Source: Methanobrevibacter millerae (GTDB lineage: Archaea > Methanobacteriota > Methanobacteria > Methanobacteriales > Methanobacteriaceae). Taken from it: a stretch of DNA of 64,000 nucleotides. The position numbers and the translations under genes are program-made. The notes beneath the pieces were generated by a model that was not told the DNA's origin, ran no database searches, and saw only the letters and a program-made list of their open reading frames with translations. This document shows, in pieces, positions 1 to 64,000 of the stretch (position 1 is its first letter; the number at the start of each line of letters is the position of its first letter). The stretch lies in assembly GCF_900103415.1 (NCBI RefSeq), contig NZ_FMXB01000006.1, positions 62,001-126,000 on the forward strand, given 5' to 3'.

Positions 1-766
1 CACAAAAACATCTGAAATCTTCTTCATCCATCTTTTCTTCATGGATATGCGCAATAATTCCCGGAACACGTCCTATGATGAAAACACCCAATCCCAAATC
101 AGGAGTGAAACCCAAATCAGATAATATGGCAGCATTTGCACCATCAACATTCAATTTGATGTTCTTGTTTTGATAAACCAGATCTTCAATGGCCACGGCA
201 AGCTTGATGTGAGGACCGACAAAGCCTTCCCTAATGGCCATCTGTATCAGCTTTTCCGCTCTCGGATCGGTAGTGTGATACCTGTGGCCGAAGCCGGGAA
301 TCTTTTCTTTTTTAGCATAATAGTCATTGTAAACCTCAATGGCCAAACTTGCAATTTGCTTGTTGTCCAAATCATTGTCTTCAGTCAGGAATAATGAATC
401 TATGCTGGACTGGAACAGTTCCATCGTCTGTTCAATTGCACCTGCATGCTTATGGCCGAATGAAAGCAAGGCTCCGGCAACAGCGGAATTCATCGGCGAA
501 CCTGATGATGCAATGATTCTGGCGGTCTGCGTGCTTGGCGGAGTGACACCGTGGTCACAAAAAGAGACAAGGACATGATTGAACATTCTACTTTCCTTAA
601 TGGAAGGCAATCTTCCTTTCAAAAGCAAATAAACCATATCTCCATAACGTATTTTCTCAATTAAATCTTGTTGATTATATCCTCTTGTAGTTAATTTATT
701 GGGTTCAACATTGGAAATTGCTGTTTTTAAAGAGTGTTCATTAACACGAAAATTATTTGCTTGCAT
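1..766 (-). CDS. Citrate synthase-family protein, citryl-CoA lyase-like (3' end outside window)
   Basis: I translated this from the complementary strand. It starts at ATG 766, and about 255 residues are visible before the window edge. Citrate synthase-family landmarks are present: FGHKHAGA (H107), PGFGHRYH (H161), NVDGANAA (D208) and GRVPGIIAHIHEE near residue 235, matching the His/His/Asp catalytic set and the CoA-binding arginine region. The protein is clearly shorter than a full citrate synthase (about 370-430 residues), as is usual for stand-alone citryl-CoA lyase-type proteins. It is the last visible gene of a leftward operon with a fumarase-alpha-type hydratase, a PrpD protein and membrane carriers. 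By inference it cleaves or forms a C-C bond between a CoA thioester and an oxo-acid. The true substrate is unknown. Confidence 0.8.
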   Translation of the reverse strand, partial: MQANNFRVNEHSLKTAISNVEPNKLTTRGYNQQDLIEKIRYGDMVYLLLKGRLPSIKESRMFNHVLVSFCDHGVTPPSTQTARIIASSGSPMNSAVAGALLSFGHKHAGAIEQTMELFQSSIDSLFLTEDNDLDNKQIASLAIEVYNDYYAKKEKIPGFGHRYHTTDPRAEKLIQMAIREGFVGPHIKLAVAIEDLVYQNKNIKLNVDGANAAILSDLGFTPDLGLGVFIIGRVPGIIAHIHEEKMDEEDFRCFC

Positions 767-821
767 GAAATAAAATTTAATTTGATTATTAATAAATGTT
801 ATATATTCTCCCAGGGAAATA

Positions 822-1667
822 TTATAATCTCACGGTAGATTTCCGTGGTTCGACAAAACAGGACGGCCTTACGGAAACTATTCTGACGCCGCTGGCCCTC
901 TGATTTCCTATTTTTATAAATGTGCCTAAAACCGTGGTGTTTCCGCCGAAACCCAATGGCCCTATGTTGGTTTCGTTCAATTTATGGCTTACGTATTTCT
1001 CTTCTTTTGATTGAAGGTCAAGATTGCCGTATACCATTGATTTAAGCATTAATGATGATGCTTCATAATGCGTCCTGCCGATGCCGATTGCGGGAATTGA
1101 CGGGGTGCATCCCAAAAGCTTCAATGATTCCTTAAGCCATTCAATGGCCTCATTGATTACAGTGTCAAATGAACGCTTGTGATAAACCCTGTACGTCTTT
1201 GCCCTTATTTCAGGACCTCCTCCCTGAAGCAAAAAATGAACGTTAAGCGTGTCTGGATTTTGTGAGTTGTCGATTAAAAATGATGCGGGCTTCATTAATC
1301 CTGGATCGTCGAAAAGTCCCTGTGACTGCTCGATTCTTTCAATTGAATTTCCCTTAACGGCCATAGGCCTTGCCGGAAGTCTGTTTAACCCTTGATAAAT
1401 GCCTTCATTAATCTGTGATATTAATTCGGAGGTGATTTCACGGTTTTTGCCCAATTCGATAATTACGTGAGGAATGCCCGTATCGTCGCATAGCGGGAAT
1501 TTACTTTTCTGGCTGACTTCATAGTTTTCAAGAATCTGCTTTAATGCCCAGCGGGCGTTTTCATTAACTTCATTTTCAATGGCTGATTCAAGAGCATGCC
1601 TTTTATCTTGAGACAAATTTGTGCTGGCTTCAATTATAGAATCAGATACTTTATCGATAATATCCAT
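822..1667 (-). CDS. Class I fumarase/tartrate dehydratase alpha-type hydratase
   Basis: The protein resembles the alpha (N-terminal) part of oxygen-sensitive class I fumarases and L-tartrate dehydratase (FumA/TtdA alpha), which hold a [4Fe-4S] cluster and add or remove water on C4 acids. Three candidate cluster cysteines are visible: one in PLCDDTGIP near residue 60, one in LLGCTPSIPAIGIG near 190, and one in RPSCFVEPRK close to the C-terminus. Length (281 aa) fits an alpha subunit. No beta subunit lies next to it in the window, which is unusual because the active site normally needs both. I chose ATG 1667, preceded by GAGTGAT. An in-frame GTG at 1676 overlaps the upstream stop. The substrate is not assignable; fumarate/malate is only one option. 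Confidence 0.82.
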   Translation of the reverse strand: MDIIDKVSDSIIEASTNLSQDKRHALESAIENEVNENARWALKQILENYEVSQKSKFPLCDDTGIPHVIIELGKNREITSELISQINEGIYQGLNRLPARPMAVKGNSIERIEQSQGLFDDPGLMKPASFLIDNSQNPDTLNVHFLLQGGGPEIRAKTYRVYHKRSFDTVINEAIEWLKESLKLLGCTPSIPAIGIGRTHYEASSLMLKSMVYGNLDLQSKEEKYVSHKLNETNIGPLGFGGNTTVLGTFIKIGNQRASGVRIVSVRPSCFVEPRKSTVRL

Positions 1668-1672
1668 TATAA

Positions 1673-2575
1673 TCACTCAGGAACAGCTAAATCGGATGAT
1701 TTTGGTGGTGACATGACTGCATCAGGCAAATATTGGCCTATCATCCTTTTGACCAGTTTGACCTGTTTTACCCTTGCGACTGCCTCTTTTTGAGTGGTGT
1801 CCCAGTTATGGTTGGCCGCAACGGAACCGCCGGTCTTTAAATACACCGGAGCAGCTACCTTAATGAACTGCGGAACCTCATAGTGCCTGATGAATCCTCC
1901 GGTCGATTTCGGGTTTTCCGTGTGCAGGTCAATCGGAATGTCTATTGCGTTTCTTATGGACGCAAGCATCGGTATCTGCAAATCCCTCACAGGATTTAGC
2001 GAATCAAGACCTATGCTTTCAAGAAGCTTTGCCGAAGCGGGATTTCCGTGTCCTGCATGGGCTGACATCTTGAAGTGCAGACTTTCGGGAAGCTCGCCGT
2101 CACTGCGCATCCTATTTAAAACGTACAATAATCCCTCATCATACAACAATATTCCCCGAACGCCAAAAGATGCTGCCCGTTTAACGTCTTCTATCGCATA
2201 AACGAGATTGTCATATCCCCTTAATCGATAGCCTATTCTGATTCCCTCTTTAGTGTGGACGGTAGCTGACGTGTCATAAGTCGCCCTTGGCCCTACAGAT
2301 AAAAATAGCTCGCATTCAGCGCTTTTAGCCAAGTCAACCATTTCCTGGATATCCTCATCGCTTAAAAGCATTATGCCCTTGGTTTGGGTTACGCGATGTA
2401 TTGTCAAATCCTGGTTATCGGCTTCACCTAAAAGAGCCTCCATTGTCTTAGGGGACTGGATTCCGGGAACTTCAAATCTGAACTGCCCGCCATCATTAAA
2501 GGTTTTTTCGGACACGTATCCGGAATCTGTTTCACCGATACCTATTTTATCCAAATACTGTTTAGTCAAATGCAT
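1673..2575 (-). CDS. TIM-barrel protein of organic-acid operon (distantly U32-like)
   Basis: This 300-residue protein has no signal peptide or membrane segment. Its alternating strand/helix pattern is barrel-like, with segments such as KMSAHAGHGNPAS (about residue 190) and PIDLHTENPKSTGGF (about residue 235). It recalls TIM-barrel proteins annotated as U32-peptidase-like, but I do not see the cysteine cluster of true U32 enzymes, so protease or hydroxylase activity should not be assumed. The acidic and histidine residues in those segments could bind a metal or a carboxylate. ATG 2575 follows a GGGGT ribosome site inside the end of the PrpD gene (14-nt overlap), so it is translated as part of the operon. 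Function unknown. Confidence 0.6.
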   Translation of the reverse strand: MHLTKQYLDKIGIGETDSGYVSEKTFNDGGQFRFEVPGIQSPKTMEALLGEADNQDLTIHRVTQTKGIMLLSDEDIQEMVDLAKSAECELFLSVGPRATYDTSATVHTKEGIRIGYRLRGYDNLVYAIEDVKRAASFGVRGILLYDEGLLYVLNRMRSDGELPESLHFKMSAHAGHGNPASAKLLESIGLDSLNPVRDLQIPMLASIRNAIDIPIDLHTENPKSTGGFIRHYEVPQFIKVAAPVYLKTGGSVAANHNWDTTQKEAVARVKQVKLVKRMIGQYLPDAVMSPPKSSDLAVPE

Positions 2576-3980
2576 TTAATACCCCTACAATGTCGCTCAT
2601 TGAATAATTGACAATTTCATCAATAATAACCAGGTTATTAATGTTATAATCAGGATTCAAGCTCTTGAACTTGTCGATAAGTTCGCTTAAATCATAGGGA
2701 TTTTCGAAATCTCCCTTAGGTATGAAAGTGATGTTCTGGAAAATGCCGTTTCTAAACTCATCGTCCAGTTTGATAATAACGTTTGAAGGCCTCTTATTCG
2801 GATACAATTCATTAAGCTTATCGTCTGAAAGTATAATCATCTTATTGACAAGATTCTTAATGCTGTTTACCTTATCGACTGTGGAATAGTTTTCAAAGAG
2901 TCCGTAGTCAACCAGCCTGTTGAGCTTGTCAATGTCCACTTCACCGACGACCAGTGATATTGCCACCGCATAAGGAAGGCTTTGCTTCAATTCTTCAAGG
3001 TTTTTCGGTTTAAAATTATTATGTTCTGCGGCGACATTGTACGTTTTAACGGCCACATTTTCAATATGGTTGTACTCTTCGCCCAGGCTTGTCCTCAGCT
3101 TTAATGCAGTATCTATGGAAGAGTGCAAATGCCTGCAGAAAGGATACTTTTTAAAGTAGATGTCCCTGACCCTGACCGTGCCGACGCTTTCAAGAACTGA
3201 TTCGAATGAAAAGTCATCACTTTCAAATTCCTCACTGTCAAACACCATCGTTTTTAAAAATCCTTCAGAACCTTCAATTATGGTTTCGGCGCCTGTAAAT
3301 CCGTTTCTTGCAAGAAATGCGGAAAGCAATCCATTGTAATTGGCCTTTCCCACATGAAGAACCTTTCCCATGCTTCCCCCATGATCGGATTCTAGAAGGC
3401 CTGCTGCCTGAGTTCCGCACAGTCCCAAAGCGTTCAATGTCTGGGATTCATCAAGCTTGAGGAGTTTGGATGCAACGGCTCCGGAAACGAAAGTTCCAAT
3501 TGTTCCTGTTGTGTGAAAACCCCTGTTCCTGTGTCTTGGATTGACCAGCTTGCCCAAAAGGATTCCCACTTCATATCCTACAATGACCGCTTCAAAAAAG
3601 TCTTTTCCGCTTAATCCATAGGCTTCTGATATTGCAAGAGCCGTAGGAAATATTACGGCACCCAAATGAGCCTGAGCCTGTCGGTGACCATCATCCAGTT
3701 CCAATACGTGTGCAGAAATTCCATTCAGGAATGCGGCATCCAGTATGTTGGTTTTTACGTTAGGCTTTCCGATGATGGATGCGTCAAGGCCCAAATCCTT
3801 GCTTGTGCCAAATACCTCTTCAATCGTATTGAAGGCTATTAATGAAGAGTTTTCATTTGATCCCCTTATCGTGACACCAAGAAAATCAAGAAAAGCTGCC
3901 TTTATAGTGTTGACAGTCTCAACAGTAGCCTGTTCATATCGATAATTTGAAATAAATTTAGAAATATCCTGCAAAAACAT
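2562..3980 (-). CDS. MmgE/PrpD family protein (2-methylcitrate dehydratase-like)
   Basis: The 472-residue sequence has the MmgE/PrpD layout: a helical domain beginning SKFISNYRYEQ and containing FLDFLGVTIRG, then ELDDGHRQAQAHLG, GYEVGILLGKLVNP, HTTGTIGTF and LGLCGTQAAGLLES, followed by a C-terminal lid domain with FKKYPFCRHLHSS. Family members include 2-methylcitrate dehydratase, cis-aconitate decarboxylase and iminodisuccinate epimerase, so the family acts on di- and tricarboxylates but the reaction varies. It is preceded by two membrane protein genes on the same strand and overlaps the next gene. This suggests it handles the acid those proteins import. Length is normal. Confidence 0.88.
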   Translation of the reverse strand: MFLQDISKFISNYRYEQATVETVNTIKAAFLDFLGVTIRGSNENSSLIAFNTIEEVFGTSKDLGLDASIIGKPNVKTNILDAAFLNGISAHVLELDDGHRQAQAHLGAVIFPTALAISEAYGLSGKDFFEAVIVGYEVGILLGKLVNPRHRNRGFHTTGTIGTFVSGAVASKLLKLDESQTLNALGLCGTQAAGLLESDHGGSMGKVLHVGKANYNGLLSAFLARNGFTGAETIIEGSEGFLKTMVFDSEEFESDDFSFESVLESVGTVRVRDIYFKKYPFCRHLHSSIDTALKLRTSLGEEYNHIENVAVKTYNVAAEHNNFKPKNLEELKQSLPYAVAISLVVGEVDIDKLNRLVDYGLFENYSTVDKVNSIKNLVNKMIILSDDKLNELYPNKRPSNVIIKLDDEFRNGIFQNITFIPKGDFENPYDLSELIDKFKSLNPDYNINNLVIIDEIVNYSMSDIVGVLNAFD

Positions 3981-4047
3981 AACAATCTCAACATTATTTA
4001 TGTAAAATTACTAATAAATAGTTAACTTAAAAAAATGAAAACGGAAG

Positions 4048-4539
4048 TTAAACCGCCGGAACGCCTGTTGCGACAAGCACAATATGAGCTACGATTGCCG
4101 CTCCATAATATGTCGCTGCAATAACAAGCACCGTAATGATAATGGCTCTCCAGCCCAATGCCTTAAATTCATCCCAGCTTTTACCCATACCAATACCGAC
4201 ATAAGCCAGAAATACCGTAACGATGGATAAAAGTTCAACCTGTGAAACGTAGTGAAGAACAAAATCGGATGTCGGCATTCCAGGAAATGCTAAAACAATT
4301 CCGATAATGCTTATATAAAGAATCGAGGATATGTTAAACGGAAGTTCCCTTTCCAGCCAAACGCCGATAAGAGTAATTAAAGACAAAATGCCCATACCGA
4401 CCAGTGAACCGGCAATCGGGTGATGATAACCCAGATAATTTCCTATGACGGTGATAACTGAAAATATGATTAAAAGTATAATCCAGTTGATAATACCGTG
4501 AACAGAAACAGCTTCAGACCCGTCGATGAAATCAGGCAT
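4048..4539 (-). CDS. Small polytopic membrane protein, partner of DUF3100 protein
   Basis: This 163-residue protein has about five hydrophobic segments: IINWIILLIIFSVITVIGN, the GSLVGMGILSLITLIGVW region, ILYISIIGIVLAF, a segment near VELLSIVTVFLAYVGIG, and a C-terminal one at IIITVLVIAATYYGA. The start ATG 4539 directly abuts the stop of the DUF3100 gene and has a GGGGGATG-type ribosome site, so the two proteins are probably made together and may form one carrier. The glycine-rich membrane segments resemble those of small organic-acid carriers, but I cannot assign a family firmly. Confidence 0.65.
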   Translation of the reverse strand: MPDFIDGSEAVSVHGIINWIILLIIFSVITVIGNYLGYHHPIAGSLVGMGILSLITLIGVWLERELPFNISSILYISIIGIVLAFPGMPTSDFVLHYVSQVELLSIVTVFLAYVGIGMGKSWDEFKALGWRAIIITVLVIAATYYGAAIVAHIVLVATGVPAV

Positions 4540-5427
4540 TTATTCATCCCCCTTATTCTTTTGAGCAATGGAATCTCTTCCAATCTTTGGCTCAAGCCAA
4601 TAATATATCTTTTGAGTCAACGGGAGGGCGACAAAAATCACTATGTAAATACCGACACAGAATGAAAGCAGGTTACTGAATCCTGCAAATGCTTCAATGC
4701 TTGATTCCATTCCAGGAAACGCCGCTAAAGTCGGTCCGATAGCTGCAGCATTCATACTTGCACTTCCAACACCGCTTGCCATTGCAAATGCGTACGGATG
4801 CAGAGGCAGGAATGACAATGAGAATGTTACAAGGAAACTTATGAAAATAGTACCTATAACAGTACCGATAATGAATATTGCAAATACTCCTCTTGATTCC
4901 GGAGAATCGAAACCGTATTTGTCTACAACTACTGCCACGTTCGGTTCACGACCAATGGAATTTGTCATACCAATAGCTTCTTCCTTAAATCCTAAAAGCA
5001 ATGCTATAGGAAGCACCAGGATGGTTGCCAAATGCCCCAATTCCTGCAATATCAATGCCGGACCCATTTCAAATATCAGATGTATTGACTGGCCACTTGA
5101 AATAGCCAGTTTTGCAATCAAAACACCGATGAAAAGCATCATGGCTCCTTCGGCAATACGGGCCTGCTTTCTTTGAATCCATTTGATAGGCTTTAACAAA
5201 TAAAATGCCAATCCTAAAATAATCGTGTAAATCAAAGGCATTATGGTTATGGCAACGTCTTTGGTTATCGGGATAGTAATGGTTCCAATTAATTCGGCTA
5301 TGACTACCAATACAAGTACAGTCAAATGTAACCTGTAATCTCTCCAAGGATTCTTCCTTAAAATCCTTTTATCAGTTTTTTCACGATAAATGTGCTCAAC
5401 ATGACCATCATTACCCTTATTTGGAAT
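4540..5427 (-). CDS. DUF3100-type membrane protein, putative organic-acid carrier (non-AUG start)
   Basis: The protein is polytopic, with about eight or nine hydrophobic segments, a charged loop KPIKWIQRKQARIAEG, and motifs NSIGREPNVAVVVDKYG and SGVGSASMNAAAIGPT. It matches my recollection of DUF3100 proteins. The first canonical codon in frame is TTG 5325, but coding clearly continues upstream (NPWRDYRLHLTVLV, with no stop back to 5446). There is no ATG, GTG or TTG in that stretch. ATT 5427 lies 9 nt after GGGGAG and is my proposed start, giving 295 aa. If TTG 5325 is used the protein is 261 aa and its start lacks a well-placed ribosome site. It is the first gene of the leftward operon. Transport is inferred from topology and neighbours. 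Confidence 0.75.
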   Translation of the reverse strand: MPNKGNDGHVEHIYREKTDKRILRKNPWRDYRLHLTVLVLVVIAELIGTITIPITKDVAITIMPLIYTIILGLAFYLLKPIKWIQRKQARIAEGAMMLFIGVLIAKLAISSGQSIHLIFEMGPALILQELGHLATILVLPIALLLGFKEEAIGMTNSIGREPNVAVVVDKYGFDSPESRGVFAIFIIGTVIGTIFISFLVTFSLSFLPLHPYAFAMASGVGSASMNAAAIGPTLAAFPGMESSIEAFAGFSNLLSFCVGIYIVIFVALPLTQKIYYWLEPKIGRDSIAQKNKGDE

Positions 5428-5586
5428 AAAAACCCACTCCCCGAATTAAATGAAAATATGCATTTCTATACGTATAATACTATTTTCCTTAAACCTATTA
5501 TTTAAATCATTAACATTTAAATCTCAAAAATTCACATTATGAGAACAAAATTAATTAAAAAATTTCATTAAACAGGAACAAAATAG

Positions 5587-6846
5587 CTACAAATCCATCC
5601 TGCAGAGGGGCTTGGACAAGTGCCTTCGAGCACTTACGGGGGTTTCATAAAACCTGAAATTTTCTAAAAAACGAGAAATCTTAACCGGGACCTTTTGGGA
5701 GGATTCAATGCGATTTCCACATTTTTTGCACTTAAAACCCTTGTTTTTTCCGGCAGAAGTCATTCTTTTACCGCATTCACAAACGGGATTTTTGTATTCG
5801 ACATCATTCAACTCAATAACCTGGAATTTTTCAATGTTGAATGTTTTTTGCTCACCAATACCACCATAGAGTTTAATTATATCCCCTTTTCGCAGATGGG
5901 AAACCGTCTTTCTGAAATTCTTTGTCGGTTCATAGGCTCCGCATTCGATTTCACCACTTTCGTCAAAAACCTTAAAGAACATGTGCCCGCCGTCAATGAT
6001 GTGGGGAGCGTCCTTAACTGTTGCGGTTATCTCATAGCATCCGTACTGCTTCATCTGTGAAATGCTTTCGGCCTTTTGGATATGCATGTCCGTGTGCTGA
6101 TTGGTTAGGAAAATGCAGCTGTCTTCGATTGGTTCTAAGACTTTTACCATCCTTTGAGCCTCAATTAACGCATCAGCGTTATTTGATCTGATTCCGTACA
6201 AGACAGGACACGGCGTTTTGGGTTCGATTGCAATGTAGCCCTCATCATAGTCAATGTTTTCAAAGGTATCCGGAAAAGTCTTTTTATCCATTTCATAAAC
6301 GGAATCATAGTCGATTTGGCGTTTCGTACCATAATTTTCAGGTATCCTGTAGGCTAGAAGCTCATAAGTATAATCCTTTAAAGGCAGACTGATGGCCGCA
6401 ATTGATCCGATGATTCCCCTTCCCTTCTTGAACTTATGGATTTCACAACCTACGGATTTTCCAAATTCCTCGGCCTCTTCGATTGTTATGAATGAATAGA
6501 TTGCCCTGAAAGCGTAATCCTCCATTTGCCTGGTGATTTCTCCATCGTAAAAAATCACGCCGGGGTTGGTATTGTCGCAGTCAAACATGGATAACCTTGA
6601 TACCTCATCGAGAACAATTTGTTTAGCCAATTGGGCCTTTTCGTCATTTATGATTTTAAATGATACTCCTCCGTTGCCTCTGGTTTTAAAACGGGCAAAA
6701 GGGTTTAACCTGATTAATCTGGGATAACCTACAATATCTATTCCGTTATCCTTCAGTTTGGCGATGATGTGGCAGGCCAGATAGGTCGTGCACATGCCGT
6801 CGGGAGAATCCGTATCGTCAATTCCAACATATAAATAGCTAATCAT
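5587..6846 (-). CDS. tiaS: tRNA(Ile2) 2-agmatinylcytidine synthetase TiaS
   Basis: TiaS attaches agmatine to C34 of tRNA-Ile(CAU) using ATP, so that archaeal tRNA-Ile2 reads AUA rather than AUG. The N-terminus YVGIDDTDSPDGMCTTYL is the family signature, followed by FKTRGNGGVSF and GRGIIGSIAAI. An OB-fold-like region lies near residues 290-360, and a C-terminal zinc ribbon has CECGKRM and CKKCGNR. The ATG at 6846 is chosen because GGTGATT sits just upstream and homologs begin close to the GIDDTDS motif; an upstream in-frame start would add 17 lysine-rich residues. Length (419 aa) is normal. It is transcribed away from the HTH regulator gene. Confidence 0.95.
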   Translation of the reverse strand: MISYLYVGIDDTDSPDGMCTTYLACHIIAKLKDNGIDIVGYPRLIRLNPFARFKTRGNGGVSFKIINDEKAQLAKQIVLDEVSRLSMFDCDNTNPGVIFYDGEITRQMEDYAFRAIYSFITIEEAEEFGKSVGCEIHKFKKGRGIIGSIAAISLPLKDYTYELLAYRIPENYGTKRQIDYDSVYEMDKKTFPDTFENIDYDEGYIAIEPKTPCPVLYGIRSNNADALIEAQRMVKVLEPIEDSCIFLTNQHTDMHIQKAESISQMKQYGCYEITATVKDAPHIIDGGHMFFKVFDESGEIECGAYEPTKNFRKTVSHLRKGDIIKLYGGIGEQKTFNIEKFQVIELNDVEYKNPVCECGKRMTSAGKNKGFKCKKCGNRIESSQKVPVKISRFLENFRFYETPVSARRHLSKPLCRMDL

Positions 6847-6903
6847 AATCACCTTAACATTATTATACTTTGAAGTAATATATAATTTTTTAAGCAAAAA
6901 TTA

Positions 6904-7848
6904 GTGGTTGTAATTGACATGTTGACTAGAAACAGAATGCTTCAGGAAATTGAAAAATTGCTGATATCAGAGGGTTATAAGACTTCTGACATTTATGATC
7001 AGGGCTCTTTTGATATTGTAGCCCGTAAAAACCTATTGATTTTGCTTTTAAAAACTTTCATTAATATTGACAGCGTTAATGAGAATAATGCCCGTGAAAT
7101 GAAGCAGCTGGCCAACATATTTTTAGCATCCCCCATAATAATCGGGGCAAAGTCCAGAAACGGCCTTCTGGAGGAAGGAGTGATTTACGAGAGGTATGAC
7201 ATTCCAACAATCGGCTTTGAAACCCTGAAAAACATGATAGTCTATAACGAATATCCCGAAATACTGGCCGACAGGGGAGGATATTTCGTTAAAATTGACG
7301 GAAATGTCATCAAACAGTACAGGGAAGACTATTCACTTTCACTTAAGGATCTTGCTGATTTGGCTCATGTTTCAAGGGCGACAATGTATAAATATGAAAA
7401 CGAGATTGTCCGGGCCAATGCCGAAACCGCAATGATTCTCGAAGAGATTTTAAATACTAAAGTTACATTGGACATCGACATACTGAAATACAACCAGGAA
7501 GAGCATATTCAGTATCATGCTACCGGAGAAGGAGCAGAAGATTTATCCAAGCTCGGATACGGAGTAATATCCACAAGCAAAAGTCCTTTCGATGCCGTTG
7601 CAAAGGATGACAGTTCATCATTAATAGCCAACGTTGAAAAGAACAGAAGCCATAAGACATTAAAGAGAATGGCAATACCCCTTAAGGATTTGTCCATGAT
7701 TACATCCTCAGAACCCGTGTTCATCATCAACAACGACCAGATTAAAGAATCCCTCGGAACGATTCCCGTAATCAAATCATGGGAACTGAAGGAATTTGAA
7801 CGCTCACAAGAATTATTGAAACTGATTAGAGAAAGAAAAGAAAACTAG
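6904..7848 (+). CDS. Archaeal HTH-type (XRE-like) transcriptional regulator
   Basis: The protein is 314 aa. Its N-terminal 110 residues resemble a nuclease-like or ligand-binding fold (GSFDIVARKNLLILLLK). A central helix-turn-helix follows near residues 135-190 (QYREDYSLSLKDLADLAHVS, then TMYKYENE). The C-terminal half is archaeal-specific and ends in a charged helix. This layout matches the conserved euryarchaeal putative HTH-type regulatory proteins (MJ0164-like). The start may be GTG 6904 or ATG 6919; neither has a strong ribosome site. It is divergent from tiaS and followed after 7 nt by a cysteine-rich protein gene, so the two are probably cotranscribed. Its targets are unknown. Confidence 0.85.
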   Translation: MVVIDMLTRNRMLQEIEKLLISEGYKTSDIYDQGSFDIVARKNLLILLLKTFINIDSVNENNAREMKQLANIFLASPIIIGAKSRNGLLEEGVIYERYDIPTIGFETLKNMIVYNEYPEILADRGGYFVKIDGNVIKQYREDYSLSLKDLADLAHVSRATMYKYENEIVRANAETAMILEEILNTKVTLDIDILKYNQEEHIQYHATGEGAEDLSKLGYGVISTSKSPFDAVAKDDSSSLIANVEKNRSHKTLKRMAIPLKDLSMITSSEPVFIINNDQIKESLGTIPVIKSWELKEFERSQELLKLIRERKEN

Positions 7849-7855
7849 TGATAAT

Positions 7856-8242
7856 ATGGAAGATTTAAGAATTCCCGATATGGAAAATTACCCAATCAAG
7901 TGGGTCTGTAATTTTAGAGGTCAAAAAGCAATCGGAATATGTGGATATTCACAAAAAATAGCTATGTTTGCATCCGACGAACGTGTTTCAAAAATCCTGG
8001 AAGACATTGTAATCGGAACACATGAGGATTTGGAAGGCTACGGATGTGAAGAAAAGGACAGATGCTGCAATTTCGACTGCAAGTTCTGTGAAATTACTCC
8101 AAGACAATATTTGCAGATTACCGGCAAAAAGCCGTCCAATAAAAATGTAAAGGAATTAAATGAAGGACTGGAAAGCCTTAACGCCGAATTTGAAATGATG
8201 AATATCGTTCCTTTCGAGGAATATGAAATAATTAAATTCTAA
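7856..8242 (+). CDS. Conserved hypothetical protein with cysteine cluster
   Basis: This 128-residue soluble protein has a cysteine group between residues 61 and 78: GYGCEEKDRCCNFDCKFCEI. The spacing could hold a metal or an Fe-S cluster. No other motif is recognised. ATG 7856 follows TAGTGAT, with the HTH regulator gene ending 7 nt upstream, so it is probably in the same transcript. It converges with, and overlaps by 4 nt, the next gene on the opposite strand. No function is proposed. Confidence 0.75.
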   Translation: MEDLRIPDMENYPIKWVCNFRGQKAIGICGYSQKIAMFASDERVSKILEDIVIGTHEDLEGYGCEEKDRCCNFDCKFCEITPRQYLQITGKKPSNKNVKELNEGLESLNAEFEMMNIVPFEEYEIIKF

Positions 8243-9033
8243 AAGCTTTTCAAAACTTCCATATCTTCTTTTATTTCATCTTCACTTGCCACACCAAAAG
8301 TTATCAAATCAACGAAATCCAGGTTGCTGAGGAAAGTGAATGCTTCCTTGGGAGTCTGAATGCCTACGCTGAAAATGCGACAGGCTATTATCCTTTTGTT
8401 CAAATCCAGTATTTTTTCTCTGAATTCCTCACGCTGAGCCTTTAAAAAAGAAGAAGTATCCATCATATAGGCAAAGCTGTTCAATGGAATCATGTAAAAG
8501 TCAAACAAGTCCATATCAATATTATCATTTAGCAAATCAGTTGTACGATAAGGATATGCCGTTACAATACCGGATAATGCTCCCGAATCGTTGATGTTTT
8601 CTAAAATTTTAGAAGTCAGGCTCCATTTATATGCGTCAGTTATGAATTCATCAACGAGCATGATTGGAGTGTCGTAGGCTGAAAACAGCTCTATATCGTC
8701 CTGCCAGTCAACGTCACAGGCCACTTCATAGTTTGGGTTCATGTAATCGACATCTGATTTACCGATAGTGGCTATTACCTTCATATCACAGCCGTTTTCA
8801 CAGGCCAAGTCGAATCCCTTAAGGAGATTTTCGTTATTGACAAGGTTGATTGCTTTTACACCACAGTCATAAGCTTTCAAAATAACGTCGGCAATCCTTT
8901 CGGGCTGCGAATATAAATCAAGCTGATATAATCTTGCCCGGTGACCGAAATATGGTTCGGCCATAAAGGGACCGTAACCCAAAACCGTCTCGGGAACTGA
9001 TTTTCCTTTAAAATTAAGATTTTCTAAAAAAAT
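8239..9033 (-). CDS. Aldo/keto reductase-like TIM-barrel protein (probable non-AUG start)
   Basis: The sequence has barrel-like segments (VILKAYDCGVKAINLVNN, KVIATIGK, IIACRIFSVGIQTPKEAF, VDLITFGVASEDEI). They recall aldo/keto reductase-type or related TIM barrels of methanogens, but I do not see a convincing catalytic Tyr/Lys pair, so enzymatic activity is uncertain. The first canonical start is TTG 8982, yet the frame stays open upstream and encodes FLENLNFKGKSVPETVLG, which looks like genuine N-terminus. No ATG/GTG/TTG exists there. ATT 9033 lies 6 nt after AAAGGCG and is proposed as the start (264 aa). It sits 17 nt downstream of a UPF0145 gene on the same strand. Confidence 0.65.
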   Translation of the reverse strand: MFLENLNFKGKSVPETVLGYGPFMAEPYFGHRARLYQLDLYSQPERIADVILKAYDCGVKAINLVNNENLLKGFDLACENGCDMKVIATIGKSDVDYMNPNYEVACDVDWQDDIELFSAYDTPIMLVDEFITDAYKWSLTSKILENINDSGALSGIVTAYPYRTTDLLNDNIDMDLFDFYMIPLNSFAYMMDTSSFLKAQREEFREKILDLNKRIIACRIFSVGIQTPKEAFTFLSNLDFVDLITFGVASEDEIKEDMEVLKSF

Positions 9034-9050
9034 ATTAATCGCCTTTAAAT

Positions 9051-9398
9051 CTATTCTCTTTCAACAACAACCGCAGTGCCGTAGACTAAAATCTCCTGCA
9101 TTACATCAGAGATTTCATTTGAATCAAACCTGATGGCAATAATGCCGTTAGCACCCAATTCTTTTGCATGATCGATTGCTCTTGCCATTGCTTCTTCCCT
9201 TGATTCTTCCATCATTGTGACATATTGAGTGATTTCACCGCCGAAAAGAGATTTTATGCCCGCACCGATTTGTCCACCGGCACCTCTGCTTCTTACGGTT
9301 AAACCCCATATGAATCCTTTTGTTTCGACAGTTCTGAATCCAGGAATTTCATTTGCACTTGATATTGGAAATTCTTCTACTGAAACCATAATTTTCAC
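9051..9398 (-). CDS. UPF0145 (YbjQ/DUF74) family protein
   Basis: This 115-residue protein matches the YbjQ/UPF0145 family of small beta/alpha proteins that form pentamers and are often called heavy-metal-binding, though their role is unknown. Diagnostic segments are VETKGFIWGLTVRSRGAGG, the FGGEITQYVTMMEESREEA region, and GANGIIAIRFDSNEI. The ATG at 9398 is preceded by AAAAGGTG on the coding strand. It is followed closely by the aldo/keto-like gene and is divergent from serA across about 100 nt of AT-rich promoter DNA. Confidence 0.92.
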   Translation of the reverse strand: MKIMVSVEEFPISSANEIPGFRTVETKGFIWGLTVRSRGAGGQIGAGIKSLFGGEITQYVTMMEESREEAMARAIDHAKELGANGIIAIRFDSNEISDVMQEILVYGTAVVVERE

Positions 9399-9499
9399 CT
9401 TTTTTATATGTTATAATTATAGTTTTAAATACAAGGAACTATATATATTTAATTAATATTTATGATAGATATTTTAAAAATTAAAGATATGGTGAAATA

Positions 9500-11074
9500 A
9501 TGAAAGTACTCGTTGCAGATGCAATAAATGAGAAAGGAATAGAAAATTTAAAGGAAGTAGCTGAAGTTACTGTCGATACCAGCATTACTCCCGAAGAATT
9601 GATTAATACAATCCATGAATATCATGGAATTATCGTGAGAAGCAGGACAAAAGTAACTAAAGAAGTTATTGATAAAGCGGACAATTTAAAAATAATCGCA
9701 AGAGCAGGCGTCGGTGTAGACAACATCGATTTGGATGCCGCTACCGAAAAGGGAATCATGGTCGTCAATTCACCTGAATCAACTTCCATTACCGTAGCGG
9801 AACACACCATGGGATTATTATTAAGCATGGCGCGTAAATTGTCAATTGCCGATAAATCCGTAAAGGAAGGAAACTGGGAAAAGAAAAAATTCATGGGTGT
9901 TGAACTCAGAAACAAGACTCTCGGTGTAATCGGAATGGGTAGAATCGGTTCCCAGGTAGTCAACAGATGCAAATCATTTGAAATGGATGCCGTAGCATAC
10001 GATCCGTACCTTCCGGAAGAAGTGGCTACCCAAATGGGAGTTGAACTAACCGATTTAGAAACTGTTCTCAAAAAGGCAGACTTCATCACAATCCACGTTC
10101 CGTTAACTCCAGAAACCAAACATTTAATCTCATATGATGAATTTGAAACCATGAAAGATACAGTATTCATTACAAACTGTGCCCGTGGTGGAATCATTGA
10201 TGAAGAAGCATTATATGACGCTTTGAAAAACGACAAAATCGGCGGAGCCGCATTGGACGTATATGAAGAAGAGCCACCTGCAAAAGATTCAAAATTATTC
10301 GAACTTGACAATATCGTATTAACTCCACACATTGCAGCTTCAACCAAAGAAGCACAAAGGGATGCTGCAATTATCGTGGCGGATGAAATCATTGATTTAT
10401 TCAAAGGCGGAACACCTAAAAACGTTTTAAACATGCCAAGAATCGACAACAATACTTATCAGGAATTGTCCCCGTACTTTGAAATCTGTGAAAAATTAGG
10501 AAGTTTCATTTCACAGGCCGTAAACGGCAAAATCAAAGATTTGGAAATCGTTTACAGCGGTGAACTTGCAAAAATCGACAATCTTGAAATATTGACAAGA
10601 ACCGTTATTCAGGGTGCCGTCAATCCGTTCTTAAGCTCACCTGTAAATGCAGTTAATGCCGCACTTGTCGCTAAAGACCGTGGAATCAACATAACCGAAG
10701 GAAGAAAAACCAACGCCAAAGGTTATGAGTCATTAATCAGAGTAAAAGCAAAAAGCAATGATGACGAGTTCTCCGCTGAAGGAACAACCCTCCACGAAGC
10801 AAGAATATTAAAAGTTAACGACTATTGGGTAGACGTCATTCCTGAAGGACACATGTTCATTGCAAAATATGAAGACGTTCCGGGCAGTATCGGTGCAATC
10901 GGCACCAAACTCGGTGAATACGGCGTTAACATCGGAATCATGCAAGTCGGAAGGGATGAAAAAGGTGGAAGAGCTATCATGATTTTAACCTTGGACAAAG
11001 AAATCCCAACTGATGTAATCAAAGAAATCCAAGCTTTAAACAATGTCTACGAAGCTATCGGATTAGAATTATAA
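9500..11074 (+). CDS. serA: D-3-phosphoglycerate dehydrogenase
   Basis: SerA oxidises 3-phosphoglycerate to 3-phosphohydroxypyruvate with NAD, the first step of serine synthesis. It is the long type (524 aa). It has a substrate-binding/NAD core ([38 protein letters not shown], and TPHIAAST with the catalytic histidine), an intervening domain (about 315-450) and a C-terminal ACT domain ([19 protein letters not shown]) that usually gives serine feedback. The start ATG has GGTGA 5 nt upstream, and a TATA-like run (actatatatat) lies further upstream. It is monocistronic, with a clear hairpin/T-run terminator. Confidence 0.97.
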
Positions 11075-11112
11075 AAAACAATTTCACCATATTGTTTTTT
11101 ATTTTTTCATTT
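11073..11112 (+). terminator. serA terminator
   Basis: Perfect 10-bp arms (AAAAAACAAT at 11073-11082 and ATTGTTTTTT at 11091-11100) enclose an 8-nt loop and run into further T-tracts. The hairpin starts at the serA stop codon. Confidence 0.75.
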
Positions 11113-11133
11113 TTTTATAACCATCAAAAAAAG

Positions 11134-11832
11134 CTATTTTCTGTGAATCTTTTTTATATTACCGTTTTCGTCCAGCTCTATTTTTAATACACTGCCTTTG
11201 GAAAGTATAATCGGCTCCTGAGATGTATTTGAGATAATCTTAATGGCATCTTGCTGTCTTTGACGCATTTCATATTCCTCATAGGCTGTGTTCGGGGTGT
11301 CATCGAAGTTTGCATCCTCATCAAAAAAGCCAGGCTTTATAACTTCACCTTCCTTTAAAACATCGCTTTCGTCAAAGAAATCATCTTCCTCATAATCAAA
11401 CATGTCGCTGTAATCACCTACAGTGTATTTGCACGGATTGCCGTATTTGTCATATGCCTTGAAGGTTTCATAGCTATATGGCAGGCACACTATCATGTGA
11501 AAAACGCCGTATTTGGAAAATGTCTTCAAATCGGCACCGGAAGGCTGTGCGCTCGGTCCGGGATGTGAGTGAACGGATCCCCAATATTTGATGGTTGGAG
11601 GAAACAAGTCCGTTCGAAGAACAGCACCTGTAGTGCCCGTTTCGCCGGGAATGAATATGAGACTGGTTAAATAAAGCTTTTTATCCTTGATTTCACCATC
11701 AAAAAATGCCAGAAATTCATTCGGATAAGATTTTTTTGCAAAATAGATGACTGCATTTAAAACCTCTTCATCCACGCAAACCTCTTCGTACTCCTCTTCG
11801 TCACTGCTGAATATTCTTGATAAAAAACTCAT
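11134..11832 (-). CDS. JAMM/MPN+ metalloprotease-like protein
   Basis: The protein carries a complete JAMM zinc site: E39 in NEFLAFF, then HSHP (H88, H90) with S98 and D101, the E-HxHx10D pattern. Archaeal JAMM proteins cleave isopeptide-linked ubiquitin-like SAMP modifiers or process SAMPs for sulfur transfer; which applies here is inference. The core is residues 18-140. It is followed by an acidic, low-complexity linker (FDYEEDDFFDESD) and a basic C-terminal tail, together longer (232 aa) than a minimal JAMM protein. Its ATG overlaps the thg1 stop codon (ATGA), so it is translated from the nadX-thg1 transcript. Confidence 0.88.
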   Translation of the reverse strand: MSFLSRIFSSDEEEYEEVCVDEEVLNAVIYFAKKSYPNEFLAFFDGEIKDKKLYLTSLIFIPGETGTTGAVLRTDLFPPTIKYWGSVHSHPGPSAQPSGADLKTFSKYGVFHMIVCLPYSYETFKAYDKYGNPCKYTVGDYSDMFDYEEDDFFDESDVLKEGEVIKPGFFDEDANFDDTPNTAYEEYEMRQRQQDAIKIISNTSQEPIILSKGSVLKIELDENGNIKKIHRK

Positions 11833-12542
11833 AATAAACCTCCGAAAAACTTTTTTGAAAAAATTGGAAGCTCACAGTCCACATGAATGTAGCTGCGATA
11901 GGAAACCTGTTCCTTTGATTCCTTTTTATTGAAGCCAACAACTTTTTTGTTTTTTCTGTAAACACCTATTCCGCGCTTTTTCCACGTTTCAACGTCATTA
12001 AGGTTAATTCCGTTTTGGAATAACATTTCATGAATATCGGACAGGTTCAATCCGTTAATCTTTTCATTAGCTATGTCTGATGAATATTTGGACTTTAAAA
12101 AATGTATTCCATAGCCGTTTATGCAGTTTCTCCATGCTTCATCCTGTCTCCACTTGAAGTAATCATAAACATCATCGTCATTGATTGGAATTATTCTTGA
12201 ATCAAAGGCAACGGGCTTTGGAAATTCACGATTATAGTTAATTGTAAATGATGATGAGGTAAAACTGGCCATTACTGAGTTGATCTTTTCAATTCGTCCG
12301 TTAAATGGTATCTTGTCTAAAAGGATGCTGATTTCATCTGAAAATGTATAAATGAAGATTGGAGAAAACTCTTCAAACAAATCCCTGCAGACATTAACGA
12401 TTACCTTATAAAAATTATCGTCATAGGGCTTTGTAAGCCCCATGCTTCGGGCAAATGAATGGAAACTCCTTCCGTCCAATCTGACAATGATTTTAGAGTT
12501 AACAGGAACCCTCAAATCAGAATAAACTTCATATTCTTTCAT
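11829..12542 (-). CDS. thg1: tRNA(His) guanylyltransferase, archaeal Thg1 type
   Basis: Thg1-family enzymes add nucleotides in the 3'-5' direction. Archaeal members can repair or complete the 5' end of tRNA-His with a template-dependent G-1. Visible motifs are RLDGRSFHSF (D23) and YTFSDEIS (D69, E70), which supply the two-metal carboxylates, followed by INSVMASFTSS in the palm. Length (237 aa) is normal. ATG 12542 abuts the nadX stop, and the gene overlaps the JAMM gene by 4 nt, making a three-gene leftward operon. Confidence 0.94.
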   Translation of the reverse strand: MKEYEVYSDLRVPVNSKIIVRLDGRSFHSFARSMGLTKPYDDNFYKVIVNVCRDLFEEFSPIFIYTFSDEISILLDKIPFNGRIEKINSVMASFTSSSFTINYNREFPKPVAFDSRIIPINDDDVYDYFKWRQDEAWRNCINGYGIHFLKSKYSSDIANEKINGLNLSDIHEMLFQNGINLNDVETWKKRGIGVYRKNKKVVGFNKKESKEQVSYRSYIHVDCELPIFSKKFFGGLL

Positions 12543-13307
12543 TTATAATCCTACAGTTATTGTGTCATTGAAACTTTTAAGCAATTTTATTGCAGAAATT
12601 GCAGCCAGCATACTGGTTTTCGGATTTGCGGCGCAAGGATGATTCATTGTGGTTGTCTTGAACTCGCCGAAGTCTCCTCTTGCAGTAATTTCGTGAACAT
12701 TGCGGTCGACTTTAGGATCGACGATGATTTTAACATCAATATCGCGAGAACAGGCAAGACTGATAGTTGCGGCCACATTAATGTTTAACGGGAATTCCTT
12801 AACGGCCTGAGAAGCTTTTCCTTCAAATAAAACTTCTTCAGTATCTATATCTTTTCCTAATGATCTAGGGGATTTGCGGGTAACAAGAGTTATTTCCTTT
12901 AGACCAAAGTCTGCAACGGCCTTAATGCCGTCCAAACCTACAATGGCGCCTGAAGGCAGGTGAATGTGGGCATTGTTTTCACGGGCCAAATTTTCCATTT
13001 CAACGTAAAAGTCACGATCCATGAATGCACCGATGCTCATTACAATCATGTCAATTCCCTTTTCTAAAATGACAGGAGCCAATGATTTTACTGAAGCCGG
13101 TGAAGCGCATTCAACGACCAAATCAACATCATTCAGCATGTCATCAAGGTCAATTACGGCTACGCCACCAGCAAAAGATGCTAAGTTTTCAGCCCTTTCA
13201 ATATCCTTATCGAAAAAGTATTTAATTTTAATTCCATTATTTTCAGGAACTATTCTGCTTGCAATAATGTTAGCGATAGCTCCGCATCCTATAATTCCTA
13301 CATTCAT
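12543..13307 (-). CDS. nadX: L-aspartate dehydrogenase
   Basis: NadX oxidises L-aspartate to iminoaspartate with NAD(P), feeding quinolinate synthase in de novo NAD synthesis. The N-terminal nucleotide-binding motif is NVGIIGCGAIANI. The middle holds LPSGAIVGLDGIKA, and the active-site histidine is in TMNHPCAANPKTS near the C-terminus. I start it at ATG 13307 rather than the upstream in-frame codon at 13316, because the dinucleotide motif should lie near the N-terminus. The partner genes nadC and nadA lie 23-26 kb away in this window. It is first in an operon with thg1 and the JAMM gene. Confidence 0.93.
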   Translation of the reverse strand: MNVGIIGCGAIANIIASRIVPENNGIKIKYFFDKDIERAENLASFAGGVAVIDLDDMLNDVDLVVECASPASVKSLAPVILEKGIDMIVMSIGAFMDRDFYVEMENLARENNAHIHLPSGAIVGLDGIKAVADFGLKEITLVTRKSPRSLGKDIDTEEVLFEGKASQAVKEFPLNINVAATISLACSRDIDVKIIVDPKVDRNVHEITARGDFGEFKTTTMNHPCAANPKTSMLAAISAIKLLKSFNDTITVGL

Positions 13308-13335
13308 TAAAATCACATTAAAAAAATATTGAATA

Positions 13336-13373
13336 ATAAAAAAATAGTTGAAAGATTAAATTTAAATCTTTCA
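13336..13373 (-). terminator. Terminator of PRC-barrel gene
   Basis: The arms TGAAAGATT (13349-13357) and AATCTTTCA (13365-13373) are a perfect 9-bp inverted repeat. On the minus strand they are followed by ACTATTTTTTTATT. The structure begins at the PRC-barrel stop codon and lies just upstream of nadX, so it should separate the two transcripts. Confidence 0.65.
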
Positions 13374-13784
13374 GTCAAAATTAGGTTTGTTTTCAAATTG
13401 TGGTTGAGTTTCAGGTATTTGAGATTGTTGAGGAGCTTGGCGTGGAGCAACAACTTCAGGAGCTGGAGGTTCAGGGTTGACTTTTTTAATATCCCTTGGG
13501 TTGATTAACATAATGTCCGCAATAGCCTGTACCTTATCAAAGTCAACAGTCAATAAATCATTTTTGTAAGCTCTTGTACCAATATTTTCTTCAGGAACTC
13601 CTTGGAAAGCACCTTTAATGTTATCTAAAAGCCCAACTTGTTTTCTTTCAGGCTCAACAGCTCTTACTTGTAATTTTGAAATAGTTCCTAATCTTATATT
13701 TAAAACGATGTCTTCAACTTGACCGACATAATGTCCTGTGTTTGTGTATATACTTAAATTACGTAAATTTGAAACTTCTACCAT
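13371..13784 (-). CDS. PRC-barrel domain protein
   Basis: The 137-residue protein starts at ATG 13784, which has GGTG 5 nt upstream. A longer reading frame runs upstream but encodes implausible AT-rich hydrophobic sequence. Residues 1-80 form a PRC barrel (VEVSNLRNLSIYTNTGHYVG, then VEDIVLNIRLGTISKLQV), a small beta-barrel found in ribosome-maturation RimM and in archaeal proteins of unknown role. Residues 100-137 are a Pro/Gln-rich tail that is probably disordered. It appears monocistronic, with its own terminator. Its partner, which could be RNA or protein, is unknown. Confidence 0.88.
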   Translation of the reverse strand: MVEVSNLRNLSIYTNTGHYVGQVEDIVLNIRLGTISKLQVRAVEPERKQVGLLDNIKGAFQGVPEENIGTRAYKNDLLTVDFDKVQAIADIMLINPRDIKKVNPEPPAPEVVAPRQAPQQSQIPETQPQFENKPNFD

Positions 13785-13990
13785 TTTAACACCACAAAGT
13801 AGTTTAACTAAATAATATGTATAATTGTATATTATTTGTTTATATAAATAGTTTGTGATTAATAACATTATTTTTAATTGAAAATAGCTAAAATAGAAAA
13901 ATTTAGGCAAAAAAGTAATAATTAATAAAAAATTACTTAATAAACTTTGAGCAAAAATTATAGTAAGCATATTGAAAAGGAGATTAAAAA

Positions 13991-14713
13991 TTGTGGGATA
14001 CAACTAAAGATTATAGAATTTTAGTAGCGAATAAGGCAAGAGAAAACTATTTGAATCTGATTCCAACCGCCTCATTCAGGGGAAACTGGAACAAAAAACT
14101 TGCAATTGAAACAGGAAAACAAATGAACAGTGATTTTCAATCATTACTCTATTGCTATCTTGAAGGAGACGATCTTGTTAACTCACCTGACGTTGCCAGC
14201 CTAACCGAGAAAGCCGAAACGATTGTTGAATGCCTGGGCGGTGAAGGATGGACCAAAAGCTTCCTAAATGCAGCACCTAAAGAAGACCGTGAAAAAACCA
14301 CCGAAAACATTGCTAAAGTGAGATTTTTCATTGATACTGTTTTGGGCCTTAAAGACCGTCTGGCACTAGGTCCCATCAATGACCCCATTATTGGAATTGA
14401 CATCAGGGTTGGGGAAATAATGAGCGTTACAAAACACCCTAAAGCCGATTCATTAATGATTTGTAACGTTAACCTTGGCAAACGTGCAATAACCGTCGTT
14501 ACCAATGATTTAAACGTTAAAGAAGGCTATCATGTTGGAGTTTCACTGCTGCCTCCGCAGACATTCATGGATACCGTCAGCGAAGGAATGTTTTTGGGAA
14601 TGGGCGGAAGCATTTTAAAGGAAGTTGACGGGGAGCTTGGACAGATGCCAAAGGGAATTCCTATGGAATCCTTAAATGAAACCCGTAATTTAGTTGAAGC
14701 TTACCTCGAATAA
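13991..14713 (+). CDS. Protein with C-terminal tRNA-binding (EMAP-II/MetRS-beta-like) domain
   Basis: The last 110 residues (GIDIRVGEIMSVTKHPKADS through GMFLGMGGSI and MPKGIP) match the OB-fold tRNA-binding domain shared by MetRS-beta, Arc1p and Trbp111. The first 125 residues are helical, archaeal-specific and unfamiliar to me (DYRILVANKARENYLNLIPT). Translation starts at TTG 13991, preceded 8 nt upstream by a strong AGGAGAT. It may deliver tRNA to a synthetase or modification enzyme; the partner is unknown. It converges with the aldehyde dehydrogenase gene 4 nt away. Confidence 0.85.
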   Translation: MWDTTKDYRILVANKARENYLNLIPTASFRGNWNKKLAIETGKQMNSDFQSLLYCYLEGDDLVNSPDVASLTEKAETIVECLGGEGWTKSFLNAAPKEDREKTTENIAKVRFFIDTVLGLKDRLALGPINDPIIGIDIRVGEIMSVTKHPKADSLMICNVNLGKRAITVVTNDLNVKEGYHVGVSLLPPQTFMDTVSEGMFLGMGGSILKEVDGELGQMPKGIPMESLNETRNLVEAYLE

Positions 14714-14717
14714 GCTT

Positions 14718-16133
14718 CTAACTTCTCAAATTCAATCCTATTAATTTTGTTCGAGTCATTTCTTCAACTGCATATTTTATTCCTTCTTTTCCGCAGCCAC
14801 TGTTTTTAAATCCGCCGAATGGCATGTTGTCGGTTCTGAATGTTGACTGTTTATTGATAAATACCGTTCCGGATTCTATTTCATTAGCGCATCTTAATGC
14901 ATTTCTATAGTTTTGCGTAAACACTCCTGATTGAAGACCGTATTCTGTTGCATTGGCTATCTGAATGGCTTCTTCAACTGTTTTAACTTTAATTAATGGA
15001 GCTACAGGACCGAAAGTTTCATTAACAACCAGATCCATTTCCGGTGTGACATTATCAATGACTGTCGCTTCATAGAATGCATTATCCCTTTTTCCACCAA
15101 TTAATATCTCTGCACCACCCTTAACTGCATTGTTAACTGTTTCTTCAACTTGTTTAGCTGCCTTTTCGCTGATTAACGTTCCAAGCTGCGTTGTTTTATC
15201 CATCGGATCGCCCATTTTGATTTTGGACGTTTCCTCAACAAGTTTATTTTTAAATTCCTCATATATGCCTTCCTGTACAATGATTCTCTTGACACCCATG
15301 CATACCTGACCCGCATTTAGATAAGCGCCGTTGATTACTCCCTTAACGGCCGCATCAACATCCGCATCATCCAAAACAATTAAAGGGTCATTTCCACCGA
15401 GTTCCAGCGTTACCTTTTTCATTCCTGCCCTTTGGGAAATTACAAGACCTGTCGTTACGCTTCCGGTAAAAGTTATCTTATCGATTTTTTCGGATGCAAC
15501 TAAAGCATCACCGACTTCTGAGCCATATCCCGTTATCGTATTGATTACACCTGCTGGGAACTCCTCATTTACCAGTTCTGCAAATTTCATTACTGTTAAC
15601 GGTGCGTCAGTCGGAGGCTTAATGATGACCGTGTTTTTGGCAGCGATTGCAGGCGCAATCTTGTGAATGGTTAGGTTTAAAGGATAATTGAATGGAGTTA
15701 TTGCTGCCACGACACCTAAAGGGAGTTTCTGCGTAAAGGCAAAAAAGCCCTTTCCGTTCAAACCGGCATCCAATGGTACACTTTCACCATAAATTCTTTT
15801 AGCTTCCTCCGCTGCAAGCTTTAATGTTTCTATTGACCGGTCCAACTCAACATAAGATTCACTGATTGGCTTTCCAATCTCTTTCGTCAATAGCAGGGCA
15901 AAATCCTCACGGTTTTCCTTTAACTTTTCAACTACATTAAAAAGTTTGTTGGATATTTTAAAAGCAGACATTTCCTGCAGTGACGCTTTTGCATTATTTG
16001 CAGCTTCAATTGCATTATCAACATTATTCAAATGAGAAATAGGCACTGTATCAATTACTTCACCAGTATAGGGGTTTATGACATCACTTGTGTCCATATC
16101 GCTTACGTGTTCACCGTTAATCAACATTTCCAT
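14718..16133 (-). CDS. Lactaldehyde/aldehyde dehydrogenase (CofA-like)
   Basis: This is an NAD(P)-dependent aldehyde dehydrogenase of 471 aa with ITPFNYPLNLTIHK, TFTGSVTTG, catalytic E244 in LELGGNDP, catalytic C278 in NAGQVCMG, and NETFGPVAPL. In methanogens the closest characterised relative is lactaldehyde dehydrogenase CofA (MJ1411), which supplies lactate for coenzyme F420. Related enzymes act on glyceraldehyde-3-phosphate or succinate semialdehyde, so the substrate is inferred from the lineage only. ATG 16133 has AAGGTGAT just upstream. It is divergent from the TMEM175-like pair. Confidence 0.85.
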   Translation of the reverse strand: MEMLINGEHVSDMDTSDVINPYTGEVIDTVPISHLNNVDNAIEAANNAKASLQEMSAFKISNKLFNVVEKLKENREDFALLLTKEIGKPISESYVELDRSIETLKLAAEEAKRIYGESVPLDAGLNGKGFFAFTQKLPLGVVAAITPFNYPLNLTIHKIAPAIAAKNTVIIKPPTDAPLTVMKFAELVNEEFPAGVINTITGYGSEVGDALVASEKIDKITFTGSVTTGLVISQRAGMKKVTLELGGNDPLIVLDDADVDAAVKGVINGAYLNAGQVCMGVKRIIVQEGIYEEFKNKLVEETSKIKMGDPMDKTTQLGTLISEKAAKQVEETVNNAVKGGAEILIGGKRDNAFYEATVIDNVTPEMDLVVNETFGPVAPLIKVKTVEEAIQIANATEYGLQSGVFTQNYRNALRCANEIESGTVFINKQSTFRTDNMPFGGFKNSGCGKEGIKYAVEEMTRTKLIGLNLRS

Positions 16134-16184
16134 CTTATCACCTTATTTAATTATTTATATTGCTTTTAATAAAAATATTCATAC

Positions 16185-16757
16185 ATGCAAACAAACAGAT
16201 TTGAAACCTTTCTTGATGCGATACTTGCAATTGTAATAACAGTATTAATTTTAAAGATATCCCAGCCTGCAGAGCCCACCTTATCTGCCGTTTGGGATAT
16301 GAGAGTTTCTTATCTGGCTTATTTTATCAGTTTTCTAATAATTTTCAACGTTTGGTACAATAACCATAACCTATTCCAGAAAATAGATGAAATTGACAAT
16401 ACAGTGGTTTGGATATGTGGAGCCATGACCTTTTTTATTTCACTGATTCCCTATTTTACGATGTGGATTGCAAGAAACGTCTATTCAATTCCTGCCGAGA
16501 CAATGTTTGGACTGATATTCGTAATCACCAATATCCTGCATATCCTATCAATCAAGGCAGTGCACAGAAGCAATCCATATAATGAATACCTCGAAGAATG
16601 CGACTGCAGTTTAATATGGCAAATATTACCAATAATAATCATTTTAATCGGATTTGTTCTAACCTATACGATTTATGTTCCCGGAATATACTTTTCATGT
16701 TTGATAGCTATTATAATATGGATATTCATCGGATGGAGGATTACCCATGGAAACTGA
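16185..16757 (+). CDS. TMEM175-like (DUF1211) membrane protein, copy 1
   Basis: The 190-residue protein begins RFETFLDAILAIVITVLILK, the prokaryotic TMEM175/DUF1211 pattern in which the first helix lines a potassium-permeable pore. About five to six further hydrophobic segments follow. There is no ribosome site; a TATA-like TTATTTATAT at 16151-16160 lies 25-30 nt upstream of the ATG, so the mRNA may be leaderless. Its end overlaps the start of a second copy by 11 nt. Channel activity is inferred from family membership. Confidence 0.85.
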   Translation: MQTNRFETFLDAILAIVITVLILKISQPAEPTLSAVWDMRVSYLAYFISFLIIFNVWYNNHNLFQKIDEIDNTVVWICGAMTFFISLIPYFTMWIARNVYSIPAETMFGLIFVITNILHILSIKAVHRSNPYNEYLEECDCSLIWQILPIIIILIGFVLTYTIYVPGIYFSCLIAIIIWIFIGWRITHGN

Positions 16758-17313
16758 AAGATTTGAAGCATTAATTGATGCTATTTTAGCAATAATATTA
16801 ACTATTATCGTTTTGGAAATTCCAATGGCTGAATTCGGAACATGGCAATCATTATGGGAAGTGCGCATGGACTTCATCATTTATGCTTTAAGCTTTTTAG
16901 TTATCTTTAATTTTTGGAATTACAACAATAACTTATTCAGCATTGTAAATAAGGTTGATGACAAGATTATCTGGTCAATGGGACTTTCATTATTCATATT
17001 GTCATTTCTTCCCTATTTGACAATATTCGTTGCCGAAAACTTTTATTCATTTGTTGCTCATGCGTTTTATGGCTTGGACTTTTTATTAACAGCAATCATA
17101 TCCATATTAATTGCTCATGCCCTTAAAAATTCAGATAAAGGAAATATTGCTCTTCAGGTAGCCCTAAGAAGCAATAAACCTATATACTCAACGATAATAT
17201 TAATGGCAATAGGCTACATTATCGGTTATTTCTTCTACCCACCTGCAATCTCCATATGCTGTCTGATTTCAATTCCTGTTCTCTGGATTGTTTCAAAAAT
17301 ACAGTTCATGTAA
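16747..17313 (+). CDS. TMEM175-like (DUF1211) membrane protein, copy 2
   Basis: The 188-residue protein has the same N-terminal signature as its upstream neighbour (RFEALIDAILAIILTIIVLE) and about six membrane segments. The two sequences align over their whole length but are clearly diverged, so this is an old duplication. Translational overlap with copy 1 suggests fixed co-expression, and a heteromeric channel is possible. It converges with the pilin gene and overlaps its stop by a few bases. Confidence 0.85.
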   Translation: METERFEALIDAILAIILTIIVLEIPMAEFGTWQSLWEVRMDFIIYALSFLVIFNFWNYNNNLFSIVNKVDDKIIWSMGLSLFILSFLPYLTIFVAENFYSFVAHAFYGLDFLLTAIISILIAHALKNSDKGNIALQVALRSNKPIYSTIILMAIGYIIGYFFYPPAISICCLISIPVLWIVSKIQFM

Positions 17314-17488
17314 ACAAATCGGAAATTTCTCCCAATTTTTCATTGAATTTGCTGACTTCTTTGGATTTTATTTCTCCGCTTAAGTCATTAACGTAATTTC
17401 TATACATGAAAACTGCCAATAAAACAACGACAATAATTCCTCCAAAGAGTAAAATAAATTCTGCTGATGCTTGACCACTTTCATCCAT
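17306..17488 (-). CDS. Small archaeal pilin with class III signal peptide
   Basis: The 60-residue protein has a short N-terminal region ending in the class III motif QASAEF. A single hydrophobic helix (ILLFGGIIVVVLLAVFMYRN) and a charged tail follow. Such precursors are processed by an EppA-like prepilin peptidase and assembled into archaeal pili. It lies about 100 nt downstream of a TadC-like platform gene on the same strand, which supports the assignment. Confidence 0.85.
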   Translation of the reverse strand: MDESGQASAEFILLFGGIIVVVLLAVFMYRNYVNDLSGEIKSKEVSKFNEKLGEISDLFT

Positions 17489-17592
17489 ATTTTATCACCG
17501 CCTATTATTATAAACACTAGATCATATAAGTTTTTTGTTGCTTCTGAGGTCAATTTCACATTCTAAGGTCAATATTGCCCCGAGAGTAGAAT

Positions 17593-18513
17593 CTAACCCA
17601 TCAGAAGTGCGCCTGCAAAGTTTGAAATAAAATAAAATATCCCATATGAAACGCATAAAATCGGAACCGAGAACTTGATTCCCTTTTTATAGCTGCCGTA
17701 CATTATAACGCTTATTATCAGCCCGATGAGGAACGAATGAATCAGCAAATAGAACTGACCTGCAAGAGGCGCAACCAATACCAGATTCGTTACCTGGCCG
17801 AAACTCTGCATGAACTGTGAATAGACGCTCACCATTCCCAATGCAAAAGGCGTTGCAATGACCGCCGATATTATCAGAAACATTACAGCCATCATGACGG
17901 AGGATTTCCTCTCCTGCTTGATTGCAAGCAAATCCCTTAAATCATTTGACACGTTCATTATGACGTCAGCCATGCTTGATCCGCTTTTACGGCCGTCAAG
18001 TATGATTATGAAAATCCTTTCAAGCTCCCTTGACTTTAACCGCTTGCTCATTGCTATCCACGCCTCATCAAAATTCCTTCCCATGCGAATTTCCAAAATT
18101 GTCCTTCGCATTTCATCGTATAGGGGCCCCTGACCATATTTGGACATGTCTTCCATTGCGTTTTCAAAGCTGAGACCGACCTTCAGCATGCTTGAAAGCT
18201 GTCTTAGGAAATCCGGTGCTGATTTTTCGATTTCGGCAGCATTTTTTTCGGATTTTAATGAAACGTATGTGTAAAGTCCAGGAAAAACCAAAAAGGGGAC
18301 AAACAATATTGAAGACGGCAAGTTCAAGAGAAATGAGAGACTTACTAGAATAATTTCAGTAACTAGAATAAAAATTATTAATCCGACTAAAAATTCCAAG
18401 GGGTTTATAAAAATTGAACCTCGAAGTAAAAATTCTTCAAATGATAATAAATACTTTTCAGGAATTTTATTTTCCAATACTTTTGATAATATGATAATGC
18501 TTTTTAATTTCAT
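17593..18513 (-). CDS. Type II secretion/TadC-like pilus platform protein
   Basis: The 306-residue protein has N-terminal and C-terminal membrane segments flanking the conserved F-domain (FLRQLSSMLKVGLSFENAME, then LYDEMRRTILEIRMGRNFDE). This matches archaeal TadC/GspF-type platform proteins that anchor the pilus assembly ATPase. No assembly ATPase gene is in the neighbourhood. The start at ATG 18513 has no ribosome site, and a TATA box lies 27 nt upstream, so a leaderless transcript is likely. The pilin gene follows on the same strand. Confidence 0.88.
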   Translation of the reverse strand: MKLKSIIILSKVLENKIPEKYLLSFEEFLLRGSIFINPLEFLVGLIIFILVTEIILVSLSFLLNLPSSILFVPFLVFPGLYTYVSLKSEKNAAEIEKSAPDFLRQLSSMLKVGLSFENAMEDMSKYGQGPLYDEMRRTILEIRMGRNFDEAWIAMSKRLKSRELERIFIIILDGRKSGSSMADVIMNVSNDLRDLLAIKQERKSSVMMAVMFLIISAVIATPFALGMVSVYSQFMQSFGQVTNLVLVAPLAGQFYLLIHSFLIGLIISVIMYGSYKKGIKFSVPILCVSYGIFYFISNFAGALLMG

Positions 18514-18533
18514 AGAGTTATTATTGGTTTCAT

Positions 18534-18544
18534 ACTATATAAAA
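18534..18544 (-). promoter_or_regulatory. TATA box of tadC-like gene
   Basis: On the minus strand TTTTATATAGT is centred about 27 nt before the ATG at 18513, the spacing expected when the transcript starts at or next to the start codon. Confidence 0.5.
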
Positions 18545-18662
18545 CCCTACTTATGAGTTAAATCAATTTTATCGAGTTTTTAGAATATTTCCTTTAATGA
18601 GTATTGAAAATCTGCTTGGGAACCACATGTCAGCGAACATCATAATTAATATATGAAGGAAT

Positions 18663-20383
18663 TTGCATGAAATACTAAAACAAATAATAATAAACAACTC
18701 CAACTTCATAAACAACACAGCAACCGACGGCGGCGCAATCTATTGGGAAGGAACAAATGGAACAGAAAACAGCTGTAACTTCATCAACAATACTGCAGAA
18801 TCTGATGGCGGTGCAATCTACTGGTTCGGTGCTAATGGTACTATTTCCGACAGTAATTTTATAAATAACAATGCCACTACAAATGGCGGTGCAATATACT
18901 TCAATGATGCTGCTAGTCCGAATAACTGTGCTTTAGTTAATAATATTGCGCCTACAGGCTCTGAAATTTACATATATACTGGTAACCCTAATTTAAATTA
19001 TAACTGGTGGAGTTCAAACAATCCTAATTGGGTTAATCTAATTAATGGAAGTTATGTGCTATCCGTTTATGCTGTTTTAAATGTGACTGCTGAGCCTAGT
19101 GAAATTTTTACTAGTGAAAAATCCAATATTACAACTAAATTTGTTTGGAATGGTACAAATACTGATGCAACTAATTTATTGCCTAAAAGAAATGTTAAAT
19201 TATCAAGCAATGGTACTTTAACTGAAACAGAAGGTGATGTTGGTTTAATTTCAGAATTCTCTGCCAGTACTGAAGGCAGTTATTTTGTAAATGCCACTGT
19301 CGATGATGAAACATATAATCCTACTTCTACTACAGTAAAGATTGAAGTTATGCCAAAATCCGACATAATTATTCTTGCAGACAATGTAACTAAGTATTAT
19401 CATGGGCTTCAAAGGTTTGTTGTTACTGTTAGCAGCACTTATGGCATTCATATTGCGGGCATATCTGTTAATATTATTATAAATGGCATGACTTATACTC
19501 GTGTTACGGGGGGTAATGGTGCTACCAGCATTCCTCTTAATTTGAATAGTGGTGAATATGGCGTTACTGTTGTTGTTGAAAACAATACTGTAAATTCTGT
19601 CGTAACTATTTTATCAACTGTTAATGGTAGCGATATTGTAAAAATGTACAGAAACGGAACTCACTACTATGCTACCTTCCTTGACAGTCAAGGCAACTTC
19701 TTGGCTGACGGTACTGCTGTTAGATTCAACATCAATGGCGTGATGTATGACCGTAAAGTATCTGGCGGAAAAGGTCAGGCAAAATTAAACATTAACCTAG
19801 AAGAAGGTGAATACATAATCACTGCAATAAACCCTGAAACCGGAGAAAACACAGCAAATAACATTACTGTATTGTCTTTACTTACAGAAAACAAGGACAT
19901 TACCAAATACTACAGAAATGCTTCACAATACACTGTTAAAGTGTTAGGTGAAAACGGCAATCCTGTCGGTGCGGGCAAAACAGTTAAATTCAACTCAATG
20001 GCGTAATCTATGAAAGAACAACCAATGAATCAGGTATTGCTAAGTTAAACATTAACTTGCAGCCGGGCGAGTATATCATAACCGCCGAATACAATGACTG
20101 CAGAGTGTCCAACAACATTAAGGTATTGCCTGTATTGACTGCTGAGAATCTGACCAAAAAGTACGGTGCAAAAGACCAATTTGTTGCCACGTTGCTTGAT
20201 GGTCAGGGCAAAGCTTATGCAAATCAAACTGTTACGTTCAATGTTAATGGCATGTTCTACAATAAAGTAACTGACAGTTCCGGTCAGGCCAAGTTAAACA
20301 TTAACCTAATGCCTGGCGAGTATATCATAACTTCAAGTTATAATGAAACAAACGTTGCAAATAAAATTACCGTTGAAAGTTGA
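18663..20383 (+). pseudogene. Broken adhesin-like protein gene (truncated, frameshifted)
   Basis: The first frame (18663 to about 20006) encodes parallel beta-helix repeats of the NFINNTA..GGAIYW type. It continues into Ig-like repeats of about 85 residues with the pattern YRN..YxAxxLD..G and GQAKLNINLEEGEYIITA. At about 19991-19996 the sequence reads TTCAACTCAATGG where the equivalent place in the previous repeat (near 19729) reads TTCAACATCAATGG. One A is missing and the frame hits TAA. The other frame continues the same repeats to 20383. There is no signal peptide, and only a weak TTG could start it, so the 5' end is lost too. The intact relative is the gene at 28939-30318. Programmed frameshifting is unlikely because no slippery run is present. 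Confidence 0.85.
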
Positions 20384-20418
20384 GATTAATATTCTCAACT
20401 CATTTCTCTTTTTTTTAA
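20378..20418 (+). terminator. Terminator of adhesin-like pseudogene
   Basis: AGTTGAG (20378-20384) pairs with CTCAACT (20394-20400) across a 9-nt loop and is followed by a T-rich run ending TTTTTTTT. It overlaps the stop codon of the last frame. Confidence 0.65.
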
Positions 20419-20594
20419 ATTAAAATATTAATCCGTTAAATCACTACTTCTTAAATTACTTCATTGTTTTTTCACCAAGTTCTTTTATTATTTAATGTAT
20501 TCTTTCACAAATCAATTAGCATGTTCGGTGACATATGGAGGTTCTAACTAAATTTTACTCATTTAAAGGAAATATTCTAAAAACTCAGTAATGT

Positions 20595-20780
20595 TTACTT
20601 TTTGGAGTATTTCATCCGAGCAACATTAAAAACAATTACGATTATAAACAAAGTAACTCTCCAGTACCAGGCCACCGGAGCAAAAAGCAAGCAGTAAAGA
20701 AGGATTACGCCCACAATACCATGCGTTAAGAGATTTTTCCAGTCCGTCAAATAGGTTTTTAAAGCATCGATAATTTTCAT
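20595..20780 (-). CDS. Small two-helix membrane protein
   Basis: This 61-residue protein has two hydrophobic helices (GIVGVILLYCLLFAPVAWYW and VTLFIIVIVFNVA) and a basic C-terminus (RMKYSKK). The start ATG 20780 has AAAGGGAG 6 nt upstream, which supports real translation. It lies 19 nt after the transglutaminase-like gene on the same strand. Function is unknown. Confidence 0.65.
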   Translation of the reverse strand: MKIIDALKTYLTDWKNLLTHGIVGVILLYCLLFAPVAWYWRVTLFIIVIVFNVARMKYSKK

Positions 20781-20799
20781 TTTTTCTCCCTTTTTTAAA

Positions 20800-21366
20800 T
20801 CAAAACTTTAAATCTGTCGGGATTTCAAATAAGCTCTCTGTTTTTGCAAGAATATCCACTAGCCTTTCATCCAAATCAGCATTATTATCCATATAATCGA
20901 TTTCTCCGAATTCACTTCTAGGCTCAAAAATCAGATAATCTTTATCCAGACTAAATTCAACATCTGAATTTTCGTTATTTCTTCGAGCGTCAATCCTGAT
21001 CCATTTGCCTTCAAAATAAACCGTATTTAATGCATGAATCATATGGCCCTGACTGTCATCCTCCGCCAATGTAAGCAACTGATAGCTAATGCCTGAGGGA
21101 ATCTGATTTGCCCTTAGAAGCGCTGCAAGAAGACATGATTTTGTCCAGCAAATCCCAGTTTTATTTATTAAAGCCTCGCTGGCGTTTTTTGAAACCACAT
21201 CTACCCCAATGTCCCATGAATGTGGAATCTCATCCCTGACAAAGATATAGCTTCTTTTGATGTAGTCCGCATCGTCGCTTGAGCAGTTCTTTAATTCCTG
21301 AACCTTTTCCTGAATAATAGAATTATTATAATCAATGCTTGGAGTTTCACTTAAAAATTCATTCAT
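20800..21366 (-). CDS. Transglutaminase-like superfamily protein
   Basis: A papain-like Cys-His-Asp triad is readable: C in KTGICWTKSCLLAALLRA, H in GHMIHALNTVYF and D in WIRIDARRNN. The protein has 188 aa and no signal peptide, so it acts in the cytoplasm, probably as a peptidase or amidase rather than a crosslinking enzyme. I take ATG 21366 (AGGTGATG is upstream) over the codon 9 nt earlier. It is followed by a small membrane protein and preceded closely by an M24 peptidase gene, so a peptide-degrading operon is plausible. Confidence 0.82.
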   Translation of the reverse strand: MNEFLSETPSIDYNNSIIQEKVQELKNCSSDDADYIKRSYIFVRDEIPHSWDIGVDVVSKNASEALINKTGICWTKSCLLAALLRANQIPSGISYQLLTLAEDDSQGHMIHALNTVYFEGKWIRIDARRNNENSDVEFSLDKDYLIFEPRSEFGEIDYMDNNADLDERLVDILAKTESLFEIPTDLKF

Positions 21367-21381
21367 AAACATCACCTAAAT

Positions 21382-22389
21382 TCATAATATTAACGGTAAA
21401 TCACCGATTATTCTACCTCTTTTTTCAACAGCTATCGTATCTTCCAGCCTAACTCCGAATTCGCCTTCCAGATAGATTCCGGGCTCTACAGTAATGACCA
21501 TTCCTTCCTCGATTACGGTATCATCCTTAAGAGAAAATCCTGGAGTTTCATGAATGTCAAGACCTAAACTGTGGCCTGTTGAGTGGATAAACCTATCGCC
21601 GTAGCCATATTCTTCAATGATATCTCTTGAAATCTTATCTATTTCACAGCACTTGAGGCCAGGCTTTATTGCGTTAATGGCCTTGTCATGAGATTCCTTA
21701 ACGATATCGAAAATTTCATGTTCCTTTTCAGTATAGACAATCGTTCTTGTATTGTCAGAGCAATAGCCGTTGTATTTTGCTCCCCAATCAATCAGTATCG
21801 GAGTTTCCAATTCTTTAGGTTGCGGCACTGCATGGGGAAGGCTCGTATCGGATCCGCTCACGAGTATCGTGTCGAAGGATGCTCCTGAAGCGCCGTTTTC
21901 AATCATTAATTTAACCAAATCAAAGGCGAGAACATCTTCCGTTTCACTTCTTGAAGTTATATCCAATTGTTTAAAGGCGGTTTGAGCGATTTCTGTTGCC
22001 TTTTCAATGTTTCTGATTTCGTCAGGTTCTTTAATCATCCTTTCCTTTTCAATGTACTTTTTTGATTCGATTTTAAAATCGTCCCTGAGCTTTTCGTAAG
22101 TGCTGTAGACAAGACTCGGCTCGATTGCCAGATTTTTAATGCCATCCTCTTTGAGGTCATTAATCATGGTTTCAAATTTATCATATTGCTTTATTTCTAT
22201 TGTCGAATCCCTCTTTGCTATTTCCATATCCATACTGGAAGCATAAATAATTGGATTTTCCTTTATAATGCAAAAAGCGAAACTGGTTGGCATGTAATTT
22301 GAAATGTATTTGATATTTGTAAATTGTGTTAATAAATAAGCTTGATTATCGTCTTTTTTCAAATCTTTTAAAATGTTTTCTATGTGCAT
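21382..22389 (-). CDS. M24 family metallopeptidase (Xaa-Pro dipeptidase-like)
   Basis: The protein has the pita-bread metallopeptidase core with five metal ligands: D in IDWGAKYNGYCSDNTR (two Asp), H in HSTGHSLGLDIHE, E in VEPGIYL and E in VRLEDT. An N-terminal creatinase-like domain of about 120 residues precedes it. ATG 22389 (MHIENILKDL) is the start. A longer frame extends upstream but would cross the divergent promoter and the start of the neighbouring gene. There is no ribosome site and a TATA box lies 27 nt upstream, so it is probably leaderless. Confidence 0.9.
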   Translation of the reverse strand: MHIENILKDLKKDDNQAYLLTQFTNIKYISNYMPTSFAFCIIKENPIIYASSMDMEIAKRDSTIEIKQYDKFETMINDLKEDGIKNLAIEPSLVYSTYEKLRDDFKIESKKYIEKERMIKEPDEIRNIEKATEIAQTAFKQLDITSRSETEDVLAFDLVKLMIENGASGASFDTILVSGSDTSLPHAVPQPKELETPILIDWGAKYNGYCSDNTRTIVYTEKEHEIFDIVKESHDKAINAIKPGLKCCEIDKISRDIIEEYGYGDRFIHSTGHSLGLDIHETPGFSLKDDTVIEEGMVITVEPGIYLEGEFGVRLEDTIAVEKRGRIIGDLPLIL

Positions 22390-22410
22390 AATTAAATATT
22401 TAGAAAAAAC

Positions 22411-22421
22411 TTTTATATATA
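22411..22421. promoter_or_regulatory. TATA box shared by two divergent genes
   Basis: TTTTATATATA is almost symmetric. Its centre (about 22416) lies 27 nt from the M24 peptidase ATG at 22389 and 26 nt from the M50 peptidase ATG at 22442, and there are no other good TATA candidates between them. Both genes lack ribosome sites, consistent with leaderless transcripts in each direction. Confidence 0.5.
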
Positions 22422-22441
22422 GAATTAGATATTTAAAAACC

Positions 22442-23086
22442 ATGTTTAAATTTACAGCAAGCGAAATAAGAGATTTGATAATTGCATTCATTTTTATTTC
22501 ACTGAGTTTTTCAATACTGTATTCCGGCCGAAATATGGCTGCTTTACAGCAGATATTTCCTGTCGTCATGATTGGATTAGGCTTAGGTTTCGTATTGCAC
22601 GAACTGGGCCATAAATTCGCTTCAATGCATTACGGCTATTGGGCTGAATTCAAATTATGGCCTGCAGGACTGATACTGGCACTGGTTTCATCATTTTTCG
22701 GATTCGTCTTTGCGGCACCAGGTGCCGTTTATACCTATGCAGGATCATATCTGGATGAAAAGACCAATGGAGTAATCTCCATTGCCGGACCTGTCGTTAA
22801 CATTGTCCTTGCACTGGTATTTTTAGCAATCGGAGTGGTAATTTATGACGCTGCCCATTATAACACTACAATGCAGTTCGTGTTCATGGTATGTTACCTT
22901 GGTTATTCAACAAACAGCTATCTGGCCGTTTTCAACATGATTCCAGTTTGGAATCTGGACGGATCCAAGGTGCTTAGATGGAACGTGCTGGTATGGATTG
23001 TTACAATAGGAATTGCAGGAATCATGACTTATCTGTCAATGACAATAGGCGCTGAAAACTTAGTTAGAATGATTTTAGGATATTAA
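22442..23086 (+). CDS. Site-2 protease-like M50 metallopeptidase
   Basis: This polytopic membrane protein has the zinc motif HELGH in VLHELGHKFAS (about residue 55) and the second-site motif NLDGSKVL near residue 180, the intramembrane S2P/M50 pattern. About six hydrophobic segments are visible. It is 214 aa with no PDZ domain. ATG 22442 is used because the frame upstream is AT-rich noncoding. It is 1 nt upstream of the ycaO gene, so it is probably in the ycaO-tfuA transcript. Confidence 0.88.
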   Translation: MFKFTASEIRDLIIAFIFISLSFSILYSGRNMAALQQIFPVVMIGLGLGFVLHELGHKFASMHYGYWAEFKLWPAGLILALVSSFFGFVFAAPGAVYTYAGSYLDEKTNGVISIAGPVVNIVLALVFLAIGVVIYDAAHYNTTMQFVFMVCYLGYSTNSYLAVFNMIPVWNLDGSKVLRWNVLVWIVTIGIAGIMTYLSMTIGAENLVRMILGY

Positions 23087-23087
23087 T

Positions 23088-24293
23088 ATGACATCAAAGG
23101 AAATCAAATATTTTAAAGGAACCCACAGAATTATTCCTCCAAGCCAGACAATTGAAAATAATGAGGACAAATGCAAAATAGCAGGCATTACGAGGATTAC
23201 CGAAATTACACATTTGGACAGAATCGGACTGCCTGTTTTTTCAGCCATCCGCCCAACATCACAGGACGGATCAATTAGTGTTTATGGGGGCAAGGGAATA
23301 AGCGTGGAACATGCAAAGGCATCAGCAATGATGGAAGGCTTTGAGAGATATTCCGCCGAAAAGCAGGATGAAAATACAGTTACTGGAACAATACCTGAGA
23401 TTTCCAGTAAGGGCGATATTATTGATATTGAATCTTTAAACCTGCCCAAAGACTTCAACAAGTCAAATATGGAAAGCATCAATCTTGAATGGAATATTGC
23501 ACATGATTTGATAAGCGGAAAAGACTATTACGTTGCCTCCAATGCGATTTATCATCCCTACGTTAATGAGGACAATTCAGTCTTCAGCTTATTTAAATCC
23601 AATACAAACGGTCTTGCTTCAGGAAACAGCCTTGAGGAAGCCATTTTGCATGGAATCTTTGAAGTCATTGAAAGGGATGCGTGGAGCATCTTCGAGCTGA
23701 CCCACAAGAATTCAAAACAGATTGATTTAAAAAGCATTGAAAGTGAAACTGTTAATGAGGCGCTTTCAAAATTCAGCGAAAATGAAATAAACATCAAGTT
23801 AATGGATTTAACCGCAGACATTAACGTTCCAACGATAGCAGCATCCGCCGACGATACACTATTGAAGGATGCTGGGCTTTTGACACTTGGAATTGGAACG
23901 CATCTTGATCCTGAAGTGGCAATTCTGCGCGCATTGACTGAAGTGGCGCAAAGCAGGGCAACCCAAATTCATGGGGCTCGTGAAGATACTGTCAGGGCAG
24001 ATTTTGCAAGAACCGCAGGTTATGAGCGCATGAAACGTATCAATAAGCATTACTTCCAGGAGGAAGACGTTAAAATCAGCTTAAGCGATATCGAAAACAG
24101 AAGCACGGATTCAATCACAAAAGACATCGATATCGTTTTGGATGAGCTGAAGGCAAATGAAATAGAGCATGTCCTATATTACGACCTGACCCGTCCCGAA
24201 CTTAATGTAAATGTCGTGAGGGTCGTTATTCCTACAATGGAAGTTTTTTCAATTGATCCGAGCCGTGCAGGATACAGGTTTTTAAGAGTATGA
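23088..24293 (+). CDS. ycaO: YcaO-type protein, McrA glycine thioamidation (methanogenesis marker 1)
   Basis: YcaO proteins activate peptide amide bonds with ATP. In methanogens, the YcaO/TfuA pair converts an active-site glycine of McrA to thioglycine. Here the ATP-binding YcaO signature is GGKGISVEHAKASAMMEGFE (about residues 64-83) with RPTSQDGSISVY before it. ATP-contact segments ATQIHGAREDTV and IDPSRAGYRFLRV close the protein. It has 401 aa, and tfuA follows 4 nt downstream, which fixes the function with good confidence. The thioglycine is laid down on McrA, which is not in this window. Confidence 0.93.
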   Translation: MTSKEIKYFKGTHRIIPPSQTIENNEDKCKIAGITRITEITHLDRIGLPVFSAIRPTSQDGSISVYGGKGISVEHAKASAMMEGFERYSAEKQDENTVTGTIPEISSKGDIIDIESLNLPKDFNKSNMESINLEWNIAHDLISGKDYYVASNAIYHPYVNEDNSVFSLFKSNTNGLASGNSLEEAILHGIFEVIERDAWSIFELTHKNSKQIDLKSIESETVNEALSKFSENEINIKLMDLTADINVPTIAASADDTLLKDAGLLTLGIGTHLDPEVAILRALTEVAQSRATQIHGAREDTVRADFARTAGYERMKRINKHYFQEEDVKISLSDIENRSTDSITKDIDIVLDELKANEIEHVLYYDLTRPELNVNVVRVVIPTMEVFSIDPSRAGYRFLRV

Positions 24294-24297
24294 TTCT

Positions 24298-24951
24298 ATG
24301 GTTAAGATTATAATATATGGTGGATTATCGCTTTCCTTTGATGAATCCAAAGAGATTCTGGACTCTCATGACGATGTTGAGGTAATATATGAAAGGCCAA
24401 TCAAAAGGGGAGACTTGGGCCAGGCATTAAAGCAAAACCCAGACATTATAGGAATCATCGACGGCGTTTTTCACCAGAACTCATCAGTGGGACATAAGGA
24501 AATCCTTAACGTTATTGACAGAGGCATAACCGTTGTGGGATCATCCAGCATGGGCGCTTTAAGGGCATCCGAGCTCGATACTCTTGGAATGAAAGGCATC
24601 GGATACGTTTATGAACAGTATGCAACGGGAAAAGTCGCATCAGATGACGACGTTGCAGTAATGCTTGACAGCGCCACTTTAGAAAGCCTATCCGAACCAT
24701 TAATTAACATGGATTACGTCTTTTCAAATGCTGTTGATGAGAATGTCATAACGCAAAAGCAAAGGGACGAATTAATACAGATTGCCAAATCCACTTTTTA
24801 TCCTAAACGAAACTATGCCCAGACATTGAGCGAATCATCATTGGACGGGGATACGAAATCCCGACTCATCGATTTTATACGCACTTCCAAAGACATTAAA
24901 AAGGAAGATGCAAAAGCGCTTCTTGAATACATCGTCCAGTTGATTGAGTAA
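24298..24951 (+). CDS. tfuA: TfuA-like McrA-glycine thioamidation partner
   Basis: The protein is 217 aa, with the TfuA core IIGIIDGVFHQNSSVGHKEI and GSSSMGALRASEL followed by GIGYVYEQYATG. In the family it works with YcaO, probably delivering or liberating sulfide for thioamide formation. It is directly downstream of ycaO in the same operon. No other odd feature is seen. Confidence 0.93.
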   Translation: MVKIIIYGGLSLSFDESKEILDSHDDVEVIYERPIKRGDLGQALKQNPDIIGIIDGVFHQNSSVGHKEILNVIDRGITVVGSSSMGALRASELDTLGMKGIGYVYEQYATGKVASDDDVAVMLDSATLESLSEPLINMDYVFSNAVDENVITQKQRDELIQIAKSTFYPKRNYAQTLSESSLDGDTKSRLIDFIRTSKDIKKEDAKALLEYIVQLIE

Positions 24952-25176
24952 ACACGAAAAATTTTTTTCGAAAATGCTTCATTTAATGTGGTGAATGTAT
25001 ATGTCGACAAATGATTTATCATATGCTGTCCACCATAATTAATTTAGTGAAAATAACGATTGATTAAAATGGATAGTGATTCCAACAATATTATTTAAAT
25101 TAATCATTACATCATAAATATGCTCGAACAATCACGAGACAAAAAATAAGTAAATTAATTGAAAGTGAAAATGGAC

Positions 25177-25641
25177 TTATCTGTTTTGCATTTCCCTGTA
25201 CTTTTTCAAAACGATGTCTGGAGTTTCAATTGACTTATCGAAACTTTCACTGAAAGGAGTCTTTTCACCGGATTCCTTTGTTGAATTTCTAAGTCCCTTT
25301 AAAGATAGCTGTTTTCCTTCAATCTTAAATCCAACGCCATCCGCTTCTACTTCAATTAAATTGATTTCGATTTCGGAAGCTTCGCTTAATTTATCATCAG
25401 CTTTAACTTCGTATTTTAAATTTAAAATTTTATGAGGAGTTAGTTCATTAATAGTCCTTTTAATGACAGATTCAAATAATTCCAGGAACTTCTCCACCGG
25501 AGGCAGATCATTTGCCCACCAGTAAGCGAGAACGGAATTCAGGACGATATGATGTTCAACGTAATCGTCCCTCCATCGGGCCCTGACACCAACAGAACTG
25601 TCATCAACAATCTTAACAACTAATACTGGACTAACTGCCAT
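25177..25641 (-). CDS. Conserved archaeal protein of unknown function
   Basis: This 154-residue soluble protein starts MAVSPVLVVKIVDDSSVG and contains LAYWWANDLPPVEKFLELFE. I do not recognise the family. ATG 25641 is preferred, with GTGATAGG upstream; TTG 25659 would overlap the CBS-domain gene. It lies 10 nt downstream of the four-CBS protein gene on the same strand, so it may be a partner of that sensor. Confidence 0.6.
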   Translation of the reverse strand: MAVSPVLVVKIVDDSSVGVRARWRDDYVEHHIVLNSVLAYWWANDLPPVEKFLELFESVIKRTINELTPHKILNLKYEVKADDKLSEASEIEINLIEVEADGVGFKIEGKQLSLKGLRNSTKESGEKTPFSESFDKSIETPDIVLKKYREMQNR

Positions 25642-25651
25642 CCTATCACAA

Positions 25652-26491
25652 TTATTCAACTAAAGCCTTAATTAAGTCACTGGCCCTTACAAGACCCACA
25701 AGGTCTCCTTCAACACCGATGACCGGAATTTGCTCAATATTCAATGTTTTCATTTTTTTAGCGCAATCGGAAACTTTAGTTTTAGAATTAGCTACTTCAA
25801 CATTGCCGATAGCAACATCGCCGACAACCTTATCGGTGAATTTCAAACGGTTTTTCTCAATGTACAATACGGAAGTACTGTCCCAGGACCATTTGTCACC
25901 TTCAGTACCGACAGTGGAACTGTGTTCACTTCTCTCGGAAATGATTTCACTTTCGGCAATGAAATCAGTCTCGGTTAAGATTCCTGATAATTGGGCATCA
26001 TCATCAATTGCCAAAATAGACTTGAGGCCGAACTGTTTCATGGATTCAAAAGCAACATTCAAAGGAGCCTTATCCCATGTGGTAGGAACGGTTGTAATCA
26101 TATAATTTTCAACTGCGTCATCAATATCGAGTTTTGTTAAAGCTTGAGACACCAGGTCAAATGAAGTAATAATTCCAACTAAATCACCATCATCATTGAC
26201 TACAGGAATTCTTCTTACATTACTTTCAATCATTCTTTTAGCTACATCCTTAACGTCCTCATCAGGACTTGCGACTATAAGATTTCTACTCATCAACATT
26301 GCGATTTGTTCTTCATCAGGATTATTGATTAAATCTGAACGGGTCACAACGCCAACCAAATGTTTGGTATCGTCTTTAACGACCGGAAGAACCGCTTTAT
26401 TTTCTTTTCTCATCAAGTCTAAAACTTTTTCTCGGCTACCCGGAACGGATACGCTAACAACTTTTTTAGACATTACTCTTTTTACTAACAT
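25652..26491 (-). CDS. Four-CBS-domain protein
   Basis: The protein has 279 aa and four CBS motifs arranged as two Bateman modules: MSKKVVSVSVPG with VVGVVTRSDLI-like repeats near residues 50, 110, 170 and 270 (LVGVVTRSDL, LVGIITSFDL, LSGILTETDF, LVGLVRASDL). CBS pairs bind adenine nucleotides or SAM, so it probably senses energy charge. ATG 26491 has GGTG upstream. It sits between a Usp gene and a gene of unknown function. No catalytic domain is fused. Confidence 0.9.
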   Translation of the reverse strand: MLVKRVMSKKVVSVSVPGSREKVLDLMRKENKAVLPVVKDDTKHLVGVVTRSDLINNPDEEQIAMLMSRNLIVASPDEDVKDVAKRMIESNVRRIPVVNDDGDLVGIITSFDLVSQALTKLDIDDAVENYMITTVPTTWDKAPLNVAFESMKQFGLKSILAIDDDAQLSGILTETDFIAESEIISERSEHSSTVGTEGDKWSWDSTSVLYIEKNRLKFTDKVVGDVAIGNVEVANSKTKVSDCAKKMKTLNIEQIPVIGVEGDLVGLVRASDLIKALVE

Positions 26492-26538
26492 AAAAATACA
26501 CCTTATGCATATAATCATATGAAAAAATTATAATTAAA

Positions 26539-26961
26539 TTAATGTACAACTAAAACAGGACATTTAGCGGCATTAACGACTTTGTCACTAACGCTTCCCA
26601 AAATAAATCTATCAAAACCAGATTTACCGGAACTGCCAACAACAATCAAATCAACACTTTCCTCAGAAGCAACCTCCAAAATAGAATTTGCAGGAGAACC
26701 TTCCCTGATAATTGAAGTTATTTTAATATCTTCTTCATTCATATCTTCAAATTCCTTTAAGTCTCTTTTACATCGATCATTTAATATTTGATTTAATTGT
26801 TCTACTTCATCAGTGGTGGAAATTCCATTGATAAAATGATTTTCAGATACGCTTAATGCAATAATTTCAGCTCCAGTTACTTTAGCTAAAAATAAAGCAT
26901 GTAATTGGGCTTTTTTTGCAAATTCAGACCCGTCTGTTGGAACTAAAATCTTTTTGTACAT
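26539..26961 (-). CDS. Universal stress protein, UspA family
   Basis: The 140-residue alpha/beta protein begins KKILVPTDGSEFAKKA and ends with the ATP-binding motif GSSGKSGFDRFILGSVSDKV. This is a nucleotide-binding Usp of the ATP-binding subgroup. It lies 47 nt upstream of the CBS-domain gene on the same strand; the two may be expressed together as stress or energy sensors. Its role is not known beyond the family. Confidence 0.93.
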   Translation of the reverse strand: MYKKILVPTDGSEFAKKAQLHALFLAKVTGAEIIALSVSENHFINGISTTDEVEQLNQILNDRCKRDLKEFEDMNEEDIKITSIIREGSPANSILEVASEESVDLIVVGSSGKSGFDRFILGSVSDKVVNAAKCPVLVVH

Positions 26962-26987
26962 AATTACATCTCCAATAATATATAATT

Positions 26988-28145
26988 TTATATGTCTAAT
27001 ATATTATTAGTATAATCTATATTGATAGTATATAATATATTTTTTGTTTCTGAACGGTTAATTATGCTCAAATATGGATTTTTTGAAAAATGTTTAAAGA
27101 CGTTTATCTCCGCATTCTGACCGATTTCAATGAATGATTTGGTAAAACTATATTTAATCGAATTGGTTGTTGCCATTTTAAGAAGTTCACATGGGTTTAA
27201 ATAGTTTTTATAAATTATTGACATTAATTTAAGTGTAAATTCCAGTTCCCTGAGTATATTTGGACTGTTAAGCATTAAATTATCAGTTCCTAAAATAGGT
27301 TTGATATTCATGTTCAGCATTTCATTTAACGGAGGGATACCGACATTCAACGTTGCATTAGCCCTCGGACAGACAACGATATTTGAATCTGAGTCATTGA
27401 TTAAATTTAAATCGTTGTTTTTGGGATTTGTGCAGTGAACAAGCTGATTGAAGCCGGAATTAACTCCTCTTTCAATTTCTGTCTTGTTGAATTTCTTTAA
27501 TGAATCGATTTGATTGGATTCGGATTCTGCAACATGAATTGATGAAATCTTACCTGCCTTCTCGCATTCTCTTGTGATTAGATTGGCAACTTCATCGGTG
27601 ATTTCACCAAAACCGCTTGGAGCTATGCCGTCGGCTTCCTTCAGGAGTTTTCGAATAGCTATTTTAACCTTGGATAAATCCGGATCATCACCATAAAAGC
27701 TATCATCACGGCCGAGAATTATCGGCGTTATTGGAATGTCCTTGGAAGCTTTTTTTAATAATTTAATGCCTTTAAGACCACCTTCACGGTAATCAATGAA
27801 ATGAGTGGTGCCTGATTCAACCATTTCCCACATTGAAGCTTTCATTGCTTCAATAATATCTTCATCTTCTGCTGATGCAAGGGCACGATGTTTAACGCCG
27901 TTTGGCGGCTTGACCATTTCACTTAACGATAGCCCGTAGCCTTCATCTTTGATTATGGAATCGCCGATATGAGTATGACCATTTAGAAATGAAGGTGCTA
28001 TAATTGAGCCTTCAGCATCAATGATTTTGCCTTCCTTAGCATCCTTGGAAATGTCTGTGATGATTCCCTCATCAACAACAAGATTTGCCTTAATCGGGTC
28101 CAGATTCAAGCCCCTTAAAATAATTCCATTAGCTATAGTGAACAT
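26988..28145 (-). CDS. Amidohydrolase-superfamily protein
   Basis: The 385-residue enzyme has the metal-binding pattern of deaminase-type amidohydrolases: HTHIGDS near residue 58, SIHVAESES near 198, VHCTNPKNNDL near 230 and LGTDNLMLNSPN near 285. It resembles methylthioadenosine/S-adenosylhomocysteine or cytosine deaminases, but the substrate cannot be read from sequence alone. No clear partner gene is present. The codon use looks like that of the neighbours. Confidence 0.8.
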   Translation of the reverse strand: MFTIANGIILRGLNLDPIKANLVVDEGIITDISKDAKEGKIIDAEGSIIAPSFLNGHTHIGDSIIKDEGYGLSLSEMVKPPNGVKHRALASAEDEDIIEAMKASMWEMVESGTTHFIDYREGGLKGIKLLKKASKDIPITPIILGRDDSFYGDDPDLSKVKIAIRKLLKEADGIAPSGFGEITDEVANLITRECEKAGKISSIHVAESESNQIDSLKKFNKTEIERGVNSGFNQLVHCTNPKNNDLNLINDSDSNIVVCPRANATLNVGIPPLNEMLNMNIKPILGTDNLMLNSPNILRELEFTLKLMSIIYKNYLNPCELLKMATTNSIKYSFTKSFIEIGQNAEINVFKHFSKNPYLSIINRSETKNILYTINIDYTNNILDI

Positions 28146-28190
28146 TAAAAAGAAGTCTTTAATTGAAAATATTTAAATTTTATGGAGTGT

Positions 28191-28230
28191 TAAAAAAAAG
28201 AAATGAATGGTTTAAAAATTAATTTAAACC
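28191..28230 (-). terminator. Terminator of secreted-protein gene
   Basis: GGTTTAAA (28209-28216) and TTTAAACC (28223-28230) form an 8-bp stem. On the minus strand it is followed by ATTCATTTCTTTTTTTT. Confidence 0.6.
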
Positions 28231-28242
28231 AGTTTATAGTTT

Positions 28243-28833
28243 TTATGATGTTATGCTGTCATCACATGGAGTTAAATCCACTAATGGCACTTCATCATCA
28301 GGATTGGTACACTGTTTAATTATCTCTTCATTGATAATATTATCTTCATGGACTTTGCTTCCATCATCATAAACTTTGTAACCTGAAATTTCCCAAAGAT
28401 TGTAAGCATCATCATGAGAATAACTACCTTCTTTGTAACCTGATCCAAGATAACCCATGAAATGGTGACATAATGCTGCATCAGGTAATGGATTTGTAAC
28501 TTCACCAATAGCTACGAAACCTCCACATTCAACACATATAATATATCTATCAGCTAATCCATCTTCTACATTGTAATGTGCATATTTACCAATATATACA
28601 AGATCTTTAGCCTCTTCTTTTATAACACCAGACTGTGCAATTTGAGTGCTGATTGAATCATCTTGCACAGGTATTAACTTAGAATTGTCTGTATTTATTT
28701 GAATATCATTATCTGCAATATTTGTAGTATCATCATTGGATACAGTTGCATTTTCAGATAAAACTGCATATGCTCCAGAAGAAATACAAATAATAGCAAT
28801 AATAAATATTCCCAACATTATTTTTCTTTTCAT
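28243..28833 (-). CDS. Secreted or membrane-anchored protein, unknown function
   Basis: ATG 28833 begins a signal-type N-terminus (MKRKIMLGIFIIAIICISSG, then AYA). A Ser/Thr/Asp-rich stretch leads to a compact C-terminal part with cysteines in IICVECGG and ALCHHFMGYLG and a KQCTNPDDE end. The long upstream frame is not credible as coding. The cysteine/histidine set could bind a metal or form disulfides outside the cell. It is divergent from an adhesin-like gene about 100 nt away, and the two may be co-regulated surface proteins. I do not recognise the family. Confidence 0.65.
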   Translation of the reverse strand: MKRKIMLGIFIIAIICISSGAYAVLSENATVSNDDTTNIADNDIQINTDNSKLIPVQDDSISTQIAQSGVIKEEAKDLVYIGKYAHYNVEDGLADRYIICVECGGFVAIGEVTNPLPDAALCHHFMGYLGSGYKEGSYSHDDAYNLWEISGYKVYDDGSKVHEDNIINEEIIKQCTNPDDEVPLVDLTPCDDSITS

Positions 28834-28938
28834 AATAATCACATTAAAACATTTGTGGTAATATATATATACAGCAATATATACTTTACTATATGAGTAA
28901 TTTAAATTACACATATGAAAAAAATTAGAGGTGGAAAA

Positions 28939-30318
28939 ATGACTTTAAAAAAGATAATCATAATCAGTTTATTATTTATCTTGACTATCGGTGCAGTTAA
29001 TGCAAGTGATGATGTAAATTCACTTCAAGCAGAGCCAAACAATGAAATTAGTCAAGATATCATTAGTTTAGAAAATACATATGAAATTAATGATGCAAAT
29101 TATAACACTTATTTCGATGAAAACGGAAAAACAAATGAAAATATCAGTAACGGAGATACAATCAGATTAGGAAACCTTACAAACAAAGAAATATGCATTG
29201 ACAAAAGTCTAACAATAACCCCGATAACTTCAAACGATGAATTAATTAATTCCATGATTAAATTAGTATCCGGAAGCGATAATTCAATCATTAATGGAAT
29301 TAAAATCATAAATAACAATGATACCCAATTTAAACATGCAATAGTAATAAATGATTCTAATAATGTAACAATTACACAAGCAATTATTGATTCAATATAT
29401 CCTATTGACAGCCATATTTTGATAAATTCTTCAAAATCTATCAAAGTAGTTAATTCTACTTTTATTAATTCCGGAGACACTTACATAGTAATTATTAATA
29501 CAACAAACAACTGTACAGGTTTAATTGTTGGATATAATACTATAATAATAAGACGAAATACTATAATTTCTGAAGATTTAACAAAAATAGAAAAAAATGC
29601 TTCAAAATTCGAAGCTAAATTTGTACAAAAAGATAATCCTTTAAGCTTTATTCAAGTTTCATTTATAATTAATGGTGTTAACTACAAAAGAACAACAGAT
29701 GATAAAGGAATTGCCAGAATAGCTATTAATCTTGAACCTGGAAACTACACAATCCAATCAATAAACTCATATAGTGGAGAAGTAAAAAACAACACAATTA
29801 CAGTACTGCCAAGGATTGTTGAGAATAATGATTTGGAAAAATTCTACCGCAACGATTCACAATACTGGATTAAAATATTAGATGACAATGGAAATCCTGT
29901 AGGTGCTAATGAAACTGTTACATTCAACATTAACGGAGTATTCTACAACAGAACAACAAACGCTTCAGGATACGTGAAACTCAATATCAACTTACAGCCT
30001 GGCGAATACATAATAACCGCAGAATATAAAGGATGCAGAGTATCCAACAACATCACAGTAAAACCAGTACTGTTCGCAGAAAACTTAACTAAAAAATTCA
30101 ATACTTCAGATCAGTTCAAAGCCAAATTACTTGACGGTAAAGGCAATCCATTAGCTAATACTAATGTTACATTCAACATACACGGAGTATTCTATACCCG
30201 CACAACAGACAGCGAAGGAATTGCCAGATTAAACATTAACCTCCAACCAGGCGAATACATAATAACATCAAGCTACAACGGCACAAACGTAGCAAACAAA
30301 GTCACTGTAACTGAATAA
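28939..30318 (+). CDS. Adhesin-like surface protein with Ig-type repeats
   Basis: The 459-residue protein has a signal peptide (KKIIIISLLFILTIGAVNAS), a 200-residue region resembling a beta-helix, then three Ig-like repeats of about 85 residues. The repeats end in lines such as LNINLQPGEYIITAEY and share the YRNDSQYWIKILDDNGNPV pattern. It is far smaller than most Methanobrevibacter adhesin-like proteins, and I see no obvious C-terminal anchor. ATG 28939 has AGAGGTGG just upstream. It is closely related to the broken gene at 18663-20383, which shows the repeats have been duplicated and shuffled within this chromosome. Confidence 0.88.
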   Translation: MTLKKIIIISLLFILTIGAVNASDDVNSLQAEPNNEISQDIISLENTYEINDANYNTYFDENGKTNENISNGDTIRLGNLTNKEICIDKSLTITPITSNDELINSMIKLVSGSDNSIINGIKIINNNDTQFKHAIVINDSNNVTITQAIIDSIYPIDSHILINSSKSIKVVNSTFINSGDTYIVIINTTNNCTGLIVGYNTIIIRRNTIISEDLTKIEKNASKFEAKFVQKDNPLSFIQVSFIINGVNYKRTTDDKGIARIAINLEPGNYTIQSINSYSGEVKNNTITVLPRIVENNDLEKFYRNDSQYWIKILDDNGNPVGANETVTFNINGVFYNRTTNASGYVKLNINLQPGEYIITAEYKGCRVSNNITVKPVLFAENLTKKFNTSDQFKAKLLDGKGNPLANTNVTFNIHGVFYTRTTDSEGIARLNINLQPGEYIITSSYNGTNVANKVTVTE

Positions 30319-30349
30319 AGAAGTTTTAAAAACTTCTTTTCCTTTTTTT
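30317..30349 (+). terminator. Terminator of adhesin-like gene
   Basis: AAGAAGTTTT (30318-30327) and AAAACTTCTT (30329-30338) pair as a long stem with T-tracts after it. The structure starts at the stop codon. Confidence 0.65.
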
Positions 30350-30426
30350 ATTTCCGATAAAATAACTATATTAAACACCACGGACATATTAATAGTTACC
30401 ATCAAAAATTAATGAGGATGATTTAA

Positions 30427-31029
30427 ATTAACTCTCAGGAAATAAGGTATTTTTACAGAAATATCGTTAAAAGCGGAGATGTGTACCGTATCAAGTATAA
30501 TAATAAAGACTATGGGGAGTTTACAAAATTATCCGACGCATTATATGAAAGGGACGCATTATTTTACTGTAATTTTGACTACGATTTGCTTGTGGAATGC
30601 GACCTTGAAAACAAGTATGAAAATAAGGTGCTGCCGCCATTTCCCGAAAAAAGATCAAAGGGAAGAATTAGAGGAATTAAAGTTAACAAAAAGGAAAGGG
30701 AAGGGGAAATTCTTTTCGACCATAAAAAAAGAGTATTTTACATCCAAAAGGGAGATAAAAAAATTGGCCAATACGCTTCAATGACCGAAGCATTCTACTA
30801 TAAAAAGATATTAATGGAAAACAACTGGGATGAAAACGCCCTTAGAAGCAAAATTACCCTTAGAATCAACATGAACAGGAAACTGGATTTAAATAAGGAA
30901 TATAAAGTTGAATTAATCTATTGTCCTAACTGCAGAAGCAAATTGAAAATCAATCAGGAGGAATGTCCTTCCTGCGGATTCAATATCAAGGAGTATCTTA
31001 CTCAAAAAAAAGTAATTAATGAAGAATAA
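30427..31029 (+). CDS. Protein with C-terminal zinc ribbon (probable non-AUG start)
   Basis: The protein has a repeated pattern with aromatic residues (YRIKYNNKDYGEFTKLSDAL near the start and FYIQKGDKKIGQYASMTEAF in the middle), which looks like a duplicated small domain. It ends in a zinc ribbon, YCPNCRSKLK and CPSCGFN. GTG 30481 is the first canonical start, but coding runs upstream (SQEIRYFYRNIVKSGD) to ATT 30427, which follows GAGGATGA. I propose ATT as the start (200 aa). The repeated unit resembles those in other Methanobrevibacter proteins, but its function is unknown. Confidence 0.65.
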   Translation: MNSQEIRYFYRNIVKSGDVYRIKYNNKDYGEFTKLSDALYERDALFYCNFDYDLLVECDLENKYENKVLPPFPEKRSKGRIRGIKVNKKEREGEILFDHKKRVFYIQKGDKKIGQYASMTEAFYYKKILMENNWDENALRSKITLRINMNRKLDLNKEYKVELIYCPNCRSKLKINQEECPSCGFNIKEYLTQKKVINEE

Positions 31030-34000
31030 TTATTCTTCACCAACATATTCATTTAATGATTTTACACTAATTTTATTATTCTGTACGGATTCAATAGCAT
31101 TTAAGGCGGCTCTTGCACCGGCCAAAGTGGTAACGTAAGGAATGCCGAGCTCAATAGCTAGACGCCTGATGATATAACCATCCATTGCTGACTGCTTACC
31201 TTCTGAAGTGTTGATAATCAGGTCAATTTCCTTACCTAAAATAGCGTCTCTGATGTTAGGAGAGCCCTGTGAGACTTTTTTGACTTTCTCAACGCTGTCG
31301 AGTCCGGTTGCATCGGCGGTTCCTGGAGTTGCAACAAGTTCAAATCCTAAATTAGCTGCCTTTTCAGCAATAGGTCTGATTTTCTTCTTGTCATCCTCTT
31401 TAACACTTATGAAGATTTTACCTTCTTTAGGCAAGTCCATACCCGCTGAAAGCTGTGACTTGTAGAATGCCAATCCAAAGTTTTCATCTATACCGATACT
31501 TTCACCGGTGGATTTCATTTCAGGACCTAAAACGGTATCTGATTCAGGTAACTTTAAGAATGGGAACACAGATTCCTTAACAGCAACGTGGTCTATTTTA
31601 ATTTCCTTGGTCAAGCCGAAGTCCTTCAATTTTGCGCCGTCCATAATCCATGTAGCCACTTTTGCCAACGGCACGCCTATGGCCTTGCTTACAAACGGAA
31701 CGGTTCTACTTGCACGAGGATTTGCCTCAATGATATAAACCATTTCCTCATCAAGCTTTACGGCATACTGAATGTTCATCAAACCTTTAACGTCAAGTTC
31801 CAAAGCCAGCTTGGTTGAGTTTTCACGGATTGTGTCTAAAATATGCGTTGGTATCGTTTGCGGAGGAATTACACATGCGGAGTCTCCTGAGTGGACACCT
31901 GCCTCTTCGATATGCTCCATGATTCCTGCAATGAATACGTCATCGCCGTCACATAACAAATCAACATCAAGCTCGATTGCGTTTTCTAAAAACTTATCAA
32001 CTAAAATAGGATGTTCAGGTGAAACCTTTACGGCTTCCTGCATATATTCCTCAAGCTCATTGTTGTCATAAACGATTTCCATAGCCCTTCCGCCAATAAC
32101 GTATGACGGACGTACCAGTACTGGGAATGTGATTTTTTCTGCGATTTTACGGGCTTCCTCAAAGGAATTTGCGGTTCCGTACGGAGCCTGATGAATGTGC
32201 AGCTTCTCGAGAAGTTCAGCGAATAATTCCCTGTCTTCTACCCTGTCGATGCTTTCATATGGAGTTCCTAAAATCTTAACTCCAGCATTTGCCAGAGGCA
32301 CGGCCAGGTTGATTGATGTCTGACCTCCAAACTGAACGATAACGCCGTCAGGTTTTTCCTGTTCTATTACTCCCATTACGTCTTCAAAGGTAATAGGTTC
32401 AAAGAACAGCTTATCTGAAATGTCATAATCGGTACTTACGGTTTCAGGGTTGTTATTAATCAGGATAGTTTCGATTCCATCTTCCTTTAAAGCCAAGGAT
32501 GAATGTACACAACAGTAATCGAATTCGATACCCTGACCGATTCTGATTGGTCCTGCACCTAAAATGACGACTTTTTTCTTTGTCGTTGAGGTCAATTCGT
32601 TTCCTTCATCATAGCTGCTGTAGTAATAAGGAGTTTTAGCCTCAAACTCGGCAGCACAGGTATCTACCATCTTATAGGATTGTTTTATATTGTATCTTGA
32701 AAGCAGGTTTCTGATGTATTCTTCAGTCTGGCCTGACAATTCAGCCAGTCTTTTATTGGAACAGCCGATCTGCTTTGCTTTTCTTAAATAATCACAATCA
32801 TCCAGTTTTTCAGCAGTAACGCCGTTTTCAAACTCTACGATGTTTCTGATTTTGTAGAGGAAGAATTTATCGATATTGGTTAATTCCTGAATCTTGTCCA
32901 GATCCATTCCGTCCTTAATGGCAGAGTAAATCTGGAAATAAATAACGTCAGTCGGATTGGCCAAATCCTCTTCAGTGTATTCGACGTATTCAAAGCCGTC
33001 AAAGCCCATGTCCAGTGATCTGAGCGCTTTCTGGAATGCCTCTTCAAAGGTCCTTCCGATAGCCATCACTTCACCGGTTGCCTTCATCTGAACGCCTACC
33101 TGGCGGCTGATTCCTTTAAACTTATCGAACGGCCATCTTGGGATTTTTATTACCACATAATCAATGGCCGGTTCAAAGGAAGCCGGGGTTTCCTTGGTAA
33201 TGTCGTTTCTGATTTCATCCAAAGTCATTCCCAAAGCTATTTTTGATGATATCTTAGCAATCGGATAACCTGTTGCCTTTGATGCAAGGGCACTGCTTCT
33301 TGACACACGAGGATTTACCTCAATTACCTTATATTCATCGGTTTCGGGATTTAATGCGAACTGGATGTTACATCCTCCGCGAATTCCCAAAGCCCTGATA
33401 ATCTTGATTGATGCGTCACGCATTTTTTGAATCGTTTCATCGCATAAGTTAAGGATAGGGGCAACTACAACACTGTCTCCTGTGTGGATTCCCATAGGGT
33501 CTATATTTTCCATTGTACAGACGATGATACAGGTATCTTCCTTATCCCTCATGACTTCGAATTCTATTTCCTTCCATCCCAGAACAGATTCGTCAATGAG
33601 AACCTGATTGATGAAACTCATGTCCAGTCCGTGATTTGCGATTTCAATCAGTTCCTCTTCATTGTGGGCTATTCCTCCACCGGTTCCGCCCAATGTGAAT
33701 GCCGGCCTTACAATGACAGGATAGCCGATATCCTTAACGGCTTCAAGGGCATCGTCAACGCTTTCAACAGCCTGACATTTAGGAATTTCCTCACCTATTT
33801 CTTCCATGAGGTTTGCAAATAAATCACGGTCTTCAACGTCCTTGATTGTCTGGACGTCAGATCCTAAAACCTTAATGTCATCAAGTAAGCCTAAATCTCC
33901 AAGACCTGTTGCTATGTTCAATCCTGTCTGTCCGCCCATGGTTGGTAAAATAGCATCAACTTCTTCTTCCTTTATGATTTTAGCAACGATTTCTGGAGTC

Positions 34001-34206
34001 AATGGTTCTGTATAAACAGTATCTGCCATGTCAATATCAGTCTGGATAGTAGCCGGATTACTGTTGACAAGTACGGTTTCGATTCCCTCTTCCCTTAATG
34101 ATTTGCATGCTTGTGATCCTGAATAATCGAACTCTGCAGCCTGTCCGATTTGAATAGGTCCAGAACCAATAATCAATACTTTTTTAATATCTTTATCTAC
34201 TGGCAT
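31030..34206 (-). CDS. carB: Carbamoyl-phosphate synthase large subunit
   Basis: CarB makes carbamoyl phosphate from bicarbonate, ammonia and two ATP for pyrimidine and arginine synthesis. The 1058-residue protein is full length, with duplicated ATP-grasp halves (first half GSGPIQIGQAAEFDYSG, second half GAGPIRIGQGIEFDYC), an oligomerisation segment between them, and a C-terminal MGS-like allosteric domain. It lies 12 nt downstream of carA, so the two subunits are co-translated. No intein or split is seen, unlike some archaea in which carB is broken into two genes. Confidence 0.98.
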   Translation of the reverse strand: MPVDKDIKKVLIIGSGPIQIGQAAEFDYSGSQACKSLREEGIETVLVNSNPATIQTDIDMADTVYTEPLTPEIVAKIIKEEEVDAILPTMGGQTGLNIATGLGDLGLLDDIKVLGSDVQTIKDVEDRDLFANLMEEIGEEIPKCQAVESVDDALEAVKDIGYPVIVRPAFTLGGTGGGIAHNEEELIEIANHGLDMSFINQVLIDESVLGWKEIEFEVMRDKEDTCIIVCTMENIDPMGIHTGDSVVVAPILNLCDETIQKMRDASIKIIRALGIRGGCNIQFALNPETDEYKVIEVNPRVSRSSALASKATGYPIAKISSKIALGMTLDEIRNDITKETPASFEPAIDYVVIKIPRWPFDKFKGISRQVGVQMKATGEVMAIGRTFEEAFQKALRSLDMGFDGFEYVEYTEEDLANPTDVIYFQIYSAIKDGMDLDKIQELTNIDKFFLYKIRNIVEFENGVTAEKLDDCDYLRKAKQIGCSNKRLAELSGQTEEYIRNLLSRYNIKQSYKMVDTCAAEFEAKTPYYYSSYDEGNELTSTTKKKVVILGAGPIRIGQGIEFDYCCVHSSLALKEDGIETILINNNPETVSTDYDISDKLFFEPITFEDVMGVIEQEKPDGVIVQFGGQTSINLAVPLANAGVKILGTPYESIDRVEDRELFAELLEKLHIHQAPYGTANSFEEARKIAEKITFPVLVRPSYVIGGRAMEIVYDNNELEEYMQEAVKVSPEHPILVDKFLENAIELDVDLLCDGDDVFIAGIMEHIEEAGVHSGDSACVIPPQTIPTHILDTIRENSTKLALELDVKGLMNIQYAVKLDEEMVYIIEANPRASRTVPFVSKAIGVPLAKVATWIMDGAKLKDFGLTKEIKIDHVAVKESVFPFLKLPESDTVLGPEMKSTGESIGIDENFGLAFYKSQLSAGMDLPKEGKIFISVKEDDKKKIRPIAEKAANLGFELVATPGTADATGLDSVEKVKKVSQGSPNIRDAILGKEIDLIINTSEGKQSAMDGYIIRRLAIELGIPYVTTLAGARAALNAIESVQNNKISVKSLNEYVGEE

Positions 34207-34218
34207 TTGTAATCCCCT

Positions 34219-35301
34219 CTAATAATCATCCATCATTTGGTTAAATTCGTCAAAAATGCTTCTCGTATCGTTCGGACCAGGTCCCGCTTCAGGATGGTAC
34301 TGTATACAATGCAGAGGCAGTTCCTTGTGTGAAATGCCTTCTGGAGTTCCATCATTCAAATTAATCTGGGTTAAAAGCAGGTCGGTTTCCTTCAAGGATT
34401 CCTTATCTATGGTAAATCCATGATTTTGTGATGTGATAAATACTTTTCCGGTGTTTAAATCCTTGACTGGCTGGTTTTCTCCCCTATGTCCAAATTTCAT
34501 CTTATATGATTTGGCTCCGAAAGATTTTGCAATCAACTGCTGACCCATACAGATTCCAAAGATAGGCAATCTGTTTGAGAGCTTTTTCATGGTTTCAATG
34601 GTCTCGGATACCCTATCCGGATTTCCTGGACCTGACGTTATCATCAAACCGCTTGGAGAATAATCCAGAATGGTTTTGTAATCAGTATCATAAGGGAACA
34701 GGACTACACCAATGTCCCTTTCCAAAAATGAGTTGATAATGTTCTTTTTAACGCCGCAGTCAATCAAAGCCACTTTCTTATCAGCATCCTCATTGAAGAT
34801 TTTAATTTCTTTTGTTGAAACCAAAGGAACGACATCCCTGTCTTCAATGCTTGGCTGTGATTCGGCCATTTCAATCAATTTGTCATCGGCAATGTCTTCA
34901 GTTGTGATGGCAGCCTTGAGTGAACCCCTTTCACGTATCTTTAAAGTCAAATCACGGGTGTCGACTCCGCTGATACCTGGCGTCTTGAATTCCTTTAAAA
35001 ACTCATCCAAAGTTTTTTGAGGGCCGAAATTGGACACTTCACGGCAGACCTCACGGCAAACAAATCCCTCAACCTGAATCCTATCAGATTGGTACCATTC
35101 TTCACTGACCCCATGATTTCCTTCTAAAGGGTAAGTGGACATTAATATTTCTCCTTTAAAAGACGGGTCTGTTAAAGATTCGGTGTAACCACCCATACCT
35201 GTTGAAAAAACAAGTTCTCCCAATTTAGTGGTCTCGAAACCAAACGCTTCTCCTTTAATAACAGTACCATCTTCCAAAGCTAATTTAGCTATTTTTACCA
35301 T
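34219..35301 (-). CDS. carA: Carbamoyl-phosphate synthase small (glutaminase) subunit
   Basis: CarA releases ammonia from glutamine for CarB. The N-terminal domain contains [18 protein letters not shown]. The class I glutaminase domain has the nucleophile in [10 protein letters not shown] and the His-Glu pair in [15 protein letters not shown] 35301 ([14 protein letters not shown]) has GGTGATTTA upstream and is chosen over an in-frame codon 57 nt earlier. The protein has 360 aa. It is first in the carAB operon. Confidence 0.97.
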
Positions 35302-35400
35302 TAAATCACCATTGTAAGAAAATAAAAAATTATTATCTGTATAATATATCTTTTCCAATATTATTAAAACTTTGTTTTTTAGGAAAAATGGTAAAAAAAT

Positions 35401-35460
35401 AAAAAAAATAAAAGGCTAATCAGAGTCAAAATTCATGAATTTTGCTACCCTATAGCCTTT
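35401..35460 (-). terminator. Nested inverted repeats ending the HTH regulator gene
   Basis: An outer 8-bp stem (AAAGGCTA at 35411-35418 with TAGCCTTT at 35453-35460) encloses an 18-nt perfect palindrome, CAAAATTCATGAATTTTG, at 35427-35444. On the minus strand the outer stem is followed by a run of T with few interruptions. It overlaps the last codons of the regulator, so it may both terminate transcription and constrain the C-terminal coding sequence. Confidence 0.5.
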
Positions 35461-35694
35461 TTCTGTTAATTTATATAATCTGCCCTTTCGGACATTAGGT
35501 GTTGCGCAGATAACAAGATCTTGTCTTCTCAAATCAGCCAGAATGTTTGAAATGTGATTTGTACGGACATCAATCCTGTCTCCGATTTCCTTAGGAGTTT
35601 TGAGGTCATAAAGTAAAAACCTTATGATCTCCTTTCGGTACTCCGATGCTTTTACATAAGCCACCAGTTCAAGAAATTTATCATCGCTATCCAT
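35416..35694 (-). CDS. Small winged-helix transcriptional regulator
   Basis: The 92-residue protein is a winged helix-turn-helix: helix 1 DDKFLELVAYVKASEYRKEI, recognition region TPKEIGDRIDVRTNHISNIL, wing VRKGRLYKLTEKGYRVAKF. It resembles small archaeal ArsR/MarR-like regulators without a ligand domain. The start may be ATG 35694 or ATG 35715, and neither has a good ribosome site. It lies between carA and nadC. Its target is not known. Confidence 0.8.
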   Translation of the reverse strand: MDSDDKFLELVAYVKASEYRKEIIRFLLYDLKTPKEIGDRIDVRTNHISNILADLRRQDLVICATPNVRKGRLYKLTEKGYRVAKFMNFDSD

Positions 35695-35948
35695 AAAAAC
35701 AGATTTGTCAATCATAAATACTATTGATATACATTGTTTAACACACAATTAACAAATTAGTAACACATACAATAAGAAAAATCCCTAAAATCACCGCAAA
35801 ATACGATAATTAGTGAATTACTGATTTATAAAACCTTTTAAACATATTAAAGTAGCCATAAGCATTAAATAGAACTTATGATTTTAAAGCAAATAATTGA
35901 GGTAAATTCAGGTAGCTAAAAGCTCATCAAGGACATTTAAGAGATTAT

Positions 35949-36773
35949 TCATTTCTTGATTTTCAGGCTGAAATCCAGGCTTCTTGTGGAATGTGTCAGC
36001 GCACCGACTGATATTATATCCACACCCAAATCAATATAATCCAGAATATTGTTCTTATTGATGCCGCCGGATATTTCAATCAATGAATTGCTGCGGATTT
36101 TCCTATCCTCAAGCTCGCCAAGGACTTCGCTGACTTGAGACGGATTCATATTATCCAGCATGACAATATCCGCACCATTTTCAACGCAGGCAACCGCATC
36201 TTCAAGGCTTTCCACTTCAATTTCAATTTTTTTGGAAAAGCTTACATTTTCCTTTGCTTTTTTAAGGGCATCAAGTGGATTACCGGCAACGGCAATATGA
36301 TTGTCCTTAATTAGAACCATATCATCCAGACAGAATCTATGCGTATCAGCACCGCCAATCTGCAGTGCCAATTTATCAAATTTACCAAGGGCAGGTTGCG
36401 TTTTACGTGTTCCGGCAATAATTGCCTTTCCCTCAGCCATTTTTACATAGCTATTTGCTTCACTTGCAACGCCGCTCATGCGCATCAGCAAATTGAGCGC
36501 TGTTCGCTCAACCAACAAAATATCTCGAGCGTTGCCCTGAAGAGACATCAATAAATCGCCTTTTTTTATCTCGCAGGAGTCCTTTAAATGAAAGAGCACC
36601 CGAACATTGCGGGATTCAAACAAATCCTTGGCTATGTCAATGCCCGCCAGGATACCTTCATCCTTTGAGATAATATATGCACTTACCTCTTCATTGTCAT
36701 CGATTATGCTATTTGAGGTTATATCCCCAAAACCTTCATCTTCCTCAAGCATATATTCAAGAATCTTTTTCAA
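35949..36773 (-). CDS. nadC: Nicotinate-nucleotide pyrophosphorylase (quinolinate phosphoribosyltransferase)
   Basis: NadC converts quinolinate and PRPP to nicotinate mononucleotide. Motifs seen are EDEGFGDITSNSI at the N-terminus, VERTALNLLMRMSGVAS, AGTRKTQPALGKFDK, IKDNHIAVAGN and IEISGGINKNNI. It has 274 aa, normal for the family. Translation begins at TTG 36773, 6 nt after GGTGA; no ATG is available upstream. nadX and nadA are elsewhere in this window. Confidence 0.96.
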   Translation of the reverse strand: MKKILEYMLEEDEGFGDITSNSIIDDNEEVSAYIISKDEGILAGIDIAKDLFESRNVRVLFHLKDSCEIKKGDLLMSLQGNARDILLVERTALNLLMRMSGVASEANSYVKMAEGKAIIAGTRKTQPALGKFDKLALQIGGADTHRFCLDDMVLIKDNHIAVAGNPLDALKKAKENVSFSKKIEIEVESLEDAVACVENGADIVMLDNMNPSQVSEVLGELEDRKIRSNSLIEISGGINKNNILDYIDLGVDIISVGALTHSTRSLDFSLKIKK

Positions 36774-36851
36774 TGAATGTCACCTTAAAAAATTTAATAT
36801 GTCATGGAATATATATATCCATATTACAATATAAAAATAAGTGATTTGATT

Positions 36852-37745
36852 ATGGAAATAACATTTTTAGGAACATCCTCTGCAGTTCACTCATCTTCAA
36901 GAAGCCATCCTTCAATAGCATTAAAAGCTTTTGGGGAAGTAATGCTCTTTGATTGCGGTGAGGGAACTCAAAGGCAATTGATTTATGCAAAGATAAGTCC
37001 CATGAAGATATCCAAGATATTCATCAGCCATTATCATGGCGATCATATTTTGGGCATTCCGGGACTGCTTCAGTCAATGAGCTTCAGAGGCCGTGAAACG
37101 AAATTAACGATATACGGCCCTAAAGGTCTGAACAATCTGCGTGAAGCCATTGCCAGTTTGGGATTTCCGAATTTTGATTTTCCTTTGGAATGGATTGAAA
37201 TCGATTCCGGAACAGTTATAGAAAATGAGGAATATGTAATTAAGGCACAGAGAGTCAGACACAATACGCTGACTTTGGCATATTCAATTGAGGAAATTAA
37301 AAAGCCAAGGTTCCAGCGCCAAAAGGCCATTGATTTGGGCGTTCCTGTCGGCCCTGATTTCGGAAAGCTGCACAATGGAATTCCCGTTGAAATTGACGGG
37401 AAAATAATTACTCCCGACCAGGTTTTAGGGCCTCCAAGAAAGGGAAGCAAACTGACATATTCCGGAGACACTATTCCCTGCGAGGAAATGATTCAATTTG
37501 CAAAGGATTCAACCCTGTTAATCCATGAATCAACCTATAAAAGTGAAGATAAAGACAAGGCAATGGAACATGCCCATTCGACTGCCACTGATGCCGCAGA
37601 CATTGCCCTTCAGTCAAATTCAAAAGAGCTTATATTAACCCATATCAGCACAAGATACACTGAAATTGATGATATGCTCAATGAAGCCCGGGAAATTTTT
37701 GAAAATACAAAAATAGCTAAGGACTTTATGAAACAGGAGATATAA
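36852..37745 (+). CDS. rnz: Ribonuclease Z
   Basis: RNase Z removes 3' trailers from tRNA precursors. The 297-residue protein begins MEITFLGTSSAVHSSSRSHP and carries the zinc site FISHYHGDHILGIPGL. The PxKxG-type arm and the histidines in HESTYKSEDKDKAMEHAHST and ILTHISTRY complete the metal centre. ATG 36852 is used; an upstream frame would add an unrelated stretch. It abuts the MscS gene. Confidence 0.96.
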   Translation: MEITFLGTSSAVHSSSRSHPSIALKAFGEVMLFDCGEGTQRQLIYAKISPMKISKIFISHYHGDHILGIPGLLQSMSFRGRETKLTIYGPKGLNNLREAIASLGFPNFDFPLEWIEIDSGTVIENEEYVIKAQRVRHNTLTLAYSIEEIKKPRFQRQKAIDLGVPVGPDFGKLHNGIPVEIDGKIITPDQVLGPPRKGSKLTYSGDTIPCEEMIQFAKDSTLLIHESTYKSEDKDKAMEHAHSTATDAADIALQSNSKELILTHISTRYTEIDDMLNEAREIFENTKIAKDFMKQEI

Positions 37746-37746
37746 A

Positions 37747-38478
37747 ATGGATATACCAAGCGATCCGATTCAAACATTAATAACAATATTGATTATAATC
37801 ATATTAACTACAATTGTAGTCAGACTGATTGCAGGATTATTCAACAGATTTGAGCGATTTAAGGAAGATATGACTGCAATCTATCTTATAAGAGACATTG
37901 TAACCTATCTCATCTATTTCATTGCGTTAATTGACATACTGAATTTATTCGGCATTAATCTGTATGGTACCTTGCTCAGTTTAGGTATTGTAGGTATTGC
38001 CGTGAGCCTTGCAGCAAAGGACATAATCTCCAATCTCTTTTCCGGAATCATACTGATTCTGGGAAGAAGCATTAAAGTCGGAGACACCATCGAAATCAAC
38101 AATACGAAAGGCGTCATTCAACTTATCCGTTTGAGAACCACGGTAATTAAGGATGATGACGGAATCGTAAGCAACATTCCGAACTCAACCCTGACAAACA
38201 ACCTGTTTAAACTGTACAAGGCTCCTGAAAAATACAGAATCAACATTTTTGCAGGTCTGGCTCTGGATATCGATTTGGATGAATTCAATGAATACATTAT
38301 GGAAAAAATCAAGGCATTGGATGGGGTTTTAGACAAACCCGAACCCAGAATTTATGCAAAGGAAATAACCTTTGAAGAAACAAAGATTAAAATATCATTC
38401 TGGATAGAAGATTATAATAATAAAGACGACTATAAATTAAAGATTACTAATGAAATAAGAAAATTTGTGAATAGGTGA
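37747..38478 (+). CDS. MscS-type mechanosensitive channel
   Basis: This small MscS-family protein has 243 aa, with two to three membrane helices (TLITILIIIILTTIVVRLIA, then IVTYLIYFIALIDIL) and the MscS pore signature GIAVSLAAKDIISNLFSGI. A beta domain (VGDTIEINNTKGVI) and a cytoplasmic vestibule follow. It would gate ions and osmolytes on membrane stretch. It starts 1 nt after rnz and ends 4 nt before nadA. Confidence 0.93.
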   Translation: MDIPSDPIQTLITILIIIILTTIVVRLIAGLFNRFERFKEDMTAIYLIRDIVTYLIYFIALIDILNLFGINLYGTLLSLGIVGIAVSLAAKDIISNLFSGIILILGRSIKVGDTIEINNTKGVIQLIRLRTTVIKDDDGIVSNIPNSTLTNNLFKLYKAPEKYRINIFAGLALDIDLDEFNEYIMEKIKALDGVLDKPEPRIYAKEITFEETKIKISFWIEDYNNKDDYKLKITNEIRKFVNR

Positions 38479-38482
38479 AAAG

Positions 38483-39397
38483 ATGGCTACAATACAAGAG
38501 GAAATCAAGGAGTTGAAAGAAGAAAAAAATGCAATCATTCTTGCGCACAACTATCAGCCTAAGGAAATACAGGAAATTGCCGATTTTCTTGGAGACTCTT
38601 TAGAATTATGTATAAAGGCTTCTGAAATTGATGATAAGGATCTGGTGGTATTCTGCGGTGTGGACTTCATGGCCGAAACTGCACATATCCTAAACCCGGA
38701 TAAGAAAATTGTCATTCCCGATTTGGAAGCGGAATGTCCTATGGCTCACATGCTGCCTGAAGAGGAATTATTGAAAGCTAAAGAGGAACATCCTGATGCC
38801 GGAGTCATTCTCTACGTAAACAGTATTGCCGAGGCAAAGCAGCATGCTGATACATTATGTACCTCAGCCAATGCGGTGAAAGTTACTGAAAGCCTACCCC
38901 ATGATGAAATCCTCTTCGGACCGGACAAGAATCTGGGAACCCATGTTCAGGAAAGGGTGGATAAAAAAATCATTCCGACCCCTAAAGACGGGCACTGCTA
39001 CGTTCACAGACTATTCCATGTTGAAGACGTTGAGCTTAAGCGTGAAGAGTATCCTAATGCAGTAATAATCTGCCACCCTGAGTGCAATAAGGAAGTTCAG
39101 GATGCCTGTGATGAGGTCTTATCAACAGGAGGAATGCTGAGATTCATTGCTGAAAGCGACGCCGAGGAATTTGTAATCGGTACTGAAATAGATATGATTA
39201 CAAGAATTAACTCAGAAATTCCTGGAAAAAAACTATATCCTCTGCTTGAAGGGGCAATATGTAAAACAATGAAACTGCACACCTTGGAAAAAGTCAGGGA
39301 TGCACTTAAAAATGAAGCTCCTGAAGTCACGCTTCCAGAAGAAGTGGCTCAAAAATCATTAAAAGCAGTCAATCATATGCTTGAAGCGTCAAAATAG
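38483..39397 (+). CDS. nadA: Quinolinate synthase A
   Basis: NadA condenses iminoaspartate with dihydroxyacetone phosphate to quinolinate using a [4Fe-4S] cluster. The 304-residue protein begins with AIILAHNYQPKEIQEIADFL. Candidate cluster ligands are C85 (EAECPMAHM), C172 (GHCYVH) and C260 (EGAICKTMKLHTLE), at the family spacing. It is third in the rnz-mscS-nadA transcript and followed by a terminator. Confidence 0.97.
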   Translation: MATIQEEIKELKEEKNAIILAHNYQPKEIQEIADFLGDSLELCIKASEIDDKDLVVFCGVDFMAETAHILNPDKKIVIPDLEAECPMAHMLPEEELLKAKEEHPDAGVILYVNSIAEAKQHADTLCTSANAVKVTESLPHDEILFGPDKNLGTHVQERVDKKIIPTPKDGHCYVHRLFHVEDVELKREEYPNAVIICHPECNKEVQDACDEVLSTGGMLRFIAESDAEEFVIGTEIDMITRINSEIPGKKLYPLLEGAICKTMKLHTLEKVRDALKNEAPEVTLPEEVAQKSLKAVNHMLEASK

Positions 39398-39432
39398 CTA
39401 GATTACAATCTAGCTTAAAATTCTTTTTTTAA
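39394..39432 (+). terminator. nadA terminator
   Basis: AGCTAGATT (39396-39404) pairs with AATCTAGCT (39407-39415). The sequence after it is TTAAAATTCTTTTTTT. Confidence 0.6.
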
Positions 39433-40415
39433 ACATCACTCAAAAATCTTTTTATATCTTCTTCTATTTTATAAAGATGTTCCAATTCGTTAGGCTCATC
39501 GCCCATATCCAAAAATATCAGCTCGGAATTTTCAACGGCATTATGCAATGGGATCGAATCATATTCCGGAGTGTAATAGTTATTGTTATCAACGCTAACG
39601 ATTAATAATTTACTCTTAATCCTGTCCAGATAATTTTCCAGGTTATATGTCTTTAAAAAGTCGTTGCGTATTTTGATATCATAAATGTCATAGAATAATC
39701 CTCTGTCTGCAAAGCTGTCCATTGTCAAATCGATTTCATCAATGGACATTTTATTGAAATAATTCATTGAGAAGGTAACGAGATAATGGAGCTGAGATAA
39801 GGAAATCAGCACCTTGGATATCGATTCGTCATAAACTTCAGAAAAATACTGTGGTGATGACTCAATAATGTCATTTGCCAATTTTGCATAGATATACTTG
39901 TATCCGTCATTTTTAAATGAGCTTGCAAAATGAATGACGAAATCCATTTCGTCCGGATAAAATACAGACCATCCTAAAGCCTCATAGCCTCCAAAGGCAA
40001 TTCCTATGATTCCATGGAACCTTTTGATATTTTGAAACTTCTCTTTTATAAGCTGCCTTTTAAAATTAATCAGATCTTCAATTTCATATTCAGGGAAAAG
40101 ATCTTTTAAACCAGTTGTGGATGGAGAGCATGATTCGGGAAAGCCCAATGAAGTTATGGATATGAAGAAATATTCCTCCTTGCTTAAAACCTTATTTTCA
40201 TCTATTAACAGATGAATATCGGAAAGTGAAGAATAGTCTCCTTCAAAGGTATGGCAAAACATGATGGCATTTACAATATTGCCTTCCTCATCATATTTTG
40301 GAGTTCCCATAACACCATAATCCACATGAACATTATTAAGAACACGTCCGTTCTTGAATTCAAATTCATCGAATATATGATGTTCATTTTTCAAATAATA
40401 TCTTCCACTATCCAT
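39429..40415 (-). CDS. MetX-like alpha/beta-hydrolase paralog lacking the catalytic serine
   Basis: The protein (328 aa from ATG 40415) belongs to the alpha/beta-hydrolase group that includes homoserine O-acetyltransferase (MetX), as shown by FISITSLGFPESCSPSTTGL and a nucleophile-elbow segment. At the elbow the sequence reads GIIGIAFGGYEAL, codon GCC at 39998-39996, so the nucleophile serine is alanine. The later acid and histidine positions are also weak (DNNNYYTPEYDS; ELEHLYK). Length and codon use look intact, so it is a maintained non-catalytic relative rather than a decaying gene. Its neighbour at 40814 is the serine-containing paralog. Confidence 0.75.
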   Translation of the reverse strand: MDSGRYYLKNEHHIFDEFEFKNGRVLNNVHVDYGVMGTPKYDEEGNIVNAIMFCHTFEGDYSSLSDIHLLIDENKVLSKEEYFFISITSLGFPESCSPSTTGLKDLFPEYEIEDLINFKRQLIKEKFQNIKRFHGIIGIAFGGYEALGWSVFYPDEMDFVIHFASSFKNDGYKYIYAKLANDIIESSPQYFSEVYDESISKVLISLSQLHYLVTFSMNYFNKMSIDEIDLTMDSFADRGLFYDIYDIKIRNDFLKTYNLENYLDRIKSKLLIVSVDNNNYYTPEYDSIPLHNAVENSELIFLDMGDEPNELEHLYKIEEDIKRFLSDV

Positions 40416-40539
40416 TTGCAACCACAAATAATTAATTTTCCTTATAAATTGCTATTCATTTAAAAGTATATAAATCTTTTTGATATCAAAAAATCAATAC
40501 TTTTTTCACCAAAAAATACCGGAAAAACTGATTAAATCT

Positions 40540-40812
40540 TCACATATCCTCCAGAAAACTTGAAAGAAAAACATTCATCTCAATCTCTTCACGGGCAATG
40601 AAATCATCCAACCTTATTTTGGCAATGTCGCTTTGAAATGGGAATATTTCCTCAAAATAGACTCTGATTTTAAAGACATCACCATTAACAGACGTTTCAT
40701 CATCCAGATTCTCATTCAAAAAATCCATCTGCTCCACTGACAGGCCATATGCCTCGTAGTCTATGAATGGAATTTCCGCATCTTCATCGAAACCCGTTAT
40801 TTTAACGTTCAT
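40540..40812 (-). CDS. Small acidic hypothetical protein
   Basis: The 90-residue protein has no membrane segment and is rich in acidic and aromatic residues (ITGFDEDAEIPFIDYEAYG). ATG 40812 has a GGGGGT ribosome site and lies one base from the upstream hydrolase stop (40814), so it is co-translated with the hydrolase. No family recognised. A role as a regulator or partner of the hydrolase is possible but unsupported. Confidence 0.6.
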   Translation of the reverse strand: MNVKITGFDEDAEIPFIDYEAYGLSVEQMDFLNENLDDETSVNGDVFKIRVYFEEIFPFQSDIAKIRLDDFIAREEIEMNVFLSSFLEDM

Positions 40813-40813
40813 C

Positions 40814-41803
40814 TTAACCCCCAAATTCATCCATGAATGCATTTAATTCATCAGAAATACTTTCAAGTTCATTGAAGCACAAATGGCCCAATTGCGAATC
40901 CATGATGATGATTTCACTACCTTCAATCATTTCAGACATTGGAATGCCGTCAAGCTCCGGAGGAAAATGCGGATCCTGGATGCATGAAATAATCAGCGTC
41001 TTGGCAGTAATCTTGTCCAAATCGTCTTCAACATCATAATTCATGCAAGCCTCATTGCAGTATTTAACGTCATAGATGTCTAAAAATGAACTCTCCTCAC
41101 CAAATTCTTCAAATTCCCGTGACAGCTCTTCTTTTGGCATTTCCCTTAGGGCCTCTTTGGAGAGTCCGAAATTGAATTCTGCCAAGCTGGCTATCTTTAA
41201 CGTTCTTGCTAATGAATCACATTCAATTCCCTTTTCATAGTTCTCGTCGCTTGTGATGATTTCATTTACAAATTTGGATAATATATAATCATGCCCTGCG
41301 ACCTTATAGCTGCTTACACCAGGCATTATAAAATCTGCAAAGTCTGGATAGAGAATGGCAGACGTTAATGCAATAAAACCCCCCATGGAGTTGCCGATAA
41401 TGCCCAAAACATGATTTATATTGAATTTTTCGGCTAAAAACTGTTTCTGGAAATTGACAACGTCTTCAATAGAATAGATTGGAAATTTATTTTTTAAATT
41501 GGTTGAAGAAGGGCTGCATGAACCCGGTGAGCCCAAAGCTGAAATTGAAATGAAAAAATATTTATTCTCATCAAATGCATCACCTTCGCCGAGCAGAGGA
41601 AATATCTTCTTAACGGAGGTAAAATTGCCCAGAGAGCCGTGGCAATAAACAATCACATTTGAAATCACATCATTTTCGTATTTTGGATTTCCAAAGGTCA
41701 TGTATTCAACGTTAACATTTTCAAGGACTTCCCCATTGGAAAATTTAAAGGAATCCATTACAAAATTTTCCCGCTTTTGCTCAAAATATTCATCTTCACA
41801 AAT
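40814..41803 (-). CDS. MetX-like alpha/beta-hydrolase (acyltransferase-like), intact serine
   Basis: The protein has the full hydrolase set: GIIGNSMGGFIAL (nucleophile Ser in codon 41389-41387), acid DPHFPPELDG and H in LGHLCFNE. Its MetX-like FISISALGSPGSCSPSSTN segment suggests an acyltransferase or esterase for a small acyl substrate. The first canonical start is TTG 41848, which lies in the neighbour's promoter region, and the first ATG is 41758. ATT 41803 follows AGGTGGG by 6 nt, and the reading frame there aligns with the start of the paralog at 39429. I propose ATT as the start (329 aa). Confidence 0.75.
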   Translation of the reverse strand: MCEDEYFEQKRENFVMDSFKFSNGEVLENVNVEYMTFGNPKYENDVISNVIVYCHGSLGNFTSVKKIFPLLGEGDAFDENKYFFISISALGSPGSCSPSSTNLKNKFPIYSIEDVVNFQKQFLAEKFNINHVLGIIGNSMGGFIALTSAILYPDFADFIMPGVSSYKVAGHDYILSKFVNEIITSDENYEKGIECDSLARTLKIASLAEFNFGLSKEALREMPKEELSREFEEFGEESSFLDIYDVKYCNEACMNYDVEDDLDKITAKTLIISCIQDPHFPPELDGIPMSEMIEGSEIIIMDSQLGHLCFNELESISDELNAFMDEFGG

Positions 41804-41848
41804 TTGAATCCCACCTGATTTTTTCTTAAAATTAATTCTTAAAAACAA

Positions 41849-41859
41849 AATATTTAAAT
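41849..41859 (+). promoter_or_regulatory. TATA box of nucS
   Basis: AATATTTAAAT is centred about 28 nt before the ATG at 41883. No ribosome site precedes that ATG, so the transcript is probably leaderless. Confidence 0.45.
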
Positions 41860-41882
41860 CAATCTAACCAATGTAAAAAGTA

Positions 41883-42665
41883 ATGAAATATAAAATTCTT
41901 GAAAAACCCGAATGTGAAAAAGCATATGAACTGGTTGAAGAGGCTCTGCGCAAAAGGGCTACAATAATACTTTTCGCATGCTGTAGAGTCGAATATGAAG
42001 GACGGGCATTAAGCCAATTGAATTGGGGAGAACGCATAATTCTCATTAAGCCTGACGGATCTTTTTTAATACATCAGGACAAAAAAGTGGAGCCAGTTAA
42101 TTGGCAGCCTCCAAAATCCAGAACAAGATGCTACCTGAAAGGGGACAGACTAATGCTTGAAAGCCACAGGCGAACTCCAAAGGAACTGCTGAGCGTTGAA
42201 GTAAGGCATATCCAATTCATCAATTATGCAAACGTTGAAGACTATGAAGAGCTTGAACAGGCAGGTTATGAAAAGGACATGAGCGACATGATAATGAAAA
42301 GACCTCACATTATAGAGGAAGGCTTTACACCAAAAACAAGAGAATATGCTGTCGAACATGGCTTTATTGATATTTTAGGAAAGGACAGTGACGGAAACCT
42401 GATGATTCTGGAACTTAAGGCAAGAAAAGCCGGCGTTAATGCAGTAAAACAGCTGAAGAGATACCTGCAGGACATGGAAAATACCGATAATGCCTACCTA
42501 AAGGAATGCAAAGTTCAAAAGAAGAAAATCAGAGGATTGCTTGTCGCCCCATCAATTATGGATGACGCTCTTGAATTGAGTGAAGAGGAAGGCATCGAAT
42601 TCGTTTCAGTTGAGCCTCCGCGCGAACTGAAAAGAGATAAAAAAATAACATTGGATGCGTTTTAA
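41883..42665 (+). CDS. nucS: Endonuclease NucS
   Basis: NucS/EndoMS cuts DNA at mismatches or branched ends with PCNA in archaea. The N-terminal domain has ILFACCRVEYEGRALSQL. The C-terminal RecB-like nuclease has GFIDILGKDSDGNLMILELK, then ARKAG, giving the D-ExK catalytic set. It has 260 aa, near the family norm. It is divergent from the hydrolase gene at 40814 and convergent with the gene at 42662. Confidence 0.95.
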   Translation: MKYKILEKPECEKAYELVEEALRKRATIILFACCRVEYEGRALSQLNWGERIILIKPDGSFLIHQDKKVEPVNWQPPKSRTRCYLKGDRLMLESHRRTPKELLSVEVRHIQFINYANVEDYEELEQAGYEKDMSDMIMKRPHIIEEGFTPKTREYAVEHGFIDILGKDSDGNLMILELKARKAGVNAVKQLKRYLQDMENTDNAYLKECKVQKKKIRGLLVAPSIMDDALELSEEEGIEFVSVEPPRELKRDKKITLDAF

Positions 42666-43144
42666 TTTAAAACCGCATCGTCAATTCTTTTCATTTCGGC
42701 TTCATAATACTTTCTGGTATGCTCATTGGCCGGAATGGACTGAGTTACGTGGCATTCCTTTTCCAGCTTATAGATAAGATAAGTCTCATCATCCAAATCT
42801 ATTGTCAAATCATCATCCAACAACTCCAGACCGTCCAGTTCTTCTGAGATTTTGTCGAATTCATCCTGTTCAAGATCAATGACGTCCTCAAGTTCCATTT
42901 CCTGAACTTTTGGATTCAACTGAAGCGCGATTGCCACAAAACCGTTTACAGTTTTATCTGAAATTTCGAACTGTGCGTTTCTTATTTCATCCATGCTAAA
43001 CTTGATATGGGTTACAGTGGGTTTGGTCACCGGAATTTCTTTTGACAGACCTATTTGGTTAATTTCATAATCGTTTTTCCAATTTCCAATTTTATAAACA
43101 GCATAATTTATATCATCAGCATTAATTTTTTTATCATCACTCAT
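42662..43144 (-). CDS. Acidic conserved hypothetical protein
   Basis: This 160-residue protein is strongly acidic in its second half (LDGLELLDDDLTIDLDDETY). The N-terminal part contains INYAVYKIGNWKNDYEINQ. I see no membrane segment, signal peptide or catalytic motif, and I do not recognise the family. Its end overlaps the nucS stop by 4 nt. ATG 43144 is preceded by TGTGATATT. Confidence 0.65.
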   Translation of the reverse strand: MSDDKKINADDINYAVYKIGNWKNDYEINQIGLSKEIPVTKPTVTHIKFSMDEIRNAQFEISDKTVNGFVAIALQLNPKVQEMELEDVIDLEQDEFDKISEELDGLELLDDDLTIDLDDETYLIYKLEKECHVTQSIPANEHTRKYYEAEMKRIDDAVLN

Positions 43145-43215
43145 AATATCACATCTATTACATATAATATTAAATAATATAACTAATATATCTTAATTTT
43201 AATGGAGGTAAATCT

Positions 43216-43908
43216 GTGAAAAAATGTCCTGAATGTGGAAATCCTAGTTATGATGGTGCTCCAGTTTGTGGAAATTGTGGATATACATTTCCTAAACCAA
43301 AAGTAAAGGTTTCTAAAGAAGATACAATCTTTGAAGATAGGCCAATCATTAATAAAAGTGGAAATGAGCAAAGTACACTCGATATTATCAAAGAAAACAA
43401 ACTTGCAATTGGCGCTATTTTACTTATAACCTTACTTGTAATTGGCGTAATTATAGTTACAGGACCCAACAATACTACCCAAACGAAAACTGACAGCTTA
43501 AACAAATACTCAGATGCCGGTTTTTCATTCTCATACCCATCCAGTTGGAATGAGACCACCGGATATGATGAATTGCATGAAGGAGCGGTCTTTTTCGAAG
43601 ATAGTAATGGTACTGTAATAGAGTATTATAACGTTTCTAGCGAATTTTCATCAATATATCAAGTAAATAATGAAAGAGTAAGTGCTGCTCTGGCAGATGG
43701 AGATAACATAAATACAATTCTACCTACCCAGATAGATAGTAAAAACGCATCAGACATTATTATTGAAAGTACTGGTGGCAATTTCACGAGATATGTATCA
43801 ATAATCTCAGACGGCAACTTATTTGTATATAAAATAAAAGCTAACTCAATGGATGGCATTAAAACTACTGAAATTGATTCTGTTTTGCAATCCACAAGAA
43901 TTGGATAG
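43216..43908 (+). CDS. Zinc-ribbon, single-pass membrane protein with PsbP-like extracellular domain
   Basis: The protein starts at GTG 43216, 6 nt after GGAGGT. The N-terminus is a zinc ribbon (KKCPECGNPSYDGAPVCGNC), then a membrane helix (AIGAILLITLLVIGVIIVTG), then an extracellular domain with DAGFSFSYPSSWNET typical of PsbP/DUF1795-like lipocalin-type folds. It has 230 aa. The cytoplasmic ribbon and outside domain suggest a surface sensor or binding protein, but no ligand is known. It stands alone between divergent genes. Confidence 0.78.
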   Translation: MKKCPECGNPSYDGAPVCGNCGYTFPKPKVKVSKEDTIFEDRPIINKSGNEQSTLDIIKENKLAIGAILLITLLVIGVIIVTGPNNTTQTKTDSLNKYSDAGFSFSYPSSWNETTGYDELHEGAVFFEDSNGTVIEYYNVSSEFSSIYQVNNERVSAALADGDNINTILPTQIDSKNASDIIIESTGGNFTRYVSIISDGNLFVYKIKANSMDGIKTTEIDSVLQSTRIG

Positions 43909-43950
43909 TATGATTTTATTCATACTTTCAATTTATTTTTTAAATTAAAA

Positions 43951-44778
43951 ATGAATACTGTAAAAATAGCTTTATGTCAAATGGATGTAATTGACAATAA
44001 GCAGGAAAATATTTCAAAGGCAACTTCAATGATAAATGAAGCTGTTAGTCTTGATTCTAATTTTATTGTTCTTCCGGAAATGTTCAACTGCCCATATTCC
44101 AACGACAAGTTCATAGAATATGCAGAAGAGGAAAATTCAAGCCCTACACTGGAAAGCATTTCCAAACTGGCCAAAAAACATCAAGTTTACATTCTGGCAG
44201 GATCCATACCCGAAAAGGAAGACACAAGAATATACAACACCAGCTATCTTTTCGACAGAAAGGGTGAAATAATTGCAAAGCACCGCAAGATGCATCTTTT
44301 TGACGTTGACGTTGAAGGAGGAATCTATTTTAAGGAGTCCGATACGTTAACGCCGGGAAATGAATTCAACGTGGCACAAACAGAATTCGGCAAAATAGGC
44401 ATGGGAATATGCTATGACGTCAGATTTCCCCAATTGGCTCAGATAAACGTGAAAAAGGGAGCTCGAATCTTATTCTATCCGGGAGCCTTCAACATGACAA
44501 CGGGACCCGCCCACTGGGAACTGCTTTTCAGGTCAAGAGCCCTTGACAATCAGGTATTCTGCATCGGCGTTGCACCTGCATTAAATGAAGATGCCAGCTA
44601 TCACAGCTATGGCCATTCGATTGCAGTTAATCCGTGGGGAGAAGTAATCTGTCAGCTGGATTATAAAGAAGAGCTTAAAACTGTTGACATTAATCTGGAT
44701 GAAATAAAAAAAGTAAGGAATGAAATTCCCGTTTTAAAAAATAAAAGAAATGATTTGTATGAGATAATCGAAAAGTAA
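43951..44778 (+). CDS. Carbon-nitrogen hydrolase (nitrilase-superfamily amidase)
   Basis: This is a nitrilase-superfamily enzyme with the Glu-Lys-Cys triad visible: E43 in LPEMFNCPYS, K113 in KHRKMHLFD and C154 in GICYDVRFP. The 275-residue size and the FNCPYSNDKF and GPAHWELLFRSRA segments are like omega-amidase/Nit2 proteins, which deamidate alpha-keto acid amides, but other amidases cannot be ruled out. ATG 43951 has no ribosome site. It converges with the HEAT-repeat gene. Confidence 0.9.
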   Translation: MNTVKIALCQMDVIDNKQENISKATSMINEAVSLDSNFIVLPEMFNCPYSNDKFIEYAEEENSSPTLESISKLAKKHQVYILAGSIPEKEDTRIYNTSYLFDRKGEIIAKHRKMHLFDVDVEGGIYFKESDTLTPGNEFNVAQTEFGKIGMGICYDVRFPQLAQINVKKGARILFYPGAFNMTTGPAHWELLFRSRALDNQVFCIGVAPALNEDASYHSYGHSIAVNPWGEVICQLDYKEELKTVDINLDEIKKVRNEIPVLKNKRNDLYEIIEK

Positions 44779-45630
44779 TCATCTCAATTTGTTTAATCTT
44801 TTTTCAAACCATTCTTCCTTTCCAGGCTTTTTCTCGGACAGTACGTCAATGGCCTTTTCAAGAACTGCCACTTCCTCATCATACATATTTAATTTTCTGT
44901 ATAGGACAGCCAGTCTTTTATATGGAGCGTCCTTGTCCGTTTCGGAACTGACATATTTCTCATATTCTTTAATTGCCTTTTGAGGATTGGTCTTTTCCAT
45001 ATCCTTAATGGTTTTCATAGGTATTGTATTGGATACGACTTTGCCTTCAGCCTTGGCCTTTTTAACCTTTTCAGCCTTTTTAAGGGCTTTATTACAGGAT
45101 TTCTTGAAGTCCTTATCGGATTCCTCTTTTCTTGCCTTTTTGATTAATGCAATTGATTCATCTGAAGCCAAATCAGCGCAGGCGTGTATGGTTGCAAGCC
45201 TTACGCCCCAGTCCTCATCATCCAAACCTTTAGCAATGGTATCCAATTCATCATTGGCTTGAAGCTCTCCCAAAGCACGGATTGAAACTTTTCTAACCCC
45301 AAAGTCTTCATCGCTTACGGCTTCAGCAAACAGAGGAATGGCATTTTCATTATTAGTTTCTTTTAAAGCAAAAGCCAAAAATCTTTTGTTTTTACCTGTT
45401 TCGGATGTGAATTTGGAAGCGAGCCTGTCAAATGCAACGTTACCCATATTTCCCAGAATTTCGGCAGCCTTAAATCTGACCTGCGCATTCTCATCGGTTG
45501 TTGCTTCAATTAACGGATCGATTGCTTCTTCATCGGTTACGCCGATTAATGATTCGATAGCTTCCTTTCTAACACTTACATCTTCACTTTTAAGATTTTC
45601 GATTGCTTCGGTCATTGTTAAATTAGACAT
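44779..45630 (-). CDS. HEAT/PBS-lyase repeat protein
   Basis: The 283-residue protein is made of helical HEAT repeats with the pattern DEEAIDPLIEATTDENAQVR and DDEDWGVRLATIHACADLAS, and the repeats end near residue 170. A charged hinge (KKALKKAEKVKKAKAEGK) and a C-terminal helical part that looks TPR-like follow. These repeats are protein-interaction scaffolds, and no partner is clear. ATG 45630 has GAGGTTAT upstream. It is divergent from the lhr gene and may share its promoter region. Confidence 0.88.
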   Translation of the reverse strand: MSNLTMTEAIENLKSEDVSVRKEAIESLIGVTDEEAIDPLIEATTDENAQVRFKAAEILGNMGNVAFDRLASKFTSETGKNKRFLAFALKETNNENAIPLFAEAVSDEDFGVRKVSIRALGELQANDELDTIAKGLDDEDWGVRLATIHACADLASDESIALIKKARKEESDKDFKKSCNKALKKAEKVKKAKAEGKVVSNTIPMKTIKDMEKTNPQKAIKEYEKYVSSETDKDAPYKRLAVLYRKLNMYDEEVAVLEKAIDVLSEKKPGKEEWFEKRLNKLR

Positions 45631-45695
45631 TTTTATAACCTCTAATATCAATATTATATTTGTAAATATATAATTCTTAATGTAGATTGATTAAT

Positions 45696-48293
45696 ATGAT
45701 TAGTGAGCAAACAAAAATCTATTCAAAAAAGACCATTTATAAAACGCTGCATCCATGGGTTAGACAGTGGTTTGACAATAAATTCGATGATTTTACGCCT
45801 GCTCAGAAAAGATCAATCGTTGAAATCCATAAAAAGAAAAACATTCTGGTTTCATCACCGACGGGTTCGGGTAAGACGCTGACCGCATTCCTGTCAATCA
45901 TAAGCGAGCTTACGGCATTATCCGAAAAGGAATCGCTTGAGGACAAGGTCTACTGCATTTACATTTCACCCTTAAAGGCTCTGGACAATGACATTGAAAA
46001 GAATCTGGAAGAGCCCTTAAAGGAAATCGAGCAGATTGCAGGTAAAAAGCTAGGCATCAGAAAGGCCGTAAGAACGGGCGACACCAGCCAGTATCAAAGA
46101 CAGAAGATGCTCAAGCAGCCTCCCCACATCCTGATAACAACTCCCGAAACATTATCCATACTTCTTGTGGCTCCTAAGTTTCGCGAAAAGCTGAGCCACG
46201 TCAAATACGTCATAGTTGACGAGATTCATTCATTGGCGGAGAATAAACGGGGCGTTCATTTAAGCCTGTCGCTTGAGCGGCTGCACCATTTAATAGGCAA
46301 TTTTACAAGAATCGGGCTTTCGGCTACCGTCAGTCCCCTTGATGAAGTCGCCAGATTTCTGGTCGGATACGAATACGGCGTTGAAAGGGACTGTGAAGTT
46401 GTAAACATCAATTACCTCAAGGAACTTGATATGGAAGTCATATGTCCGGTAAGCGACATTACGATTGCCGATGAGGAGGATATCCGCCTTGGAATGTACA
46501 GCCTGCTCGATGACCTGATACAGGAAAACAAGACAACGCTGATATTTACCAATACGAGAAGCGGAACGGAAAGGTTCGTCTATAATCTCAAAAAGATGTT
46601 CCCGATGAACTACAACAGCAAAAACATTATGGCTCACCATTCATCCCTCTCAAAGGAGGTCAGACTGGAAACTGAAAACAATTTAAAGGAAGGAAAGCTC
46701 AAGGCAGTCATATCCTCAACTTCACTTGAACTGGGAATAGACATCGGATACATTGATTTGGTGGTTCTCATAAACTCCCCGAAATCCGTTTCAAGAGCCC
46801 TTCAAAGAATAGGGCGAAGCGGACACAGACTGCATGAGAAATCAAGAGGAAAAATCATTGTAACCGACCGTGACGACCTGGTTGAATGTTCCGTTCTTTT
46901 AAAGAACGCCAAGGAAGGAAAAATTGACCGGATTCAAATCCCAAAAAACTGTCTTGACGTTCTGGCGCAGCACATTTACGGAATGAGCATTGAAAATCCT
47001 TGGGACATCGATTACGCCTATGACGTCATACGCAAAAGCTACTGCTATAAGGATTTGACAAGAGACGATTATGAAGACGTCTTAAGCTATATGGGTGGCG
47101 AATACCCTGAACTCGAAGACAGATACGTCTATGCGAAAATCTGGATTGACTATAAGGAAAACACCTTCGGCAAAAGGGGAAAGCTTGCAAGGATGCTTTA
47201 TTCAACCAATATAGGGACAATACCTGACAGTTCGGGAGTTCTTGTGAAATGCGACGGAGAAACAGTCGGAAAAATCGAAGCTGAGTTCATGGAAAGGCTT
47301 AAAAAAGGAGATACCTTTGTTTTAGGCGGAAACACCTTCAGATTCAATTACGCCAAGGGAATGACAATTAACGTTTCACCGTCAAACGGACCTCCGACAA
47401 TCCCGTCATGGTTTTCACAGCAATTGCCATTATCATTTGATTTGGCAATGGATATCCAGCGCTTCAGGGCACATATGGATTCCAAATTCCAGTACAGGCG
47501 AAGCAAGGAAGAGATTATGGAATTCATTTATGATTATCTCTACGTCGACGACTTTGCGGCAAATTCCATTTACGAATATTTCGTCGAACAGTACAAGTAT
47601 GCCCAGATTCCAAGCAACAGGAAATTGCTGATAGAATACTACCGCGGTTTTGGTGACAGACGCTTTGTAATATTTCATAGTTTGTTCGGAAGAAAGGTAA
47701 ATGATGCACTCTCCAGGGCAGTAGCTTACTTGGTTGCAAGAAGATACAATATGAACGTGACAATATCCATATCAGACAATGGATTTTACCTGAGTTCGGA
47801 CAGCAAGATTGGCGGACTCGAATCATTCCGGCAGCTGACTCCGGAAAACTTCCGTCCGATACTGACGCAGTCACTTGACAAGACCGAAACCCTGGCAAGC
47901 AGATTCAGGCACTGCGCCGGACGTTCATTAATGACTTTAAGGAGATATAAGGGAGAATCCAAATCAGTCGGCCGCCAGCAGGTGCGGGGAAAGATACTGC
48001 TCAAGTTCGTTCAGGAAATGGATGAAAACTTTTCAATACTTAAGGAAGCCCGAAGGGAAGCTCTGGAAGATTACATGGACGTTGAAAATGCATTGAAAGT
48101 AATTGAATGGATTGCGTCCGAGGAAATGGAAATTAAAACAATAAATACTGTTATTCCAACACCATTTGCATTTAATTTGGTTTCACAAGGTTATCTGGAC
48201 GTATTGAACCAGAATGATAGGGCAGAATTTACAAAAAGAATGCATAAGGCAGTGCTTGACCAAATTAAGGACAAATTAACAGAACTCTACTAA
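45696..48293 (+). CDS. lhr: Lhr-type DEAD/DEAH superfamily 2 helicase
   Basis: The 865-residue protein has Walker [10 protein letters not shown] (about residue 50), DEIH box in [16 protein letters not shown], motif III LSATVSP, motif V/VI segments [11 protein letters not shown] and [14 protein letters not shown]. An archaeal Lhr core C-terminal region follows. Lhr enzymes are 3'-5' DNA or DNA:RNA helicases used in replication-coupled repair. Length fits the shorter Lhr type. ATG 45696 is chosen over a TTG 9 nt upstream. Confidence 0.94.
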
Positions 48294-48368
48294 CCATTAA
48301 TAATATTAAAAGTAAAATATAAATAATGTTAATGAGCAATTAATTTCATTAATGTTCGAGGTGAAATT

Positions 48369-48749
48369 ATGACCAAATGGAGTGCAGTGATTGTCGGTTT
48401 TATGTTAACTGTAATAGTAAGAGCATTCTTTGCGCCTTATGAATTTGTGGGACTGTTAATCGTCGGATTCATTGTGGGATACATGGCCCATTCGGGAATC
48501 ATTGGCGGAATGTGGAATGCGGCGGTTGCTGGAGCATTTGGTACAATTGTAACCGCAATACTTTTCATTATACTCGTTACTGTAGGAGGAAGCCTTACCG
48601 GAATTCTGGGCGGGCTTACCGGATTTACGGTCTCCGGAGTAACCAGCTTAATTGAGGTTGTCAGACAACTGATTTACTATATGATTGTAATGGGAATTAC
48701 AGGAGCATTTGGAGGAGCTCTTTCTGGAGAAAAAAAAGATAGGAGATAA
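48369..48749 (+). CDS. Small membrane protein, DUF5518-type
   Basis: This 126-residue protein has four glycine-rich hydrophobic segments (SAVIVGFMLTVIVRAFF, FVGLLIVGFIVGYMA, AVAGAFGTIVTAILFIIL, MIVMGITGAFGGALSGE). It resembles DUF5518-type membrane proteins of Methanobacteriales. The start ATG has CGAGGTGAAATT upstream. A second small membrane protein gene follows 3 nt later, so they are one transcript. Confidence 0.78.
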   Translation: MTKWSAVIVGFMLTVIVRAFFAPYEFVGLLIVGFIVGYMAHSGIIGGMWNAAVAGAFGTIVTAILFIILVTVGGSLTGILGGLTGFTVSGVTSLIEVVRQLIYYMIVMGITGAFGGALSGEKKDRR

Positions 48750-48752
48750 AAT

Positions 48753-49151
48753 ATGGATTTATACCATGATATTAATTGGAAATCATTGATTATAGGTGCT
48801 GCAATTACTGCAGGAACAATCATTATTGCAGCCCACGGTTATGAATGGCTATTTCTATTTTCAGCCATAGGACTGCTGTATGTCGGATATGAAGCCAAAA
48901 ACATCAAGTACGGAATCGTGCTCGGTGCAATCGCATCAACGCCGATTGTCTATTTGGCATTAGATGGAACATTGGGAGCATTTTCAGGGTTCTTTGCAAC
49001 TGAAATTGGAGTAATATGCTTTGTAATAATTATTCTGCTTGTTGGCGCTTTCGTAAGTTTTGTCGGCGCATGGGCTAAAAGAAGCCGTGAAAAAGCAAAA
49101 GTTGAATATGAAAAAAAGCAGAAGATTGGAAAAAATAAAAAGAAAAAGTAA
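48753..49151 (+). CDS. Small membrane protein with basic C-terminus
   Basis: The 132-residue protein has three or four hydrophobic segments (SLIIGAAITAGTIIIAAHGY, WLFLFSAIGLLYVGYE, GVICFVIIILLVGAFVSF) and a very basic tail (KYE-rich, ending KKKK). It is 3 nt downstream of the DUF5518-type gene. I do not recognise the family. The basic tail suggests anchoring to anionic lipids or nucleic acid. Confidence 0.65.
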   Translation: MDLYHDINWKSLIIGAAITAGTIIIAAHGYEWLFLFSAIGLLYVGYEAKNIKYGIVLGAIASTPIVYLALDGTLGAFSGFFATEIGVICFVIIILLVGAFVSFVGAWAKRSREKAKVEYEKKQKIGKNKKKK

Positions 49152-49214
49152 TTATAATGAAATAAATTGGCAATGTTATAATTAAAATTGAGAATAATTG
49201 GAGGCTTAATAAAT

Positions 49215-50738
49215 ATGGAAGAAAATATTAAGGAACACACTTGGATTCCTTTAATTCTTGTTTGTTTAGCTTCCTTTATTATCTCCTTGGATACTACATT
49301 CATGAATGTAAGCATATCTCGGGTCGTTGCTGACTTGAGCACTGATGTAAGTACGATTCAGATGACCATGTCATTTTATACTCTCATCACTGCCGCATTC
49401 ATGTTGCTCGGTGCCAAGCTTCAGGACATAGTCGGTAAAAAGAAACTATTTTTAATCGGTGCTGTACTTTACGGTATCGGTACATTTACTTCAGCGATAA
49501 GTCTGAATGCTACAATGTTATTTATAGGATGGGCAGTAATAGAAGGCATAGCCGGAGCATTAATGCTTCCTGCCATCATTTCCATAATAAGCGGAACATA
49601 TTCAGGCGAAAAACGAACATTCGCCCTGGCAATCGAGAGCGTTATGGTTGCAATAGCGGCCGCTATCGGCCCGCTCTTCGGAGGGATGATGACAACATTT
49701 CTCAGCTGGAGATACGGATTTGCATTTGAACTGGTAATCGTTGTCATTATTTTAGTAATGCAAAAGAAAATACCTGATTTCATACCTACCGAATCCAAAG
49801 GCGATTTGGATATTACTGGATCCATAATTTCAGTTATTGGCCTTGTTTTGTTGGTTTTCGGTATTTTGACATTATCCGAGGATATCCCCACCAGCATAAT
49901 CCTGATGATTTTGGGCATAATTACCCTGGTGGTTTTTGCATTGTTTGAAAACAGAAGAAAAAAGAAAGGCAATGTGCCGCTGCTTGATATGGAATTGTTT
50001 AAAGACAAAAATTTACGTGTTGGAACTGTCATTCTGATACTTGTATATCTTGTAATGGAAGGGGCATTGTTTACAGTTTCCCTGTACCTGCAGAGCGTAT
50101 TGGAGTTAACTGCATTCAACACAGGTTTGACCATACTTCCTCTGACCATAAGCTTACTTATTTTTGCAGTGGGAGCTCCAAATTTATCAGGAAAATTGAA
50201 TCACAAGACACTAATGGCAATAGGAGCAATATTGTCAATCATTGGATGTCTGATTTTAAGCTACCACTTTAGAATGAATGCAACAATAGTGGAGTTTATG
50301 CCGGGAATGTTAATATTGGGTGCAGGACTTGGTTTTATTATGGCTTTAAGTGTAGATATTGCATTAATCAATATTCCTGATGAAAGCGAAAATAACGCAT
50401 CAGGCATTACTTCAACCGGCCAGTCCTTAGGTGAATCAATGGGTACTGCAGTTATCGGAATAATTCTGATTCTTGGAATGTTAGGCGGCATCAGCAATGC
50501 AATCGATACGCATGCGCCTGATCATTCAGAAGACGAACAATACTATCAGGAAATCTTTGATTACTTCCAAAAAGTAGGCAGCGTAAACGAGATTGAATCA
50601 CAGGGCAGTGCTGTCGTGACCATTGTCGACGAGATTTTTCAGAATGCTATGGAATTTGTAATGCTGGTGATGTCGGCCCTGATGGGAGTTGTCTTTATTC
50701 TGACGCTGCGGCTGCAAGACAAAAGCATTAATAAATGA
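49215..50738 (+). CDS. MFS drug exporter, DHA2 (EmrB/QacA-like) type
   Basis: The protein has 507 aa from ATG 49215, which has a GGAGG site about 10 nt upstream. It has 14 predicted membrane helices with MFS motif A-like GAKLQDIVGKKKLFLIG and motif C-like segments GAALMLPAIISIISG-like and IMALSVDIALINIPDESENN. DHA2 exporters pump out hydrophobic drugs or bile-like amphipaths with proton antiport. The substrate is not predictable from sequence. Confidence 0.9.
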   Translation: MEENIKEHTWIPLILVCLASFIISLDTTFMNVSISRVVADLSTDVSTIQMTMSFYTLITAAFMLLGAKLQDIVGKKKLFLIGAVLYGIGTFTSAISLNATMLFIGWAVIEGIAGALMLPAIISIISGTYSGEKRTFALAIESVMVAIAAAIGPLFGGMMTTFLSWRYGFAFELVIVVIILVMQKKIPDFIPTESKGDLDITGSIISVIGLVLLVFGILTLSEDIPTSIILMILGIITLVVFALFENRRKKKGNVPLLDMELFKDKNLRVGTVILILVYLVMEGALFTVSLYLQSVLELTAFNTGLTILPLTISLLIFAVGAPNLSGKLNHKTLMAIGAILSIIGCLILSYHFRMNATIVEFMPGMLILGAGLGFIMALSVDIALINIPDESENNASGITSTGQSLGESMGTAVIGIILILGMLGGISNAIDTHAPDHSEDEQYYQEIFDYFQKVGSVNEIESQGSAVVTIVDEIFQNAMEFVMLVMSALMGVVFILTLRLQDKSINK

Positions 50739-50894
50739 GAGTTTATCTACATACCATACCAAAAATACATTAAAATCAAATGCAACACTCATTTTAACAG
50801 AAATCAAACAATTAAAAACAAGTGCCTGATTCAAAACCCAAAAATAATCGATGAATACTTTCACTAAAAGTCATCTGAAAAAATCTGTTCTTAA

Positions 50895-50934
50895 AAAAAA
50901 TATGCTCGAAGTGCAATTTAAAATGTAAATGCAC
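50895..50934 (-). terminator. purP terminator
   Basis: An inverted repeat (GTGCAATTTA and TAAATGCAC, 50911-50934, with one bulged A) lies about 50 nt beyond the purP stop on the minus strand and is followed by TTCGAGCATATTTTTTTTAAG. Confidence 0.5.
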
Positions 50935-50986
50935 CCCGATTCTCAAATAGTCCACAATTTTTAAAAAATTAATGGACATGATTTGA

Positions 50987-52078
50987 TTATGTTATTATTT
51001 TATCTAATTCGTCTCTTTCTATACCGTTTTTAATTTCAAGAGCTATTCTTCTACCCATACTCATAGGTTTGCCGTAGGTCAGGTATGAGTAAGGAGAACC
51101 GTCCATAAAGGTATTTGTTCCGCCGTCTGTTCTTGCACTTATTTCAAAACAGATTACTTCCAGGTTATCGTTTACCAGAGTTTGCATACAGAACGGACCG
51201 TTTAATCCTGGCTGGACTAATTTTTTAGCGCTTTCAACTAATTTATCAGCTATATCGAATACTTGTGGGAGTAAAGATTCTCTAATTACAGCCGGGTGAT
51301 TACCTGTAACAACATAGGAAGGGCTTAAATCAATGTCCAGCTGATCTTTTGCAGGCATTCTTACAAAACCGTCAATGCTGGATTCGTATCTTGTGTCCAT
51401 TCCCATTAATTCAACCTTATCATCTAAAGCGGAGTAGAAGTAGTGTATACAGTAATTACATCCGGAAACATACTCTTCAATGTGAGCTGCTTCAACGTCA
51501 GAGTCGTCTAACCAACCACGGGATTTCATAGCGTCAATTTTGGCGTCGAATTCTTCTGGAGATGATGCGACAAAGTAACCTCTTCCTCCTCTTGCTCCAG
51601 GGAACTTGACCATTACAGGCCTGTCGATTTGAGAAGGGTCGTCATATTTGTAAGGAATACGTACTTCGCCTTCAACGAGCAATGCCCTTTCCTTATCCCT
51701 TTCTGCTTCCCATCTTAAGACGTCCCTGTTACCGAACATAGGTACGTTGAACTTGTCTTCAACATTGTCCAATCCGGCATATGCCACAAATGAACCGTGA
51801 GGAATGACGATTGCGTTCATGTCCCTTAATTTTTGCTGAACGTCCTCATTGACGATGTCCTTGAATTCATCGACAATAATGTATTCATCTGCAACATCGA
51901 ATCTTTGATATGGAATTTCTCTTCCCTTTTCACAGACGATGGCTGTTCTGAAGCCTTCTTCCTTTGCACCCTGCAGGATATGCAAAGAGGTGTGGCTTCC
52001 AAGAGTAGCGAGTGTTATTTCATCTTTATCGTATTTACTTAGTATCTCCAAAATATCTTCCTTTTTTACTTCTCCCAT
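50987..52078 (-). CDS. purP: FAICAR synthetase PurP (formate-dependent)
   Basis: PurP uses ATP and formate to formylate AICAR to FAICAR, replacing the folate-dependent PurH step in archaea. The 363-residue ATP-grasp protein begins KEDILEILSKYDKDEITLAT with LGSHTSLHIL. It contains MVKFPGARGGRGYFVAS and ICFEISARTDGGTN. ATG 52078 is preferred over the codon 9 nt upstream because GAGG sits at the right distance. The gene stands alone, with its own terminator, on the other strand from a phosphodiesterase gene. Confidence 0.96.
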   Translation of the reverse strand: MGEVKKEDILEILSKYDKDEITLATLGSHTSLHILQGAKEEGFRTAIVCEKGREIPYQRFDVADEYIIVDEFKDIVNEDVQQKLRDMNAIVIPHGSFVAYAGLDNVEDKFNVPMFGNRDVLRWEAERDKERALLVEGEVRIPYKYDDPSQIDRPVMVKFPGARGGRGYFVASSPEEFDAKIDAMKSRGWLDDSDVEAAHIEEYVSGCNYCIHYFYSALDDKVELMGMDTRYESSIDGFVRMPAKDQLDIDLSPSYVVTGNHPAVIRESLLPQVFDIADKLVESAKKLVQPGLNGPFCMQTLVNDNLEVICFEISARTDGGTNTFMDGSPYSYLTYGKPMSMGRRIALEIKNGIERDELDKIIT

Positions 52079-52186
52079 AATTATCAATCCTCGAAGATGA
52101 TGATAATATTTATGTCTTTATAAATTAATAACTGTTTTTATTTGAATCTAAATTTTTAAAAATGATGAAAACACAAAATAAAAACT

Positions 52187-52717
52187 ATGTTAATAGGATT
52201 AATTTCAGATACGCATATTCCCGACAGAGCCAATAAGATACCGGATAATGTATTGTCATCATTTAAGGATGTTGATTTGATAATACATGCAGGAGATTTG
52301 ACAACTATGGATGTAATCGATGAACTGGAAAGTATAGCTCCAGTAATGGCGGTTCAGGGAAATATGGATAGGGTTGCAGGATTGAAATTGCCTAAAGCAA
52401 GAGTAATTAATGCTGAAGGCCTTAGGATTGGAGTGGCCCACGGCGAGGTCTATCCGAGAGCAGATACCCAGCAATTATTATACCTGGCAAAGCAGTTGGA
52501 CGTTAATATCCTGGTTAGCGGACATTCCCATCAGCCTAAAATCGAACAGGTTGAAGATGTCCTGCTTTTAAATCCCGGAAGTCCCGTTGTTCCAAGACTA
52601 GCCGACAGAACAGTAATGCTTCTTGAAATTAATGACAAAAACGTTGATGTGGAAATAGTCAAAATAGGCGCTCCGGTATGCAGCGCGCTTGATTTTACTC
52701 AATATCCGAGGGATTAA
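52187..52717 (+). CDS. YfcE/MJ0936-type phosphodiesterase
   Basis: The 176-residue calcineurin-like protein has [39 protein letters not shown] and [10 protein letters not shown], the two-metal phosphoesterase motifs. In archaea this family cleaves cyclic or p-nitrophenyl phosphodiesters in vitro, and the natural substrate is unknown. There is no ribosome site, and a TATA-like AATTTTTAAAAA lies about 30 nt upstream, so it may be leaderless. It overlaps or abuts the rlmE-type gene. A paralog is at 59696. Confidence 0.9.
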
Positions 52718-52718
52718 T

Positions 52719-53339
52719 ATGGGCAGTAAATGGCAAATGGAAAGAAAAAAGGATCCGTATTACAAAAGGGCTAAAGCCGAAGATTATCGTTCAAGAGCTT
52801 CATATAAACTCAAACAGATAGACAAGAAATACAAAATTATCAAAAAGGGAAATACAGTTGTCGATTTGGGGGCGGCTCCCGGCGGATGGTCACAGGTAGC
52901 TCTCGAAAAGGTGGATGAGGAAGGAATAGTCGTCGGCGTTGACTTAAACCACATAAGAGCCCTTCCAAACGAAAACTATTACCGCATCAAGGGGGATTTC
53001 ACAACGCCTGAGGTTCAGGGAAAAATCACCCGAGTTATCGGCGGAAAGGCAAAGGTCATCATGAGCGACGCATCTCCCGAACTGTGCGGAATAAAAAACC
53101 TCGATCAGCTGCGCTCAATCGATTTGACCAATTCAGTCATCGGAATCGCCGACAATCTCTTGGAACAGAAGGGAAACCTTGTAATGAAAGTCTTTCAGGG
53201 TCCGGAATATAAGGAAATGCTTGACGGACTTAAAAGGAAATACAGGCAAGTAAAGACCACAAAGCCACCATCTTCACGTAAAAAAAGTTCTGAAATGTAT
53301 GTTATCGCAATGGGCTACAAACATAAAGTAAAAAAATGA
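52719..53339 (+). CDS. rlmE: RlmE/FtsJ-type 2'-O-ribose methyltransferase
   Basis: The 206-residue enzyme has [14 protein letters not shown], the SAM site [23 protein letters not shown] with the catalytic Asp, and [14 protein letters not shown] with the catalytic Lys. RlmE methylates a 23S rRNA uridine; archaeal homologs may act on rRNA or tRNA. ATG 52719 is 1 nt after the phosphodiesterase stop. It is the end of that two-gene transcript. Confidence 0.95.
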
Positions 53340-53348
53340 AAAGAAAAT

Positions 53349-53768
53349 TTAAAGATTTTCGTATGCTTGACGAGCCACCTGCAGTTTATCTTTAGCGAAA
53401 TCAATTCTGCTGTCTACTTCATTTGATGGTTTGCCAGCATCCAATGCAGATGCAACATTATCAACGGCTGAAGCAGCTCTCGTAAGCTCCAGTCTGGCAT
53501 CATTATACTTTTGAATATCATCGGAACTTCCCGCATAATAAGTGGACTTGACAGAATCGAATTTTGACTCCAAATCACCGTATTGTGATTTTAAATCAGC
53601 CAGCTCATCATACTGATTTCCGGAGGATATCTCGTCAGTAATTGACTCGTTAACAATACTAAATCCTACATATGCAACGACAATGATTGTTGCGATAATC
53701 ATGATAATTCCGACAACGGAAATTAACATTGAAGTGGATTTAAATAAGCTTAATCTTGATTTTCTCAT
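53349..53768 (-). CDS. Single-pass membrane protein with coiled-coil domain
   Basis: The 139-residue protein has an N-terminal membrane helix (TSMLISVVGIIMIIATIIVV) and an extracellular or periplasmic-side coiled coil (LADLKSQYGDLESKFDSVKS, then DDIQKYNDARLELTRAASAV). ATG 53768 has AGGAGG 5 nt upstream. I see no enzyme motif. It may be a spacer or envelope structural protein. Confidence 0.65.
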   Translation of the reverse strand: MRKSRLSLFKSTSMLISVVGIIMIIATIIVVAYVGFSIVNESITDEISSGNQYDELADLKSQYGDLESKFDSVKSTYYAGSSDDIQKYNDARLELTRAASAVDNVASALDAGKPSNEVDSRIDFAKDKLQVARQAYENL

Positions 53769-53831
53769 AATAGCCTCCTTTTTTAAGGATATTAATATAA
53801 TAATTTATTGATATTCATATATAACATTTAC

Positions 53832-54230
53832 CTAATATCGCCTTTTAATGCCGGAAATCAAATCAAAATCGCTGTCAAAAGACACAATTTCATCAATTCC
53901 CAAAGACTCCATTGACTTCAAAATAGTGCAATCAGAGAAATTTACGGCACCATTGTAATGCAAATATGTACCAATTGCTGCAGAATAGTCATTTGCCGTT
54001 AAATAATGAATATCGCATGAATTCAACAATATATCAATTGAATCTTTAATAACATGACCCTGTTTAATCTTTTTACATTTGCTTAAGAAGTTAATTGTTT
54101 CTGTAAGAACAGTATTATTGATAATCAAATCATCATCGTCAATCAAATCAATCAATTCGTTGGCTCGAGGATTATTAACGTCATTGGTCAATAATAATCC
54201 TACAAGAAAGGACGTATCAACAAAAATCAT
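53832..54230 (-). CDS. vapC: PIN-domain toxin, VapC type
   Basis: The 132-residue protein is a PIN domain with acidic residues D5 (IFVDTSFLVG), E44 (VLTETINFLS), D101 and D119 (FSDCTILKSM and VSFDSDFDLI). VapC toxins cleave tRNA or rRNA and are neutralised by a VapB-type partner. The start ATG overlaps the stop of the RHH gene by 4 nt, the usual VapBC arrangement. No target RNA can be named. Confidence 0.9.
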   Translation of the reverse strand: MIFVDTSFLVGLLLTNDVNNPRANELIDLIDDDDLIINNTVLTETINFLSKCKKIKQGHVIKDSIDILLNSCDIHYLTANDYSAAIGTYLHYNGAVNFSDCTILKSMESLGIDEIVSFDSDFDLISGIKRRY

Positions 54231-54469
54231 AGTTCCCGCCTTTGAAGATTTTTGGCAATTTCAGCGGAATCCGTCGCATAAGGCAATGTAACCGTATTTG
54301 CCAAATCCTTAAGAGATCCTTTTTTATTGTCATCTTTGGATTCAGCCAATCCTCTGATTATCCATAATTTAATCAGTTCAGTCTGTGTCATTCTTGACTG
54401 TACTGCAAATTCCTTAATTTGAAAAATCAACTCCTCATCTAACCTTAATGAAATCTGTTTTGTAGCCAT
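54227..54469 (-). CDS. vapB: Ribbon-helix-helix antitoxin
   Basis: The 80-residue protein begins ATKQISLRLDEELIFQIKEF, a ribbon-helix-helix DNA-binding domain. The C-terminal 30 residues (TVTLPYATDSAEIAKNLQRR) would wrap the toxin. It probably represses its own promoter, located between it and mcm. It is directly upstream of vapC. Confidence 0.88.
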   Translation of the reverse strand: MATKQISLRLDEELIFQIKEFAVQSRMTQTELIKLWIIRGLAESKDDNKKGSLKDLANTVTLPYATDSAEIAKNLQRREL

Positions 54470-54574
54470 TTTAACACCATTGATAGATTGGTAGCAATAT
54501 ATATCTGTATCATACTATATAATTTTTACTTCATCCAATTATTTTTTAAGTATGAAAAATTAATGTAATATATA

Positions 54575-56581
54575 ATGAAATCTACTAATAAATCACAAAC
54601 ATCGATTGCGAAATTTGAAGAATTTTTTGCCACATCCTATAAGGATGACGTATTTGAAATTCTTGAAACTTATCCTGACAATAGATCCCTGACAGTAGAT
54701 TATACCCAATTGGAAGTGTTTGACCCTGATTTGGCGGATTTATTGATTGATAAGCCTGAAGAAGTTATAGAAGCGGCAAAAATTGCAGTTAAGAATATTG
54801 ACCCCCTGGCCAAGGACGCCGATTTGAACATTCGTTTCAAGAATGTGAGCAATGTCATTCCGTTAAAGATATTATTAAGTAAATACATCGGAACATTCGT
54901 TGCTGCAGAGGGAATCGTGAGAAAAACCGATGAAATAAGACCACGTATCGAAACTGCCGTTTTTGAATGTAGAGGATGTATGCGTCTGCATGAAGTCGAA
55001 CAGACCTCAGACAGAACAATACTGGAACCGTCACTGTGTGGGGAATGTGGAGGAAGGTCCTTCAGGCTGCTTCAGGAGGAATCACATTATATCGATACCC
55101 AAACCGCAAGAATGCAGGAACCTCTCGAAAATCTCTCCGGAGGAACCGAACCTAAACAGATGTTGATGATTTTGGAAGATGATTTAGTAGATGAATTGAA
55201 TCCCGGTGACAAAGTAAGAATCACCGGTACCTTAAAGACGTTTAGAGAAGAGAGAAGCGGTAAATTCAAAAATTACATTTATGTCAATCATATTGAGCCA
55301 TTAGAACAGGAATTTGAAGAGCTTCATTTATCCGAAGAGGATGAGGAGGAAATTCTTGAGTTATCAAAAGACCCTCACATTTATGAAAAAATCATCAAGT
55401 CAACCGCCCCGTCAATCAGGGGTTACCTTGACGTTAAGGAAGCAATTGCGCTTCAATTGTTCGGAGGTTCTGCAAAGCAGCTGGCGGATGAAACCAGATT
55501 AAGGGGAGACATTCACATCCTTATTGTCGGAGACCCGGGTATAGGTAAGTCCCAGATTCTTAAATACGTCTCCAAACTGGCTCCAAGAAGTATTTATACG
55601 AGTGGTAAAGGTACTACAGGTGCCGGTTTAACTGCAGCTGCCGTAAGGGACGAACTGGGCGGATGGTCACTTGAAGCAGGTGCGCTGGTACTGGGAGACC
55701 AGGGAAACGTCTGTGTCGACGAACTGGACAAGATGAGAGCTGAAGACAGATCAGCGCTTCACGAAGCCTTGGAACAGCAGACAGTAAGTATTGCAAAGGC
55801 AGGAATCATGGCAACATTGAATTCAAGATGTTCCGTTCTTGCAGCTGCAAACCCTAAATTCGGAAGGTTTGACAGATTCAAGGTTCTTGCAGACCAGATT
55901 GAACTGCCACCACCAATTTTATCACGTTTCGACTTGATTTTTGTTGTTGAAGACAAGCCAAGCAGAAAAGGAGATTCAGAGCTTGCCCAGCACATTCTAA
56001 ACATTCACCAGTCAAGCAATATCGATTATGAAATCGAACCCGATTTGCTTAGAAAATACATTGCGTATGCACGTAAAAACGTCAATCCGGTGCTGAGCGA
56101 TGAAGCGACTGAAGTATTGAAGAATTTCTATGTGGATACGAGAAACAGCAGCAGCAATACTGAAGAGAACTCCGTTGTCCCGATTACCGCAAGACAACTT
56201 GAAGCTATAATCCGTTTGGCAGAAGCATGCGCCAAAATGAAATTAAAGGATGTTGTTGAAAAAGAGGATGCTAAAAAGGCCGTCAGACTTCAGATGGCAT
56301 GTCTTAAGGAAGTGGGAGTCGATCCGGAAACCGGTGAAGTTGAAGCAGACATTATCGGCGGAGGAAGACCTAAATCCGAAAGAGATAAGATGAGCACTCT
56401 CGTGGACGAAGTCAAGCTCCTTGAGGAAGAGTATAACGGACAAGCCCCTGTAAGCGTTTTAAAAGACAATATGGAAGAAAAGCATGGCGTAAGTGAAGAT
56501 AAGGTTGAAACCCTCATCAGAAACCTGACGCAAAGGGGAATATTATACGAACCGAAATCCGGACACGTTAAAAGAGTATAG
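54575..56581 (+). CDS. mcm: Minichromosome maintenance (MCM) replicative helicase
   Basis: MCM is the archaeal replicative DNA helicase. The 668-residue protein has an N-terminal domain with a CX2C-CX2C zinc ribbon ([13 protein letters not shown] and [10 protein letters not shown]), an AAA+ core with Walker [10 protein letters not shown] and Walker B CVDELDKM, arginine finger region [10 protein letters not shown], and a C-terminal winged helix. No intein interrupts it. The promoter region is shared with the divergent vapBC genes. It is followed by aif2b and nmd3. Confidence 0.97.
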
Positions 56582-56671
56582 ATTTAATTATGATTTTAAC
56601 AATAACTTAATAAATGATTAAAATCATAGTTAATATATTATACTTATACTAATTTTATATGGAGAGATAAT

Positions 56672-57079
56672 ATGGATAAATATGAAGATTTATTAGAAAG
56701 AGCAATAGACCAGTTACCTCCTGAAGTATTTGAACATAAAAGATTTAAGATTCCTAAAGCTTATTCAGATATCCAAGGTAATAGAACATTCATTAAAAAC
56801 TTTAAAGAAGTAAGTGAAGGTTTAAACAGAGACCCTCAACATTTATTGAAGTTCCTGATGAGAGAATTAGGTACTGCAGGTAACGTGGACGGCTCAAGAG
56901 CAATCCTGCAGGGTAAATTTACACATTACCTAATCAACGAAAGAATTGAAGATTATGTGGATAAATACGTAATTTGCCACGAATGTAACAGACCGGATAC
57001 TAAAATTATAAGGGAAGGCAGAATATTTTTATTAAAATGTTCCGCATGCGGCGCAACCGCTCCGTTAAAACAATTATAA
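56672..57079 (+). CDS. aif2b: Translation initiation factor 2 subunit beta
   Basis: This is archaeal IF2-beta, which is part of the tRNA-iMet-binding heterotrimer. The 135-residue protein contains [20 protein letters not shown] and a C-terminal zinc ribbon with [11 protein letters not shown] and CSACG. The length is normal. It lies 90 nt after mcm and 36 nt before the nmd3 start, on the same strand. Confidence 0.96.
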
Positions 57080-57115
57080 TTTTTTATCCTTTTTACTTAT
57101 TTTTGAATGATTTTT

Positions 57116-58159
57116 ATGTTTTGTATTGAATGCGGAAGCGAAAACAAACAGATGGTAGGCGAAATCTGCATAGATTGTTTTTTAAAGGAATTTGAAATGA
57201 TTGAAATTCCAAAAAACATTAATGTGGAAATCTGCAGCCATTGCAATAGTCGTTTAGAGGAAGGGAAATGGAGCGACTCATTTATCCCTGAAGAAGAGAT
57301 AATATACCGCGCACTTGAGAGAAATATAAAAATCAATGAACTTGTTGAAAATGAAGAAATAAACCTTGAAATTGACCAGATCAAAGGAACAATAGCTGAA
57401 TGTTTTGTTGAAGTAGTCGGCGACGTCTACGGAGTCACTATTGACGAAACCCATGACACGTCAGTGAGGATTTTAAAGACCGTCTGTCCGTCATGCAGCA
57501 AGCTGCAGTCAGGATACTATGAATCAGTTATCCAATTCAGAGCTGACAACAGGGAAATAAAAAGCGAAGAATACGACAAGGCTGATGAAATAGTGGCCAG
57601 AACCCTGGAAAAGCAGGCAAAAACCGACAAACTTGCATATTGTCCGCAGATAGCCAAGCTGAAGGAAGGCTATGATTATTATATCGGATCGTTGAAGACC
57701 GGGCGCAAAATAGCTGAAGCCCTAAAAGATGAATTCGGAGGAATCATAAAGGAATCCCCAAGACTTATCAGCGAAGACAAATCCACAGGAAAAGGCCTTT
57801 ACAGAATCTGGATTTCAGTAAGGATTCCCGAGTTTGAAAGCAAAGACATTATCGAGTATGAAAATAAACTAATTCAGGTGACCGATATAGGCAAGAACAG
57901 AGTTGTTGGATTAGACATAAAGACAAATAAAAAGCACAACATCCCCCTGAAGAATATGGAAAGCATCAAGCTCGTTAAAAAATCCAGCGAAATCGAAACG
58001 ACAACGATAATATCAATGTCTCCGAAAATAATACAGATTCTCGACCCAAGCGACTTTTCTGCCGTTGATTTGGAAATGAACGAGGAATTCAGCGATTACA
58101 ATATCGGCGATGAAATCAAGCTTATCAAAATTGAAAATTACATTTACTTAATCAAGTGA
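57116..58159 (+). CDS. nmd3: Nmd3-like ribosome export/assembly protein
   Basis: Archaeal Nmd3 binds the large ribosomal subunit, and in eukaryotes it is the 60S export adaptor. The N-terminus has zinc ribbons ([29 protein letters not shown] and [12 protein letters not shown]). The rest is a conserved beta-rich domain with [17 protein letters not shown] 57116 is the start next to the first ribbon. It is followed by tyrS with a 5-nt gap. Confidence 0.93.
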
Positions 58160-58164
58160 TAATT

Positions 58165-59127
58165 ATGGATATTGAAGAGAAAATTCAGTTAATAGAGGAA
58201 GGAACCCTGGAGATTATAGACCGTGAAGAATTGAAGAAAGTTCTTGAAAAGGACGAACCTATAGCCTATACAGGTTATGAACCTTCCGGTAAAATCCATT
58301 TAGGCCATGCAGTAACAGTGCAGAAGCTCAAAACCCTGCAGAAATTGGGCTTTAAAATCAAAATATTACTGGCTGATTACCATGCGTTTTTAAATGGAAA
58401 GGGAAGCGTTGAAGAAATTGCAGAAACTGCAGACTACAACAAGAAATGTTTCCAGGCATTGGGCCTTGATGAAACAACCGAATACATTTACGGCTCATCA
58501 TTCCAGCTGGAAAGCGATTATGCAGATAAAGTTTATCAGTTAGCTACCTTAACCACGTTAAAAAGGGCAAGAAGAAGTATGGATCAGGTAAGCCGTGCAG
58601 ACGACAATCCGAAAGTTGCAAGCGTTATTTATCCGATTATGCAGACGGTCGACATGGCAGCCCTTGATGTGGATATCGCATTGGGAGGAATGGAACAGAG
58701 AAAAATCCAGATGCTTGCACGTGAAAATTTAGAGAAAATCGGCGAAAACGTTCCGGTTTGCATTCACACCCCATTACTGCACGGTCTTGACGGAGACGCC
58801 AAGATGTCTTCAAGCAAAGGCAATTATATTGCAGTGGACGATTCCGTTGAAGTGATTAGCAAAAAAATCAATAAAAGCTACTGTCCGCAGGGAGAAATTG
58901 AAGGTAATCCAATGATTGAAATAGCTGAAACCTTCGTTTATCCAAATCAGGATACTTTACTTATCAAAAGACCTGAAAAATTCGGTGGAGACATTGAATT
59001 AACCAAAGAGGAATTACTCAAAGAATTTGGTGAAGGCAACTTACATCCGATGGATTTGAAAAATGGAATTAAAGATTTCTTAATTGAATTCTTTGCTCCT
59101 GTAAGGAAATACATGGAGGAAAATTAA
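58165..59127 (+). CDS. tyrS: Tyrosyl-tRNA synthetase
   Basis: TyrRS charges tRNA-Tyr with tyrosine using ATP. The 320-residue archaeal-type enzyme has the class I HIGH motif [12 protein letters not shown] and the KMSKS-type motif AKMSSSKGN. The tyrosine-binding segments are [20 protein letters not shown]-like. ATG 58165 ([10 protein letters not shown]) is preferred over the upstream ATT/ATA codons that overlap the end of nmd3. A small 67-residue gene follows at once. Confidence 0.97.
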
Positions 59128-59331
59128 ATGGAAGACATAGAAGAATATGAAATGGGATTACCTAACGGCGTCGGTGAAGCAATGCTTGCCCATGCCATTG
59201 AAAAATTTGACGTTAAGCTCGAACATTCAGAGTTCGGTCCCAAGCTTGTAGGATCATACGATGAACTTGCAAAAGCAAAGCAGTTCCTGGCAGATGCCAT
59301 TGCTGAGAGATTAAAAGAATTGGAAGGATAA
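59128..59331 (+). CDS. Small conserved protein downstream of tyrS
   Basis: The 67-residue protein (GLPNGVGEAMLAHAIEKFDV, ending KQFLADAIAERLKELEG) is helical and mildly acidic. It begins one base after the tyrS stop and is followed by a terminator, so it is the end of the operon. I do not recognise the family. Confidence 0.72.
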   Translation: MEDIEEYEMGLPNGVGEAMLAHAIEKFDVKLEHSEFGPKLVGSYDELAKAKQFLADAIAERLKELEG

Positions 59332-59360
59332 TTATCCTTCAATTTACTATTTTTTTTATT
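59323..59360 (+). terminator. Terminator of the tyrS transcript
   Basis: GAAGGAT (59323-59329) pairs with ATCCTTC (59334-59340), and a T-tract (TATTTTTTTTATT) follows. It overlaps the last stop codon. Confidence 0.65.
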
Positions 59361-59690
59361 GAATAAATTAATTATAGATTGTAAAACTTGTTTTAATGAT
59401 TATTTAGAGTTTAGAAAATAATAGTTGCAAAACTCCAAAAATCAATTAAATTAGAAACATTACGTAATTTAGAAGTAATAATACCAATAGAATACAAAAT
59501 AAACCTTAAATAACAAATAAAGTTAATTTAAAACCTAAAACTCTTTTTAAATACCTCTTAGAATTAAGTGAAAAATATTCACTAAACTATAAAAATCAAG
59601 CAATGATGAAAATAAGACATTATAATACTAACAGAAGCAAATTAACTCTAAAAAATACCTCTGCTTAAAGAGATTTATCCTATTTTTAAT
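59361..59690. other. Gene-free AT-rich stretch
   Basis: This roughly 330-nt stretch between the tyrS-operon terminator and the convergent phosphodiesterase gene is AT-rich and contains no convincing open frame, RNA gene, repeat or promoter. Two copies of AAATACCTCT appear (near 59550 and 59655), too short to call a repeat. Confidence 0.5.
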
Positions 59691-59695
59691 AAATC

Positions 59696-60151
59696 CTACA
59701 AATCAATGAATTCAACATCAACCTCATCATTAATTTTCAGTAATGCTATTGATGCGTTGGATTCGATTGGCCTGTTGCTGCTTCCAGGATTGATTAAAAG
59801 CATGTTATCAATTCTCTCACAACTTGGCTTATGAGTATGGCCGCTAACAACAATGTCTTCCCCATATTTCAATCCTAAAGCAGGCAAATCTTTAATCTTA
59901 TCACCATGGACTAAAAGAATCGTTTTATCACCGATTTCAATGATTTCATGTTTATTCAAATCCAATTTGTCATTATTGCCCAAAACCGCAACAACGGGTG
60001 CGATTTTTTTTAAATCGTTTAATACGTCATAAGTTGTAATGTCTCCGGCATGCAATATTAAATCAACACCATTAAACTCTTTAACTATCTTTTCTGAAAG
60101 TTTTCCTCTTTTTTGAGTGATATGGGTGTCTGAAATCAATCCTACCAACAT
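59696..60151 (-). CDS. YfcE/MJ0936-type phosphodiesterase, second copy
   Basis: The 151-residue calcineurin-like protein has [47 protein letters not shown] and SGHTHKPSCE. It is shorter than the copy at 52187, and both share the start and HAGD..T motif but little elsewhere. ATG 60151 has GGAGGTAATCC upstream, a strong ribosome site. It follows the secreted protein gene by 12 nt, suggesting one transcript with tmk. Confidence 0.9.
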   Translation of the reverse strand: MLVGLISDTHITQKRGKLSEKIVKEFNGVDLILHAGDITTYDVLNDLKKIAPVVAVLGNNDKLDLNKHEIIEIGDKTILLVHGDKIKDLPALGLKYGEDIVVSGHTHKPSCERIDNMLLINPGSSNRPIESNASIALLKINDEVDVEFIDL

Positions 60152-60163
60152 GGATTACCTCCA

Positions 60164-60697
60164 TTAATATAGCAAATCCCAAATGTAATCCCGGTCAAAA
60201 TCATCCCACCCATTATCGCCGGGAAAAATCACTTCGTCCTCAAATTCCTTTTCAATGAGATATTCGGCCATTTCATTGTCGAGCTTTGAGTGAAACTGCG
60301 AAACCGTTAAATTTGATTGTGGAGAATCTGAAATCAGCTTTTCGATTTCGGGCGTTATTTCACTTGAATTCCATGAAATGGAGAAAATGGAATTTCCAAT
60401 GGAATAGAAGATGCGTGAAACATTCCTATCATTAACGCAGTGGACTGCCTCATGAGACCCGACAGTGACATTTTCCCTAAATGAGCTTTCACTGGCTATT
60501 TTAGCATATCCGCTATCAGTTAAAAAATCAATGCACAGTATTGAAAAAGTGCTTTCGTTATTGAAAATATATCCGTAGGATTTTAGTTCCCCGCCCAAAT
60601 AGCTGTCGGGGATTTCAAAATCAATGCCCCTAATTTCAACGGCACTTGCCTGTGAAATCAGAATGAAAATAATTAAAAAAAGAAAAAGCCTTTTCAT
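60164..60697 (-). CDS. Small secreted protein, unknown function
   Basis: The 177-residue protein has a signal peptide (KRLFLFLIIFILISQASA) followed by VEIRGIDFEIPDSYLGGELK and an extracellular domain rich in Ser, Asn and acidic residues. ATG 60697 is chosen; the longer frame upstream crosses the zinc ribbon gene. It sits between the 32-residue zinc ribbon gene and a phosphodiesterase gene, in the tmk transcript. I see no known domain. Confidence 0.72.
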   Translation of the reverse strand: MKRLFLFLIIFILISQASAVEIRGIDFEIPDSYLGGELKSYGYIFNNESTFSILCIDFLTDSGYAKIASESSFRENVTVGSHEAVHCVNDRNVSRIFYSIGNSIFSISWNSSEITPEIEKLISDSPQSNLTVSQFHSKLDNEMAEYLIEKEFEDEVIFPGDNGWDDFDRDYIWDLLY

Positions 60698-60710
60698 ATT
60701 AATCAAATCA

Positions 60711-60809
60711 TTAATCCATGAAATTGTTGACTCCCAGAATATACCAGCAGTTAGGACACATGTCTTCGTCGTCATCGACTAAAGTTCCGCAAACAGGACA
60801 TTCCCACAT
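60711..60809 (-). CDS. 32-residue zinc ribbon protein
   Basis: The gene encodes a 32-residue protein, MWECPVCGTLVDDDEDMCPN followed by CWYILGVNNFMD, with two CxxC pairs typical of a minimal zinc ribbon. The start ATG 60809 is preceded by AGGTGATAA, an excellent ribosome site, and it lies 13 nt after tmk, so it is almost certainly translated. It is shorter than a typical zinc-ribbon protein and probably works with a partner. Confidence 0.75.
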   Translation of the reverse strand: MWECPVCGTLVDDDEDMCPNCWYILGVNNFMD

Positions 60810-60822
60810 ATTTATCACCTTT

Positions 60823-61401
60823 TTATAAAATGCAATCTTTGCACAATCCGACGTGAGGCGCTACGGCCTTTTTAATGTCTGATGAAACCTTATTGATGCC
60901 TTTGTTTGCATCAATTATTTCATGATTGAAATCCTTGATGATTTCCAGGTAATTTGCCCGGACATTAGTTAAGAATTCCTCATTTTCGAATTCATCCTCA
61001 CCGGAAGATCTGCTGACTGACTTTTTAACATCCAAATCCAATAATAAAACCAGATCCGGCTTTTTAGCATATTTATTCAAAACCTTAATCCAGTCCGCAT
61101 GTTCCTGATAAGCGAGTGAGGAAATAAATGACCTGTCGGACAGTATGACCTTCTTATCATCGGACAATTTATCCATTATAAGCATTCTATCCGCCGCAAA
61201 AAGCAAACCCAAAGTCTTTTGAACATGGTCTGTCGTTGAATCAGGTCTTTGTAGGATTCTTCTAATCAGTTTTCCGACTTCAGAGTCCGTCGGTTCAACA
61301 ACGCATTCCACTTCCAACCCATTTGCCTCTAGGAATTCCTTCAACAGATTTATTTGGGTGGACTTTCCGGCACCGTCAATTCCTTCAAAAACAATATACA
61401 T
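60823..61401 (-). CDS. tmk: Thymidylate kinase
   Basis: Tmk phosphorylates dTMP to dTDP. The 192-residue P-loop protein begins MYIVFEGIDGAGKSTQINLL, has the DRS motif in LSDRSFISSLAYQE and a lid region around SRSSGEDEF. It is the first gene of a leftward transcript with the zinc ribbon, secreted protein and phosphodiesterase genes. The gene upstream is trkH, 180 nt away. Confidence 0.95.
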   Translation of the reverse strand: MYIVFEGIDGAGKSTQINLLKEFLEANGLEVECVVEPTDSEVGKLIRRILQRPDSTTDHVQKTLGLLFAADRMLIMDKLSDDKKVILSDRSFISSLAYQEHADWIKVLNKYAKKPDLVLLLDLDVKKSVSRSSGEDEFENEEFLTNVRANYLEIIKDFNHEIIDANKGINKVSSDIKKAVAPHVGLCKDCIL

Positions 61402-61584
61402 AAAATTACTTTAGATGAGATTATATTTAAATTTTATTTGGTTATCCTGCGAGTGAAAAAAAGTATCTGAATACTTGAAGTAATGATTAATTAAACAATG
61501 CTTTAATAGAATTATCTATTGAAATATTGGCTGGTTTTTTAATTAAATGAAACTTAATTTGAAAAATGATTGATTTGAATTGCA

Positions 61585-63030
61585 TCATCTCCTGAAGAAT
61601 TTTTTAACGATTTCGTAAAATGCACTGAATGTAACCAATACAGGAATGATTTCCAGCCTGCCAATCCACATATTGAATATTCCAATAGCTTTCAACGGCA
61701 ATTCTATCGATTGTGACATCTGTCCAATCTCCAATCCAACATTTCCCTGCATTGAAATGGTAAAAAATAACGAATCGAAAGGGTCGTGGCCAAATGAGCA
61801 CATCAATATCCAAGTGACCACAATACATATCAAATACAAGGTTATGTAGTTCCCGCTTGCCGCTACGAGATCGTCCGTAATCTTTTTACCTGAAACCTCC
61901 AGTGAAACAACACTGCCCGTAGGGGACAATACCTCACGCAGATTTTTATATAATCCTTTAAAGAACGTAATGACCCTCATTAATTTAATAGCGCCTACTG
62001 TAGACCCGTTAGAACCTCCAACAAGCATCAATACCATTATGAAAATGATTACGTTAGCAGGCCATCCACCAATTACCGTTGAACTTTGAATGCTTGCTCC
62101 AGTTGTTGTTACGGCCGAAACAATGTGGAACAGGATATCCATAGGAAGTATGTTGGATATTAAATATACCAATAGGCTTGTAGCAGCTATTAAGGAAATC
62201 ATTACCTGGAACTGCAAATCCCTAATCAGGGATCTGCCTCGTGATTTGATGATTTTAAAATGAACCATAAAGCTTGTTGCTCCCAGTATCATCAAAACGA
62301 TTGTAATCATATTAATTAAATCATTATGGTAAAAACCGATGTTTGCATTCTTTACACTCATTCCTCCGGTTGAAATGGTACTGAATGTATGGCAAACCGA
62401 ATCAAATAGAGGCATTCCGGCAATCACATACATAATAATTCCTGCAATGGTATAAACAAGATAAATTTTGAGAGTTTCCTTGATTGTGGCCTTGATAGAA
62501 GGTTTAAGACGGTCATCACGGGCTTCAGAGTTATATAATTTTGATGTTGTGCTACCAGGTTTTGCTAGAAAAGATATTATCAATACAATAATACCCAGAC
62601 CACCAATCCATTGCTGAAATGCCCTGAAAAATAGTATACTGTACGGCAATACTTCCACATCAGGATATATTGTAATTCCGCTTCCGGTTAAAGCGGACAT
62701 GCTTTCAAAAACGGCATCAATGATATTTATATCCGTTACAAAATAAAAAACCGCTCCACAGATTAGAGATGCCCACAGCCAAATCAATGCAGATATAATC
62801 ATCCCATGCTTCAGGCGCATTCTATTTTCAGAGTATTCGCGAAATATTATCATGAAGACTGATCCTGAGGCGATAGATATTGCTGCAGGTACAATATAGT
62901 ATATTAAATTGAATTCCAGATAAATCAAATCAACTATAATCGGAACAAGACACATCAGCCCTATTCCAATCATCAGTATCCCTGAGTTTCTTGCAATGAT
63001 GAATATGTCTTTTTTGTTTACAAACCTCAT
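61585..63030 (-). CDS. trkH: TrkH/KtrB-type potassium transporter
   Basis: The 481-residue membrane protein has repeated M1-P-M2 units with pore-like segments SALTGSGITIYPD, STISTGGMSV, SAVTTTGASIQSS and SMQGNVGLEIGQ. Trk/Ktr proteins take up potassium with a TrkA regulatory subunit. No trkA lies nearby, so the partner is encoded elsewhere. ATG 63030 is far upstream of an inverted repeat at 63058-63076. Confidence 0.93.
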   Translation of the reverse strand: MRFVNKKDIFIIARNSGILMIGIGLMCLVPIIVDLIYLEFNLIYYIVPAAISIASGSVFMIIFREYSENRMRLKHGMIISALIWLWASLICGAVFYFVTDINIIDAVFESMSALTGSGITIYPDVEVLPYSILFFRAFQQWIGGLGIIVLIISFLAKPGSTTSKLYNSEARDDRLKPSIKATIKETLKIYLVYTIAGIIMYVIAGMPLFDSVCHTFSTISTGGMSVKNANIGFYHNDLINMITIVLMILGATSFMVHFKIIKSRGRSLIRDLQFQVMISLIAATSLLVYLISNILPMDILFHIVSAVTTTGASIQSSTVIGGWPANVIIFIMVLMLVGGSNGSTVGAIKLMRVITFFKGLYKNLREVLSPTGSVVSLEVSGKKITDDLVAASGNYITLYLICIVVTWILMCSFGHDPFDSLFFTISMQGNVGLEIGQMSQSIELPLKAIGIFNMWIGRLEIIPVLVTFSAFYEIVKKFFRR

Positions 63031-63057
63031 AGAATGCCCATATAAATGCTATATTAC

Positions 63058-63076
63058 ATATTGAATAATTCAATAT
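63058..63076. promoter_or_regulatory. Inverted repeat upstream of trkH
   Basis: ATATTGAAT at 63058-63066 and ATTCAATAT at 63068-63076 form a 9-bp perfect repeat around one central base, 28 nt upstream of the trkH start codon. It could be an operator or overlap the TATA box. The AT content lowers the weight. Confidence 0.35.
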
Positions 63077-63207
63077 ATAAATCTTAATAAAAGATTATAT
63101 AAAAAATTATTGAGACATTAATTCATATTCAGTTCAAATAACACTACTTTTAATTAATACTAAAAACATATTTTATAATGTATAAATTATCAAAGGTGTA
63201 GGAAATA

Positions 63208-64000
63208 ATGCATTTAAAAGAATTATTAGCTCCGGCAGGTTCCTATGACGTTTTAGTTATTGCAGTGAATGCGGGTGCCGATGCAGTTTATCTTGCAGGC
63301 CAGAATTATGGTGCCAGGGCTTTTGCTAAAAACTTTACAATGGAAGAAATAGAAAAGGCGGTTAATTACGCTCATTTAAATAATGTTAAAATCCATGTAA
63401 CAGTCAATACATTAATAAACAACTTCGAAATAATTGACGTTATAGATTACCTGTTCAAACTCTACCAGATCGGCGTTGATGCTGTTATCGTGCAGGATTT
63501 CGGAATAATCCAATTATTAAAAAAACTGATTCCCGATTTGGAGGTTCACGCATCAACCCAGATGGCATTAAGCAATTACAGCGCCATGAAATGGGCATAT
63601 GAAAACAACATCAAAAGGATTGTCCTTCCAAGGGAAAAAAGCGTTGAGGAGATTGGGAAAATCCACGATCAGCTTAAAAAAGATAACATCAACCTGGAAC
63701 TTGAAGCCTTCGGTCATGGAGCATTATGCTACTGCGTTTCAGGAAACTGCTACATCTCCTCCTACAACAGCGGAAGAAGCGGAAACAGGGGAGCCTGTGC
63801 ACAGCCATGCAGAAGGGAATATCGGTTAAAATACCGTGGCTACAACATAGGAAACGGATTTCTATTGTCAACCCATGACCTTGCAACTTACAACAATATC
63901 CAGGAAATAACGGATGCGGGAGTCACTTCCCTTAAACTTGAAGGCAGAATGAAGTCAGGAGACTATATCGGAACCATAGTCAACAGCTACAGAAACATCA
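63208..64000 (+). CDS. U32 peptidase-family protein (3' end outside window)
   Basis: About 264 residues are visible from ATG 63208, which has GGTGTAGG upstream. The start MHLKELLAPAGSYDVLVIAV and the cysteine-rich part GHGALCYCVSGNCYISSYNS followed by GNRGACAQPCRREY are diagnostic of U32. Family members include TrhP/RlhA, which hydroxylate tRNA or rRNA, and collagenase-like PrtC. In archaea the substrate is unknown. It is divergent from trkH. The open reading frame reaches the window edge. Confidence 0.93.
   Translation, partial: MHLKELLAPAGSYDVLVIAVNAGADAVYLAGQNYGARAFAKNFTMEEIEKAVNYAHLNNVKIHVTVNTLINNFEIIDVIDYLFKLYQIGVDAVIVQDFGIIQLLKKLIPDLEVHASTQMALSNYSAMKWAYENNIKRIVLPREKSVEEIGKIHDQLKKDNINLELEAFGHGALCYCVSGNCYISSYNSGRSGNRGACAQPCRREYRLKYRGYNIGNGFLLSTHDLATYNNIQEITDAGVTSLKLEGRMKSGDYIGTIVNSYRNI

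Follow-up and report, generated by a model that had tools for sequence, protein, structure and literature searches.

What acid does the gene cluster at the left end of the window (the whole 64,000-nucleotide stretch of Methanobrevibacter millerae DNA analysed here) handle, and does it consume that acid or make it? The six genes, two for membrane proteins and four for enzyme-type proteins, all lie on the minus strand and belong to the families named in the sequence-only reading:

2..766, minus strand: CitL, a citrate-synthase-fold protein predicted to be of the citryl-CoA-lyase type (NF004866, 397 bits, cut-off 245); 255 of its 265 codons lie inside the window.
822..1676, minus strand: FumA, a divergent class I fumarase-type alpha subunit (PF05681, 185 bits).
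1673..2575, minus strand: TIM, an uncharacterised 300-residue TIM-barrel protein (AlphaFold model) without a Pfam, NCBIfam or PDB match by sequence.
2562..3980, minus strand: PrpD, an MmgE/PrpD-family enzyme (PF03972, 223 bits, plus PF19305).
4048..4539, minus strand: TM163, a 163-residue membrane protein without a Pfam or other family match; accessory, not core.
4540..5412, minus strand: DUF3100 membrane protein (PF11299, 281 bits), with an uncertain 5' end and start codon; accessory, not core.

The genes are tightly packed, with overlaps of 14 bp between PrpD and TIM and 4 bp between TIM and FumA, directly abutting ends for DUF3100 and TM163 (0 bp), and gaps of 67 bp between TM163 and PrpD and 55 bp between FumA and CitL. 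The 3' end of CitL lies to the left of the window (contig position C6:61969), and the complete protein has 265 residues (L002:11969-12766). A nitroreductase gene starts 1 bp past CitL, and the A-ATPase operon follows further along the left flank. The suggestion that this flank be read for a fumarase beta subunit, a CoA ligase or a regulator was followed over 12 kb to the left of the window, where none of the three was found.

A comparison across genomes separated a conserved core from its surroundings. Of 94 archaeal TIM loci, 83 have PrpD, TIM, FumA and CitL in this order on a single strand; a few of the loci overlap one another, and some of the remaining 11 are cut by contig ends. Because the order is kept at so many loci, the arrangement is far beyond chance, and the homologs are clustered, in contrast to the unclustered state that had been named as fatal to the pathway idea. 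The TIM gene was found in 129 of 132 Methanobacteria genomes other than Methanosphaera, and the three genomes without it are only 67–72% complete. None of 27 other archaea sampled carries TIM, and a scan of viral contigs returned no relatives. The core does not include the DUF3100/TM163 pair or the nitroreductase, which are only local neighbours of it.

The original description of a lone fumarase alpha subunit does not hold at the level of the genome. Nearly every Methanobacteria genome checked contains a second, divergent beta gene, FumB2, which in M. millerae lies at C3:162593-163084, unlinked to the operon. In the beta tree, FumB2 and the betas of bacterial clusters group apart from the housekeeping betas (100/100); their identity is 47–56%, whereas the two beta classes share about 31–38%. 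This mirrors the alpha tree, in which FumA branches apart from the housekeeping alpha with the same support (100/100). FumB2 is inherited and lost together with the operon, and from sequence we predict that it is the matching beta of FumA. The operon itself adjoins no mfn gene. Of 20 FumB2 loci read, 10 have mfnA as the adjoining gene (TIGR03812, 551–572 bits, cut-off 299), in genomes that range from those of Methanothermus and Methanothermobacter to that of M. ruminantium, and the two genes overlap by 4 bp in Methanothermus and f3; at 8 of the 20, in many Methanobrevibacter, it lies beside korAB, encoding 2-oxoglutarate oxidoreductase. The neighbour that looks ancestral is mfnA, which adjoins FumB2 in several genera and also in three further families, and either adjacency could be passive.

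To which enzymes do the core proteins correspond? CitL passes the curated cut-off for citryl-CoA lyases of the PRK06224 group, and its nearest solved structure is the citryl-CoA lyase 6hxp (profile 261 bits over the whole length). The motifs HAGAI, GFGHRYH and NVDG, which correspond by motif to the citrate synthase His/His/Asp, are kept across the class. By sequence, CitL is thus a citryl-CoA-lyase-type enzyme; full-length models for citrate or 2-methylcitrate synthase fall far below their cut-offs (TIGR01800, 110 versus 421). In FumA, Cys 63, 190 and 273 are invariant in nine sequences, at the positions expected for 4Fe-4S ligands, and the model for fumarate hydratase proper was not reached (PRK06246, 126 bits versus a cut-off of 276). 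The solved structures nearest to PrpD are B. subtilis 'IRG1', IDS-epimerase and cis-aconitate decarboxylase (194–201 bits), compared with 57 bits for 2-methylcitrate dehydratase, and the equivalog model for the latter was rejected (TIGR02330, 32 bits versus 458). The AlphaFold model of TIM (pLDDT 88.5) has alternating strands and helices; Foldseek placed class II aldolases, 2-methylisocitrate lyase and the pyruvate carboxylase CT domain at the top, with TM-scores of only ~0.5, so that the resemblance is to generic barrels, and no Pfam or NCBIfam model of the PEP mutase/isocitrate lyase superfamily gave a hit.

The core resembles several known systems in part. Like the methylcitrate cycle (PrpC-PrpD-AcnD/AcnB-PrpB), it combines a citrate-synthase-fold enzyme, an MmgE/PrpD protein, an Fe-S hydro-lyase and a TIM barrel, the model of which resembles PrpB among other barrels. 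Unlike that cycle, it has a citryl-CoA-lyase type in place of 2-methylcitrate synthase, a PrpD closer to IDS-epimerase and cis-aconitate decarboxylase, a fumarase-type hydro-lyase and a TIM protein without a sequence match to PrpB. CitL matches the citryl-CoA lyase (Ccl) of the reductive TCA cycle over its full length and with its catalytic motifs, but it has no adjoining citryl-CoA synthetase and is set among PrpD, TIM and FumA. As in class I fumarase and tartrate dehydratase, an alpha subunit with three Cys ligand positions goes with a beta gene; here, however, the two form a deep branch apart from the housekeeping enzyme of the same genomes, and the archaeal genes are unlinked.

The genus Methanosphaera, which is unable to reduce CO2 to methane, offers a natural comparison. 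TIM, PrpD and FumB2 are missing in all 20 of its genomes, and mfnB is retained. In M. stadtmanae, the tiaS and atpH genes that elsewhere flank the operon are separated by 430 bp; mfnA is kept, still after ppsA, with FumB2 gone, and korAB is retained. Since MfnB (and MfnA in M. stadtmanae) outlasted PrpD, TIM and FumB2, the five proteins must act outside the core Mfn pathway, and none of them is an MfnA-F enzyme. For the same reason, assigning the unit to the polycarboxylate tail of methanofuran would require a methanofuran without that tail in Methanosphaera, which counts against the assignment. M. stadtmanae cannot turn methanol into CO2 or the reverse (PMC7374477). Methanosphaera has also lost autotrophy (PMC7374477), and the joint loss could therefore reflect another pathway.

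Methanofuran is the first CO2 acceptor in methanogenesis, and 1,3,4,6-hexanetetracarboxylate (HTCA) was reportedly shown by Leigh, Wolfe and White to occur in Methanobacteria. The enzymes for the terminal residues and linkers of methanofuran a and c were still unidentified in 2021 (PMC8141765), and about seven methanofuran proteins were unknown in 2011, with MfnA being MTH1116 (PMC3087415). Our literature searches on DUF3100, hexanetetracarboxylate, or phosphonopyruvate decarboxylase together with PrpD returned nothing useful. We consider the chances evenly balanced that PrpD-TIM-FumA-CitL with the unlinked FumB2 is the biosynthetic unit of Methanobacteria for the residue that terminates methanofuran a/c, namely HTCA or a hydroxy version of it. 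The linkage of FumB2 to mfnA and a distribution that follows the CO2-reducing Methanobacteria would connect the unit with methanofuran biosynthesis; published tail structures cover few species. As judged from the protein families, CitL would join a CoA ester to the keto carbon of a 2-oxoacid, or cleave the C-C bond linking the two, with 2-oxoglutarate as the probable oxoacid. PrpD would then dehydrate, or else decarboxylate or epimerise, the citrate-like acid from this step, FumA and FumB2 would form a 4Fe-4S hydro-lyase adding or removing water, and TIM may be an aldolase- or lyase-type enzyme. The core contains no reductase. Overall, this would be citrate-type chemistry organised like the methylcitrate cycle, with unrelated or different-family enzymes in three of its four positions. 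The earlier idea of a carboxylic-acid cluster outside any named pathway is supported: the operon is conserved and has no name, and its chemistry would be that of polycarboxylic acids.

The unit has bacterial relatives. A genome scan found TIM copies with 63–66% identity in Clostridia and Fibrobacter, so the idea of a cofactor unit restricted to archaea was dropped. In gut Clostridia and Fibrobacter another C-C lyase accompanies the module, which lies mostly within capsule loci, among glycosyltransferase, flippase, Wzz-like, DegT and ATP-grasp genes. The bacterial copies are nested inside the archaea in the alpha tree; in the TIM tree a separate archaeal clade is not rejected (p-AU 0.33). Since bacteria without known methanofuran carry PrpD, TIM and FumAB in capsule loci and catabolic-looking operons, the chemistry is not specific to HTCA. 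It is rather unlikely, in our judgement, that the unit makes a different polycarboxylic acid for autotrophic CO2-reducing Methanobacteria, unrelated to methanofuran, for instance a free compatible solute, a group decorating the cell wall or a glycan, or a product of a 2-oxoglutarate side route. The capsule copies, which seemingly supply a glycan acid, the korAB genes beside FumB2 and the loss of autotrophy in Methanosphaera would all fit such a product, but FumB2 appears to have had mfnA as its ancestral neighbour, and Methanosphaera retains korAB and likewise keeps pseudomurein.

An uptake system that feeds an external di- or tricarboxylate into catabolism or assimilation, with DUF3100/TM163 as importer, appears improbable. 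In Methanobrevibacter the pair immediately precedes the core genes on their strand, and distant TIM relatives sit in operons that look carboxylate-catabolic, with genes for transporters (TctC-like or TAXI-type, by sequence reading), a genuine fumarase, malic enzyme and, in one case, citrate lyase CitDEF. However, the pair is restricted to part of the family, with DUF3100 confined to its own genus among 100 relatives searched; Methanothermus, Methanothermobacter and their relatives have the core without it, and M. stadtmanae conversely has a 47% TM163 homolog between two DUF3100 genes and no core enzymes. The proposed coupling of uptake and conversion thus comes apart, and catabolism of an imported acid is unsupported because the pair is lineage-specific and kept in Methanosphaera without the unit. 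Near-universality in an autotrophic class would also be unusual for a catabolic trait, and no fumarase-to-pyruvate steps adjoin the core. The synthesis direction, which the sequence-only reading had offered as its alternative, agrees better with the presence of the core in almost all Methanobacteria and with the linkage to mfnA. A phosphonate-type metabolism, with TIM as a new PEP mutase feeding an adjacent phosphonopyruvate decarboxylase of bacteria, seems very improbable. A TPP decarboxylase does adjoin TIM at 12 bacterial loci (one was scored: TIGR03297, 425 bits, cut-off 312), most of those genomes lack a PEP mutase above cut-off (PF13714 search; the MAGs may be incomplete), and carboxyvinyl-carboxyphosphonate phosphorylmutase is among the many Foldseek matches of TIM. 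The decarboxylase is, however, absent from type B bacterial clusters and from all archaeal clusters, simple phosphonate synthesis has no place for fumarase, PrpD and citrate-lyase partners, and the fold match is generic; neither the PF13714 search nor the fold search supports TIM as a PEP mutase.

Returning to HTCA synthesis, we tentatively extend the proposal, at somewhat under an even chance for the whole: the operon and FumB2 would form the route to the methanofuran tail by means of a new TIM-barrel enzyme; in the Clostridia and Fibrobacter of the gut the module, with its different C-C lyase, would serve to make a related acid for surface polysaccharides. The five-gene candidate set, nearly universal in rumen and human-gut Methanobacteria, makes the idea of an HTCA tail pathway directly testable. 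It would assign a function to the unnamed TIM family, for which the genome collection contains 374 relatives, and could provide a potential target specific to CO2-reducing gut methanogens.

The window covers bases 62001–126000 of contig 6 in a Methanobrevibacter-type genome. The six genes listed in the sequence-only reading, all on the minus strand, were borne out by sequence and profile matches. Within the window, the gene for the TIM-barrel protein (TIM) overlaps that for the MmgE/PrpD enzyme (PrpD) by 14 bp and that for the fumarase alpha subunit (FumA) by 4 bp, as coupled translation would lead one to expect. Reading 12 kb leftwards completed the citrate-synthase-like gene (CitL, 265 aa); next come genes for a nitroreductase and a small membrane protein, followed by the A-ATPase operon. 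The fumarase beta subunit, CoA ligase or regulator that the earlier reading sought on this side were all missing from these 12 kb.

Among relatives, the constant part of the operon is PrpD–TIM–FumA–CitL. Of 94 archaeal TIM loci, 83 have the four genes in this order and on the same strand; some of the other 11 run into the end of a contig. The core genes of termite-gut methanogens are scattered, with PrpD on a separate contig. At the termite-gut loci L086, L089, L093, L099 and L107, where the operon is dispersed, TIM adjoins a nadC-type gene. TIM was present in 129 of the 152 genomes of the phylum in our collection, and 27 archaea that do not belong to the class gave no hit. The 23 genomes lacking TIM are three assemblies of 67–72% completeness and all 20 members of one genus (g42), which we take to be Methanosphaera, including M. 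stadtmanae.

The neighbours of this core are less constant. The nitroreductase is missing from Methanothermobacter and Methanothermus neighbourhoods, and a search of 100 relatives confined DUF3100, which in the window lies upstream of the core with a 163-aa membrane protein, to the window's own genus. This transporter-like pair had suggested uptake of a carboxylic acid followed by its conversion. M. stadtmanae, which has lost the core enzymes, still carries DUF3100 in two copies along with the 163-aa gene. Because DUF3100 is lineage-limited and is kept there without the enzymes, we regard the transporter as a neighbour outside the core; the uptake reading was not upheld, and it is unlikely that these archaea take up and catabolise an external acid. 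At M. stadtmanae 793157–795395 (L198–L277), the 163-aa homolog is flanked by the two DUF3100 genes, so the pair makes up a stand-alone, uncharacterised transport-like system in Methanosphaera.

The earlier observation that no fumarase beta is visible holds for the sequenced part and the 12 kb to its left, but not genome-wide. Every Methanobacteria genome carries a housekeeping fumarase alpha besides the operon FumA, and almost all encode a pair of beta subunits: the usual type scores ~150 bits, and the divergent type, FumB2, scores ~80 bits and is encoded at an unlinked locus. Those without two betas are a few draft assemblies and Methanosphaera, where FumB2 and PrpD were each found in 0 of 20 genomes and the only beta is the housekeeping one. 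The joint loss of FumB2 and the unlinked operon is good evidence that they work together. FumB2 is 47–56% identical to betas of bacterial TIM clusters, and in the beta tree these two groups separate from housekeeping betas with full support. Operon and bacterial-cluster alphas separate likewise from housekeeping alphas, at a split where, as the program warned, long branches meet.

FumB2 follows mfnA, itself preceded by the PEP synthase gene (ppsA), at 10 of the 20 FumB2 loci read, spanning Methanothermus, the f3 family, the Methanothermobacter family, M. ruminantium and two further genera. The identity of MfnA, the methanofuran-pathway tyrosine decarboxylase, was verified by TIGR03812 at four of these loci, and mfnA and FumB2 overlap by 4 bp in Methanothermus and one f3 genome. 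At 8 of the 20 loci the neighbour of FumB2 is korAB, which encodes 2-oxoglutarate:ferredoxin oxidoreductase. The FumB2 of the window's own genome adjoins neither mfnA nor korAB. We take genomes G070 and G034 to be M. thermautotrophicus and M. smithii, respectively. The former assignment is backed by the adjacency of mfnA and FumB2, as in relatives, and by the listing of MfnA as MTH1116 (PMC3087415). In locus L168, from the genome assigned to M. thermautotrophicus, the matches to FumB2 and to the end of ppsA are spread over two or more reading frames (~7507–7999 and ~9200–9500), reflecting either old sequencing errors or frameshifts.

M. stadtmanae keeps the order ppsA then mfnA, with FumB2 missing, and its tiaS and atpH, the genes on either side of the operon in other genomes, lie 430 bp apart with nothing between. 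Methanofuran works in the branch that interconverts the methyl group and CO2. Methanosphaera has lost this interconversion (PMC7374477). The methanofuran biosynthesis gene mfnB is kept in all 20 of its genomes.

In Methanobacterium-type methanofuran the terminal acid is 1,3,4,6-hexanetetracarboxylic acid (HTCA), with a hydroxy form in M. smithii, and other methanogens carry polyglutamate tails; free hexanetetracarboxylate is a solute of M. thermautotrophicus. Methanofurans a and c carry terminal residues, and a 2021 paper counts the enzymes for linkers or terminal residues as unidentified (PMC8141765). CitL falls in the citryl-CoA lyase group (nearest solved structure, 6hxp) and retains the catalytic motifs HAGAI, GFGHRYH and NVDG across the class; as a member of that group it would be expected to form or cleave the bond joining an acyl-CoA to a 2-oxoacid at its keto carbon. 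Among solved structures, IDS-epimerase and cis-aconitate decarboxylase resemble PrpD more closely than 2-methylcitrate dehydratase does; it could therefore dehydrate, decarboxylate or epimerise its substrate. FumA retains three cysteines at iron-sulphur ligand positions. The residues kept in 24 of 24 TIM sequences include numerous arginines, a pair of lysines and acidic positions, which would suit a polyanionic substrate; a second predicted model, of good quality (pLDDT 88.5, five models concordant), resembled only aldolase- or lyase-like barrels (TM ~0.5). In the proposed route, CitL would form a bond at C2 of 2-oxoglutarate, PrpD and FumA/FumB2 would remove and add water, and TIM would catalyse an aldol-type step to hydroxy-HTCA; a reduction, for which the core held no reductase, would then give HTCA.

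A genome scan returned 374 TIM relatives, many in gut Clostridia and Fibrobacter (63–66% identity), mostly in modules within polysaccharide loci. Twelve bacterial loci read PrpD–(aldo/keto reductase)–(TPP decarboxylase)–TIM–(PF15617 C–C lyase)–FumB–FumA, a few read 2-hydroxyacid dehydrogenase–PrpD–TIM–ATP-grasp–lyase–FumB–FumA, and at one more distant locus the C–C lyase place is taken by citrate lyase CitDEF. That three different citrate-lyase-type systems fill this position argues for an essential, citrate-like reaction there. At two loci of still greater distance, TIM occurs alongside PrpD, fumarase, malic enzyme and transporter genes of the tricarboxylate type, a set that looks catabolic.

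At the Clostridia capsule loci L091, L092, L094, L102–L104, L106, L108–L111 and L114, a phosphonopyruvate-decarboxylase-type enzyme, above the TIGR03297 cut-off where scored, adjoins TIM. Most of these genomes have no PEP mutase over cut-off, and the substrate may be another 3-substituted pyruvate. In the window's genome, a 440-aa open frame scores 200 bits against the PEP mutase-type family PF13714 at contig C13:62512–63285 (L115), making phosphonate metabolism likely elsewhere in that genome. A TIM homolog at L156:8908–9846 (34–36% identity) shares its locus with a TRAP transporter and with PanB, FolD and formate-THF-ligase-type genes, a hint that the family is wider and uses C1 or aldol chemistry.

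Mainly because the distant loci show a chemistry not confined to methanofuran, we consider the case for the methanofuran tail acid as product evenly balanced. PrpD–TIM–FumA–CitL and FumB2 very probably form one functional unit of Methanobacteria, which may supply the methanofuran tail acid.
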